NCBI RefSeq assembly: GCF_041381155.1
Contig: NC_091140.1
Location: forward strand, 27,816,952 to 27,880,951
Source: Argopecten irradians
Taxonomy: Eukaryota; Mollusca; Bivalvia; Pectinida; Pectinidae
Length of the DNA stretch: 64,000 nt
Reading direction: 5' to 3'
The translations under genes and the position numbers were made by a program. A model generated the notes under the pieces. It saw nothing but the letters and a program-made list of their open reading frames with translations. It ran no database searches and had not been told where the DNA came from. Below are positions 1 through 64,000 of the stretch, piece after piece; within the stretch, counting starts at the first letter, position 1; the number at the start of each line of letters is the position of its first letter.

Positions 1-1164
1 ATACCATTTATTTCTAGAGCATAGACATATTTTTTTTAAATTAAATAAAGTTAATGGTGTGTGCTTATTTAAATCTTAAACTGAATTTCACTGAAGTAAT
101 TGTTGACAATCTAAATGAAAATACTTTTTCTAGACATTACTTTCTATTATGTTTTAATTATAATTCAAATACATATCGTTAGTTTAATCAGAGATTTAGA
201 TAGTTATTAAATTATCTATGTCTCTGGTTTAATTATCACATAGTATCACCTGAGGTAAATGAGAATCTATGTGTTTTAAAATTGGTATTGATCTGTGTAA
301 ATTATTATTAATATTTACGTAAATCGATTTTAATTATCCCGCCATGTGCAATGATTGGTCAAATAATAACTTACGATCACAATCGGTAAAGTGTTTGAAA
401 GACTACTGTGCAATAGTCAAGCGTACTTTTAACTAATGCAAAACACCGATTGTTTACCGCAACAAAATAGATGACACATCTATTGAAATGAGATGATTGA
501 CGTACGGTACTTCATAAATATCTGAAATAAGATCAATATATCTCATACATTAAAGAATTTTAATTCCATTGGCGTTACACGTATGAGAAAGAACTGCCTA
601 AATCGTTCGATTTCGCCACCAGGGCTATCGAAAGAACGTTGCATTACTTGTGGTTTCGATCACGTCAACTGCCAGTCACAAGTATGCAAATGATGGCGAT
701 TAACACTCTCCTAGCACAGGTAGATAATCTGATAATTAGGTCGACGGAAACAAAAGACTGACTGATGTACCTGCGGGTAGTTGTTCACGGGTTGCTGCGT
801 GCGGGAAGGTGAGGCACAGCGAGGTGTGAAGTCACATGTGCCTGTTGTCATAATCAAAGGGTCAATTAGTGTTAATTTAGTGGTCGTTGGGACTATGAAA
901 ATCGGTCGTAAAACGGAATAGCGGTGTGATTGTATTTCTGAAGAGAAAAAAAATCGGAAATGAAAATAAGTGGCCGTAATAGTGGGATGTTCGTAATTTA
1001 GTGTATATGCTATACAGTACATGTCTATGTTTGGAATAAACTTTTGGAAAATAAAAATAAAATAAAACAAAAATAAATATAAAGACAAAATAAAAGAATA
1101 TTTTCAAGCATGGTGAATTAACAACAAATAAAAATATGAAATAAAAAAAAATAAGAACAATCTG

Positions 1165-1245
1165 CCTCCGATAAAGGTTGAACCCGGGCCGTCAGCATAG
1201 AAAGCTCAGGACTTACCACGACACCACTTGTATCTATTGATTGGC
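1165..1245 (-). repeat. tRNA-like (SINE) remnant
   Basis: Read on the minus strand, the segment has an A-box-like stretch (GTGTCGTGGTAAGTC) followed about 35 nt later by a B-box-like CCCGGGTTCAACC. The T stem does not pair properly and no acceptor stem is seen, so this is not a working tRNA. A tRNA-derived SINE remnant is the best reading, with weak support. Confidence 0.3.
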
Positions 1246-1449
1246 GTGGTAATATTATTTTCTTTATAATCAAATGCAATTCACTATATTTTCTTATTTT
1301 CTTCGCAATCCACTTAAAATGATATTGATGCTGCTGAATAAGTTTACAGAATGATTCTAAACTAGTTTATATTGTATCTGGGTGCAAATTACAACTACAT
1401 ATATACCACAAATGTGTGGTTATTCAGTTTATTCTTCACGACACCAGCC

Positions 1450-1472
1450 GGGGGGGGGGGGGGGGGGGGGGG
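1450..1472. repeat. G homopolymer (23 nt)
   Basis: An uninterrupted run of G. The length may not be accurate, since homopolymers elsewhere in this window look inflated. Confidence 0.9.
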
Positions 1473-2616
1473 TAAAAAGCTAGTTCCGGAATTGCGATCC
1501 CAATACTGGTAAAACCAAGTTTTACCGTAATAATACATGCATATTAAAACAGAAAATCCATTTGATATATTACAAGTGCAGCTAGCCTCACACTTTGAAT
1601 TTCATAACGAAAATTTTAATTATATATCAAAATAATTCCCAAGAACATGTATACTGAACACGTTTCCGTGGATCTTCTCTGCTTTAGATTCATTTGGTTT
1701 TAATCAAAGAAACTTTTCTTTTTGTCATCCTGCAAAATTATAGAAATTGCTTTCCCAATAATCATGTTCTATCCCTCTTACAAAATGTCTGTATAATTCG
1801 ACAAATATTATAATATAAGTCGACCTCACTCGATCATGATATAGGCCTACATTGTACATTTATATTCTGTTTAAACTGGTTGCAATCGCAAACACTCTCC
1901 ATGCTGTGAAAATCTGTTTGCATATCGAATACTCGGATTGGTATACCATAGAGCAAACAAACAGTGAATTGAGTGGCGATCATTGGCTCACTTCTTTATA
2001 GAAGTGGACGCATTTATTAATTTTTTTAAACATATACATCAAAATTATCATTTTACAATCTTTCATCAGACATAAAAACAATTTTACATAAAAGTAAATA
2101 TGCAAAGGTGAGCGGAATATCCGTCAAAATGACAATTAATATTATGATATTGTCATCCACCACCCAAGTCAAAGGAACTTTTGTTGATATTCACAGACAG
2201 GTCACAATAACAAATATCTGCACAGGCTATATCTTTACGCTGAGGTGCTCATTTAATTGCATGGTTTAACACGCCTTTTGTAGACTTGTTTAACTATATG
2301 AAAAAGTATTAATCATATACATGATAAATCGAAAACCTATATATATATTGATATATATGGTCCAAGCTAGTATAAGAGTGACAGTCACAGTATATAGTTG
2401 ATCCTGTAAGGATATTTGTACATCAGAGCTTGCTTTATATTGTATATCATCATACAATACAAAATAAAATGTAATAACATTTTATAAAGATGTTTTATTC
2501 AGTTATACCCAATCGGTCGTCATTGTGAAAGGTAAGTGCATTACGACCCATAATATGCAAAAGAATGATAAACGATTGAGTCCGTTTCATAAACTTCGTT
2601 CCACATTCCGATCCGT

Positions 2617-2683
2617 AATTTATAAACATCGGACATGCGCAGCCTTAACTTTCGGTTTAGCTTTTCAATATGTCGTGATACAG
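2617..2683 (+). promoter_or_regulatory. Candidate TATA box and non-coding first exon of HSPA12-like gene 1
   Basis: A TTTATAAAC motif near 2617 is followed by CATGCGCAG and a strong splice donor (CAG|GTAAGG, exon end 2683). A splice acceptor (ATTTGTAG, exon from 4369) lies 37 bp before the start codon of gene 1. Gene 2 has the same layout: CATGCGCAA, then CAG|GTAAGA ending at 54702, then an ATTTGTAG acceptor at 55548. The parallel suggests a 5' untranslated exon spliced to the coding exon. This is inference and no transcript was seen. Confidence 0.3.
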
Positions 2684-4405
2684 GTAAGGGTATGTACTTT
2701 ATTTTTGAATATTGCTTTGATTATCCTAATGACTACATTAAAGTGCTGTACTACAAGCTTCTATTATTAGGAACAATTCAAATACACTGATGTACCTAAT
2801 CGCTATCTTTAGACTCCATATTAATTGTTAAGCTTTCACATTCCTCATATACCCTTGTCGTTCAGGACAAACTTCATTAACATTATTGCATTTACGAAAT
2901 AAGTTAGTGCCCATTATAATTCTATTTTGGTGTACTGTCGAAAATATTTGTTTATTTCTAGTCGTCTTCATGGAGTTATAAATAGACTTGGGTGATGGGT
3001 GGTCTATTTAGGAGATTAGTTGAGAAGCAGTATGGTGATATTTCATATTAGATCTACTAATATATACATGCATATGTATCAATATTGCAGCGGTTTGCAT
3101 AGGATAACAAAACTGTGCATATATAGGCGACCCCACTACGTGAAATCACGTTCCTTTTATATATGTACGGTATTACAGATTGAGTAACACATTGTGTACC
3201 ATATCGATAATGCTAAGATGACCAGCAAATATCAAGGAAGTAAAATAGACGTATCGTCTTAACCGGTGAACCTGAACCAACACTACTGATTCATTTACAC
3301 TCTCTAAATATACATATGCATTGACCTACTGTATATTAAGTTGTTCTCTAATGATATAATATTAAAGTATTGGTAAATAGATTTGAACTATATATAAAAG
3401 TCGGTCATCCGATATTAGTTTCACGTGTGTAATGACTGTGTGTACACAGTTAAAGCCTATTTCCGGTATACCTGATAGTCAATGCTCATACACTAACACG
3501 GTTAAAACATGCTTTGACTTGTCATTGAACGTAACTATATCAATGCACTGTATAATGCCTGTAAAATGATAAAAAGATCAACTGATTTAAAGATATTTTT
3601 ACAGGTTTGTCTTTGTCAATCCGTGTATTGATGATATCTCATAGTCGATTAACATATGCTTAACCAGGCAATATCATGAAACGTTTTATAAGTAGTAACT
3701 TGTAATAAAAAAACAAACTGATGATGTTTTTATTTTGGTGAATGAATCCGTTGCTGACAAAAATGCCTTCATCCAGGAGTGATAAAGTAGTTAGCATTTC
3801 TTTTAATATGTGGATTGGAATATAAAATGACTATGTTAAATTGATATAAATTAATTTGCTTTCAAAATAATAAAAAAAAAGTTTTACTAATTAAAAATGT
3901 TTTTGTTTTTTTTAAGAAACATCAGCATTGATTATTATTAATAATATTAATAATAGATAATGTTGCTATTTGCACGTGTCCAATATTGAAGAATCTTCCT
4001 ACATTCAGTTTTCATTGTATTTGCTTATTAGGGTTATTCATATTCCTGTTACATTTTTCAGTAAGAACAATAAAATACTGTACTACATTAATGATCATGT
4101 ACAATATTGAATTCCGAATGCATTGTATTTTTACTGCACTTATTACAACAGAAACGTTTTTAACTGAGAAATGATTATGCATCCCTATGGGGACACGGGA
4201 GTATATCCAATGCTACTGAAATGTACATGTATGTTATGCATCGACTTGTTATGGAGTAAGTTGTTTGTATCAATTGTTCTTGTTTTACCACAACTTTTTC
4301 TAATAATTTGATCATGACTTTAATTCGATATTTATAAATAAATATACGTGATATATGGCTATTTGTAGGATCATTTTTGTATGGACTACAGTAACTGCCT
4401 AAAAG

Positions 4406-7400
4406 ATGGCGACCGGTGGAGTATCGAAGTACCTGTTCGTAGCCGCTGTAGATTTTGGAACTACGTATTCTGGCTATGCCTTTGCTGCTACAGCAGATTT
4501 GAAGAAAACAAATGATAATGGTCCTGTTCCAATTAAAACTAATGTGTGGAATGCGGGAGGAAGGGAGCTGTTGTCCAGTAAGGCTCCAACTGCACTGCTG
4601 CTAAAACCAGATAAAACATTTCAATCTTTCGGATACAAAGCTGAAAATGATTATTCTTATCTGGTTAGTGAGGAAGAAGACGACGAAGGCCGCTCGTACA
4701 AGGATTACTACTACTTCCACAGATTTAAGATGGTTCTTCACGACAATGCGGTAAATACATGTATGATTTTAGTGCATGCTATGCTTAGTTTATTTGTTTA
4801 GCATGTTGTGTAATACTGAACTCAAAAGTTGACCAGCAATGTATAGTCTGATCGCGTGGATGAAGCAGAAAAATGCATTCTTCCATATTTTTGTTTCTTA
4901 TTTCAATGTATTGCTATTTAGTATCATTTGATGTTTGACATCCCACATATCTTGAAAGCACGTTAAAGCTGCAGTTTCACTGTATGTATAGACCTATCAG
5001 TCACATACAGTATGTGGGTATACAAAAGTTATTAGCGCGTTATTAGCTGTACAAAGACTTAACTCTTAAGGTTCATGATCCCGGTGCCTACTAATTGATA
5101 TAGGTATTCGTTGGAAGTACATGTAGTATGCCCTTTTTAAATTCAATTGATAAGACGTACATGTTATGTCTTTTCGTTTGGATCATGACTTTTTCAAGTT
5201 CATTAAAAACTCATTGTATTTACCAAAGCATGGATCATTATTATCAAGTGAATATGTAAAGTAGGTTGAGTTAATAGCATGACTCTTCATGAATTGTTAA
5301 ATAGCCGTAAAATCCGTAAAAAGAAAACGAATTTCAAAAGGAAGAGGTATGGTCCACTATACGTGATACCACGCTGAATATGACGAACTGGTTGTATCTG
5401 CTGTCTGGGGTAATTTGTCCCGTCACAGCTCTGCAACAATTGATTCAGCACGAATAAACTGGGGATTACTGCCTCCCCTTTTAATGTGTTAAGTGACATT
5501 ATCTAAACCAAACACGAACTATGTGTAATGTTGTATATATGAACTACAGGGGCGACTGAAAGCCGTCTAAAACTACAATTTTTTTATAGTGAATGAGAAC
5601 TGTGAATATGTTCTTAAGATTGAGGAGAATGACAATTAAATTACGTTTGGCATGGAATCATGCAAGTCAAAATATATAAATGCTACCAGTACTTGTGTAA
5701 ATAGACTGTACAGTTTGTGTTTTTAATGCTATGCGCAACCGGAAGTGAAGTGACAGTTGAAACTGTAACCAGTAATTAAATGACCACGATGGATCTTCAC
5801 AAGCTAGAACTAGCTTACACCGATCCGACCACAGCGATTCAGCGATGGTCCATTTCCGCCTGCCACGACCTGGGCGCGCACAGCTCTTGCTCGAGATAAA
5901 AATACACCACAGGTGAAATGCCATGTGACATATTATGGGTCTCTCTTGTCCAAAATAGATTGCTACTAGTAATCCATATCATTGTTCGCATAATAGACGG
6001 CAATTTTTTCATCAATAGTGCATGTAATCGCTGCGAAATTTCTTCCCTACATGTACCAGGGTTGACGTGACACAATGTATACAATTCATACGAGATACAT
6101 TGTAGGAAAAAGTCTTTCGTTTATTAGGTTTAAAGTTTAAAGATTTTTTTATCATTTTTTATCATCATTATTTTCTATTTTGATATTTATTTGATATCAC
6201 ATCAATTCGAAATATCTGTTTGATATGACAAATAAAAGGATTTTTGTTGCTTGTCAAGATAAAAATAACAGTTAGTCCTGGTAGTGATTCGAACTCTGAA
6301 CCTTCTGAAAGTTTCAATCATCTGAGCTACACTGACTTGATACTTCGAATCGTTCTGGCATTAATTTTTGATGCTATTGAAATAAACTATTTAAGCAACC
6401 ACGTTTTTTTTCATTTTTTTTTCGGCATGAGCGCGTAGGAGGACCACTTTTTGAGAATAGAATTAAAGTTGTATTTTACTACACATGAAAGGATTTATAA
6501 ATTGTACGTCCTTGACAGGAGCTATAGTAAAAGTTTGTCCTCTGTTGCGCTGTATGTAAAAATGGATTTTAAGACGGGAAACCCCCAAGTAAAAGTCATA
6601 AATCCCATGATGATACCTCTTTGTCATCATTTAATGAATTATCACCTGTAATTAACAAACTGCTTTTTCCAATATAAGATCATTTATATATCAAACATGA
6701 GGTATGTGTATTCAGAAACTTGATATTTTGGTATTTATTTTTGGATTTTAAAAAACGGTCACCTTTAGGTCGAAATGGACCGATATGGGCAATACCTCTT
6801 TGATAGAAAAAGGACAAATATTAAAACTACGAACGGGATATGCGTTATAATTTGATTAAGATAACTTAATATTGAAAATACATATATAGTACTTGCTACA
6901 AAGAGTTGGAAATTCTCTTTTAAGCATGTTATGGAGATTAACTTTTGAATGCCACTGCTAATATATATCTATGGAAATAAAACGCACATGTCTACCGCAT
7001 TGATTTGAAATACAGTACCTTGGCACCGAAAGATGCTAGTAAAGTTGATTTTGTTGGTAGCTAATCAATACTAAAACACTCGGAATCTAAGCTATTTACA
7101 AATTATTATGTAAATTAATCGGAGAAAACGAAGTAATGTGTTACATGGCCGTCGTTGATTGATTTTCTTCAAAACGCCTGTATTAAAAATGCAATCTTCT
7201 CGATCTGATTAAAATACACATCCTTATAGCAACTCCGTTCAGTAGAGGATCTGACAGCATTCCATAATTATAAGGGTCCATGTTCAGATCAACTTTATAC
7301 TAACTCTACTTCCGATCAAATGCATTTCTACACCATGCTACATTAATTGAAAACGGCATTTCGTCCCGGTATACATTTACATTTAGCTTTGTTGTGTTCT

Positions 7401-10400
7401 TAAGGTGAGATGACTACGTACATAAAAATAATTCTGACTGATTTTTCAAACTGTTTGTGTCTCCAAATTTATTGTACATGTAAGTTGAACCGACTCATTT
7501 GTTGTGATATAAATATAAAGCTATCCTTCGTAGAATTTCCGACTCTTACGTTATCTTCGAATTCGCTATTTCAGCGACAGTACTGTTCATATATGTTTTT
7601 AATTTGCAGAACCTTCGAAAGACAACGTTAGTATCGGATGTTACTGGAAAGAAATCTCTTCCTGCCATTGAAGTGTTTGCCCATGCCATTAGGTTCCTTA
7701 CAGGAGATTTGTTTGATACAATAAACAACCAAATCGGCGGGGAGCTTAAGAAAGCAGATATTCAGTATGTTCTGACCGTACCAGCGATCTGGGATGATAA
7801 AGCCAAGCAGTTCATGCGAGAGGCAGCCAGACTAGTAAGTAATCTCAATTTCGTTTGTTGTTAAAACTGTATCCTTTTACATAAATTTGATATTGAAATT
7901 TACATGTATTTTCATCATACTTATCAAGATTTCATCAACATTTGAACTTATACAAAACCAACCTACATCAATCAGTCATAAATTTAAATTCACAACATAG
8001 TTTTTAGGGCGAGCGTACTCTCGCCCTATTGTTTTCCTTGTCGGGTGTGGAGTCTGTGTACATTCGCTATGCGCAGATTCCATTTGCGCACGTGATACCA
8101 GAAGTCACTGTCTTATACGTATACCGTTTAATAGATTTCGCCGTGATTTAGTGACACCAACGTTTCAAAAATAAGAGATATCTATCAGCGATGTTTTTCT
8201 GTAAATTAAAGGTAGGTTTCGCCCAATTAAAGATAAAGACTACTAAATTGAAATTTATCCTGTACATAGATATAATCTTCAGATCATTTTAATACATAAA
8301 GCGAACAGTATGGGTGGTCAGTTGCCTAGCTTGACCAGGAAAATACTCCTCTAAATATAGAGCGAAGTCAAGCTTTACATAGAACATGACGTATTTTTTT
8401 TTCCAAAACGAGGCCGCATCAACAAATGGAAGCGTGCAACAAAAAGTCAGATAGCAGTGATCGAGTGTCTTGCCACAGCATGTTCAGTAAAAAAATAACA
8501 ACAACAAAGTGCGATGGACTGTTTATACATATCATATCATCTAAAACACTTATGTTACTTACATACGCTCGCTAGCTTAGTACATCAAACATATATGTAT
8601 CTAGTAAATGTGTCGCTGTATGTGCCCTGGCATATGTGTTGAAATTTAACTCACCACGTGCAACAGAATCCGGGCAAGTTCCGCTTGAGACGTGCCTTCT
8701 GTTTCTTCTATTGCTACCTGCCATCTCTGAATTTCATTCCCTAGAGATATCATAGGATGCTACCGATTCCATTCTAATTTCCTCGTCTTTGTTGCCGATT
8801 CAGATACATTTTTTTCCTAGCACGCTTTCGTTCAGCCATTTTGTTTACTTTTAGTGCGTTACAATGCGCATTCGCGAAACTTCGACAACACAATCTATCG
8901 CAGCTTCATTTGCATACTATTCTGTCTGACTGACAATCGTAATAAATCAAGGATTCCCTTCAATTTTGTATCCAAGACACATTTATTCAATCTCATACGC
9001 ATAAAGAAATTAAATTGGGGTATTTTTAATACGTTTATTCATCTTTTCTTCAGTTTTTCGGATTTTACAAAAAATATTTATTTGGTTGGGCGAAACCTAC
9101 CTTTAACAAGTGACACCAATGGACATTTAACAGTGCTAAACACTTTCATTTTGTGTAAACTTCAAGCGGCGTATCATACAAACTCTTGCATCGGTCACGA
9201 TATTCTAATCATCCAATCGACTTTGGAAACATCCGGAACAATACAATGCGAATCAGGTTTATGTAGTCAATAAAAGAAAGTGACGAAAGGGATAACTTTT
9301 AGTACCGGCCAAAGACATTTACAGTGTTACTCAGCAGATTATATTTAATTTCACATCATCCTAGGTCCTAGGTATGCAAATACGTTGTGCTATCGCTTAC
9401 TAACCCCAGTGACCATAGACCATATTTGCTACGGTTCTAATAAATATTTATAAAATCACACAGCCACAGCCTTGCGTAAGAGAAACAGAATAAAAAAACA
9501 TCATACAATATCAGTCCGGGTGCCAGAACTCTAGATCTAATGTAACATGAAAGTTATTCAAGCATGACACAGGAAGTCACCACGTGCACAGAGACTGGAC
9601 AGTGCTGTATACGTAGCGGACGACTATTTTGAACAGCGAAACAAGTCTATCGTATCAATATCAATTAGATAACAAATAAACTTCTATGTAACAAATAAAC
9701 CAATTAACAAAGTCCATAGTAATTTCACATTTATAGTTCTGATGACATAATTTTAAGGAAATTATTTATTACAATACATCAAGGACATAAACCATATCCC
9801 AAGGATAATGAGCGATAGTGCTGCGTACGTACACCTGTTGCCGAAGATGATATATGCTTGTGAATATATATGCATATCTGCGGGTTATTTATAAATAAGG
9901 TGTTACAGTTTTGTACCTGCAAAATATCTCACCGCAGAAGCCTTATACATGTAGATTAAGGAAGTAGTTGGCGAGCACTCAATGTCTAACAGACATATTT
10001 CTAGTTTTAACAAGATTTATAACATTCAATTAAGGTTATGCCATGTTGACGAAGATAAATGCATCGTACTACTTCTAAAGCCTACACTTTCAATACAGGG
10101 TGGGATAGAAGGAGAACAACTCATGATTGCCCTGGAGCCAGAGGCTGCATCAATTCAATGCCAGCATATCCCCATGGGAAAGGATGGAGGGGAAGCCACA
10201 TATATGGTGGTAGATTTGGGAGGTAAGCTAATAAAAATGCTATTTCAAAATGTAATCATGACAATTGGCCCTGTAGTCAGGGTAGAATGATGACATTCAA
10301 CTTAATTGTATACGATGAGGGGAGAGCTCTGTAAAACGTATTAAATACCTCAAAAGAGCACCGCAAAACCAATCAAAACATATTTTAAACCTGATTTTCA

Positions 10401-12413
10401 TATCCAAAGATCTACGTTATTGTTACTAAAAATCATCAATTGCTTTTGTTATTCTGTGATATTTCAAATTCTATTTGGTACACTTGATTTCAATTTGCAT
10501 TGAGAATTCCTTTCGATATACGGTGCAAGTAGATTTTATATACATACTGTACTTCTGAATCAATATATCTGATCATTACAAACCAGGTGAGCGATACAGG
10601 CCCTCTGGGCCTCTTGTTTTTGTTCGAAAGATCATTTACTGTTGTATTTCTTGTAAATTTCACCATCACAAAGTCTCATAAAACATACAATGTGTGGATA
10701 CGAATGTTTATATATGATGGTTCAGATCCATGAAAACACAAATATACTATTGACATAGCGGTAAATGTCGCATTGTCGTATTACACGTTTTGAATGAACC
10801 ACCATAGTCAACGCAATGTTTCAAACTTTCGTGTAATACCGGAAAACCGAGTTGCATCACGTGCTCAATATCGGCAATACCAGTACAGATTGGAAAAGAT
10901 CGGAAAAGTTCGGATACTTCAGAGCTATTTTAAACGAGTACACGTTTAAATGATTTTTTAACTTTTGGAGCATCTTTAATTAAAAATGCTTCCAATGCTG
11001 CAACTTTATAAAAAGTTGTAAAAGTAGAAAGTTTAAACCTCGGAAAGACGGAGAAAAATGTGTATTACACTTAAGGAGTTTTCACTATGACAAAAAGAGC
11101 GAAAGTGATAGACCATACAACTTTAAATTTTTTTCACCGTTGACAAATGGTATTTTTCCTCTAACAATAATAGTAGCTTACTTATTTTATACCTTTTCCA
11201 CCATCGAAAAATTTGGGAGTTTAATAGTATATTCTATATACAGAAAGTTAATTCAAATGCTTAAAATGTATTGGGGCATTGAATGTTTTTTCTAATACTT
11301 TTTGCAGGAGGCACAGCCGATATCACCGTCCATCAGAGAAATTGTCTCGGGGGCAGAAGTGAACTCAAAGAACTACATCAAGCAACAGGTGGTGCCTATG
11401 GAGGGAAATCTGTTGACGACGCATTTGAACATTTTCTTTGTGACATTGTTGGCAAAACAAATCTGGATAAACTGAAAGATGAAAGTATGGAAGATTACAT
11501 TGATATTTGCCGCCAATTTGAGGGCAAAAAGCGTAGCTTTGCCGCAGCCAGTAAGTCAAACGAGGAAGAGCGTGTAGAAGGTACAAAAACAAAAAAGGAA
11601 AAAAAAGAATCATTTTCTGTTCCTGTCGTACTGGAGAGCTTAGTTAAAACAGATAAAAGTATTGAGGGAATGGACAATGCCGTCAAACAAAGCCCCTACG
11701 CCCAGCAGATATCGTTTGCCCGCCACAAATTACAGATTTCTGAAGCAGCGTTCACTAAACTCTTTCAACCGGCCATCGATGGTATTATAAAGCATATGGA
11801 GAACATTTTCTACAACAGCAAATTTCAACATGTTGATACTATTGTGATGGTTGGTGGATTTTCTGAGTGTAAACTTGTACAAGACTACATACAAAACAGA
11901 TTCACCCTAAAAAGAATCATTATCCCTGACGACCCCGGTCTTGTTGTGTTAAAGGGTGCTGTACTCTTTGGTTACAATCCTGGAACAATAGGATGTAGGG
12001 TGGCTCGCCACACGTACGGTGTGCAAAGCTGGCCTACTTACAACGACTACTTCAAAAGAGAGAAGAGAGTGGTGGTTGAAGGAGTTGCACGATGCAAAGA
12101 TGTTTTTTTGATATATGTCGAAAAAGGCCAACAGCTAACTCCAGGGCATTCAGAATCACAGGTTTTCCGAGCACTGAAATCCAATGAGACCAGTCTCCAG
12201 TGTGCTGTCTACATCTCGGACGACGTAAATCCAAAGTACGTGGATGATCCAGGTTGTCAACTACTTGGTACCTTGGTTGTGCCACTAGATCCGTCTGTGC
12301 CTGGACCAGCCGAAATCGAAGAGACTTTGGTATTTGGAGAAACGGAGCTGTTTGTTAAAGCCAAGAATATAAAAACTGGCGAGGAGTACCGGGCACAGTT
12401 TGATATTCTTTAG
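4406..12413 (+). CDS. HSPA12A-like: HSPA12A/B-like protein (distant Hsp70 family), gene 1
   Basis: Four coding exons join in frame: 4406-4750, 7610-7834, 10099-10222 and 11308-12413, giving 1800 nt and 599 residues. All introns are GT-AG (donors GTAAAT, GTAAGT, GTAAGC; acceptors all CAG). Exons 1 and 2 end in phase 0 and exon 3 in phase 1. The actin-like ATPase fold is visible: phosphate-1 loop DFGTTYSGYA (residues 16-25), phosphate-2 loop VDLGGGTADIT (228-238, split by intron 3) and the adenosine-site motif VGGFSE (413-418). EPEAA (203-207) and LTVPAIWDDKAKQFM in exon 2 are typical of HSPA12 members. The start is the first ATG of the frame and is matched by gene 2 (MATGG). Length is slightly below vertebrate HSPA12A/B (about 675-690). 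Exon 4 has a Lys-rich insert (KTKKEKKE) missing from gene 2. HSPA12 proteins are probably cytosolic ATPases without a classical Hsp70 substrate domain, and the family is expanded in bivalves, where members are linked to stress and immune responses. The exact role here is unknown. Confidence 0.92.
6265..6345 (-). repeat. tRNA-derived SINE remnant in gene 1 intron 1
   Basis: On the minus strand a tRNA-like segment has an A box (GTGTAGCTCAGATGATTGAA) and a B box (GAGTTCGAATCAC) about 25 nt apart. No matching acceptor stem closes it, so it is read as a SINE head or tRNA pseudogene, not a functional tRNA. Confidence 0.45.
8006..8032. repeat. Hairpin terminus of an interspersed repeat
   Basis: GGGCGAGCGTACTCTCGCCC is a 7-bp stem with a 6-nt loop, followed by TATTG. 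Similar GC-rich hairpins (15709-15726; 44640s; 45003-45037) mark ends of other repeats in the window. Which element it belongs to cannot be told. Confidence 0.4.
8206..9107. mobile_element. Candidate TIR element in gene 1 intron 2
   Basis: TTAAAGGTAGGTTTCGCCCA at the left is exactly inverted at the right (ending CGAAACCTACCTTTAA), giving 21-bp perfect arms about 900 bp apart. The ends AAGGTAGG...CCTACCTT are flanked by TA on both sides, as in Tc1/mariner-type insertions. The interior holds a 139-codon open frame (8854-9273) that I do not recognise and that does not look like a transposase, so the element is probably non-autonomous. Confidence 0.45.
10584..10620. repeat. Hairpin-ended interspersed repeat terminus
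   Basis: The motif CAGGTGAGCGATACAGG followed by CCCTCTGGGCCTCTTGTT forms a short GGCCC/GGGCC hairpin. An almost identical copy is at 45003-45037 and a decayed one at 13754-13786. I recognise it as a repeat end common in bivalve DNA. It lies in intron 3 of gene 1. Confidence 0.6.
11139..11280. repeat. Partial copy of the 52.7-kb MITE in gene 1 intron 3
   Basis: From CACCGTTGACAAATGGTATT onward this stretch aligns with 52743-52900 (shared ACAAATGGTATTTTT, TTACTTA, CCACCAT.GAAAA, GTTAA..CAAATG-like blocks). A detached GGAGCATCTTTAA end of the same family is nearby at about 10966-10980, so the copy is broken or rearranged. Confidence 0.45.
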
Positions 12414-13753
12414 GTCTAGATTCATCTTTATACATACATGTACATATTCAAAAATTTGTTTTTCATTGGTTTTTAGCACGATGCAGCGTAGCTCCATCGT
12501 AGCTTATAGCATGGCCCCTAGTTTTGAAAATCACCTTGTGAACAGGATATCTCAAGTTTTGTATCATTAACAGCAATGAAACTTTGCAGAGACATATAGT
12601 TATAGATAAGGACGGAACTGATACAACTTTGCGCCGACATAAACTGTATTTTTGAGGAATTAAAATATATTTCATTCCTTCTTTGTCTATAGTAATATTT
12701 AATGAGAAACACAATGCATTATGGGAAATTATATGGCAGACGGTACCACTTCATACAAAAGAAATATAATTTAAGAAAAAATTAAGGCAAATAAGAGATA
12801 TTCATTATTTTTTTATTCTTAAATATGTTAATCAAAGTGTCATGACATCATAATTACCTCGGTTGAATAATCTATATTCCCTGGACAGTGTCACAAGTTA
12901 GGTGCCCTAGTTTCATCTAGATGCTGTTTATAGGACTATATGTGTGTGTAAATGTGTTACATATACCCTTTACTGTTAAAGGGAAAAACAATGGTTGAGA
13001 GTTAATTAATGTATTTTGTTATCAAGGCCCTGGGAAAGGCTCGCCTGTAGCCGCCAATGTCAATTTGTTGACCTGTAGTACACATTCCGTTGTGCCGAGA
13101 CCCAGCCAATATAACTTGTGCATTGTTATCTTAACTCAAAAATGAGATAAAAGATAAGTAATTAATTTCAACGTATTGAAGCTAATACAGTTTACCTCTT
13201 ATAACCAGTACAGCCAAACATTTTTAATTAAGCCCTCCTCCAGCAGGTATCTTTTAAAAGTCTAGCCAACTTAACACTTTGATTATACATAGTTGTACAT
13301 GACTATTGTGTGATACCGATAAGCAATCATACAGGAAAATGTTTCCCCAATTATTTTTTACAATATTCTAATAAATATGAATTAACAGCAATGTTAAATG
13401 TCTGAATTTTATTAAATTTTCTAATACTAAAGTTAAGTTGATGCTATTTGAATTGGTCCCAACAATATTCACACTAAGAAGATGCTGCTTCTGCATACGC
13501 TCACACTAAAATCCTGCTCAGAAAAAACTGTTCTCCACAAATCATTTTTTTTATAAAACTGTTGATTATCAATTATCATTTGATAAAAGACATCTGTCTT
13601 GAAAGAATTGTATGATTGTTTTAATACCAACATTGATAAAAAAAATACCAGTGGTAATTTGAATTGTCCTAATTAATTATTAGTTTTAACAGTGCATATG
13701 AGTGATAATCAAGAATATTAGTCAAAACCAATCATTGAACATTAATTAACTGG

Positions 13754-13786
13754 ACCAACGTGCTACGAGGCCATTGGCCTCTTGTT
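13754..13786. repeat. Decayed hairpin repeat terminus
   Basis: GTGCTACGAGGCCATTGGCCTCTTGTT resembles the GGCCC/GGGCC...TCTTGTT end seen at 10584 and 45003, with several substitutions. Confidence 0.35.
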
Positions 13787-14735
13787 AAAAAGTACATTCC
13801 ACAAAACAAAACAATATTAAAGATACAATGTATGGAATAAAGAACATATTAATTATGAAGAGTTTTGCTATTTTGAACCCCTTTTAGATAGACGATTTTT
13901 GCAACACTTTTTGAAATATATCAGGTGATAACTTGTATAAGTATGTACAATGAAATAGTATGTGCTAAAATGAATGAGATAATAAACTTCATGTATTTGA
14001 GTTTTCATTTCAAACCATAACACTTAGATCAATAATTGCATTGTCAAGTATTGAACCCAGTGTACAGTTTAACAGTCAATTTTGTTCATGGCTATTTGTT
14101 TAATATCACTTACAACACACAATTCACAGAGTATACTCATTATTTTTGTAAAATAAATCTTGCTTCCAAAATGATTACGATGAGTCGTTAAAATACAATT
14201 TAAACACAAGATCCTAAATGAGTCTATGAAACGTTTTTAGTTTACGAGCTATGGCGAGCATCTCATAAAATATAATATAAAATGAACGCTTATTTAAGAT
14301 ACTTCATCTCATAACTACAACGACCCACATTTCGAAAAAACGACAAAATGTGTTGAAAAATACAATTATGTCACGACGTCCTCGAACCCTGACGTTAAGT
14401 CATGATGTCACAATGAATTTCTATCCATTGAAAACACTCCAGGTTATATAACACTAGTGTTTATGTGATAAATATGCGACTCTTCCACATGTGGATATGA
14501 ATGATAGGGCCACAAAATATAGTAAAACCCGAGGTTTGCCGAGGATTTTACATGTAGAATATCCATATCCTTCAAATCAAAATCGGAGAGGGTATTCTCA
14601 TGCTTGAACATATTATTACATTTTACAATTAATATATCCCGTCATTTGAGGAACTCATGAGGTTGTATTGAATGAGTGGCAATGATATAAGCCTCAAACA
14701 AAATGGATGTATTGCATTAGATAGGTGATACTATG

Positions 14736-14738
<3 letters not shown>

Positions 14739-14767
<29 letters not shown>
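14739..14767. repeat. A homopolymer (29 nt)
   Basis: Uninterrupted A run. It could be the tail of a retrotransposed copy, but no retroelement body is recognisable upstream. Confidence 0.9.
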
Positions 14768-14769
<2 letters not shown>

Positions 14770-15708
14770 CACCGGATATCTGTTTCCTATATTATTTGTT
14801 ATGGATGGGAATAATTTGAAAGACACTATACTTACATTAATTATGCGATCGTGTCATTTCACGATTTAAGTTCCAAAACACATAAGGTGTGCATCCAATA
14901 ACTTTTTTCACATCTTTGTAATTATTACCATTTTAATGTGGTAATTATAAAACGCTTTAATATGTAGAAATACCTTTTATATGTGAAACTTTCATCAGCG
15001 TCTCAGGATTTCCGTAGCGTATGCTGGCAATCGTCAAAAAAAACTGTATGCATAGAAATATTCTCAACGTCCTTAAAATATTCCATTCCAATTGACCAAT
15101 TACCTATGGTGAATTTCAAGTAAAAAATAATCGGATATACGGTATGACTAAGTCACGATTAGTACAGACTATACATGTATAGCCCATTTTACCTTACATA
15201 TATAATCTCTGTTAATGATCTTGCTATCTAAGTCTTATAGTCCTACAAGTTACAGTTATTAGCTTCCCAAAAAGATAAGAAGGCTACAATACAGCATTAT
15301 TTATTAGGATGCAATGATAGGAAAGCTTGACGCATTGTTCTGTTCACAGTTAGCTGTCATAGTTCTTAGGACAATTCATTTTTGAAGAATAATAATTTAA
15401 ATGCTTTCGCATTAAATGTAAAAGATTGTCAACTTCATGATATTCATGAAAGGGCCACTAGGCTACCTTTCCGAAACAAAAAATAAAAAAAAGAAAGTTT
15501 CTTTAAAACAATTATAACATCACATGGCCAAAGATGAAGTTACAAGTTTTGCCGTCTGGCGCAGAAATAGTTAACTGTTGCGTTATAATTATGACGACGT
15601 CGAGAAACATAAAACGACCTGCGTTATGAAAATGAACGTTTTGTTTAATAAAGTTGTTCAGAAGGTGCAATGGGTCTTTTCCTAATGCTAACGATATACG
15701 ATTTTTTT

Positions 15709-15726
15709 GGCGAGGATCACCTCGCC
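15709..15726. repeat. Perfect-stem hairpin
   Basis: GGCGAGGATCACCTCGCC has a 7-bp GC-rich stem. It is similar in style to the hairpin at 8006 and may mark the end of an interspersed repeat. Confidence 0.35.
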
Positions 15727-17969
15727 ATTGTGATCCTGGTTGCAAAATTCTCTTACAGTCAATTTCCTCAATATGATTGGCTTAGAAATTGCTCGCAGAT
15801 ACTAGCGCTCCTAGCGGCAGTGTATTCAACAACTTTGATTTTACCGGGAATTTTAAATAGCAAATTTTGAATATGAAAGTTACTGATATAAGCGTATCTG
15901 TAACGTTGAAATAGGAATAGTATATTACGGCTTTTATATCCTTACTATATACACTATCCAAAAGATCTTCTGTTTGAAAATTTTCACCTGAATTATTTAC
16001 AAAGTATCTAGACTTTTCGTTCCCAAAATGGTGTTTACAATGAATGAAGACGTTTCGTCCCAAAAATGCTTCGCTTCGAAGCTGGTTCCCCCCAGTCGTT
16101 TACTCCCTATTAGTGACAGTTATCCCGCAATGGAAAAAAAATGAAATCAATATTTCACCTCGAACATCAAAATTGATACCTTAATGAATTTTGTAATTTG
16201 AATCAAATTTGTCTCGGAGCAAATACATTTCATGGCGAAATGGAAATGCATTTATCACGGCTGTGTTATGGCACATGGCGTTCATCCGGAACTACAATGG
16301 AAGAAAGACAACTCTAACAAAATTTTGGACAAATTTGGTCTACTGATAAAATAGTACGTGACAGACGGTGAACATTTTGTAAATGTCCAAGGTGGCGTAA
16401 TCTTAAAACTAACGGCAGTTAATAAGGTATGAATATTTACCACATCCATAATTATCGATAATTTTATAAGCACATGTATAAATATCAGATTATATCCATA
16501 TACTAAAGTACGTTCAGAGATTACCACTAAACCATACTTTTAAAACATTTTAGTTATTTTCACCACAGGAGCTTGACGTTCTGATCATATACATACAGCA
16601 TATTCATTAAACTAGGTAATACGAAGTAAATTTTTGGCCGAATGACATAAATCATATATGGAATGTTCATATAACTCGAAGTGATATTTTTTGGACTAGG
16701 CTACTAGATCGACGAAAATGCCGATTTCTTTTTCATAATTCTTCCGTAATACGGCACTTAAAAAGCTGTTTCAATCTGTAACAAATGTAGAGAAATTAAT
16801 TGTTAATTGTTTAGCAATTATCCTGAGTTATATTTTACCAACAAGCATCAGAAATTAGCAATCAAAACTTACATAAACATATTCCCGACTCTCACTTGCA
16901 TTGTGTGATCACTCGAACGGAACTAATCTCTACCACCTGGCACAGTCTTAGAAATGCAATCGCACAAAAGCCCACATGATCACTGTTTTTAGTGCGATTA
17001 CATCTTAGGGTGTGAACAATGTTAGTTTTTTTTTTTAACTTTTCACTCAACAAAATAGACTTTACGCTTTTCATGATCAGCACCATCATTTTCTGTATAA
17101 CTTATTAATTTACCACTGTACCCATGCATACGTGTGTATATTTATACTTCTTTGTGCACATTATATAACAACTGCTATATTACAAACAAATTATGAAGGA
17201 CAAAACTCTTACATGTAAGAACAGGAGGACTGAAGAACAGCGGGAATTAAACTTCAATAATATTTCCTCTATGCTGGTATTGGTATTTATGATTAAAATG
17301 TTTAATTATATGATATTAGCCTTTCAGTAATTACTCTGTTAACACATTTATTGTTTCCTTATGTTTTACAGAATGTCAGCATGCATGTATCATTTCAACT
17401 GGAAACAGTCTAGGAGAAGAATTGTGTGAACAAAAAGAAGTAATTTTCAACTGTGGAAGCTTAATATTGTAATAATTATCAATCCGAAAAAATTACTATC
17501 ATCATCTTCAAATTCCTTATTGTGAATTTAACTGTAATATGATTTAAGCATATACCTGACATTTGTTTATATTCTATGACATGTACATGCTTGAAATGAA
17601 ATGAAATGAATAAATAAAAGATAATTTAAATTTAAAACACAATATGACATTAGCTGGTATATTTTTTGTCAAAAACATTTTAAGCTTATCGTTCATAACA
17701 CACTAATCATCACCTTCGAGACAATTTAATGAAAATCAATTAAACATTAATTTGTATAACACAGGTCGTCTTATGTTTTCCCCGCCTTGGCTATCAATGT
17801 ATTAATTTTACCTTTTTTTCGGTCACCACATGAACTGCCTTTAAATCAATCACACCAATGAGACATACATTTACTGCATTCATTATAACACTGTAAGGCA
17901 ATTCTGCAAGATCAGCGAACATTGTTGATTTACCTTGAATATCTACATGCACAGTATGGTACCATATGT

Positions 17970-18100
17970 AACAGGAGAGGAGAAAATGTAGCGGCAAGAC
18001 CGGGATTCGATCCCGGGACTCTCCGAACACTAGCTAAGTGCTCTACCGTGCTCTACCTTGTCATCGATAATCGACCCAGTCCAGTCCCGCTACACTCCTC
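17970..18100 (-). repeat. tRNA-derived SINE, copy 1
   Basis: Read on the minus strand, GGTAGAGCAC (A-box-like, partly duplicated) is followed by CGGGATCGAATCCCGG, a paired T arm with B box. The flanks TGTAACAGGAGAG and CAGTCC/CCCGCTAC recur around a second partial copy at 18170. The duplicated GTGCTCTACC argues against a functional tRNA. Confidence 0.55.
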
Positions 18101-18169
18101 CCTCCTTTTTTGAATACATACGAGACCCTTTCAAACACCACAACCGTTGGTTATTTAGTTGGGTGCCAA

Positions 18170-18262
18170 TTCTGTAACAGGAGAGAAGAAAATGTAGCTC
18201 TTCCGACTGAGCTACCTGATCACCGATAATCAACCCAGTCTGATCCCGCTACAAATATTTAT
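18170..18262 (-). repeat. tRNA-derived SINE, truncated copy 2
   Basis: It has the same flanks as copy 1 (TGTAACAGGAGAG at left, CCCGCTAC at right). It contains GTAGCTCAGTCGGAAGAGC on the minus strand, a clear A box, but has lost the B-box half. Confidence 0.5.
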
Positions 18263-18600
18263 CTGGTTATTTTATCTCCCTTCCTATTTTCAATCTACCT
18301 TTATGACTTAGAATCTTATCTGGTGGAAAAGAATATTTTGTCTTATAAATCTCGACAAATTATGCACACTGTGATTGTTGCAAGCTAAACTACGTATCCG
18401 CTAGCTGATTGCTGTTGATTGTTAATGATATCAAACACACTAATTACTTATTGTGCCAATGTAAATATATTCTACTCTTTTCAAATATTCCTGATTACTA
18501 TTCATGTGTAATATCTCAAAACATTGACATGTGCACGGAGTACGGCGGACCAGACAGCCGATGTTTTGGACATCTGCTAGATATTTCAGTTTCAGGTTAC

Positions 18601-18750
18601 GGTGGCCAATAAAAGAAAACAAACACAATGCGGTTTTCATATGTTATTTCTTCTAAATACAACACTTTTTGTGCAAGTTGTCAAGACATTTATGGGGAAT
18701 ATTTTGCATTGAAATTGTCACCTTCATACATCGGTTTTGGGACTCCCTGT
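18601..18750. repeat. Interspersed repeat, copy shared with 46025-46180
   Basis: About 150 bp here are nearly identical to 46025-46180, in the same orientation (GGTGGCCAATAAAAGAAAAC through GGTTTTGGGACTCCCTG). The flanking modules around the two copies are in different order, so this is a composite repeat, not a simple segmental duplication. Confidence 0.75.
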
Positions 18751-18950
18751 ACCTATTGTTTTTGTTCTGTTTATTAGGGCTTTTCACCATGTGGTGAAAA
18801 GACCTATTGTTTTTGTTCTGTTTTTTATTATTAGGGCTTTTCAACCATGTGGTGAAAAGACCTATTGTTTTTGTCCTTTTTTTATTAGGGCTTTTCACCA
18901 TGTGGTGATTTCTCTAGACCTATTGTTTTTTTTGTTCTGTTATTATTAAG
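18751..18950. repeat. Tandem palindromic repeat (~57-bp unit, 4 copies)
   Basis: The block ACCTATTGTTTTTGTTCTG + TTATTAGGGC + TTTTCACCATGTGGTGAAAA recurs four times. The core CTTTTCACCA..TGGTGAAAAG is an inverted repeat. The same module occurs at 44572-44635, and in reverse orientation at about 44963-45000. Confidence 0.7.
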
Positions 18951-20330
18951 CACATATTTTTTTTGATGTATATTATTTATGTAAGATTCGTATAAAAAAG
19001 AACTAACTTTTTATTATTTTTCCAAAATTACCAGCAAATTTAGGTTCCATAGCGGTCCCAAACAAAAAAAGTTCCGCTAGTAGGGTCCAAAGTTTTTCGC
19101 GAATTTTTTTAATTTTTTTTTTTGATTTTTGCGAAAAATTATTTTATTTTTTCCTTTTTTTAACATATCCGATTGCCAAAAAGAAATTCATTCCTGATTG
19201 AAATTATGTGTCCCCCCCCCTTTTTTGATTTTTTGTCCCCGTAGCACTTTCCTGAGGTTTTTTATAATGCTTGGTTTTAAATGCCAAATTTTTTTTTGAA
19301 AAACAAATCCCTTTGTGATTCATTCGCTAAAAATTCCCGCCAAAAAGTGTTTTAACATTTAATTATTATTTTGGGTTTTTTTCCGAACATGAAAAATGAC
19401 TTATAATTTATAGATCCCCTGGTAAATTGCCTATAAGAAAAAGAACCCCCTCCTAATGTTTTTTTTCCTTTTCCTACCGTTTTTTTTTTTTTTTTGGGAA
19501 ATATTAATTTTTGCATTTTTAATCCTTCAATCAAAAAAAAACCAAATGGGCCGCTTATGAAGAAACGTCATATTTTTTTAAAATTTTTAAAAAATCTTTA
19601 ATAACTCAACTAACTGAGTTTTTTTTCCCGTTTTTTTTTTTCACAGATTTTCAATTCCAAATAATTATTTTTTTTTTTTTTTTTTTTTGGCAGAGATGAG
19701 TTCTTTCATTCGGCCCCTGTGATAAAAAATTCAAAAACCTTTTTCACATTGCGAGAAAAATCTTTCACATCAAAACACCCATTTTTTTTTTAATTCAGGG
19801 CTGAAAAAGTCCAAGTCCATTTTATTTTTGTATACAGAGCTTTGTCCAAAATAACCCCCAAATGCCAAATATTAAAACATAAGTTTTTTTTTTTCTTTAA
19901 CTTTTACCCCTGGCAAATGACTGTAAATTTTGTAAAACTATTATTTATTATTATTTTTTTGTTTTTGTTTATTTTTAACATTTTTTAAAATTATTACCAT
20001 TTTCCTTACTTGTTGGCGTCCGGTTTAGCTTGTTATATCCCTGTATTTAGGAGCAAAACGATTGGTTGCGGCAACGGAAAAAATAAGAAGGTAAATCAAA
20101 TCAGTGGAAATCCCTTTTACCCAGCAAATACACTCTACTTTTTGTGCTCTGTGATTCCAGAAAAGAGTAACTTCCCCCCCCCAGTGGAGGCGTTCCTGTC
20201 CTTTGCCTTAAAAAAGGTCCCCCTCCATCACCACGAAGGTTTTGTGAGATACTATGGGGCCTCAGATGAAAAATGGTGTTTTTTTTTTTTTTTTTTTTTT
20301 TGTCACAATTTTTAAAGTAACTCAAAAACA
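18951..20330. repeat. Error-rich copy of the 45.2-45.7-kb repeat
   Basis: Landmarks match 45270-45670 in order: AGAACTAACTTTTTATT, GTTCC(G)CTA..GGGTCC/GGTCAA, TTCGCGAATT, GCACTTTCC, AATCCCTTTGTGAT, TTCCCGCCAAA, TTTTCACAGATTT, CTTCAC..AAAACAC, TTCAGGGCTGAAA. The copy is packed with inflated T runs and CCC/AAA expansions. Either a hypermutated copy or, more likely, poorly polished long-read consensus. Confidence 0.55.
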
Positions 20331-20809
20331 TCCAACACTCGCCACAACCTTTTTTTAATCCGTTTTTTCCTATTTGGTTTTTCCAAGGAAACCAAAATTC
20401 ATAATTTTTTCAGTTGCCGTAGGAAAGGATTTGAATGAAACGTAAATGGGGGGGGGGTGGGGGGGGCAAAAAAGGGTTTCCCTCAATAATTTCGTAACAG
20501 CCCCGCCCCCGCCGCGCCCCCCCTCGGGGCCCCCCGCCCCCCCGCGCACCCCACAGGAAGGTTTAAAAAATTGATTATACCCTTTTAATTTTTTTCAATA
20601 AATCCAATTACAATTATATCCCTTTGTACATTTTTTTCTATTAAACAGTGGGAGTCGCTAATCAGGAAAAAAAAAAAAAAAAATTTTTTATTTTTTAAAT
20701 GATACGCCCCCAAATAAATGGATAATTTGCCCCTGGGAAATAATTAAATGATAAAAGAACGGGACTGGAGGAATTGATTTTTGATTTTTAACGTAGAATT
20801 TTGAGGAAA

Positions 20810-21480
20810 ATTTTTGCCGAGCCGCCCGAAGGCCGGCGGGAATATTTTTTGGTTGTTTTTTTGTGGGGGGGTTTTACGGGTGGTCTCCCCCCGGGGAAAA
20901 ATAATTACAATTTTTAGTAACGGCCAAACAGATGAAGTTTATTTTTTTTTATTATATTTTTTTTTTATTTTTTTTATTTTTTTTTTATTTTTAAATTACG
21001 AACGTATTATTTTTTTTTGTTATGAATTTTGTGAGGGCCAGAAGGGCGCGTGAAATTTTTTGTGTTTTTATGGGGGTTTTCGGCGGTCCCCCCTCCCCCG
21101 CGGGGAAAAAAAATTAAGATTTAGGAATGGCTTGAGGTTGAGTTTTTTTTATGAAGGTAAAATTTTTGATGAAATTTTTGTTGAAGTAACGGAAGGCCTG
21201 AGGAATTTTTTTTGTTTTTTGTTTTTTTTTGGGGGTCCTGGGGGTTTTTTTTTTTCCTCCCCCGGGGAACAAAAAATTTAAAGTAAAAATTTTTAAATAG
21301 CTGGAAGAGAAGTTTTTTTTTTTTTTATGAAATGTTAAATTTTTTTGATGAAATCTGCGAGCTTTCAGGGGATGGCGCGAGAGTTTTGTTGGTTGTTTGG
21401 GGGGCCCCTGGTGGTCTCCCCCGAGAAAAAATATTACGATTATTTGGAATGGCTGAGATGATGTTTTACAATGTATTATT
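20810..21480. repeat. Degenerate ~165-200-bp tandem repeat with homopolymers
   Basis: A module of the form GGGGG...GGTCTCCCCC.GGGGAAAAA..ATTA...GG.ATGGC..GA..T appears near 20860, 21070, 21225 and 21400, about 165-200 bp apart. Each is separated by T runs and ATGAAATTTTT-like blocks. Short open frames here are Phe/Gly-rich and are products of the T and G runs. Confidence 0.45.
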
Positions 21481-22003
21481 GCTGATTTTAAAGCCGTTCT
21501 TTCTTAACACGTTAAATTTTAATTTTGTTTTATCGATTTAAAGTTTAACCTGCTTTAGAAATGATAAATAGTGGAGAAAAGTTTGTTCGTCATAATCATT
21601 AATGCAACCCTGCTCGATTTCCTGAACATACCGGATTCCCACAACCATCGGGCACATTGTTGTGTAACTCCAAAGTAATAATGGACAATATAAACAAATT
21701 AATCTTTTTAATAAGCATTTTTTAAATAGTATAAATCCCTTGATGTACATTTTTAGTCTAGGTTTTATTTCGTGTGTATTGAACTTTCATTATTAAAACA
21801 TTTACGATGCTTTGAACGTTTTTGAGGAAACGCCAGCTCCCGCGCAAACACGGAAAAGTTTTTCTAAAATTTTAAGTACAAAAATGTGCATGAGGACCCT
21901 ATTTTTTTTTTTTTTTTTTTTTCTTTCAAATGTGCATTTTTTTAGAACATTTCACCTCGGCGAAAATGGGGGGGGGGGGGCCCAAAAAGACCCCCTGCCC
22001 CCG

Positions 22004-22068
<65 letters not shown>
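22004..22068. repeat. C homopolymer (65 nt)
   Basis: An uninterrupted C run preceded by G13, CCC and further C blocks. It would encode poly-proline on the + strand but belongs to the low-quality block, so its length should not be trusted. Confidence 0.85.
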
Positions 22069-22194
22069 ACGCTATATTTCCCTAAGCCCCCCCCTGGTTA
22101 TTTTCCACCTACGCACCCCCTGTATTTGTCAATAACATCATTAAGAATTTTGAAGAAATATTTTTCATATATGTTCATTAACATCATTTGAATG

Positions 22195-22760
22195 GCCAAT
22201 TAGAGTAATCTCTCCAGTCTATTGATTGTAAATTCGTTTATTAATGAAATCCCAGTTGGGCACATTTCAAATTGATAAAAAAAGTTTTTTTTTGTAAGAT
22301 TTTTCACGCAGTGTTTTGAAAAACAAGATTTAAAAAGAATAGTACAATGGTCACTACAAGTGGGAGGGTAGTACCTCAGTGTTACTAACAATGTTAGGAT
22401 TGTTGTTTTTTGTTAAAAATTATATCAAATACTTTTTTAGCAGATGTGTCAGTTATGCATGTTGGTGTTTGGATTAGGCTGTCTAGTTGGTATTTTTGTT
22501 TAAAAATAGTGTGTACATGTGAAGTGTTTTGGGGAGTCTCATCATGTCCCTTGAATTGATGTCACCCAGTAATGATTACATTTAAGTGTTCAAGTTAATC
22601 AAGTTTTCTATAAGATCATCAAAATGTTGCAGAAATAGTTAAAATATACTAGAGATAACTTGGAGTTTTTAGTGGGACGATAGATTGCAGCAACACAAAA
22701 GATTTATTTTTTTTTTATTAGAGTTTTGCACTTCTAATAACTAAAATTTTTCAATATTGG
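22195..22760 (-). pseudogene. Decayed LINE endonuclease (EEP domain) fragment
   Basis: Minus-strand translation in shifting frames shows the landmark motifs of a non-LTR retrotransposon apurinic-like endonuclease in the right order: AAIYRPTKNSK (about 22660-22700), LGDINSRD (about 22545-22570) and CSDHCTILF (about 22335-22360). The last segment continues as an open frame to 22200 that ends FTINRLERLL. Stops and frame changes separate these blocks, so it is dead. CR1/L2-like clades are likely, but the clade cannot be fixed. The reverse transcriptase part is not adjacent. Confidence 0.6.
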
Positions 22761-23631
22761 GGTTTTCCAGATCAGTTTCGTCTGGTAGATATTAAGTTTT
22801 CTTTGGTAAAAAAATCAGTATACCAACCACCTCCATTATCTTTTTTTCTCTATCTCGTCCTGAAAACATAACTGGGTGTGAATTTAGTGCCAAGCGCTTT
22901 ATCATCAGTTATAGTGTTGTTTTAAGTGTGTTTTTTTCAGTTAGAAGCAGACTATATCATATTCCGAAAATTCAGTTTTCAATAATTATCTGATTTGTTT
23001 CTAAATGATCTCGCACATTAGAAGGAATAACTGACAAGTTAGATAGGTAATGGTCCCTCTCACCCCGTCAGGGGGGGTTTGGACCAGGAAATTGGGGATG
23101 AACATCACCACTAAGAAAGTATTAATAAAATGTTTTGACAAATAGAAAATTAAAAGAAAAAAGTATTTTATTAATGTATACATATAACATTTATGGAACC
23201 GTTTGGGGCTTAGTAGAAAAAGTGTTAGTCTATTGGCCCTGGATTAGGATGGATGTCACCCAGTAGCTCCAATAAGGAAAAAGACTCAGATTGGCCAAAC
23301 AAAACCATTTTTGATTTGCATAGCAATAATTTGAATGATTTAACATTGTATAGGGTAAACAACACAAATAAGCACTTCCAACACACACATTTTCATACCA
23401 AAAAGTAGAGATTAAATATACATTTTTAAATAAGAATAATACTGCTAACTTAAGTAAGTAGCAGTTTCAATTAATATAAGTTAATTACTCTGAAAGAAAG
23501 AGTATTTATGTTAACATAGACAAGATGTTATTTAGTTGCCGACTTTCACAAAAGTGTAATTAATTAAGTAATATTTGGTCTAAATATAGATCCTGTGGTT
23601 ACATATAAAATTATATATATACAAACAGCCA

Positions 23632-23900
23632 GTTTGGGATACAGTCAAAGGGGGGACAAATAAAAAATAAATAAAAATAGAGTAGCTAGAAATAGTATGG
23701 AGCTTGTTACCAGCACAAAACAACTATTTTGAATACAATCAAAAAGGGAGACAACCCATAAATAATGTATAGCTTGTAATTGGCAATAAATTTGAGTTTT
23801 TGGATACAGTCAGAGGGAGAACAAACCAATAAAAATAAAATAGAGGTAGCTAGAGTAGTTTGATTGAAGCCTACATTGTAATTAGCAACAACACATTTGT
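23632..23900. repeat. Degenerate ~100-bp tandem repeat (about 3 copies)
   Basis: GGATACAGTCA.AGGGGGACAA, AATAAAAATAGAG.TAGCTAGA and GCTTGTAATTGGCAA-like blocks recur at about 23638, 23725 and 23800 with substitutions and small indels. Confidence 0.5.
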
Positions 23901-24202
23901 CCTGTTTTTTTTTAAATTATCTAGTGATAAGTATTTAGGTAAAAATTTATGAGCCAGAAAAACACTAAAAATACAATATGTAAAAGCCAAGTCTTGCTAT
24001 TTTTCTTTTTTTTTAAATACTCAAATTAATTTTGATCTATTGATATAATATAGGCATTATTTGCTAATTTGTATTAGTGACTATTTTATATCACTATACA
24101 GCCATTAAAAAGAGAGAGATAGTATAACATAGTACAAGAATAGCTAATACAAGGTCAAACTCATAAACTCTGGAACGAGATTAGATAGTTTTAACTAGTC
24201 CC

Positions 24203-24433
24203 CCGCTAAAACCTGCCTATATTATTAGGGGTTTTTTTAATTTTTAATTTTTTTGACCCCCCCCTTAATATATAGTCCACCCTCGCGGTACCTCTTTTTA
24301 AAAATGTGAAATCGTAGGCCAGATTTGGCTACGCTAACGCTAACGTCAGCGGCATATTTTTTCTAATATATATATATTAATTGCCAAAAAAAAAAAATTA
24401 AAACGCCTAATAATATAGGCAGGTTTTAGGCGG
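24203..24433. mobile_element. MITE with ~27-bp terminal inverted repeats
   Basis: The left end CCGCTAAAACCTGCCTATAT plus TATTAGG is inverted at the right end (CCTAATAATATAGGCAGGTT plus TTAGGCGG), with one indel. The element is 231 bp and has no coding capacity. I could not define a target-site duplication, so the superfamily is open. Confidence 0.7.
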
Positions 24434-25430
24434 ATCAATGTACAACCGTCTGTTTCTGTTAGCTAAAAACCGGCATGGGTTATACATTTATAATTTTTGG
24501 AAAATGGTGTAAACAATAAATTTAACTGATGTGAGCGAATAATAATCAGTATAATGCATAAGAATGATCAAAATAAAATTCAGGGATAACTTCGTAGAAT
24601 TACAAATAACGTTTCGTAATTTCTTCACGGCTATGTGTAATATGTATTTTAATGCGTTCCACGTATCGATATAGATATATTATTTGCTCAATCATTAAAG
24701 CGACCGTGTTATTTTAGTCACATTACTTCAAAAGACTCGATCTGACCGTTCCCCCCTGTCGGAATATTCCCGCCTAATCCATTGTTTTTTTTTCAATGAG
24801 AAGTCCGTCGGGCGAACTGACAACCCAATTTTGAAAAGCTTCCCCGAATTGCAACACTTTATAAAGGCAAAAGGGGCAAGTCCCGTTCTGAACATTTCAT
24901 TTATATGTATTATATATATATGAATATACAATACAGTATTGTTTAGATTTTAAAAGACTTATTAACAAAGTCTTACATTCCCGTATGTGAAGTAATACTG
25001 GCATAAATCACAGGGACCTGGCAAGAATTTTTATAACCAACGGCAACGGTATTTATCTCTCGCCTCTCAAAAAAAACCTAAAACCACATGTACGTTTTTT
25101 GTATTGTTTTTCTCTTTGTTTGATATAAATAATGTGAGCCACCAAACATTGAACATACTCCCATGAACATATCTCAGTTTTTTTTTCTACAATGCAAATT
25201 TCTACATGTGCCACACATCACAATCATTTTTGAGTTATCGCACAAAATTACAATTACATGTATTTTTTTTATGAAAACCATGAACTTCTCCAATATCTTA
25301 TTTTAAGGTTTAAAGACCCCCTGTTTAAACTAGTGATGTTTTTGTATGCCTATACAATTGTATATCACTGTATTCACTTCTTAGGTTTTGTATTTGCATA
25401 ACATACATTATACCCATACATGTACCTTAG

Positions 25431-25539
25431 TTTACTAAACATCCTCGATATTCCAGGGGTTCCGATCACTTACGATCTCTATACGAGTAGAGATAGTAAG
25501 TGATCGGAACCCCTGGGAGTATCGAGGATGGTTACTAAA
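25431..25539. repeat. Long fold-back (palindromic) element
   Basis: Two arms of about 54 nt are inverted with only a few mismatches and almost no loop. The core GGGGTTCCGATCACTTAC at left is exactly complementary to GTAAGTGATCGGAACCCC at right, extended by CATCCTCGAT/ATCGAGGATG and TTTACTAA/TTACTAAA. Such a perfect stem suggests a MITE-like fold-back element or a locus able to give a small-RNA hairpin. Confidence 0.75.
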
Positions 25540-27654
25540 AAGTGTCAATGCATCCGTACTAACTTTACTAGATATAATACTATTGACTCTGTATAGGCTG
25601 ATGTGTTTTTTTGTTTGTAAATTTGGCAAATTATGCAAAAAAATGTAAATTTTCAGTTTTTTTGCATGTCCACAGGGGTTCAGTACATAATTTTCTGTCA
25701 CCAAAAACAACCATGTCATTATTATGTTTACTAGTGTTTTATAGCATGTAGTAGTGGAACGCTGGGTTTTGACCGGGATTCGACTTTATAAAGGCATACA
25801 CATATACATTGTTTGGAAAAATTTTGACATTATTTAGGTTTTCTTTCAACTAACAGCTTAGACATGATATATTAAACCAGGGTCTTAAAACCTTTAATTT
25901 GCCCATTCAAGATCTCATTTTACACTCTTCTATTTCAGGTTATACACGGTTATTTCAGTAATACAAACTTTATTCTAGTCCTACATATTTTACTAATTAA
26001 TTTGTATGGGATATACATGTAAAACCTGTCAAGGCACAAACACTGATATGTTATATTTGACTATATATTTCCACATAAATATTCGCAGCTTAAGAAATAA
26101 AAATAACTCACCTCCAAAAAACATTGGCAGGTGAATTTTCCCACGTATAGTATGCATCACCGAATCTCATTTTAGACAGCACAAACGTGATTTCTGATGA
26201 CAGTTATACAGACCGGTGTAACATTCCTATGTTGGAGGTGTTGTCGTATAATATATTTTATTATATTTTATGCCAAACGTTGTCTTGACTTAGAATTTCC
26301 ATCAGGTGAAGTCGTTGGGTATGGGTAGAATATTCTTATAATAATTCCTATACCTCCTTTACACAGTTACAGACCCAATGATAGTATAAAATCCTCTTTT
26401 GGGAACAATTTGAAAAACTCCACTTGAAAACCGCACTTGATGAAAATCGGCATGTAATAATAGTTGAAGACTTTGAACATTTGACTCTCCAGAAACCCGT
26501 CACATATACTTAGTTGATAGTATACGTCCATATTCCTTTTTTCCAATGTCATACACTAACCTGCACGTTGTAGGTCAAACGCCCGCGCTTTGTCACTAGA
26601 ATCCCGTACGCGTGCTGTGGTCAGCGATGCGTGCGAAATAGAGCTTGCCGGTGTTATCGATGTATGTAGATCACGATATATGTTCTGATCATGATATCGC
26701 TGCCACTATGATATGAAATGTACCAAGGATTTAATAAGTGAGATATACGTCCTTGAATGTACTAATAATTGTTTTACGTTCGATCTGGTGACCATGATAT
26801 AAAAAAATGCTAATTACCGATCTTATACAAAATATGCCAGGTCCCTATGGTTGTTATTTAGAGGCGCTCAATCATGTAAAATGATATGTGTAAAAAAAAT
26901 TTTCTGAAAAAAAAAAAAAATACTCAGGACTAATGCCCCCATGTTTGTGTATTCCCCCACTAAAAATATTATTATAAGACCTAATGATAAGCCGTGGTTA
27001 TTTTTTACCTTATGAATTACGACATGAAATAAGAGTGAGAAATAGGTTACATAAAAAACTTAAACGTAGCTATCCATTGCAAAAATTTAGATAAATTTGA
27101 AAAAGCAATAATTTTTTAAAAACGCAGAACCAAGGGAATTATTTTTTCGCTAATTGTAAATGGACTATTAGACAATTTTTGCCAAAAAACAACCAAAAAG
27201 ATTTATTCCCCCTGGAAACTTCTGCGTAATTTAATAAAGGGTTGTGAATACAGTTTCTAATATCCCCATTAATTTTTATATCATGTTAATAATACTATTT
27301 ATGGTAGATAATGAACGAAAAGCTAATGTTTTAAACCGATATACTTTTATATCTATATCAACCCTTATGATGATACTGGTGTTCCCTTTTATATACCATA
27401 TGTTAATACCAGAACACAAAGTCGTCGTATGGGCGATGTTTTTTTTTTTTTTTTTTTACGCATACTGAAATTATCGATATTCTAAGTTCCTAGACATAGG
27501 CAAAGCTGTAGGTTTTGAATAAAATATTACTGTAAATAAAAAATATATATATGTTATACTGTGTGGTTTTAAAACATTTTCGTGGCCCCAGGTCCCTGTG
27601 GAACATGGTAAATAGACATTAACTGATTAAAATACTTATAACCACTTCCAATTA

Positions 27655-27890
27655 GTCAAAAGAGAATATTGACAACCATCCCATAAGAGGTCATGTTCGC
27701 CATGGACCTTTATATACCACCCTGTAAACATCAAATCAAAAAGCATTTTTTTCTACTCCACCTAGCTACATCAATTGAAAAACGCCATTTACGGTCCCAG
27801 TAAAGAAATATACACTTAGCTTTTGTTTGCTGCTCTTTGGGCGAGATTGAACCTATGTACACATTAAAATAATTCCTGACTGGTTTTTTT
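27655..27890. repeat. Duplicated fragment resembling gene 1 intron 1
   Basis: This stretch matches 7265-7445 in order: CATAAGAGGTCATGTTC / TATAAGGGTCCATGTTC; CATCAAATCAAAAAGCATTT / CGATCAAATGCATTT; CTACATCAATTGAAAAACG / CTACATTAATTGAAAACGG; ACACTTAGCTTTTGTTTG / ACATTTAGCTTTGTTGTG; ATTAAAATAATTCCTGACTG / ATAAAAATAATTCTGACTG. No copy of exon 2 could be read downstream. It may be a relic of a third HSPA12 copy or a shared repeat. Confidence 0.5.
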
Positions 27891-29037
27891 TTATATTTTT
27901 TAAAAAACTGTATTTTCGTCCCAATACAATTCCCCCCCCCCCCCCCCTTGGTGCAAGCAAAGGCCATATTTTTTTTTTCACAAGGTCAAACCCAGAAAAA
28001 GACGATGAACCCCGCTGCCATGGAAAGAGTATTTCAGACTCCTCTCCATTAAAATCAAACGTGCAAATAGTTGGGATTAGATTAATTGTATCCTTTGTAA
28101 ACTTTAATTCAGATTTTAGGTTCCATATTTTTTTGTACTGAGCCAATCCCGGAACTCCCCATCGGGCGGGCCAAATTTCCTCGTACAGAATTACAAATTA
28201 AAAAAAGAATATTTTTTTTTTTTCTCGTTTTAAACGGTGAAAAGTTGCCGAAAAGGTTTTTTCCCCCGATTGATTTAAAACAGAGTTTTTAAAAGGGCCC
28301 ACCTTGCCCATTCTTTTTGTACTTTTGATTATATTTGGTGTTGGATTTTTAATATTACCTGTGAGTTTTGAAGGAAAAAATTTTTAAATTTTACAGAAAA
28401 TTGAACCCCCAGAGATTTTTATAACAAGTACAATGTTAAGTTTTTTTTATTTTTTTTTTTATGTGTGTGAAAATACATTATAGGGAGATTAATTCCCTGT
28501 ATTATACCCCCACTTCCTATAAAACAATTATTCTAGGGGAAGACAATCCCAATTCCTTTATAACACCATTTTACCCTTCCCCCTATTAAATAGATTTAAG
28601 TGCCCTTTTTTTATTTAATTATTTTCTTTTATTCCTTTTTCCCAAATTTAATCAAAATTTCATCTTTACACAGTTATATAGAAAAACATATAATATATTA
28701 AACAGTATACTCCCCCTATACATACAACTTTTTTACTCAACTTTCACACACCCCCATGTAAATTTCTTGATTTATATAAAGGTATATATCCATCTTTCCA
28801 TTACTTTTGTTAGCTCATTCCTTCTTTTTTCTTATAAATAATCATAATCTTTATTATATTTTCAGATCAATATATTCCACACTTCATTTGCTTTCATTCT
28901 CCATCTCATGGTCATCATGGTTTTCAATATAAAAAAACATAAGAAACATTTCGTTATGCTTTTAGTTAGTAATTGTTAGTATATTGTCACTGTAAACTTT
29001 TTGTACTTTAATGTCCCAATTATCCAGAGTTTTTCCA

Positions 29038-30660
29038 TACCCCGCCCCACATCTTGGCGGGGATATACAAATGGGTTCCGTCCGTCCGTCCGTCCGTATA
29101 ATGGTTTCCGGAGCATATCTAAAAACCAGTAGAGAATTATTTATTACTCATGTTCCACAGTTCTTATTCCAAATACATTTGTTATAACTTTTGCATTACT
29201 TATTATTATTTTTGTACCAGGTTCGTTCCGGAGCATATTAAAAACCACCACAATATTTCCACGAAACTTCATACACACATTGGTCTTAATGTCATTCAAG
29301 TAGTGCCCTTTGCTATTTAAGGTTTTCACTTTTTGTAAAATTTTTCTGTAACCTGATATTTTTGTGTATCTTTCCAAAATAAACAGATTGTTAAGAATCG
29401 TTTCCGAGCAGTTTTGCAGGTTCTAAAACCAGCAGAGATATTTCCATGAAACTCATAGACATAATTTTATTATGCTATCCTTAGATCCACTTTTTCCGTA
29501 AACTCAAAACTTGCTGAAAACATGAAGACCCCATATATTTTTTCACCAGGTTCGTTTCTCATGCATCATTGAGATATATGTTAGGAATCTTCTAATTTCT
29601 ATTAGTATAGTTATATATCTTTAAATCTGTGGTTCACCATATTTTGTACTTTTTCCTGTAACCATTGCTGAAAATTAAGATTTTTTCAGAAATTTTTGCG
29701 TGAAAGAATAATAATGGCAAACTCATAAGAACATTTCGTTATGATTTTTTTCAGTTATAATTCTTTAGTATATTGTCACTGTAACTTTTTAATTTGCTTT
29801 ACACTATAATAATTTTTGTGAATTTAGAATTAAGTGTTTTTATACCCCGCCCAACGAAGTTGGCGGGGTATATACAAATGGGTTCCGTCCGTCCGTCCGT
29901 ACGAATGTGTTTTCCGGAGCATAAAACTCTAAAACCAGTTAGAGATATTCCACGAAACTTCATACACTATTGGTCTTATGGTCGGTAGTGCACTTTGTTA
30001 AAAAAATTAAATTTTTTTGTTATATTTTCATTTTTTGGGTCATTTTTTCCCTAACCATGGAAGCATTGCTGAAAAATTTAATGCATATTTTTGTAATTGG
30101 TTCGTTCCGGAGCATAACCAAAACCCAGAAGAGATATTTCCACGAAACTTCATGACACACATTGGTATCCATAATTCAAGTAGTGCCCTTTTGCTATTTT
30201 AAGGTTTTCACTTTTTGTACTTTTTTCTCCCCTTCATGGAAACATTGCTGAAAATGGCAGATTTTTGCAAAGATGTCGTTTCCGGAGCACAACTCTAAAA
30301 CCCTAGCAGGAGATCATTTCCATGAAACTTCATAGATCAATTATTTCTTAAGTAAAAGTTTTGCTAATTTAATTTTTTGCACTTTTTCCGTAACGCTGGA
30401 ATTGACATTGCTGAAAAGTATCATTTTGTACCAGGTTCGTTTCCGCAGCATAACTGGAAAACCGGTTGAGATAATGCACGGAACTCCATAGGCACATTTG
30501 ATATTATTATTATAATTTTTGCTATTTTAAGGTTTTCACTTATTTTACTTTTTCCTGTAACCATGGAAACACTGAAAATGGCAGATTTTTGTAAAGAATC
30601 GTTTATGAGCACAACTGGTTCACCAGCATGAATGATTTTTTCGTGAAACGTCATAGACTA
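29038..30660. repeat. GTCCGTCC-type interspersed repeat family, tandem decayed units
   Basis: Two heads (29038-29105 and about 29838-29910) read TACCCCGCCCAACGAAG.. closing as GGCGGGGTA (hairpin), then ATACAAATGGGTTCCGTCC and GTCCGTCCG. They are followed by 120-190-bp units starting TTCCGGAGCATAAC and running through AGAGATATTTCCACGAAACT, CAAGTAGTGCCCTTTGCTAT and CCATGGAAACATTGCTGAAA. Units begin near 29105, 29222, 29400, 29910, 30105, 30275, 30435 and 30597. I know the head as a common mollusc repeat. It has no coding capacity. Confidence 0.65.
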
Positions 30661-30749
30661 CCAAGTAGCATTCTAGGTATAGTATACTTTACTTTTTAAT
30701 GACATACACCCAGGTAAAATTCCAGGTTATATCATTTTCATCAATTAAC

Positions 30750-33700
30750 TATTTAGCGCAAATGTGCCTTATTCGACATTGCGATAATGTCGCCATAAAA
30801 CAACAGTGTGTTCGCACTGGCTGCTGAACTGTTGTTAAAGTCGTAAGATCAATTGTGGTATGCGAACAAATCGCAAATATTTTTAAAGTCGGTTTCCTTT
30901 GTTAAAAAACAAAGCCTAAATCAAATGTTTAATCCAATAATTATAGTTTTCGACTTATCAGTTGGGTTTTGCGGGAAAGTCGACCATATTGATTGACGTA
31001 GTCAATTCGAAATTAAGCAATTTGATATATATATTGGCCATTAAATAATTATGTATTTTCTTCTGAGTCGCAATGGTAACCGGGTGATTTCTCCCTACGG
31101 ACACAGTAAGGGCAACATTGGTAAGCCTTGGATGGACGACGGAGGGTTCAATCTGGTATCATGAAAAAAAAAACTGTTATGAACGAGTGACGCCGAGTTG
31201 ACGACAGGAAGGGCAACATGGTAAGCAATCTTTGGATGACGACGGAGGGTTCAACTCCATGAATGGTATATACCCGAGACCCGAGTAAATCGACAGGAAG
31301 GGCAACATGGTAAGCATCATTGGATGACGACGGATGGTTCACCTCCATGAATGGTATAAACTACCTATAAGTGAGTGGACCTCGAGTGACGACAGGAAGG
31401 GCAACATGGTAATCATCCTTAGATGACGACGGAGGGTTCACCTCCATGAATGGTATACTGGAGTCGTGAAAAACTACCAAGTGCATTTAGGTAAGTATAC
31501 TACACTGTGACAACATATGACAACATTAAAATGTGCCATGCGACAGTGCGATAATGTGCCATGCGACATTATGTTTGTCGCATGGCTCATTGTTCAAATG
31601 TCGCATTGTCACAACATCATGCGACATTGCGACAAAGCCTAAATCAATCACCATAGAAATCAGAAATATCTAGTAACTTTTTTCGACTTATCAAATAGAA
31701 GGGGAAAGTCGGCCATGTTGATTGACGTGTTAAAATAAGCACATTCATGGTATATATTGCTATTTACAGTAATGATAGATTTTCTTCTCTCGCAAATGGT
31801 AACCACGAAACGTGGCCGTGTTGGAGACTATATGTTTCAGTTTTCCGAGACCCGAGTGACGACAGGAAGGGCAACATGGTAAACATCCTTGGATGACGAT
31901 GGATTGTTCAATTCCATGAATGGTATACTGGAGACCCGAGTGACGACAGGAAGGGCAACATGGTAAGCATCCTTGGATGACGACGGATGGTTCACCTCCA
32001 TGAATGGTATACTGAGAGTCTTGAAAAACTACCAAGTGCATTTAGGTAAGTATACTCTCACTGTGACAACACCCATTATATCTGCCAGGTTAATGTATGT
32101 TCTTCAATTTGTACGCAAATGTGACATGCGCATTGCCGATAATGTACCATGCGACAGTGTGTTTTGTCGCATGCATTGCTCATTGTTTCAATGCGACATG
32201 CGACAAAGCCTAAATCAATCACCCAAAGAAATCAGAAATATCTGATTTTCGACTTATCAACTGCAAGGGAAAGTCAGCCATATTGAATGACGTTTCGAAA
32301 TAAACACTTCAAATATATATATCGCCATTACAGTAATGATATATTTTCTTTTTTCGCAAATGGTAACCACGAAACGTGGCCCTTGTTGGAGACTATATCT
32401 TTCAGTTTTCCGAGACCCGAGTGACGACAGGAAGGGCAACATGGTAAGCATCCTTGGATGACGACGGATGGTTCACCTCCATGAATGGTATACTGAGAGT
32501 CTTGAAAAACTACCAAGTGCATTTAGGTAAGTATACTCTCACTGTGACAATACCCGGTATATCTGCCAGGTTAATATATTTTCATCAATTTGTACGCAAA
32601 TGTGCCATGCGACAGTGCGATAATGTGCCATGCGACAGTGTGTTTGTCGCATGGCTCATTGTTACAATGTCGGCATTGTCACCCATGCGACAGTGCGACA
32701 AAGCAAAAATCAATCGCACAAGATTTCAGAAGATATCTAAGTGTACGAACTTACTAATGAAAGTGACAGTTGCCATTGTTATTGACGTGTAAGATAAACA
32801 CTTCATATTTATAATTAACCATTCACAATAGAATACTATATTTTCGTCTCTCGCAAAATGGGTAAACCACGAAACGTGGATGTTGTTAGAGGACAAGGTC
32901 TTTCTCAGTGTTTCCGGTACACCCCGAATTGACGACGAGAAAGGGGCCAGCACATTGGTAAGCATGGGTCCTTGAATGGTCTAGTGATAGACGGACGGAT
33001 GTGGTCACGCACCCCATGGAAGGTATACCTGGATACCCGAAAAGTTCATACCTCCAAGTGCAACATGGTTGTTATCCGAAGACCTTGAGTGAGTCGACGC
33101 CCCCCCCACCCTCCATGCCACGCCATCCCCCCCCCCACGCGTAGTAGACGCTCAGGAAAGGAGGCGATACATGTTTTAAGCATGCCATGGGATATGGACG
33201 ACGCGAATGGTTCACCTCTCATGAATGGAATTAACTTGATAGTCTTTGAAAAACTGCCCAGTTGCATAAATGTAGTATATATCACTTCCTGCTTACCTGT
33301 CCAGGAGAAAATGACCCTACACCCCGAATGTAATCTACCAGGTTAATGGCATATTTCATTCATTGTGAGGCGCAAATGTGCTATATGGCGACTGTGCGAA
33401 CAAAGCCTAAACTCAATACACCTTGAAATCAGAAATATCTACATGTTTCTTCTTATCAAAGAGGAAGGGAAAGTCGGCCATGGTTGAAATTGATGTGTTA
33501 AAGAGATAAGCACTTTGATATATATATTGCCGATTACAATAATCATAATTTCTTCTCATGCAAATGGAACCACGAAACGTGGCGTTGTGGAGATATATGA
33601 TCGGTTTTCCGCGAGACTTAGTGACGGACAGGAAGGCAACACCGGTAAGAATACTTGACTGGAGACGGATTGCTTCACCTCCAGAATTGCTATACTTGAG

Positions 33701-36700
33701 AGTGTTGAATATCTACAAAGTGCATTTAGGTAAGTATACTTTGACTGTGACAACACCCGGTATAACGCCTGGTTTAATGTATTTTCTTCAATTATGTACG
33801 CAAATGTGCCATGCGGCAGTGCGATAATGTGCCATTGCGACAGTGTGTTTGTCGCAGCAACGCTCTTATTTCTATTTGTCGCATTAGTCGCCAATGCGTC
33901 AGTGCGACCAAAGCGTAATCAATCACCTTAGAAATCTGTAATATCTAATTTCGGACTTATCAACTGCATGCGGGAAAGTCAGCCATTTTGAATGACGTTT
34001 CGATAATAAGCACTGTCAATTCTTTATATGCCAGTTACAGTACTGATATTATTTATCTTCTCTCGCAAATGGGTATCCACGGAAAAGGGGCCCTTGTTGG
34101 TGTGAGACTATGATGTTTCAGTTTGCGAGACCCGAATGTCGTCAGAATAGGGTGGTCTTAGCTCATGGTAATAAAATCTTGAGTGACGATGAATTCTTCA
34201 ATTTTCTCTCCCCAAGAATGGTCATATCCGAGGACGCCCGAGTTGACGACAGGACGGCGTCAACATGGTAATGCACTCATTGGAATGCCGACGGATGGTT
34301 CACTCTGCAGGAATTGTTTACTGATGAGTCCGTGACAAAATACAGCCATAGTGCATGTTAGGGTACGTATAGATCTTACTGTGACAAATAACCCTTGTAT
34401 TCTACAAGGTTAATGCATGTTCATTAATTTGGGCTCAAATGTTTCCCAATGTCGACCAGTGCTATAATGTGCAATGCGACAGTGCGAGCAAAGCCTAAAT
34501 CAATCACCATAGAATATCATAGACATATCTAATTTCCGACTTCACATAAAACTGCAAGGGTAAAGTCAGCCATGTTGGCTTGACGTTTTCGAAAACATAA
34601 GGCACTTGTGCACAATATATATTACCATTTACACTGAATCATATTTGTCTTGCTCATGCAAATGGTAACCCACGAAAAAGTGGGCCCTGTGTCGGAGACG
34701 TATATCTTTTCGTTTACCGAGTAACCCGAAGTGACTGACAGGAAGGGCAACCATGTGTAAAGCATCCTTGATGACGACGGAGGTTCCTCCTTCCATGAAT
34801 GGGAAACTGATAAGAGTCGTGAAAAACTACCAACTGCATATAGGTAAGTATACTTTAACTTACATATTTGTAAAGAAATTATTATAAATAATGAGAATGT
34901 TTTATCATTTTTTGACAACTATACGTCATTTAGAGAACTCGACAAATGCGCCATGCGACAGTGTGTGTTTGTTGCATAGCGCATTGTGTACTTGTCAAAT
35001 GACGACATTGTCGCACTGTCGCATTGGCAAATGTCGCACTTCGCATTGTGAGATCACGTCGTATTGATTGATTTCGAAAATAAGCACGTCATATAGATAC
35101 ATACTGCTATCACAAGTCAATTATATGCTTTCTCTCGCAAATGGTAACAAATGGCTGTAAAGTGGCCGTGTTGTCGAGACTATGTTTCAGTTTTCCGAGA
35201 CCCGAGTGACGACAGATAAGGGGTCAACATGGTAATGATCCTTGGGCAAATGTATCATGGTTCACCTCCAATGAATGGTAAAACTGTAGAATCGTCACCG
35301 AAAATCTACGCATTGAATACTTTAAAACGAATAAAAACACCCCATTATGAATTCATACAATTTATATAAATGGTAACTGCCATGACAATGTTTCTGTGAC
35401 GACGATAAACATTGCACATTGAATATTGATTGACTGTCTCAAATGAAGCACTGTCTAACTGCGCAAATGACATATTTCAGCTCTCATAAAATGGTAACTG
35501 TCGTTCAAATATGACCGTTTTCTTGCATTGAATTCATTTTATTAGGCAACGTTTCGAAAATGCACGTTTTCAGTTTTGAAAAAATATTTTGCTTCTCACG
35601 CAAATGGTAACCACGAACATGGCCAACGATGTTTTGGACACTATATGTTACAGGGTTTTCCGAGACCCGAGTGACGACAGGGAGGGCAACATGGTAAGCA
35701 TCCTTGATGACGACGGATGGTTCTCCTTCACGAATGGGTAAAAAAAGAGTCGTGAAAAAAACTACCAACTGCATATAGGTAAGTATACTTTAACTTACAT
35801 ATAATTGTAAAGAAATTATTCTAAATAATAAATGTTTATCATTTTTGCAACTATACGTCATTCGAGACTCGACATGCGCATGCGGACAGTATGTTTGTTT
35901 GACAAAGCGCATTTGTCGTACTTGTCAAATGACACATTGTCGCACTATCGTTATCGCATGGCATAATGTCGCACTTGTCGCATGGCGCATTGTAAGTATT
36001 GATTGATGGTCTCGAAATAAGCACATCATACATACTGCTATATCACACTAATTATATACTGCTTTTCCCTCTTGCGAATGGTAACCACGGGAGGTGGCCG
36101 TACCATATGTTTTAGTTTTTTGAGACCCGAGTGACGACAGGAAAGGCAACATGGTAAGCATCCTTGGATGACGACAGATGGTTCACCTCCATGAATGGTA
36201 AACTGAAATCGTCACGAACTACAAACTGGCATTTAGGTAAGTATAAAAAACGTGACAAACATATATCCAGAATTATCTGCTCATATTAATTGTAAAGACA
36301 CTGTTATAAATATTGAATTTGTCTCACTGTCCGCATGACATATTTTCGCACTATCGCATGACTCATTGTCGTATTCATTGATGTTTTCGAAATAAGCAAG
36401 TCATATATACTGTTATTACAATAATTATATACTTCTTTCTCTACAAATTGGTAACCACGTGGGGTGGCCATTTTTGAAGACTATATGTTTCAGTTTTCCG
36501 AGACCGAGTGACGACAGAAAGGGGAACATGGTAAGCATCCTTAGATGTCGACTCATGGTTAACCTCCATGAATGGTAAAACTGGAGTCATGAAAAACTAC
36601 CAACTGCATTTAGGTAAGTATACTTTAACTTACGTAATTGTAAAGAAATTATTCTAAATAATGAATGTTTATCAATTTGTGCACCTATACGCCATGCGAC

Positions 36701-39569
36701 AACTTGACAATGCGCCATGCGACAGTTTGTTGCATAACGCATTGTCGTATTTTCGCATAGCATATTGTCGCACTATTGCATGACCCACTGTCGCATGACA
36801 CATTGTCGTATTCATTGACGTTTCGAAATAAGCACGTCATATACACTGCTATCACACTAATTATATACTTCTTTCTCTCGCAAATGGTAACCACGTACGG
36901 TGGCCGTTTTTAGAAACTATATGTTTTAGTTTTCTCAGACCCGAGTGACGACAGAGAGGGCAACATGGTAAGCATCCTTAGATGTCGACTCATGGTTAAC
37001 CTCCATGAATGGTAAACTGGAGTCATGAAAAAACTACCAACTGCATTTAGGTAGGTATACTTTGATTTACGTATTTGTTAAGAAAAACTATTCTAAATAA
37101 TGATGTTTATCAATTTTATCGACTTTACGCCATGCGATAACTCGACAATGCGCCATGTGACAATGTTTTTGTCGCATAGCGCATTGTCGGACTGTTGCAT
37201 GGCATAATGTTGCACTGTCGCATGGCGCATTGTCGAATTGATTGATATCTCGAGATAAGCACATCATATATACTGCTATTACATTAATTATACACTTCTT
37301 TCTTTCACAAATGGTAACCACGTGAGGTGGCCGTTTTTGGAGACCATATGTTTCAGTTTTCCCGAGACCCGAGTGACGACAGGAATGGCAACATGGTAAG
37401 CATTCTTGGAGACGACGGATGGTTCACCTCCATGAATCGTCACAAACTACAAACTGCATTTAGGTAAGTATAAAAACGTTAACAAACGTATATCCAGAAT
37501 ACATGCTCAGTTTAATTGTAAAGACACTGTTCTAAATAATGAATTTGTATCAATTTGTGCGACTATACGTCATGCGAAAACTCGACAATGCGCCATGCGA
37601 CAGTGTGTTTGTTGCTTAGCGCATTGACGTATTGTCGCACGACATTTTGCTGCACTATCGCATGGCATATTGACGCACTGTCGCATGACCCATTGTCGTA
37701 TTCATTGACCATATCAATATAAACTACTATCACACTAATAATATACTTCTTTCTCTCGCAAATAGTTACCACGTACGGTTGCCGTTTTAGAGACTATATG
37801 TTTCAGTTTTCTGAGACCCGAGTGACGACAGGAAGGGCAACATGGTAAGCATCCTTAGATGTCGACTCATGGTTAACCTCCATGAATAGTAAATTGGAGT
37901 CGTGAAAAACTACCAACTGCATTTAGGTAGGTATACTTTGATTTACGTATTTGTTAAGAAACTATTCTAAATAATGAAAGTTTATCAATTTTATCGACTT
38001 TACGCCATGCGATAACTCGACAATGCGCCATGTGACAATGTTTTTGTCGCATAGCGCATTGTCGGACTGTTGCATGGCATATTGTTGCACTGTCGCATGG
38101 CGCATTGTCGTATTGATTGATGTCTCGAAACAAGAACATCATATATACTCCTTTCACATTAATTATACACTTCTTTCTTTCACAAATGGTAACCACGTGA
38201 GGTGGCCGTTTTTGGAAACCATGTTTCAGTTTTCCGAGACCCGAGTGACGACAGGAATGTAACATGGTAAGCATCCTTGGATGACGACGGATGGTTCTCC
38301 TTCACGAATGGTAAAAAAGAGTCGTGAAAAAACAACCAACTGCATATAGGTAAGTATACTTTAACTTACATAATTGTAAAGAAATTATTCTAAATAATGA
38401 ATGTTTATCATTTTGTGCAACTATACGTCATGCGACATCTCGACATGCGCCATGCGAAAGTGTGTTTGTTGCATAGCGCATTGTCGTACTTGTCAAATGA
38501 CATATTGTCGCACAATCGCATGGCATATTGGCGCACTGTTGCATGAACCATTGTCGTATTCATTGACGTTTCGAAATAAGCACGTGATATATACTGCTAT
38601 CACGCTAATTATATACTTCTTTCTCTCGCAAATGGTAACAACGAGTCGTGGCCATTGTTGGAGACTATGTTTCAGTTTTCCGAGCCCCGAGTGACGACAG
38701 GAAGGGCAACATGGTAAACATCCTTTAATGATGACGGATGGTTCGCCTCCATGAATGGTAAAAAAAGAGTCGTGAAAAACTACCAACTGCATATAGGTAA
38801 GTATACTTTAACTTACGTTTTTGTAAACAAACTATTCTAAATGATGAATTTTTATCAATTTGGCATGCGACAACTCGACAATGCGCCATGTGACAATGTG
38901 TTTGTCGCATAGCGCATTGTCGGACTGTTGCATGGCATAATGTCGCACTGTCGCATGGCGCATTGTAGTATTGATTGATGTCTCGAAATAAGCACATCAT
39001 ACATACTGCTATCACACTAATTATATACTGCTTTCTCTCAAAATGGTAACGACGGGAGGTGGCCGTACCATATGTTTTAGTTTTCCGAGACCCGAGTGAC
39101 GACAGGAAAGGCAACATGGTAAGCATCCTTAGATGACGACGGATGGTTCACCTCCATGAATGGTAAAATGAAATCGTCACGTACTACAAAGTGCATTTAG
39201 GTAAGTATAAAAACGTGACAAACATATATCCAGAATATCTGCTCATTAATTGTAAAGACACTGTTATAAATATTGAATTTGTCTCACTGTCACATGACAT
39301 ATTGGCGCACTGTCGTATGACTCATTGTCGTATTCATTGACGTTTCGAAATAAGCACATCATATACACTGCTATCACACTAATTATATACTTCTTTCTCT
39401 CGCAAATGGTAACCACGTACGGTGGCTGTTTTTAGAGACTATATGTTTCAGTTTCTGAGACCCGAGTGACGACAGGAAGGGCAACATGGTAAGCACACTT
39501 TGATGTGGACTCATGGTTAACCTCCATGAATGGTAAACTGGAGTCGTGAAAAACTACCAACTGCATTTA
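30750..39569. repeat. Complex satellite: about 20 units of ~370-480 bp
   Basis: The core block TTTCAG-TTTTCCGAGACCCGAGTGAC-GACAGGAAGGGCAACATG-GTAAGCATCCTT recurs about 20 times, at 31387, 31853, 31938, 32417, 33620, 34130, 35200, 35670, 36130, 36508, 36946, 37371, 37820, 38245, 38690, 39092 and 39462, plus decayed copies. Each is followed by a GGTTCACCTCCATGAATGG block, AACTACCAACTGCATTTAG, GTAAGTATAC, a variable block of CATGCGACA and TGTCGCATG motifs, an AT-rich block and CGCAAATGGTAACCACG. The 3' half (from about 35.6 kb) is homogeneous. The 32.9-34.9-kb part is full of single-base insertions. Confidence 0.85.
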
Positions 39570-39654
39570 AGGATTGAATCTTGCTTTGGTCGATTTCATG
39601 GGGTGATGAATTGAGTTGCTCTTGAAACAAATTGAATGACCTACTGCGAAGTAT

Positions 39655-40315
39655 GTAGATAAAAATGGTTATGGACCAGTGGAGGGCTGACATAACCATC
39701 GCGAAGTTATGATTGGATACGTAATAAACACTTGGAATATAACATATGAGGAGTACATAAATAAAAATGGTTATGGGCCAGTGGAGGGCTGACATAACCA
39801 TCGCGAAGTTATGATTGGATACGTAATAAACACTTGGAATATAACATATGAGGAGTACATAAATAAAAATGGTTATGGACCAGTGGAGGGCTGACATAAC
39901 CATCGCGAAGTTATGATTGGATACGTAATAAACACATGGAATATAACATATGATGATTATATAAATAAAAATGGTTATGGACCAGTGGAGGGCTGACATA
40001 ACCATCGCGAAGTTATGATTGGATACGTAATAAACACATGGAATATAACATATGAGGAGTACATAAATAAAAATGGTTATGGACCAGTGGAGGGCTGACA
40101 TAACCATCGCGAAGTTATGATTGGATACGTAATAAACACATGGAATATAACATATGAGGAGTACATAAATAAAAATGGTTATGGACCAGTGGAGGGCTGA
40201 CATAACCATCGCAAAGTTATGATTGGATACGTAATAAACACTTGGAATATAAAATATGATGAGTATATAAATAAAAATGGTTTTGGACCAGTGGAGGGCT
40301 GACATAACCATACAT
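39655..40315. repeat. 102-bp tandem array (about 6.5 copies)
   Basis: The unit runs from AAAAATGGTTATGGACCAGT through TCGCGAAGTTATGATTGG to CATATGAGGAGTACATAAAT. Copy starts lie at 39661, 39763, 39865, 39967, 40069, 40171 and 40273. ATGGTTATG and CATAACCAT in each unit form a 9-bp inverted repeat. Because 102 is 34 codons, a minus-strand frame (39517-40419) stays open with a 34-residue repeat, MVMSALHWSITIFIYV... A real protein is unproven. Confidence 0.9.
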
Positions 40316-40419
40316 TGTTTATTGAATCTTGATATGCGCTTAATTGCTGATGTCATTTTGCAATATGGCCAATATATACAGGCATACTCTACTACAAAAT
40401 TCATGTACATGTATATCAT

Positions 40420-42950
40420 TTACGAGATAGACTGATGTCTAACAGTTTCTGCACGCATACAATAGACAGTACACTACATTTGTAACACCAAAAATAACAG
40501 GTTGAATATGTGTCAGTTTAACGTAATATGTTCATTTTTCATCTTTTCAATTGAATATTGTTTTCATTTCCATTAAAATTGTCGTCTCTTAATAAATATT
40601 GCTATTGTTGGATTGAAAAAAAATCAACAGACTGAACTCAATAGCAGTGACACGTTTTTGTTCATTTTTATAAATGATGGAGACAGTTTTCCCCAACTCC
40701 TACTAACAGCTGCAACATTGCACCAACACTCTTCTCACTTTTACATACCTAAATATAAGTACATGCAGCTACCACACAAACGCTTTAACATATTTTGTCT
40801 TTGTAACTACGAGGGGGGGGGGAGCCCATTTTCTGTAAGCCTGTAACAATAACATTGCAAGATAATGGATTCAAATTATTCGATTTTTCTATTTATTTTT
40901 TGCCATTCAATATATAAGGAATTATCTGTTAAGAACTGTCCTTTATTTCCTACTTACTAACAGACATAACAATACCATATGTCCTGTTAATGACCAAATG
41001 ACATGATGACATGCTAAATTAGACTTGATGTTCGTACCCAATCCTTGTCCCTGACTGCCGAGGGCCATTTCATGAGTGCCTCCCCTGCTGTGTAGATATT
41101 AATTGCTTATCTCCGATATAATATTTGTGTTTTGATGGAAAAGATCTTAATTGAGGTTTGCTGGCTTCTGTCAGTCAAGTACCTTTATATCACCCTACAC
41201 ACGACACTCATTAGTGTATCTTTTGACTTAAATACTACTATACCGTTTTATATTCTGGCACATTTTAACCTGTACAATCATGCAACAAACACACATAAAC
41301 ATAGGGTGCAATTGGAGGGCCTCCACGTGGCGCACCTGGAAACACTGGACATTTAGACCGATACAGATTGTCTGTAGCGCGTTTTTTGTCAAGTGGCTAA
41401 TCTCCATAAAATAATCTTCTTCAATTTTCCATAAAATGAATTTTTTTTTTACTCGGACCTGTACATTATAGCTCGTTTCCCTTCATTTCATCTGTGACAT
41501 TCCTTTACTTTAATTTTTCTTGAAACTGGGATATGATTTCCTAACATAATGAAAATGCTCCAAGAGTTATCTCCCTTTCGCAAGTCTCTTCATTTAATCT
41601 GCGACACTCCTTCAGGTGTCGCCCCACTAGTATGAAATGAGAGACGTAAGGTGCGATAACAGAGTTATCATGTTAACACGACAACGTTTACCTACCAACA
41701 CGCTTATAACCGCAAGTTAATTAATAAGGAAACTGACAGATTCTTTGTAACGATATTTTAAAGTTAAGTAAATCCTGGCGTGATCTATCGACTGAGATAG
41801 ATGTTGACTCTGCGAAAATTCATTTGAGGGAGAAATTTTGGGTCAAACAGGCAAAAGTCGACATTTTCATCGCTAGTTTCTGTTTAATTAGTTCTAGCAA
41901 ACAAACACTCATAGTTGACAAATTGAGATTTTACACATTAAAAGTAATTCTGAACAAAACGGTATTGGAAAATGTTATAAAGAACAGACGGTCTTGGAAA
42001 TGAGTGGTATTTCACAGGTTCCCAGTAAATTTCCACGGCAGACGTGATATTTTGGGACTTGGGCCGCGCCTTCCTTCAAAGCTATTCTGACCGATTGGAC
42101 CGACGAGTGTGCCATTCACAAATTGGTCGTATTTATAAAAAATATCTGTTTATTCTATGATATAATTACTTGAATTTATAAAACATTTTATAAGTCTTGC
42201 AATGATATCCAAAAGTTACAGGAAATTATCTGGACCTATATCTTGTGAGGAGACCTTCTCATAGCTCTCAATTAACTGTTTGGCAAAGATATGGCTACCT
42301 CCACAAGGACGGTATGGTTATCTGATGGCGGAGAAGACAAGCATCTGCATGTAGCCTGTAACAATGGAGAAGACATGAAGACTCGAGGGAAGAAAAAATA
42401 ACAAACACGAAGCCTTTGATACCATACTGAGGTAAGCCAGATCTGCTACAACGATGAGGAATGGGTTAGGAAATATGGAAATTACGATAATGAAGGAATG
42501 TCAGAGAAACAAGGTACTGATGAAAATGGAGGGAACATGAAACTTGTGGAAATGAACATGTTTGATGAAAAGTTTAAGTCCAATTATCAGACACATTCTT
42601 CAGTTACAAAATGATTCAATACACGAAAAAGTCATAGATGATGTAACAGAAGTCATTGATGTTGGAATCATTGTAATGAATACCTTTCAGTTGGCATTCA
42701 TAGCCAATCAGACGACCATCAGGATAATGACAACCATCAAGATAGTGACGACCATCAGATGGCAGACATTCCTGGATAGTGACTAAAATTAAAATTGGTA
42801 CTTTCCCATGTATAATATGTTTTTGAGAATGAACGTTTTGTGTTATTTCTGTAATACTCCAATATTTAGTAACAGTGCATAGCACTTGTTGTTCGACTTG
42901 TTCAAGCTGGGTTTAAACAAAAATACACAGTGTATTACTTGCAGAAATGT
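40420..42950. other. No gene or repeat recognised
   Basis: I read both strands and saw only short chance frames (for example 40613-40846, 41132-41356, 42562-42786), with no family motif and no tandem structure. A G9 run lies at about 40813-40821. Confidence 0.5.
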
Positions 42951-42954
42951 TTCA

Positions 42955-43375
42955 TTTCACAAAAAGTGTTATAAGTAACCAATTTATGTACTTTTTATTT
43001 GGCAAAAGTATCTGGCCATGATTTATAAGTCAAAAAACGGCAAATCAAAGTGATACACATGTAAGCAGCCATGTTGGTTTTCTAAAAAGGAAATGGTAAT
43101 ACTTCTAATGTTATTTTTTTTCGAAAATATTCTGAAATTAAGTAAACATTAAGATATGGATATATTTTTTTATTTAATTTTTTCTTTGAAGAGACATTGG
43201 TAATTTTAGTAATTAATATATGAATATAGAAATGATTAATTTGATTAAGAAACGGCACTTTGATTTATACTGGATTTATTAGTATTGAAATTGTTATTTC
43301 AGAAATAAGAAATTATTTCAGGAAAATATGTTATTCAACTTATTGATCTTGAATCAACTTTAAATATCAAAATAC
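42955..43375. repeat. Interspersed repeat, copy shared with 48390-49015
   Basis: Shared blocks in the same order and strand: TGTACTTTTTATTTGGCAAAAG, TATCTGGCCATGATTTATAA, CGAAAATATTCTGAAATTAAG, CTTTGAAGAGACATTGGT, GTTATTTCAGAAATA, TTTCAGGAAAATATGTTATT, CAACTTATTGATCTTGAATC, AACTTTAAATATCA. The similarity is about 75-80 percent by eye. No coding capacity is seen. Confidence 0.6.
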
Positions 43376-43379
43376 CACG

Positions 43380-43864
43380 ACCGTTGTCTCTGCGCCGGTT
43401 TCTGTTACTTCTGTTCCGGCTCCCTTTGCCACGATTCCTCAAGGGCCATACCAGATATACTTTGGGTCTGCCCCTTCGATGACTGTTCCTCTTCTGTTAC
43501 AGATGCCTAGTCCAGGTCAGCATTTTGTTCCGATACCAATACAGCCATCCCGCCTCAACAAAGTCCTGTCCAGGTGGTTCCTCAAAATGCCATTCCGACT
43601 CAGCAGTTCGTCCCTATACAGATACTGCCATCCCCTCCTCTACCAAGTCCTGTCCAAGTGGTTCCTCAAAGCACCACTCCATCTCAGCAGTTTGTCTCGA
43701 TTGTACCACAGGAATCCACGATGTCGCGTCTACCATCACCACTTCGTCCGTCACCAACCAGCCCTGGCCCATCGCGAAGCAGCAACTCGTACTACAAACG
43801 TCAAAACGAAGAGGTCGAGAAAGGCAGGGTTGTGAGGACTGCAATATTATCATTTGAAGAATGA
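43380..43864 (+). pseudogene. Pro/Gln/Val-rich open-frame fragment with a frameshift
   Basis: The + strand reads TTTVVSAPVSVTSVPAPF, then MPSPGQHFVPIPIQPS. After loss of one base near 43552 it continues SPVQVVPQNAIPTQQFVPIQ, LPSPPLPSPVQVVPQSTTPS and QQFVSIVPQ, ending SNSYYKRQNEEVEKG...SFEE with the stop at 43864. Two to three repeats of about 29 residues (QQFVPI..SPVQVVPQ) are visible. The family is not recognised. It follows the repeat at 42955, so it may be transposon-derived or an exon of an unknown gene. Confidence 0.35.
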
Positions 43865-44070
43865 ACAGAGACGATGAAGGCTAGAAGCTACACCATCAGA
43901 GAAATCCCAAGATTTAGGGATCCCTGATCTCCGTTTACATATACCAAGTGCTGAACAACAAGGCACGAGGGGGGATATAAATATTTTTAATGCTGCCTAG
44001 CAACATTGCTAGAAGGTCCCAAGCCCTTGAAAAAGCAGAGGGGAAATATTTGTATTCACTGAAAAAAACC

Positions 44071-44572
44071 CAACAAACACTGTGATAAATCGTGTAGTGT
44101 CGATAGCAATTCCTATGGTGAAGTGGCTATCACAATTGTCACTAAGTGGCAGGAGACCCGGGTTCGATTCCTGGTGGGAATTTCAGCACAATTGGTTTGT
44201 TACAGCTTTTTTGGTCATATTTTGATATCTCGAGTCATAATTATATGAAGGATCATTCAAAGATAAAATTCTTGGTTCATGTTGCGAATTAAATTGTGTA
44301 ATTGTATATGATATTTTCATTTTGGGGTCATTTTGCAAATTAAATTGCGTAATTTTATGTGAAATTTGCATCATTTTTTCTTTTCATTTAAAAAAAGCGA
44401 ACAAACACTGTGAAAGACCATGTAGTGTTGAAAGCAATTTCTATGGTGAAGTGGTTATCACAATTGTCACTATGTGGCAGGAGACCCGGGTTCGATTCCC
44501 GGTGGGAATTTCAGCACAATTGGTTTGTTACAGCTTTTTTGGTCATATTTTGATATCTCGAGTCATAATTAG
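44071..44572 (+). repeat. Two direct copies of a tRNA-derived SINE
   Basis: Copies at 44071-44245 and 44400-44572 share CAACAAACACTGTGA, TATGGTGAAGTGG(T/C)TATCAC (A box) and GAGACCCGGGTTCGATTCC (B box), then GGTGGGAATTTCAGCACAAT, GGTTTGTTACAGCTTTTTTG and GATATCTCGAGTCATAATT. The tRNA-like 5' part and conserved unrelated 3' part are the standard SINE layout. The AT-rich spacer is itself partly duplicated. Confidence 0.65.
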
Positions 44573-45000
44573 GGCTTTTCACCACAGGGCTTTTCACCAT
44601 GTGGTGAAAAGACCTATTGTTTTTGTTCTGTTTTTAGCTCACCTGGTCCGAAGGACCAAGGTGATCTTATGCCATACCGTGGCGTCCGGCGTCCGGCGTC
44701 CGTCGTCCGTCCGTCCGTCAACAATCGACTTCTTCTCTATAATCGCTGGTCGGATTTCGACAAAATTTGACTGGTAGCATCCTTTTGGGCTACTTACTGA
44801 AAATTGTACAAATGATTGGGCGGGGCCAAAAGGGGTCAATTTGGCTATTTCCATTTAAACGACTTCTTCTCTGAAACTAAGCATGGGATAGCACCCAAAA
44901 TACAATGGTAGCATCCTTATAGGCAAAAAAAAGTGTAGAATAATAATAATAATAATAATAAAAAACAGAACAAAAACAATAGGTCTTTTAAGCCCTAAAA
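44572..45000. mobile_element. Nested repeat bounded by inverted GGGCTTTT...TTCTG modules
   Basis: The left module AGGGCTTTTCACC..GACCTATTG-TTTTTGTTCTGTTTTT is inverted at 44958-44998 (AAAAACAGAACAAAAACAAT, AGGTCTTTTAAGCCCT). Inside is a hairpin-headed repeat: AGCTCACCTGGTCCGAAGGA then CCAAGGTGA, GGCGTCCGGCGTCCG, GTCCGTCCGTCAACAATCGA. I recognise that head as a frequent bivalve repeat. An (ATA)n stretch lies at 44941-44960. No coding sequence. Confidence 0.6.
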
Positions 45001-45002
45001 AA

Positions 45003-46180
45003 CAGGTGAGCGATACAGGCCCTTTGGGCCTCTTGTTATTATTATTCTTCTACACTTTTTTTGTGTCCTAAAGATCTTCAAAATGGTAAGAGGTATGCCA
45101 ATGGCCTTATTGTTATATTGTATGGCATGAGTTGAAGGGGTGACCGCAACATTTTTAAGTAGGTCAAAAATCCAAGATGGCCGCCATGACGTCATACCTA
45201 AAAAGTTTTAAAACAGCCATAACTCAAAAACCGTTTAAGATACAGCAAATATTTTTGATGTTTTATGTAGATCGTATAAAAGACTAACTTTTATTCAATT
45301 ACAGCAATTAGGTCAGAGGTCAAACAAAAAAGTTCGCTATGGGGTCAACGTTCGCGAATTATTATTTTTTTTGATTTTGCGAAATTTCTTTTTACATATC
45401 GATGCAGAATGTCATTCTGATGAATTTGGTGTCTTTTATTTTTCGGTAGCACTTCCGGTTAATGCTGTATGCCATTTTGAAAAACAATCCTTTGATCTTT
45501 GCTAAATTCCCGCCAAATTTAAAAATGCTTATAAATCACTAACAGTTCTTTTCACAGATTTCATCCAATAATATTTTTTTGCAGAGAGTTCTCTTCGGCT
45601 GATCAAACTTCATGCAGATCTTCACTAAAACACTTTTATTCAGGGCTGAAAGTCAAGGTCATTTATTGGTTACAACTTCAAAACCCATGCATTACCTAGT
45701 TCTTAACTTACCTGGCAATGACGGTATTGTAAACTAAATATAGTGAAAAGCCCGCCAAATTGTCTATGGCAATTTCTAGTTTTTTTTATTTTTGTTTTCA
45801 TAGTAACAGATAAAAAAAACAAAAATAGAAGGTTCCGGACAGCAAAAGGTACAACTATGACCCTAGCATAACATATACACAAAGTTTCGTGGAGATAAGT
45901 TGAATGGTTTCGGAGTAAGGTGACTTTAAATCTATTATTACATATGCAATTTCCAGCTTGCCTCATGTCGGTGAAGTAACAACACACATACATTGATGAC
46001 GTCGTTTGCAATGCAAGACGTTTACGGTGGCCAATAAAAGAAAACAAACACAATGCGGTTTTCATATGTTATATCTTCTAAATACAACACTTTTTGTGCA
46101 AGTTGTCAAGCATTTATGGGGAATATTTTGCATTGAAATTGTCACCTTCATACATCGGTTTTGGGACTCCCTGGACATTG
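45003..46180. repeat. Cleaner copy of the 18.6-20.3-kb composite repeat
   Basis: It starts with the hairpin terminus CAGGTGAGCGATACAGGCCC (also at 10584). It includes CCAAGATGGCCGCCATGACG and the 45270-45670 stretch that recurs in error-rich form at 18951-20330. It ends with the 150-bp block shared with 18601-18750. No open frame of note. Confidence 0.65.
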
Positions 46181-46384
46181 TATTTTCCCATTATGTGATG
46201 CGCAAAATATACTGATAGTAGATTTTTTAAGCATTTTCAGCCCTAAAAAGTACCTGCGCAAATTATACAAGTTTTTACGGTATATGATATTGGAATGTAT
46301 CCCAAACTTTTTATCATATTATTTGCCAATAACACTGTTATGATATCAGAAATATTTGATGGTCTACTACAACAAATGTTACCT

Positions 46385-47160
46385 GAATTTTAACAATATT
46401 GCATAACATGGAAATTAGAACTTAATATCAGAAAGATAAAAATTGTGATATTCTCAAGACGTAAATCGGTACCACAACACCAGTTGATGTTATGGAATAC
46501 AGAATTAGATTTATAAGAATTGTTTACATATCTAGGTACAGAACATAATGTTAATGGTAGCGTTTTTAAAGAAAGGGAAAAAACCTGCTGAACATACAAT
46601 TAAATTGGTGTTTGCTATTTATAAGAAATAAAGGAATGTATCTCTTCCTGTTCATCTTAAACTGAAAATATTTGATTCACTTGTAATGACAGTTTTAGTA
46701 TACTCATCAGAGGTATGGGGATTTGAAAATAAAAAAATGTTGTAGAAAAATTCAGTTGTAATTTTGTAAAACAATCCTGAAGTTAAGAAAGTGTACAAAC
46801 AATTTCATGGTCTATGGTGAGCTAACAAGTTATCCGGTTTGAATTGAAGTTCGGATACAATGTATATCAATCAACTTGCTGTTTTACAAAAGAATAGTTA
46901 CAAAACTTGTTAAAAGTAGACCAATTGACCAATTTATTCAAAAATCACGTGGTGATATTGATAAGTCTTCTAGAGGACAGACATATTCTATATTTAAGAC
47001 ATTTTGTCATAGAAAAGTACGCCTCTTGTCTTTCTCTGCTGCAAACGATACTTGTTAACTGATACTGTGGTCCCTGGAACTTGATGACAATAGTCATTAA
47101 GAATGGATATTTTCATTAACATCAAATTAACAAGGAAAATGCTGAATGTGTTATAAAATC
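46385..47160 (+). pseudogene. Decayed LINE reverse-transcriptase 3' fragment
   Basis: In changing + frames the sequence reads WKLELNIRKIKIVIFSRRKS, then FTYLGTEHNVNGSVFKE, then VYSSEVWGFEN (reading through damage) and VYGELTSYPV. These match, in order, the segment after the RT catalytic core of non-LTR elements (...KTK.viFSRg..., yLG..fn.nG, YgsEvWGfen, vYGELgr.Pl). Several stops and frame changes are present. The catalytic YADD box and endonuclease are missing. It could be the same clade as the minus-strand EEP fragment at 22.2 kb, but they are not contiguous. Confidence 0.6.
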
Positions 47161-48289
47161 ATTTGACATATAACATCATAGGAAATATTAGAATAGGCTT
47201 CCAAGATTTTAGTATTTGTCTCTTATTTTACACCTTGGTGTCCAAGGAATCCTCAAAAGTCCAAACTGGAAGGAACACCAGCCAAATTTATTTCTTATTG
47301 TACAAAACTACAGTAGTATTGACCTTAAAAATAAATTTCTCCTATCATCAAGACCGAGCCATTTAGTACTTTCAGTACTTTGATTTATCTTTTCTATTTA
47401 TTTCCCATTGAAGTTGTTTAACTTAAGTTAGTCATTACCATGAGGAAACCACTTTGATTTATTTGATGTGTGTAATATTCTGAATCAGTTTAACTTAAAT
47501 GATGGAAATGGTTTGTTTTGTTCTACACACCGTGTGATACAATTGTACAGTGTATGTACATGTACATATTAAGCAACAGTTCTCAAGAGAAGTACTTCCC
47601 ACTTGGATCATAAAATATAAAAACAAAATCTGAATGTTTTTTTGATGCTGTGAAACAGCATTTTTAGGTACGCTCGGCGAACCTGTTCACATTTAAAAAA
47701 TAAAACCGCTCCGCGATGAAAATTAAATGTTGTTTTGTTGATGGTATGAATAAATCGAACCTCAGTATTCAAAAATACAAACATTGAATTTGTACATACA
47801 AATGCACCATAGACAGTGTGTTTTAAGTGTTCAGTTGGGACTCTATAATTTTGTTCTCCCTACGCGTCATGTCTACTCCCAAAAATGACGAACAACGCCT
47901 TCTTCGATGTCTTCCTCTGCGGCAGACTTTCGGTCGATTTTGGATTGTGTATGTTTTTTTTCAATTTTACGTAATTCATGCTACTGATCGATTAATGTAA
48001 TAAAATGTTAACGAAGATAATTGCAAATGAAAAATCTTATAAAGTTTCTTAAGTTTTTTTGTTTTGGTTGCATTGACGAACTATATCTGATGATATTGTT
48101 GCGCAGTAAAAGTGAATAGTTTTGAGTACGAGTATTCTCCCTTGTTCTGGCACTGGGAGTTGTGTCTTTTGTTTAGTGACAACTGCGTTATATTGAAATG
48201 GAAAAAAGTACTAAATTTATCAACATAAACTTACAAAATATAATGATAATACATATCTACAAAATTAACTTAAATTGCCGTGTAATGTA
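47161..48289. other. No gene recognised
   Basis: AT-rich sequence with only short chance frames and no tandem structure. GATGCTGTGAAACAGCAT at 47644 is a short perfect-stem hairpin. Confidence 0.45.
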
Positions 48290-48710
48290 CGGTAGTCTTA
48301 CGAAGACTTGCTAAAGTCCGATGCATTGCATGAAGTTTTCTTGATGTTAGCGTTCTTATGAATTCAAAAGAAATTTGAGTGTTTTAAGTAACCAAATAAT
48401 GTACCTTTTATTTAGCAAAGGTATCTGGCCATGATTTATTATTAATCAAAAGTCGGCAAAATAAAAATCACTATAAAATGTTCTTCACGATAATTTGTCG
48501 CCAACCAGTTAACCGTTTGGCTTACGAAGACTTGCTAAAGTCCGATGCATTACATGAAGTTTTCTTGATGATTAGCGATTAGCGTTCTTGTGAATTTAAA
48601 AGAAATCTTAGTGTTATACGTAACGAGATAATGTACCTTTTATTTGGCAAAAGTATTGGGCCATGATTTATTAGTCAAAAGTCGTCAAAGAAACCAAAAC
48701 ATATCCGGAA
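48290..48710. repeat. Direct duplication of ~220 bp
   Basis: CTTACGAAGACTTGCTAAAG, TCCGATGCATT.CATGAAGTT, TTCTTGATG, AGCGTTCTT and AATGTACCTTTTATTTGGCA recur at 48298 and 48521 in the same order. The second copy runs on into the repeat shared with 42955-43375. Confidence 0.7.
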
Positions 48711-49015
48711 ATGGTAATATTTCTAATGTTACATTTTCCCGAAAATATTCTTAAATATTAAGTGGATATTAAGATACGCATATGTTAATTTATATTATTT
48801 TTTTGTCTTTGAAGAGACATTGATGAAATTGATAATTTAGTTATTAATAAAGAATTATAAGAAATGATACTCAGATTCTGACCGGTTTTTGGTGTTGAAA
48901 TCGTTATTTCAGAAATACATTGTAATTTAAATATAAAATTTAATTCGGTTATTTCAGGAAAATGAGTCATTCAACTTATTGTTCATGAAACAACTTTAAA
49001 TATCATTAAATAAAT
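48390..49015. repeat. Interspersed repeat, second copy (see 42955-43375)
   Basis: It carries the same ordered blocks as the first copy, ending TTTCAGGAAAATGAGTCATT, CAACTTATTGTTCATGAAAC, AACTTTAAATATCATT. It lies about 190 bp before the Harbinger-type transposase. The other copy lies directly before the Pro/Gln-rich fragment, so it may be part of a transposon's non-coding end. Confidence 0.55.
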
Positions 49016-49201
49016 ACGGTACACCGTAAATATCTTTGGTTAAACTCCAAAATTCAACACTGCATACTTAGTATACTAAATTCAATAGTTAAATGAAAAA
49101 CCAATTTCTTTATTCCTTTGTTTGAGCCCTTCATTCACAGCATCTATGAGTGGCCTTGACACTTTGATTTATTCAGATAATTCGATGGTCAGATAATGTA
49201 A

Positions 49202-49968
49202 GACGAAGACAAAGTTGAGCAAGTTTCAGGGTTTTCAGGGGTTGTTGGATTTCTTGATGGGTCGCTCATACGCTTGGCATCTGCAATAAATGGTGATATC
49301 GACTATTTTAACAGGAAGGGATTTCCCTCAATGCAATTGCAGGTACAAAGCCAAAACTGTAAGTTCTTAACTATACAAATTATTTCGACTATGAGTAGAT
49401 AACTCCAGTACTATTATAAGACCCTTCTTAACAATGCATTTAACTTTGATGTCTAGTTTTGAACTGTAAAATATGTATTCAATTTTATAAAAACACGGCA
49501 TATCTCATTATGTAGATTTTAAACAAGTTCATTGCAGTATCTACAAGTATATACAAAAACCAAGTAAAACGAGTAATTAGTGTTTTCTATTTGTTGTAGG
49601 TACCAGTGCCTATACAGGATGGCCAGGCTGTACCCACGACGTAAAAGTGTTGCGCAGTTCTAAGTTGTTTGCTAAAGCTGAAGGAGGAGAATTATTAAGC
49701 ATTGGGGAACATTTATTTGCAGACAATGCCTATCCACTTAGGAACTGGCTTATAACACTTTTAAAAAACGATGGTAATCTTGCACCACAACAAAAACGCT
49801 TCAACAAAAAGTTTTTCTGGGCTAAAGCAGGCAGTAGAAAGAACTCTTGGTCATTTAAAAGGTCGTTTCAGGCGCCTGAGGGAAATCCCACTTCACAATC
49901 CAGAAGAAATAAACAATCTCATTATAGCAGGTTGCATTTGTCACAATTTAGTGGGGGAGGAGAAATAG
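49202..49968 (+). pseudogene. HARBI1-like: PIF/Harbinger (HARBI1-like) DDE transposase, broken
   Basis: Exon part 1 (49202-49358) reads VEQVSGFSGVVGFLDGSLI and YFNRKGFPSMQLQVQSQN, with the first catalytic Asp in FLDG. A donor ACT|GTAAGT and an acceptor TTGTTGTAG| join it in frame to part 2 (49600-49968): YTGWPGCTHDVKVLRSSKLF (second Asp), LFADNAYPLRNWLITLLK and RFNKK. A one-base insertion in the AAAAAGTTTTT stretch at about 49810 then shifts the frame to SGLKQAVERTLGHLKGRFRR (catalytic Glu in VER) and NNLIIAGCICHNLV. The order is that of a DDE_Tnp_4 domain. The N-terminal region is not identifiable and about 8-10 residues between the first two motifs seem missing. The transposase would cut and paste the element with the help of a Myb-like partner, and a candidate partner follows on the opposite strand. 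Confidence 0.8.
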
Positions 49969-51129
49969 GTTCCCATGTACCCCTCTGCCAGTTTTTCGAA
50001 ACATGGTTTTTTATGACCAGTATGATGTCTAGTTTCATTTTATGCTTGTTGCCATTGACAACTAATGTGTCATGGGGGTCATATGGCGGCCATCTTGGAT
50101 TTCGGGTATCAAAAATGGCCAAAATGACACATTCGCAAACATGCGCATAGATAGAGAGCCAGACAACATTCAGAGCAAATAAACACATTTTGTGATATAA
50201 TTGAAACATGCTGAATACGATTAAATCGTAATAATGATGTTACGTCTTCTCATTTTGGTAAAATTTGTGTATTCTATGTTGCGACGATGTATCAAGGCAT
50301 TGCACGTCGTCTCCAGCTTCTCAATACAGCTTGGAAAATAAAGATAACAAGTACATCATTTTTGTCTGTTTTACTTAATCACACGATAAAAAACGTAACA
50401 GTGACATGATAAAAAATGAACTTTCTGTTGATGACAAGAATAAAAAAATATTTGTCTTTGAAATGAAAAAAAAAATATAATTGTAAAACTTGTCAACACT
50501 AGAAAACAGTCAATAATTGGGACATGAAAACAGTTTCAATTAGTGGTATCACTTGTATTTTGCTTAAATTCGCGCTAATACAGGTCCAGCATTCTGTCGA
50601 AGCATTGTTTTATTTCTTCATGCATTTTTTGCATGTTCTCTTTGAAGCTTTCATACTGACTCTGCATACAGTCCAGTACATCGGAGGATTTCCTTTTGTT
50701 ACATTCTTCTTTTTAGATTTATTTTCTGCTTCAGAGTGTCCACTTGTGCTAGGCTGGGGTTCATCTGCATCAGTGTCTAAGGTAGATGATGCCCTTGTAC
50801 TAGCTTTGTTGCCATATAAGTTGTCAAAGGCTGTTTTATGTCTAAAGTAGCGACTTTCAGAGCCGGAAGGGGCGTCGATTATTTCTTTCCATTTCTTTTC
50901 CAATGCGGCCTACATTGTACTTATTTAAAAACCTGTGGTGGGGTGATAATGCAATTTATTGTTTTCAATTCATCTGTAATTTTTGTCCAAACCTTTTAAT
51001 GATTTCGATTTTTGATAAAATCATCAGGCATTCCATGCCTTAGAAAAACTAATTTGTCTTCTTCGTTGTCTCTCCATACATGAAAAGAATTGAGACTGCT
51101 TTGTCTGGTAGTGCCACTACTTTTTCCAG

Positions 51130-52110
51130 TGGATAAGTCATTGCTGCTTTGTCTGGTAGTGTCGATACTTTGTTAGTCCAGTGGATAAGTCATTGCTGCT
51201 TTGTCTGGTAGTGTCGCTACTTTGTCCAGTGGTTGAGTCATTGCTGCTTTGTCTGGTAGTGTCGCTACTTTGTCCAGTGGTTGAGTCATTGCTGCTTTGT
51301 CTGGTAGTGTCGCTACTTTGTCCAGTGGTTGAGTCATTGCTGCTTTGTCTGGTAGTGTCGCTACTTTGTCCAGTGGTTGAGTCATTGCTGCTTTGTCTGG
51401 TAGTGTCGCTACTTTGTCCAGTGGTTGAGTCATTGCTGCTTTGTCTGGTAGTGTCGCTACTTTGTCCAGTGGTTGAGTCATTGCTGCTTTGTCTGGTTGT
51501 GTCGCTACTTTGTCCAGTGGTTGAGCCATTGCTACTTTGTCTGGTAGTGTCGCTACTTTGTCCAGTGGTTGAGTCATTGCTGCTTTGTCTGGTAGTGTCG
51601 CTACTTTGTCCAGTGGTTGAGTCATTGCTGCTTTGTCTGGTAGTGTCGCTACTTTGTCCAGTGGTTGAGTCATTGCTGCTTTGTCTGGTAGTGTCGCTAC
51701 TTTGTCCAGTGGTTGAGTCATTGCTACTTTGTCTGGTAGTGTCGCTACTTTGTCCAGTGGTTGAGTCATTGCTACTTTGTCTGGTAGTGTCGCTACTTTG
51801 TCCAGTGGTTGAGCCATTGCTACTTTGTCTGGTAGTGTCGCTACTTTGTCCAGTGGTTGAGCCATTGCTGCTTTGTCTGGTAGTGTCGCTACTTTGTCCA
51901 GTGGTTGAGTCATTGCTGCTTTGTCTGGTAGTGTCGCTACTTTGTCCAGTGGTTGAGTCATTGCTGCTTTGTCTGGTTGTGTCGATACTTTGTCCAGTGG
52001 TTGAGTCATTCCGGCTTTGTCTGGTAGTGTCGCTACTTTGTCCAGTGGTTGAGCCATTGCTACTTTGTCTGGTAGTGTCGCTACTTTGTCCAGTGGTTGA
52101 GTCATGGCTG
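51130..52110. repeat. 48-bp coding minisatellite (about 20 copies)
   Basis: The unit, on +, is CATTGCTGCTTTGTCTGGTA + GTGTCGCTACTTTGTCCAGT + GGTTGAGT, with few variants (GCTACT for GCTGCT, GAGCC for GAGTC, GTTGTG for GTAGTG). 48 bp is 16 codons, so all repeat frames stay open. The minus frame gives SSNDSTTGQSSDTTRQ and is the one continuous with the flanking coding exons. The low divergence suggests recent homogenisation. Confidence 0.95.
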
Positions 52111-52280
52111 CTAGTGCTTTGTATGGTGGTTGATAAGTCAGCCTCAGGTGTGTAAAGTCTGACACTTGAGGATGTTATCAAGCTTTCAATAAGACTCAAA
52201 TTCACAGCTGAATCTGTTAGTAACAAATAAAAAGACCAAGTCAGTAGAAGAAATAATCAAAATTACTGTGTAAAAAATAC

Positions 52281-52420
52281 GACCGGTCGTTAGCAACATT
52301 AGACAGGTGGTCGTTATGCACAGTGCAATTAAATAGTAAAAACGCACGGGGAGTCTAAAAACCGGTCGTTATAGACAGGTGGTCGTTATAGACAGGCGGT
52401 CGTTAGAGCAGGTTTGACTG
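52281..52420. repeat. GGTCGTTATAGACAGG short repeats in an intron
   Basis: ACCGGTCGTTA..AGACAGGTGGTCGTTATA-type units of about 18 bp occur in two blocks separated by 60 bp. Similar repeats are common in marine invertebrates. They lie within the 316-bp intron of the Myb/SANT-like gene. Confidence 0.6.
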
Positions 52421-52731
52421 TAATGTCAAATGACTTTCCCTCTAGCTAAACCAAGTACCTTTCTGTCTTAACGTGTCTCTGTCTTAATCATGTACATAAA
52501 TGATGTCATTAAATAAAAGGTAACCTTACCTGTTGTTGATGAACAAACAATTTCGCTGATGTACTTTGTATAGGTCACTTGGTACTTGATGCCCGTTCTG
52601 AGACACTGAATTTATCTTTCACTTAATGATGCCATTTAATATCCATGTTACGCATTTAAAGTAATGTTCATCAATAGTTTTTTCCTTACATAAACAAACT
52701 GTAAGTATTAATTGTTATAAACAACTATCTT

Positions 52732-53094
52732 AAAGATGCTCCACCGCTGACAAATGGTATTTTTTCACTATCAAAAACAGGATCAGACGATTTAGCATTT
52801 TTCTTCAGTTACAATAGTTACTTACTTCACACCATTACCACCATTGAAAAGTTTGAGCTTCTAATTTTACTTCAAGTTAAAGATATGAAAAATAATTAAT
52901 TGCATCCCGAAAAAATTCCGTGTCACTATATCCGATATTGAAGGACGTACTGAATGCGCATGCACCAAAGGCGAAATAAATTATTTTATATTATTTTTTG
53001 TGTTAATTAGACATATATATATACGATTAAACACCAATTATTGTTCAACTGAGGAATATTATTTATGCTTTGTCGGCGGTGGAGCATCTTTAAA
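52732..53094. mobile_element. MITE with ~23-bp terminal inverted repeats
   Basis: TTAAAGATGCTCCACCGCTG at left is inverted at right as CGGCGGTGGAGCATCTTTAA, extended by ACA/TGT with one mismatch. The ends AAGATGC...GCATCTT are flanked by TA on both sides, suggesting a TA target duplication. The interior (about 360 bp in total) is non-coding. A partial relative lies in gene 1 intron 3. Confidence 0.75.
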
Positions 53095-53166
53095 CTACTG
53101 GTAGTTTGAAACTAATTGTAAACTGAATGTAATTAACAGACATTTTTTCATTTCAAAATATTTTTA

Positions 53167-54058
53167 TTAAAGCTGACAATGCATGTTAAAAATATGCATT
53201 TGAAATTTTAAAAAAATATATATTAACGAAATTTTTTTTTAATTGTTTGTGAGACATCCCCTAGTTATGACAGTGCGGTATCTAAGGAAGTGGCAGCCAT
53301 TTTTCTTTTGCTCTGCTTAGTAACCTTCACTGGCCAACCCCCTATATAAAGCACGGGACACTTGACACACGTGTATCATTCTAAACATGTCTTGTCTCAG
53401 ATACACATGCCCCGATATTGCAAATAACAATGTCAAATTGAAAATAAACACTGCACTCACCTGACAATATTTCATTGAAGTAATAGATGAATGTGTTGTC
53501 AGCTATATCCCAACATATGTCCAATACAACTAATAAAACAATTCAATATACACTAAGTTTTACACGTACATGTACAACGACACGTGTGTGTCCTTGCTAG
53601 TTGTCGCTCGTTCGGGTCAGGTACGTAGTCACGTGTATATGGTCAGTTGAGTGCATCGGGTACGATGATATACGTGTAGATATGTGGACGGATTATTGTT
53701 TGGATTTCTATTCACTTGCGTTGGAATTTTATTTTGAGAAACATCTAAATGACAACTTAGAGGAGTTGACATGTTTTCTTGCTGAAAAAAGTCCCATATC
53801 ATTTTACAGGTGAGGGTTTTGTTTACCTATTTGTAGGTGATATAACCTGTGGACTGCTAGGTGTATAGGTACATGAATGAGCGCACGTGTGTCGATTCAC
53901 GCGCTATATATAGGGCCGGGGTCGGTGAGTCGTCGGAATGTAAAACAAAAATGGCTGTCCTCAACCGGGGAATGTCTCATAAACGATTCTTGAAAAAACG
54001 AGTATACTTATTTAAAAAAAATCATTTTAATAATTTTAACTTGCATTGTCAGCTTTAA
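53167..54058. repeat. Long inverted repeat with facing TATA boxes
   Basis: Left arm 53167-53377 and right arm 53880-54058 (reverse complement) share TTAAAGCTGACAATGCA.GTT, GAGACAT.CCC, GACAG....AGCCATTTTT.TTTT, CC.CTATATA.A.GC.CG and GACACACGTG, with an indel of about 40 bp. Each arm carries a TATA box pointing inward: CTATATAAAG (53342, +) and CCCTATATATAGCG (53914, -). It may be a TIR transposon whose ends carry promoters, or a duplicated promoter. Confidence 0.6.
53682..53809 (+). other. Possible first coding exon downstream of the + TATA box
   Basis: From the ATG at 53682 the frame reads MWTDYCLDFYSLALEFYFEK then HLNDNLEELTCFLAEKSP, and it reaches a good donor (TTACAG|GTGAGG) at 53809. 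The TATA box at 53342 is upstream. The amphipathic, acidic composition looks coding, but other ATGs lie between promoter and this ATG, no family is recognised and no next exon was found. Confidence 0.25.
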
Positions 54059-54560
54059 ATCGTTAGATTTAATAGGGATTGGGCAGCAGGCTATGCCTAT
54101 ATAAGCCCTCTCCCTGTGGATACATACATGTACATCTCAAAATCATATATATAATAATATATAATTAACAGACATTAGATTTAGTATATCTTTTCACATG
54201 TCCATTGAAACAACAATATGAAAATTCAAATGTATTTTGATTATATACGTGCGCTTCGTCCGTTATTGTTTTGCAATTGATAACTCCCTGTGAAAGATGG
54301 GCGATCACGATGGGAGCACACGCCCAAGCAAAATACGATATTTGTTTCTCTAGATGTTTTGTATCCTGGTCTTGTCATATGTTTCAATTTATCACAGATA
54401 CTGTGATGAAACATGAGTTATGATACACGTAATATAGACGGCTCCATTGATATAAGTATTTAGTAGTGCAACATAAATACGAATGAGGGAGTACACATTA
54501 TTTGGGAAATTCTATGAATATTACTCACCGTTACTCAAATAAGAAATAGAAAGACGCTAT

Positions 54561-54702
54561 GAAGCTTCTAGGAAATAGATATCGGTCATGGGTTATATTT
54601 CCGTCGTTTGTAAAGATTTTACCAAGGGGGATAACACTGTGTCATGCGCAAACAAAACTTTTTTAACATTATCATATTGCCAAGACGCTGTTCGTGTTTC
54701 AG
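54561..54702 (+). promoter_or_regulatory. Candidate promoter / non-coding exon of HSPA12-like gene 2
   Basis: GAAGCTTCTAGGAAA at 54561 resembles a heat-shock element (perfect GAAnnTTC pair; the third unit is one base out of phase). CATGCGCAA and the donor CAG|GTAAGA (exon end 54702) mirror the layout upstream of gene 1. An acceptor ATTTGTAG at 55548 lies 43 bp before the start codon. Regulation by heat-shock factor is a guess from one imperfect site. Confidence 0.25.
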
Positions 54703-55591
54703 GTAAGAGCTTGCTTGTCAGAAATTTGGTAGAAAATATAATTGTTGGTTAATTACTGTTTGGTAGTTAAGGAATGTTAAAAACTGTCTCCATTAGCAAT
54801 ATATACATAACTCGGTGGTAAAATTGTAAAACAGTAAACGTAAAAATGGCATGAACATCGATGTACATGTACTTTAATGTATTCAGTTTAAAATACAACA
54901 AATTTTATCTATAGTGTGTGCCCACAGTGTGTGCAAACAATCGTTGTCACGATCGCTGCATTTCAATTGTATAGAAATATCTCACGAAACAGTTATATAA
55001 ACAATGAACATGTAATACAGTCCTTTACATCGGAATCGATTGAATGGCCGACATTATCTCGATACAAACACAACGTTTTATTCAACATTCTACCACGGTA
55101 CAATACAATAACGGATATGTATGTAGTATTAAATTACCTACATTGCGGTTTAACCGGTGTTCAATAACATGTCATTATCATGCAGGTAGCTTCACATGCT
55201 ATTCAAACAAACGTAGAAAAAATCAAGTAAGTTCATCACAACTTGCGTGAAATACATGCACTGACGTCTTTCTGTACGTTTAGATTCAGTTTTTTTTTTC
55301 TCTATCTGACACAATTTCGTATATAACAAGAGGTCAAGTGATCGTTGATTGGATCCAAATAACACATCTTGAAGGAATAGGATAATGTAATATTCATTTT
55401 TGTGTATCCTAGATTTTCTATCATCCAATCATTTGTAACGTCTACTGTGGATGAACATTTTATATAAATCATGGTATACCAGATTTCCTTTTGTAGATGT
55501 CTTTTTTATATTATTTATGTAATTCATTATTATTTCGACCATTTGTAGACTCAAACTTTTGAATGAATTGTAGCTATTTGGACTGTATACT

Positions 55592-58500
55592 ATGGCAACA
55601 GGCGGACTATCAAAGTACTTATTCGTAGCAGCCATCGATATTGGAACTACGTATTCTGGGTACGCATTTGCATCTACAAAAGAACTGAAGAAAGTAAAGG
55701 ACTATGGCCCTACTCCAATTGAAACCATTGTGTGGAACTCAGGGTCAAGGTCATTGTTATCCAGTAAAGCTCCGACTGCTTTGTTGCTGAAACCAGATAA
55801 AACATTCCAATCCTTTGGATACATGGCTGAAAATGACTATTCTGATCTGGTTAGTGAGGAAGAAGACGACGAAGGACACTCGTACAAGGATTACTACTAC
55901 TTCCACAGATTTAAAATGGATCTTCATAACAATCAGGTAATTCTTGTGAATGTATTTGCAGTTATGCGTCCAAAACTGTTTGCTCGATGATTGGCTGATA
56001 AAACGTTTTTTATAGTAGGCACTGACTCTATAAGGTCGGCTGGGTTACCGACAGATTAAATAACGAATATACATGTATAGGCGTTAAAGTATACAAAACG
56101 AATTGTAAAACGTTGATTTTGATTATATATAATGTGTCATAATAATTAACACTCGAGTTTATATCTTGAAAAAAACATTTAACACCACCAGTTAGTGATC
56201 TATACAGTACTCAGCTGGGAAAAGGCAAGTGTGCGATTTTCAACTGGGACAGGAGAGTTATAGTATGATATCCATGATACCACTAGATTAATGAGATTTG
56301 AGAGACCAGGGTCGGCATCATTAAGAAATAAAATCCTCAGACAAAATTAAGAATTTACTCAACTTAGTAAATTACTCAAATGTTCCACAATAAAAATAAC
56401 TTCAGAAATTTCTCAGCTGAGTAAATTAAAAGGATTATTTTGAAGAATCTATAAGTGGCTGTGAAACTCTTCTGTGTTGTTGTAAACAAAACATTGTCTT
56501 CTGCAAGCACCCGTCAGCTGTGCACTCCGGTTGGGGTGTATTTTGCGGCATGTCAGCACGAGACGCAACACGAATATATACCACAGCCTCCTAAAACAGT
56601 GCAGACAGGAGATGCCGTCTAATAGCATTTTACAAGACGTTTTCCTAACCAGCAAACTAACGGAAAAATTTCAGTATATACATATTTACAAGGCTCTCAA
56701 AGAAGTTTTTCTGAAATCTGGTATATATATATATATATATACTTATGTATATCCATTATGCTACTGATACCTATTAGAATCATTTAATTGATAATATCAT
56801 TTACGTGGATACAGTGATGGACATTTAATAATTGTTAGGTCATGCAGTCAGGTTGTTACGTAACAGTCTTTTAACTCAATGAATTTATATTTCAGAGCGT
56901 TAGAGAGACATCTAAGATGAAAGATGTCACTGGTAAAGATCTTCCTACCATTGACGTGTTTAGCCATTCAATCAGGTTCCTTAAAGACCAATTATATGAT
57001 ACAATATGTACTAGAAAGGAAATAGTGCGTGGGGAGTTGAACGAAGGGGACATTCAATATGTACTGACTGTACCGGCTGTATGGGATGAAAAGGCTAAAG
57101 AGTTCATGCAGAAGGCGGCAAGAAATGTTTGTAATACTCTCTGTTTAATTTTCCTCTTTTGTTTCATTTTTTTAAAGCTGACAATGTAAGTTAAGCAAGT
57201 ATTGAAATGAGATTTAAAAGAAGTATTTTTAAAATTATTTATCAGACAATATTTAACTGTTGCGGTAATTGTGGTTTTTTTTCTACCAGCATTCTGATGC
57301 GCATGTGTTTATGACTGTCCATTACAGTTAGGATATTTATTTTGAGGGGTTTATCCCGCGTTTGCATGTTACAATTTATCAGTCCTTGAGGTATATGTTT
57401 CGCCGTTAAAAACAAATATGTTAAAGTAACCAAACAACATAACGCTACAATCCTAAATGGTACATTAATATGAAAATATGAATGAATTTTTATATTGGTA
57501 TAGGCCCATACCTTACTAAAACTATTATTTTTTGTTCCTATGTTTGAGAATCACTTTTTACTTTGTATAGCATGAAAATTGAAAAAAATAAACAAATTTT
57601 AAACTTTTAACATTAAAGTATCAACTTAAAATCAATCTTCATATTGAATATAGGCCAATATTGCAGAAGAACATCTGATGATTATCACTGAACCGGAAGC
57701 GGCGTCATTGTACTGCCAGCATATTGACAAAGACATCAGCCTATTGAATACATACCTGATGGTAGACCTCGGAGGTAGGTAGTACTAACTGTAGAACACA
57801 TACCTGATGGTAGACCTCGAAGGTAGGTAGTACTAACTGTAGAACACATACCTGATGGTAGACCTCGGAGGTAGGTAGTACAAACTGTAGAACACATACC
57901 TGATGGTAGACTTCGGAGGTAGGAAGTACAAAATGTAGAACACATACCTGATGGTAGAGCTCGGAGGTAGGTAGTACAAACTGTAGAACACATACCTGAT
58001 GGTAGACCTCGGAGGTAGGGAGTAAAAACTGTAGAACATATACCTGATGATAGACCTCAGAGGTAGGTAATACAAACTGTAGAACACATACCTGATGGTA
58101 GACCTCGGAGGTAGGAAGTACTAACTGTAGAACATATACCTGATGGTAGACCTTAGAGGTAGGTAATACCAACTGTAGAACACATACCTGATGGTAAACC
58201 TCGGAGTCACATGTAGGAAGTACTAACTGTAGAACACATACCTGATGGTAGACTTCGGAGTCACATGTAGGAAGTACAAACTGTAGAACACATACCTGAT
58301 GGTAGACCTCGGAGTCACATGTAGGTAGTACTAACTGTAGAACACATACCTGATGGTAGACCTCGGAGGTAGGTAGTACTAACTGTAGAACACATACCTG
58401 ATGGTAGACCTCGGAGGTAGGTAGTACTAACTGTAGAACACATACCTGATGGTAGACCTCGGAGGTAGGTAGTACTAACTGTAGAACACATACCTGATGG

Positions 58501-61500
58501 TAGACCTCGGAGGTAGGTAGTACTAACTGTAGAACACATACCTGATGGTAGACCTCGAAGGTAGGAAGTACTAACTGTAGAACACATACCTGATGGTAGA
58601 CCTCGGAGGTAGGTAGTACTAACTGTAGAACACATACCTGATGGTAGACTTCGGAGGTAGGTAGTACTAACTGTAGAACACATACCTGATGGTAGACTTC
58701 GGAGGTAGGTAGTACAAAATGTAGAACACATACCTGATGGTAGAGCTCGGAGGTAGGTAGTACAAACTGTAGAACACATACCTGATGGTAGACCTCGGAG
58801 GTAGGAAGTACAAAATGTAGAACACATACCTGATGGTAGAGCTCGGAGGTAGGTAGTACAAACTGTAGAACACATACCTGATGGTAGACCTCGGAGGTAG
58901 GGAGTAAAAACTGTAGAACATATACCTGATGATAGACCTCAGAGGTAGGTAATACAAACTGTAGAACACATACCTGATGGTAAACCTCGGAGTCACATGT
59001 AGGAAGTACTAACTGTAGAACACATACCTGATGGTAGACTTCGGAGTCACATGTAGGAAGTACTAACTGTAGAACACATACCTGATGGTAGACCTCGGAG
59101 TCACATGTAGGAAGTACTAACTGTAGAACACATACCTGATGGTAGACCTCGGAGGTAGGAAGTACTAACTGTAGAACACATACCTGATGGTAGACCTCGG
59201 AGGTAGGAAGTACTAACTGTAGAACACATACCTGATGGTAGACCTCGGAGGTAGGAAGTACTAACTGTAGAACACATATCTGATGGTATACCTCGGAGGT
59301 AGGGAGTACTAACTGTAGAACACATACTTAATGGTAGACCTCGAAGGTAGGAAGTACTAACTGTATAACACATACCAGATGGTATACCTCGGAGGTAGGA
59401 AGTACTAACTGTAGAACACATACCTGATGGTAGACTTCGGAGGTAGGAAGTACTAACTGTAGAACACATACCTGATTGTAGACTTCGAAGGTAGGAAGTA
59501 CTAACTGTAGAACACATACCAGATGGTATACCTCGGAGGAAGGAAGTACAAACTGTAGAACACATACCTGATGGTAGACCTCGGAGGTAGGTAGTACTAA
59601 CTGTAGAACACATACCTGATGGTAGACCTCGGAGGAAGGAAGTACAAACTGTAGAACACATACCTGATGGTAGACCTCGGAGGTAGGTAGTACTAACTGT
59701 AGAACACATACCTGATGGTAGACTTCGGAGGTAGGAAGTACTAACTGTAGAACACATACCAGATGGTATACCTCGGAGGAAGGAAGTACAAACTGTAGAA
59801 CACATACCTGATGGTAGACCTCGGAAATAGGGAATACAAACTATAGAACACATACCTGATGGTAGACTTCGGAGGTAGGAAGTACTAACTGTAGAACACA
59901 TACCAGATGGTATACCTCGGAGGAAGGAAGAACAAACTGTAGAACACATACGTGATGGTAGACCTCGGAAATAGGGTATACAAACTGTATAACACATACC
60001 TGATGATAGACCTCAGAGGTAGGTAGTACAAACTATAGAACACATACCTGATGGTAGACATCGGAGGTAGGAAGTACTAACTGTAGAACACATACCTGAT
60101 GGTAGACCTCGGAGGTAGGAAGTACTAACTGTAGAACACATACCTGAATGTAGACCTCGGAGGTAGGAAGTACTAACTGTAGAACACATACCTGATGGTA
60201 TACCTTGGAGGTAGGAAGTACTAACTGTAGAACACATACCTGATGGTAGACCTCGGAGGTAGGTAGTACAAACTGTAGAACACATACCTGATGGTAGACC
60301 TCGGAGTCACATGTAGGGAGTACAAACTGTAGAACATATACCTGATGGTAGACTTCGGAGGTAGGAAATGCTAACTGTAGAACACATACCTAATGGTATA
60401 CCTCGGAAGTAGGAAGTACTAACTGTAGAACACATGCCTGACGGTATACCTCTGAGGTAGGAAGTACTAACTGTAGAACATATACCTCATGGTAGACTTC
60501 GGAGGTAGGAAGTACAAACTGTAGAACACATACCAGATGGTATACCTCGGAGGAAGGAAGTACTAACTGTAGAACACATACCTAATGGTAGACTTCGGAG
60601 GTAGGAAGTACAAACTGTAGAACACATACCTGATGGTATACCTCGGAGGTAGGAAGTACTAACTGTAGAACACATACCTGATGGTATACCTCGGAGGTAG
60701 GAAGTACTAACTGTAGAACACATACCTGATGATAGACCTCGGAGGTAGGTAGTACAAACTGTAGAACACATACCTGATGGTAAACCTCGGAGTCACATTT
60801 CGGGAGTACAAACTGTAGAACATATACCTGATGGTAGACTTCGGAGGTAGGAAGTACTAACTGTAGAACACATACCTGATGGTAGAGCTCGGAGGTAGGA
60901 AGTAAAAACTGTAGAACACGTACCTGATGGTAGACCTCGGAGGTAGGTAGTACTAACTGTAGAACCATAGCTGATGGAAGACTTCGGAGGTAGGAAGTAC
61001 AAACTGTAGAACACATACCTGATTGTATACCTCGGAGGTAGGGAGTACTAACTGTAGAACACATACCTGATGGTAGACTTCGGAGGAAGGAAGTACAAAC
61101 TGTATAACACTTACCTGATGATAGACCTCGGAGGTAGGTATTACTAACTGTAGAACACATACCTGTTGGTAGACCTCGGAGGTAGGAAGTACTAACTGTA
61201 GAACACATACCTGATGGTAGACCTCGGAGGTAGGAAGTACTAACTGTAGAACACATACCTGATGGTAGACCTCGGAGGTAGGTAGTACTAACTGTAGAAA
61301 ACATACCTAATGGTAGACCTCGGAGGTAGGAAGTGCTAACTGTAGAACACATACCTGATGGTAGACCTCGTAGGTAGGTAGTACAAACTGTAGAACACAT
61401 ACCTGATGATAGACCTCGGAGGTAGGTAGTACTAACTGTAGAACACATACCTGATGGTAGACTTCGGAGGTAGGTAGTACACAGTGTAGAACACATACCT

Positions 61501-63438
61501 GATGGTAGACCTCGGAGGTAGGTAGTACTAACTGTAGAACACATACCTGATGGTAGACCTCGGAGGTAGGTAGTACACAGTGTAGAACACATACCTGATG
61601 GTAGACCTCGGAGGTAGGTAGTACTAACTGTAGAACACGTACCTGATGGTAGACCTCGGAGGTAGGTGGAACACAGTGTAGAACATGTATGTTGATTGAT
61701 GATACAACTGAACATTATACTTTTTTTTTTCGGGCATGTTCTATATAGGAAACAACCAACTAAAGGATAAAATACCTTCGAAATTGTTCCCGTGTCTACA
61801 AGATTGCGCCCAGGATAGAATTTTGATCTGGCCACTGATTGGCTACTTTATTAATTAGTATGAAATCTAAAAGTATTATTCTGAGATAACAATGATATAG
61901 AATTGGAAATCCAGGTTGAAATTCAGGTTCAAAATATCAAATTGGATTATAAATAGGCAAAACACTATGATTTCATGATGTTTTACTGCAAACTGCACCT
62001 TATTTCAAAATGGTTACCCTGGGTGGAGTTTGAGCTGAAGGACCCAAGCTTTTTTTAGTGTTATATGACACAATAGCTAACTGATAGTCAATTGTTTTAA
62101 TAATACATTACAAAACTTTAACAAACTTTAACACTGTGGTCTATGTAAAATTATTTAGTTGATTGCTATCTATGATCAATTATAATTCCATTTTCCATTT
62201 TACTGTGTATTTTTTTCTATTAAGACTGAACTAGGCATATCTTTCAGTTAGAAATACATTTTAAGATAGAGAGACTTAATTAATTGGTTGCTGATTTCTT
62301 CTCACCTTATGCGATTCCAATCTGTATCAGAAAAAAATGTGGCTAGTTGAGGCAAAACGTCGAGTAGTTCCAATGATTTCATGAGCATTGGAAAAATATT
62401 GAAGAACCGGCAGACACTTGGTTTGACTGTTGACCGGCGAGGATAAGCTGCGACAAGTTTAAGATTGCGCACGACGTTGTATGATACAATGATACAAATA
62501 TGTTTCTGTACTATTCAGGTATCAAAACAGTTGTTTCTTGCCTAATCACTCATATATTGTCAGTTTATGACATATGGACACATATAAAAACAAAAAATAT
62601 AATCAAACTTTTGAAAACGTAATATGTCTTATATCTAAATATGATAGCCCACACACTGTTTACCTGTTTAATCTACATTGTGTATCAGCATTTTCTGTAA
62701 CATTTGTCAAAGTCAGAAAAAAATATCAGATCATTAAGTGATTCCGTAGTTATCCGTATCACCATCCTATCAATACCACCTATATCCTCCAAATGAAATA
62801 CATTTATTTTCTCTGTAGGAGTTTTTGACGTAACCATAATTAAGAAAAAGTCTTCCGAAAAACAGAGAGAAGTCATGGAGATTCTTCCTGGTACATCTGG
62901 AGGGAATTATGTAGACCATGCATTTGGACAATTTCTTTCCGACATTGTTGGAACACGAAATCTAGATACATTTAAAGACCATTATATGGAAGATAACATT
63001 GACATTTGCCGTCAGTTCGAAGGGAAAAAGCGTTGCTTCGCCGCAGGAAGTAAATCAAACGAGAAAATGGTATATATATCTGTTCCTCGTGCTCTAGAAA
63101 GCTTAGTTAAAGCAGACAGAAGTCTGAAAGGGATGGACATTGCCATCAAACGAAGCCCCTACGCCCAACAGATATCATATGTTCGCCACAAATTACATAT
63201 TCCTGAATCAACGTTCAGTGGATTTTTTCAGCCAACCATTGATTGCATCATTACACTCACGGAGAAAATGTTCTTCGGTGATAACGTCATTGACGCCGTA
63301 GTATTAGTTGGTGGGTTTGCCGAGAACACGCATGTGCAAACTTCCTTTAAAGAGAAATTTTCGCGGTCAAGAGTATTCATTCCCGAGGAAGGCACACTAG
63401 CTGTGTTAAAGGGGGCCTCCGCTGTCATACAGATATAA
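55592..63438 (+). CDS. HSPA12A-like: HSPA12A/B-like protein, gene 2 (short C-terminus, altered phosphate-2 loop)
   Basis: Coding exons 55592-55936, 56896-57126, 57654-57774 and 62819-63438 join in frame to 1317 nt, 438 residues. Exon 1 is the same length as in gene 1 and all phases agree. Introns are GT-AG (donors GTAATT, GTTTGT, GTAGGT). Phosphate-1 loop DIGTTYSGYA is at 16-25; EPEAA at 205-209; the adenosine motif VGGFAE at 396-401. Identity to gene 1 is high (exon 1 shares SSKAPTALLLKPDKTFQSFG). Two oddities: the phosphate-2 loop reads VDLGGVFDVT (229-238), about two residues short of the usual DLGGGT; and the protein stops with KGASAVIQI where gene 1 continues for about 145 residues. An AATAAA follows at 63573. 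ATPase activity may be changed or lost. A further exon beyond the window, or an assembly error, could also explain the short end. Intron 3 (5044 bp) is largely the exon-derived minisatellite. Confidence 0.82.
56721..56741. repeat. (TA)n microsatellite in gene 2 intron 1
   Basis: About ten TA dinucleotides in a row. Confidence 0.85.
57751..61685. repeat. 48-bp minisatellite made of gene 2's own exon 3 donor region (about 80 copies)
   Basis: The first unit is the real end of exon 3 (ACATACCTGATGGTAGACCT then CGGAG) plus the start of intron 3 (GTAGGTAGTACTAACTGTAG then AAC). It repeats every 48 bp for about 3.9 kb. Most units keep the donor CGGAG|GTAGG, a TACTAAC branch-point-like motif (or TACAAAC) and TGTAG. 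At least eight copies carry a 6-bp insert (GGAG-TCACAT-GTAGG) near 58207, 58261, 58315, 58993, 59047, 59101, 60307 and 60795. A block of units at 57930-58090 recurs at 58812-58970, offset 882 bp = 18 units plus three inserts, which shows higher-order duplication. Minus-strand frames stay open (MCSTVSTSYLRGLPSG, 16 residues) only because 48 is a multiple of three. Confidence 0.95.
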
Positions 63439-63572
63439 AATAAGTATCCCCCATAGGATATGTATCCGGATGCTTATCCTATCCTTCCCTAAAAGGTCTA
63501 TTTTCTTTGATGAAAATATATATTGTGCTGCTAGGTAGACCTTACATGTAAATGGAAATAGTCTATGTAAAT

Positions 63573-63578
63573 AATAAA
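63573..63578 (+). other. Candidate polyadenylation signal of gene 2
   Basis: AATAAA, 135 bp after the stop codon. The distance suits a short 3' untranslated region and supports the short reading of the last exon. Confidence 0.45.
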
Positions 63579-64000
63579 TATTTTAAGGACGCAGGCAGGA
63601 AGTGCAAATCACTTCTGAGGGAACGCATATTAGAAAATATAAGAAAAAACAATCTTTAACATTCAATTTTACAAACTGACAACTTCGGTTTGCAGCAAAC
63701 ATTTTTTTAACCCTATGTATCCGCGTGAATGCGATGCTTTGAAGTAAGCATATTATGTAATTGAATTATTCACACGCTCTTATGACCCGACGAACGTAAT
63801 CTTTATCCGGTAGAAGTCCAGTGCTATATATCGCACTTTATTTCATACGTTCAAGTGATTTGTACCAGCTTCCTATATAATCAGCGGACCAAAAAACGGA
63901 ATATCTGTTACGGAAAACATCTTTCTCCTCAAATGGGGGTTTGGGACAAGGAAGAGTGTGAATATGTAAATAAGAAATAAACAGAAAATTCGGCTCCGTC

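Follow-up and report, generated by a model that had tools for sequence, protein, structure and literature searches.

The question raised by this locus is how an intron of a bay scallop (Argopecten irradians) gene of the heat-shock-protein 12 family came to contain dozens of copies of its own splice donor, and what these copies mean for its splicing. The gene, HSPA12-like gene 2 (C7:27872543-27880389 of the assembly), lies in the window, by which we mean the whole 64,000-nucleotide stretch of DNA that was analysed.

The host gene and its array

In order to define the host gene, we joined four exons (Table 1). A model that skips the array, using the donor at 57774 and the acceptor at 62819, reproduced P0001, a protein of 438 aa named HSPA12A-like, Argopecten irradians, at NCBI. 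P0001 may itself be a prediction, and its sequence would be identical too if the intron were removed stepwise. The gene 2 protein scored 23.9 bits with PF00012, the Hsp70-type domain (cut-off 20.6), and its relatives are named HSPA12A/B in many bivalves, which places it in the HSPA12 family. At DLGGGT, which we take to be the phosphate motif of that family, gene 2 has DLGGVFDVT, one residue short, against D(L/V)GGGT in seven aligned relatives. After the common LKGA only 5 residues follow, compared with 149 in gene 1, so that gene 2 has neither an intact DLGGGT motif nor the C-terminal part. When the missing C-terminus was sought in the next 10.6 kb, the best match had an E value of 2.6. P0004 of Mizuhopecten is likewise short (436 aa). 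Gene 2 is also fast-evolving, with 112 changes versus 17 in gene 1 when P0003 served as outgroup.

Tandem Repeats Finder placed the array at 57746-61666, with a period of 48, 80.7 copies, 90% matches and a score of 6024, far above chance; the 48-bp array described in an earlier note on this DNA is thus real. By segmentation, 81 units, 57 of them distinct, run head-to-tail from 57747 to 61681 in 71 steps of 48 bp, 8 of 54 bp and 1 of 47 bp, and the 54-bp steps carry the insert TCACAT between GGAG and GTAGG. With head-to-tail units of 10-100 bp in many copies, the array is a minisatellite, its copy number of 81 being that of one assembly. It is flanked by AATACATACC on the exon side and by GTAGAACATG after unit 81. 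The earlier note had the array starting exactly at the functional donor; its start lies instead 25-28 nt inside exon 3.

Table 1. Exons of HSPA12-like gene 2 and parts of the array in intron 3 (positions within the window)
Feature	Positions	Strand	Basis or content
Exon 1, HSPA12-like gene 2	55592..55936	+	gene model; joined protein identical to P0001
Exon 2, gene 2	56896..57126	+	gene model, P0001
Exon 3, gene 2, ends NTYLMVDLGG; founder donor GAG/GTAGGTAG at 57774/57775	57654..57774	+	gene model
Unit 1	57747..57794	+	28 nt of exon 3 end and first 20 nt of intron 3
Units 2-80, within intron 3	57795..61633	+	Tandem Repeats Finder, segmentation
Unit 81, diverged last unit (GTAGGTGGAACACAGTGTAG)	61634..61681	+	segmentation
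Remainder of intron 3 beyond the array; acceptor TTTTCTCTGTAG/GAG at 62818/62819	61682..62818	+	
Exon 4, gene 2, ends VIQI*	62819..63438	+	gene model, P0001

Origin and growth of the array

As had been proposed, the array descends from the boundary between exon 3 and intron 3 of the gene itself: unit 1 codes for the exon 3 end (...NTYLMVDLGG) and spans the donor. Exact matches to a 33-mer of the unit numbered 22 across the 846-Mb assembly, and every one fell within this array (the count within the window was also 22), which rules out a foreign or dispersed repeat, although diverged copies elsewhere would escape a search for exact matches. A 27-mer had 0 matches among IMG/VR contigs. Another 48-bp array at 51096-52112 showed no likeness to this one (local score 12, either strand). 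Among 12 paralogous loci, intron 3 was readable in nine; none of these nine has the array, whereas in all nine the exon end is as in gene 2 and the intron interrupts the same codon. Hence the intron was there before the array.

The seed would have been a single tandem duplication, in a duplicated HSPA12-like gene, that took in the end of exon 3 and the start of intron 3; the 48 bp copied would most simply have begun with exonic ACATACC and finished with intronic GTAGAAC. Column 3 of the unit is C in 79/81 units, A in one and T only in unit 1, which alone begins AAT instead of AAC; a duplication with these end points would account for AAC in the array versus AAT in the exon. A later synonymous change in unit 1 is an alternative, since AAC and AAT both encode Asn. 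Unit 81 (GTAGGTGGAACACAGTGTAG) may represent how the intron originally began. The array would then have grown as blocks of units were multiplied through unequal exchange or slippage, and such blocks are observed in common: units 3-7 show 2 differences from units 21-25, and units 10-15 show 5 from units 26-31. The copies changed without coding constraint, with 47/20/21 changes at codon positions 1/2/3. The array as a repeated coding exon was rejected, as 30/81 units translate to NTYLMVDLG, changes are commonest at codon position 1, and the three sense frames contain 93-160 stops.

One known route of intron gain is the duplication, in tandem, of a piece of exon that contains AGGT (Rogers 1989), with ATP2A1 (Hellsten 2011) and 24-bp repeats in fission yeast (Zhu and Niu 2013) as cases (all in PMC4974935). 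Unlike in that route, the scallop donor and intron pre-existed, and the copies lengthen an intron and make none. The array also illustrates how an intron can lengthen from its own exon end with the message unchanged.

Splice motifs in the units

AGGTAGG is kept in 64/81 units, founder included. The founder donor forms a U1 duplex of -12.0 kcal/mol, a level reached by 14 of the 3505 GT sites outside the array and by 28/81 units, founder included. The nearest two decoys, at distances of 48 and 96 nt, come to -11.9 and -12.0 kcal/mol, and the 63 decoy donors are as good as the founder or weaker by at most about 3 kcal/mol. Thus the claim of about 80 decoy donors holds in that copies as good as the founder exist, but not in their number. 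Many perfect TACTAAC motifs had also been claimed; 46/81 units do carry one, but 22/81 have TACAAAC and 13/81 other forms. In place of about 80 AG sites, we counted 387 AG dinucleotides in units 2-81, while TGTAG ends 76/81 units.

A special design of donor, branch point and acceptor is not supported by these motifs. An excerpt of PMC10156609 gives 10-60 nt as the range from branch point to acceptor, and TGTAG lies just 6 nt from the branch A of TACTAAC, too near to pair with the TACTAAC of its own unit. Nor were the columns specially conserved. The 8 donor columns summed to 18 changes (13/48 sliding windows were as low or lower) and the 7 branch columns to 49 (39/48); donor columns did vary less on average (2.25 versus 4.65 changes per column), though by sliding windows this was not unusual. 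Conservation of the donor and branch motifs is no greater than that of the remainder of the unit. Better geometry is offered by CGGAG/GTAGG, 34 nt beyond branch A, a candidate zero-length site of the recursive type. The donor could also pair with ACATACCT of the unit (-6.7 kcal/mol), and its predicted accessibility was 0.0005 in the array median and 0.00003 in the founder, against 0.0015-0.06 in the other five donors of both genes. Self-masking of donors by folding was set aside, since five consensus units folded no better than shuffled ones (98/200 as stable or more).

Consequences for splicing

The reading that we prefer, with a probability of roughly 0.7, is a passive minisatellite that arose from one exon-intron duplication in a paralogue which, being shortened and fast-evolving, tolerates it; the donor copies would be incidental. 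Most likely the array is a by-product that hardly affects the gene. The founder donor, the first after the exon, would stay in use, and the whole array would leave with intron 3. Such use and removal are consistent with the named, full-length protein P0001. The decoys are not weak, and complete silence is therefore not guaranteed: donor copies may give rise to some truncated mRNA that decays, or may be silently spliced out again, which is possible because an AG precedes each.

It is unlikely that the decoys serve unproductive splicing, lowering or regulating gene output through truncation at DLGGR and nonsense-mediated decay. As had been predicted, later donors run into stops: all 63 later AG/GTAGG donors stop right after DLGGR, giving a product of 234 aa, and the two nearest decoys match the founder in U1 pairing almost exactly. 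Unit-sized 28-nt microexons (1, 2, 3, 4 or 6 in a row) likewise led to an early end in the three commonest outcomes for each number. The stretch added to an exon by decoy use also forms a GT...AG block, however, and might yet be spliced out. On the other side, no truncated gene 2 product was found among 83 matches to the 234-aa query (candidates of about 129-410 aa), and the named protein is full length. The absence of a truncated protein is a weak argument, because decayed mRNA leaves few proteins.

Quite improbable, in our judgement, is a ladder of recursive splicing, in which CGGAG/GTAGG copies act as zero-length exons, the 5-kb intron is removed in whole-unit steps, and decoy-extended exons are also trimmed back to the normal mRNA. 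By motif, predicted AG/GT sites that have a candidate branch point at 10-60 nt on their upstream side are plentiful: 63 AG/GTAGG sites follow the founder, and 38 of these are preceded, at 18-45 nt, by the branch A of a TACTAAC (at 34 nt in 37 cases), or 54 if TAC(A/T/C)AAC is allowed, and stepwise removal was computed to leave an identical mRNA. Recursive splice sites carry a polypyrimidine tract, however, and no clear one is present here: the pyrimidine share is 0.45-0.59 (mean 0.50) versus 0.50-0.73 at six authentic acceptors in gene 1 and gene 2, and pyrimidine runs ahead of the AGs in the array reach 5 at most. The authentic acceptors are themselves just somewhat richer in pyrimidines, with runs of 5-8. 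Moreover, an AG 25 nt from branch A would be encountered first, and the sites lack extra conservation. Human AG/GT recursive sites at distal exon ends, which may likewise serve as acceptor and donor, are described in an excerpt of PMC10156609, where their positions came from lariat reads after repeats had been filtered away, whereas the scallop sites are predicted by motif. There is a similarly slim chance that the intron mends its own splicing errors. Any copy used would leave a whole-unit GT...AG block, exactly removable by a second splice because each AG/GTAGG is a donor and a possible acceptor, with TACTAAC 34 nt upstream in over half. If true, a recursive ladder acquired by descent would explain the survival of the gene despite 63 decoy donors.

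We give very little weight to U1 snRNP along the array helping to define exon 3 or shielding the long intron from early polyadenylation. Exon definition can be enhanced when U1 binds on the downstream side of the natural donor, according to an excerpt on PAH exon 11 (PMC5933811), and AATAAA/ATTAAA is absent from 3908 nt of the array; but the other 1136 nt of the intron lack it as well, the founder is already strong, with few GT sites outside the array as good, and the donor columns bear no sign of selection. An antisense coding sequence that includes the array is hardly credible: the minus strand has long open frames, one of them of 528 codons (57741-59327), and one antisense frame has 5 stops across the array, but where the repeat period is divisible by 3 a frame stays open by chance, and 0/7994 scored candidates reached E <= 0.001.

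A repeat of this kind has seldom been described. In human IFI6 the unit is reportedly 12 nt in about 26 copies; the natural donor of the neighbouring exon is said to be among these copies, which, as alternative donors, reportedly add in-frame residues. That gene is the precedent (Turri 1995), two downstream repeat units acting as donors to give three mRNA species, as an excerpt of PMC4526556 states. The scallop array is alike in being a minisatellite with splice donors in its repeats, unit 1 spanning the natural donor of exon 3. It differs in its 48-bp unit and 81 copies, in decoys that give stops, and in that its copies are putative donors, whereas use of the IFI6 copies is reported. Because a single intron holds dozens of nearly identical donors, every one descended from the authentic donor, the locus amounts to a natural experiment in how donors are chosen: shared descent keeps donor strength almost constant, so that mainly position varies. 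The array could reveal how strictly the spliceosome takes the donor nearest the exon, and whether AG/GT copies are spliced recursively.

Structure and origin of the intron 3 array

The earlier note had described a 48-bp tandem array in intron 3 of gene 2, the HSPA12-like host gene, and this was borne out by Tandem Repeats Finder (80.7 copies, 90% matches). When the array was cut at AACACATACCTG, 81 units were obtained, 57 of them distinct and the most frequent occurring 10 times, with unit-to-unit steps of 48 bp in 71 cases, 54 bp in eight and 47 bp in one. A 33-mer of the unit had 22 exact matches in the 845.8-Mb assembly, all 22 inside the array, and the window count was also 22.

Positions of genes, repeats and open frames (in the window, except for the L041 locus)
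Feature	Position	Strand	Description
Gene 2 exons	55592-55936, 56896-57126, 57654-57774, 62819-63438		joined, 438-aa protein
Gene 1	4406-12413		599 aa
Shortened motif of gene 2	62819-62842		DLGGVFDVT
Intron 3 array	57746-61666		48-bp period
Units 1-81 as cut	57747-61681
Near-complementary segments	57747-57790		ACATACCT, AGGTAGGT
Open frame through array	57741-59327	minus	528 codons
Second 48-bp array	51096-52112		21.1 copies, 96% matches
102-bp array	39659-40311		6.4 copies, 97% matches
427-bp array	36786-39209		5.6 copies, 76% matches
Repeat in intron 3 of L041, a neighbouring HSPA12-like paralogue	L041:3463-4813		171/341-bp tandem repeat

The proposed origin of the array from the exon 3/intron 3 boundary is well supported, as unit 1 straddles the donor with 28 nt of exon and 20 nt of intron. 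At unit column 3, C was found in 79 units, A in one, and T in unit 1 alone. Given the exon flank AATACATACC and the sequence 3' of unit 81, GTAGAACATG, we infer that a single duplication taking AAC from the intron side yielded the junction GTAGAAC/ACATACC; AAT and AAC are, however, synonymous, and the T of unit 1 may instead be a later change. Subsequent growth proceeded by blocks of units: units 3-7 and 21-25 show 2 differences, and units 10-15 and 26-31 show 5. According to PMC4974935, introns are known to arise by tandem duplication of AGGT segments, and fission yeast offers a case with 24-bp repeats. An array uniting donor, branch motif and AG was not reported in the literature searched, most subscription papers lying outside its scope. 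The minus-strand open frame through the array had no protein relatives at E <= 0.001 among 7994 candidates scored.

The host gene and its paralogues

The gene 2 model protein was 100% identical to P0001, a database protein named heat shock 70 kDa protein 12A-like (NCBI, Argopecten irradians), and Pfam assigned it to HSP70 with a score over the cut-off. Apart from P0001, its top-scoring relative was the product of gene 1, the other HSPA12-like gene of the window; this product is identical to P0002, which likewise bears the name of A. irradians. The DLGGGT motif of gene 2 is shorter by one residue; aligned relatives read D[LV]GGGTxDIT, and the missing residue falls exactly at the exon 3/4 junction. 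Beyond LKGA, gene 2 retains 5 residues, compared with 149 in gene 1. A search for the missing C-terminal part in the next 10.6 kb gave a best match of only E 2.6, and P0004, a Mizuhopecten relative, is likewise short (436 aa). With P0003 as outgroup, 112 lineage-specific changes were counted for gene 2 and 17 for gene 1 (75-100 and 17-24 with four other outgroups), and pairwise dN/dS was about 0.25-0.30 by two methods; gene 2 is thus constrained yet fast-evolving.

HSPA12-like pieces are numerous in the genome, with at least 97 matches (96 of 365 candidates scored), several of which adjoin the window. We compared 12 loci besides gene 2, gene 1 included, in which exon 4 was present together with the sequence before it; further exon-4 matches that had no locus were left out. 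The exon 3 end could be placed in nine (seven at first, two after more sequence was fetched), and in all nine intron 3 lies at the same codon, with AG/GT in eight and GCG/GT in one. These introns measure between 222 nt and about 4.8 kb, and an exon-end array is absent from all nine. In L041 the intron is lengthened by a different repeat, which begins away from the exon. In L029, L030 and L032, the three loci without a placed exon 3 end, the stretch upstream of exon 4 showed no tandem repeat.

Splice signals and their possible use

The array is most likely a passive minisatellite that is removed along with intron 3; decoy leakage or recursive splicing may occur as well. The founder donor, GAG/GTAGGTAG, pairs with the U1 5' end at -12.0 kcal/mol, as calculated for U1 with unmodified bases. 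This level is reached by 28 of 81 units (unit 1 counted) and, elsewhere in the window, by 14 of 3505 GT sites. AGGTAGG is present in 64 units and TACTAAC in 46, the latter occurring at six other places on the plus strand of the window. In addition, the unit contains ACATACCT, which resembles the U1 5' end and is a near-complement of the unit's own donor AGGTAGGT, so that donors may pair with neighbouring units.

Leakage to later donors had been expected to truncate the protein after DLGG, and indeed a stop directly follows DLGGR with 63 of 63 such donors (the tested motif is missing from 17 of 80 later units). For 28-nt microexons, the commonest outcomes listed were 244 residues with one and 245 with two or more. 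A 234-aa truncation query gave 83 matches among proteins of about 129-410 aa, none of them from gene 2, since the best was 59% identical and from Mizuhopecten; this is weak evidence, because mRNA with an early stop may decay. For comparison, two downstream units are in use in the known splice-donor minisatellite of human IFI6, according to PMC4526556.

Recursive splicing would use CGGAG/GTAGG copies as acceptor and donor in one. AGs lie 6, 25, 34 and 38 nt downstream of the branch A; TGTAG, at 6 nt, is too near the branch A of its own unit, given the range of 10-60 nt stated in PMC10156609, and the AG at 34 nt is CGGAG/GTAGG. Of the 63 AG/GTAGG sites after the founder, 38 lie 18-45 nt downstream of a TACTAAC branch A, and the number rises to 54 when TAC[ATC]AAC is accepted. 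The pyrimidine content upstream of the sites is 0.45-0.59, compared with 0.50-0.73 in six authentic acceptors. Two-step splicing, from founder to copy and from copy to exon 4, was computed to yield an unchanged mRNA.

Neither motif stands out in conservation: the eight donor columns hold 18 changes (mean 2.25, versus 4.65 elsewhere; 13 of 48 sliding windows equal or lower) and the branch columns 49 (39 of 48), a rough test because the units share descent.

Other repeats in the window

Among the remaining repeats were a 427-bp array and a 102-bp array, the latter within a 300-codon minus-strand open frame. A second, unrelated 48-bp array has long open frames on both strands, and its minus strand reads as a Ser/Thr/Gln-rich repeat of 16 residues.
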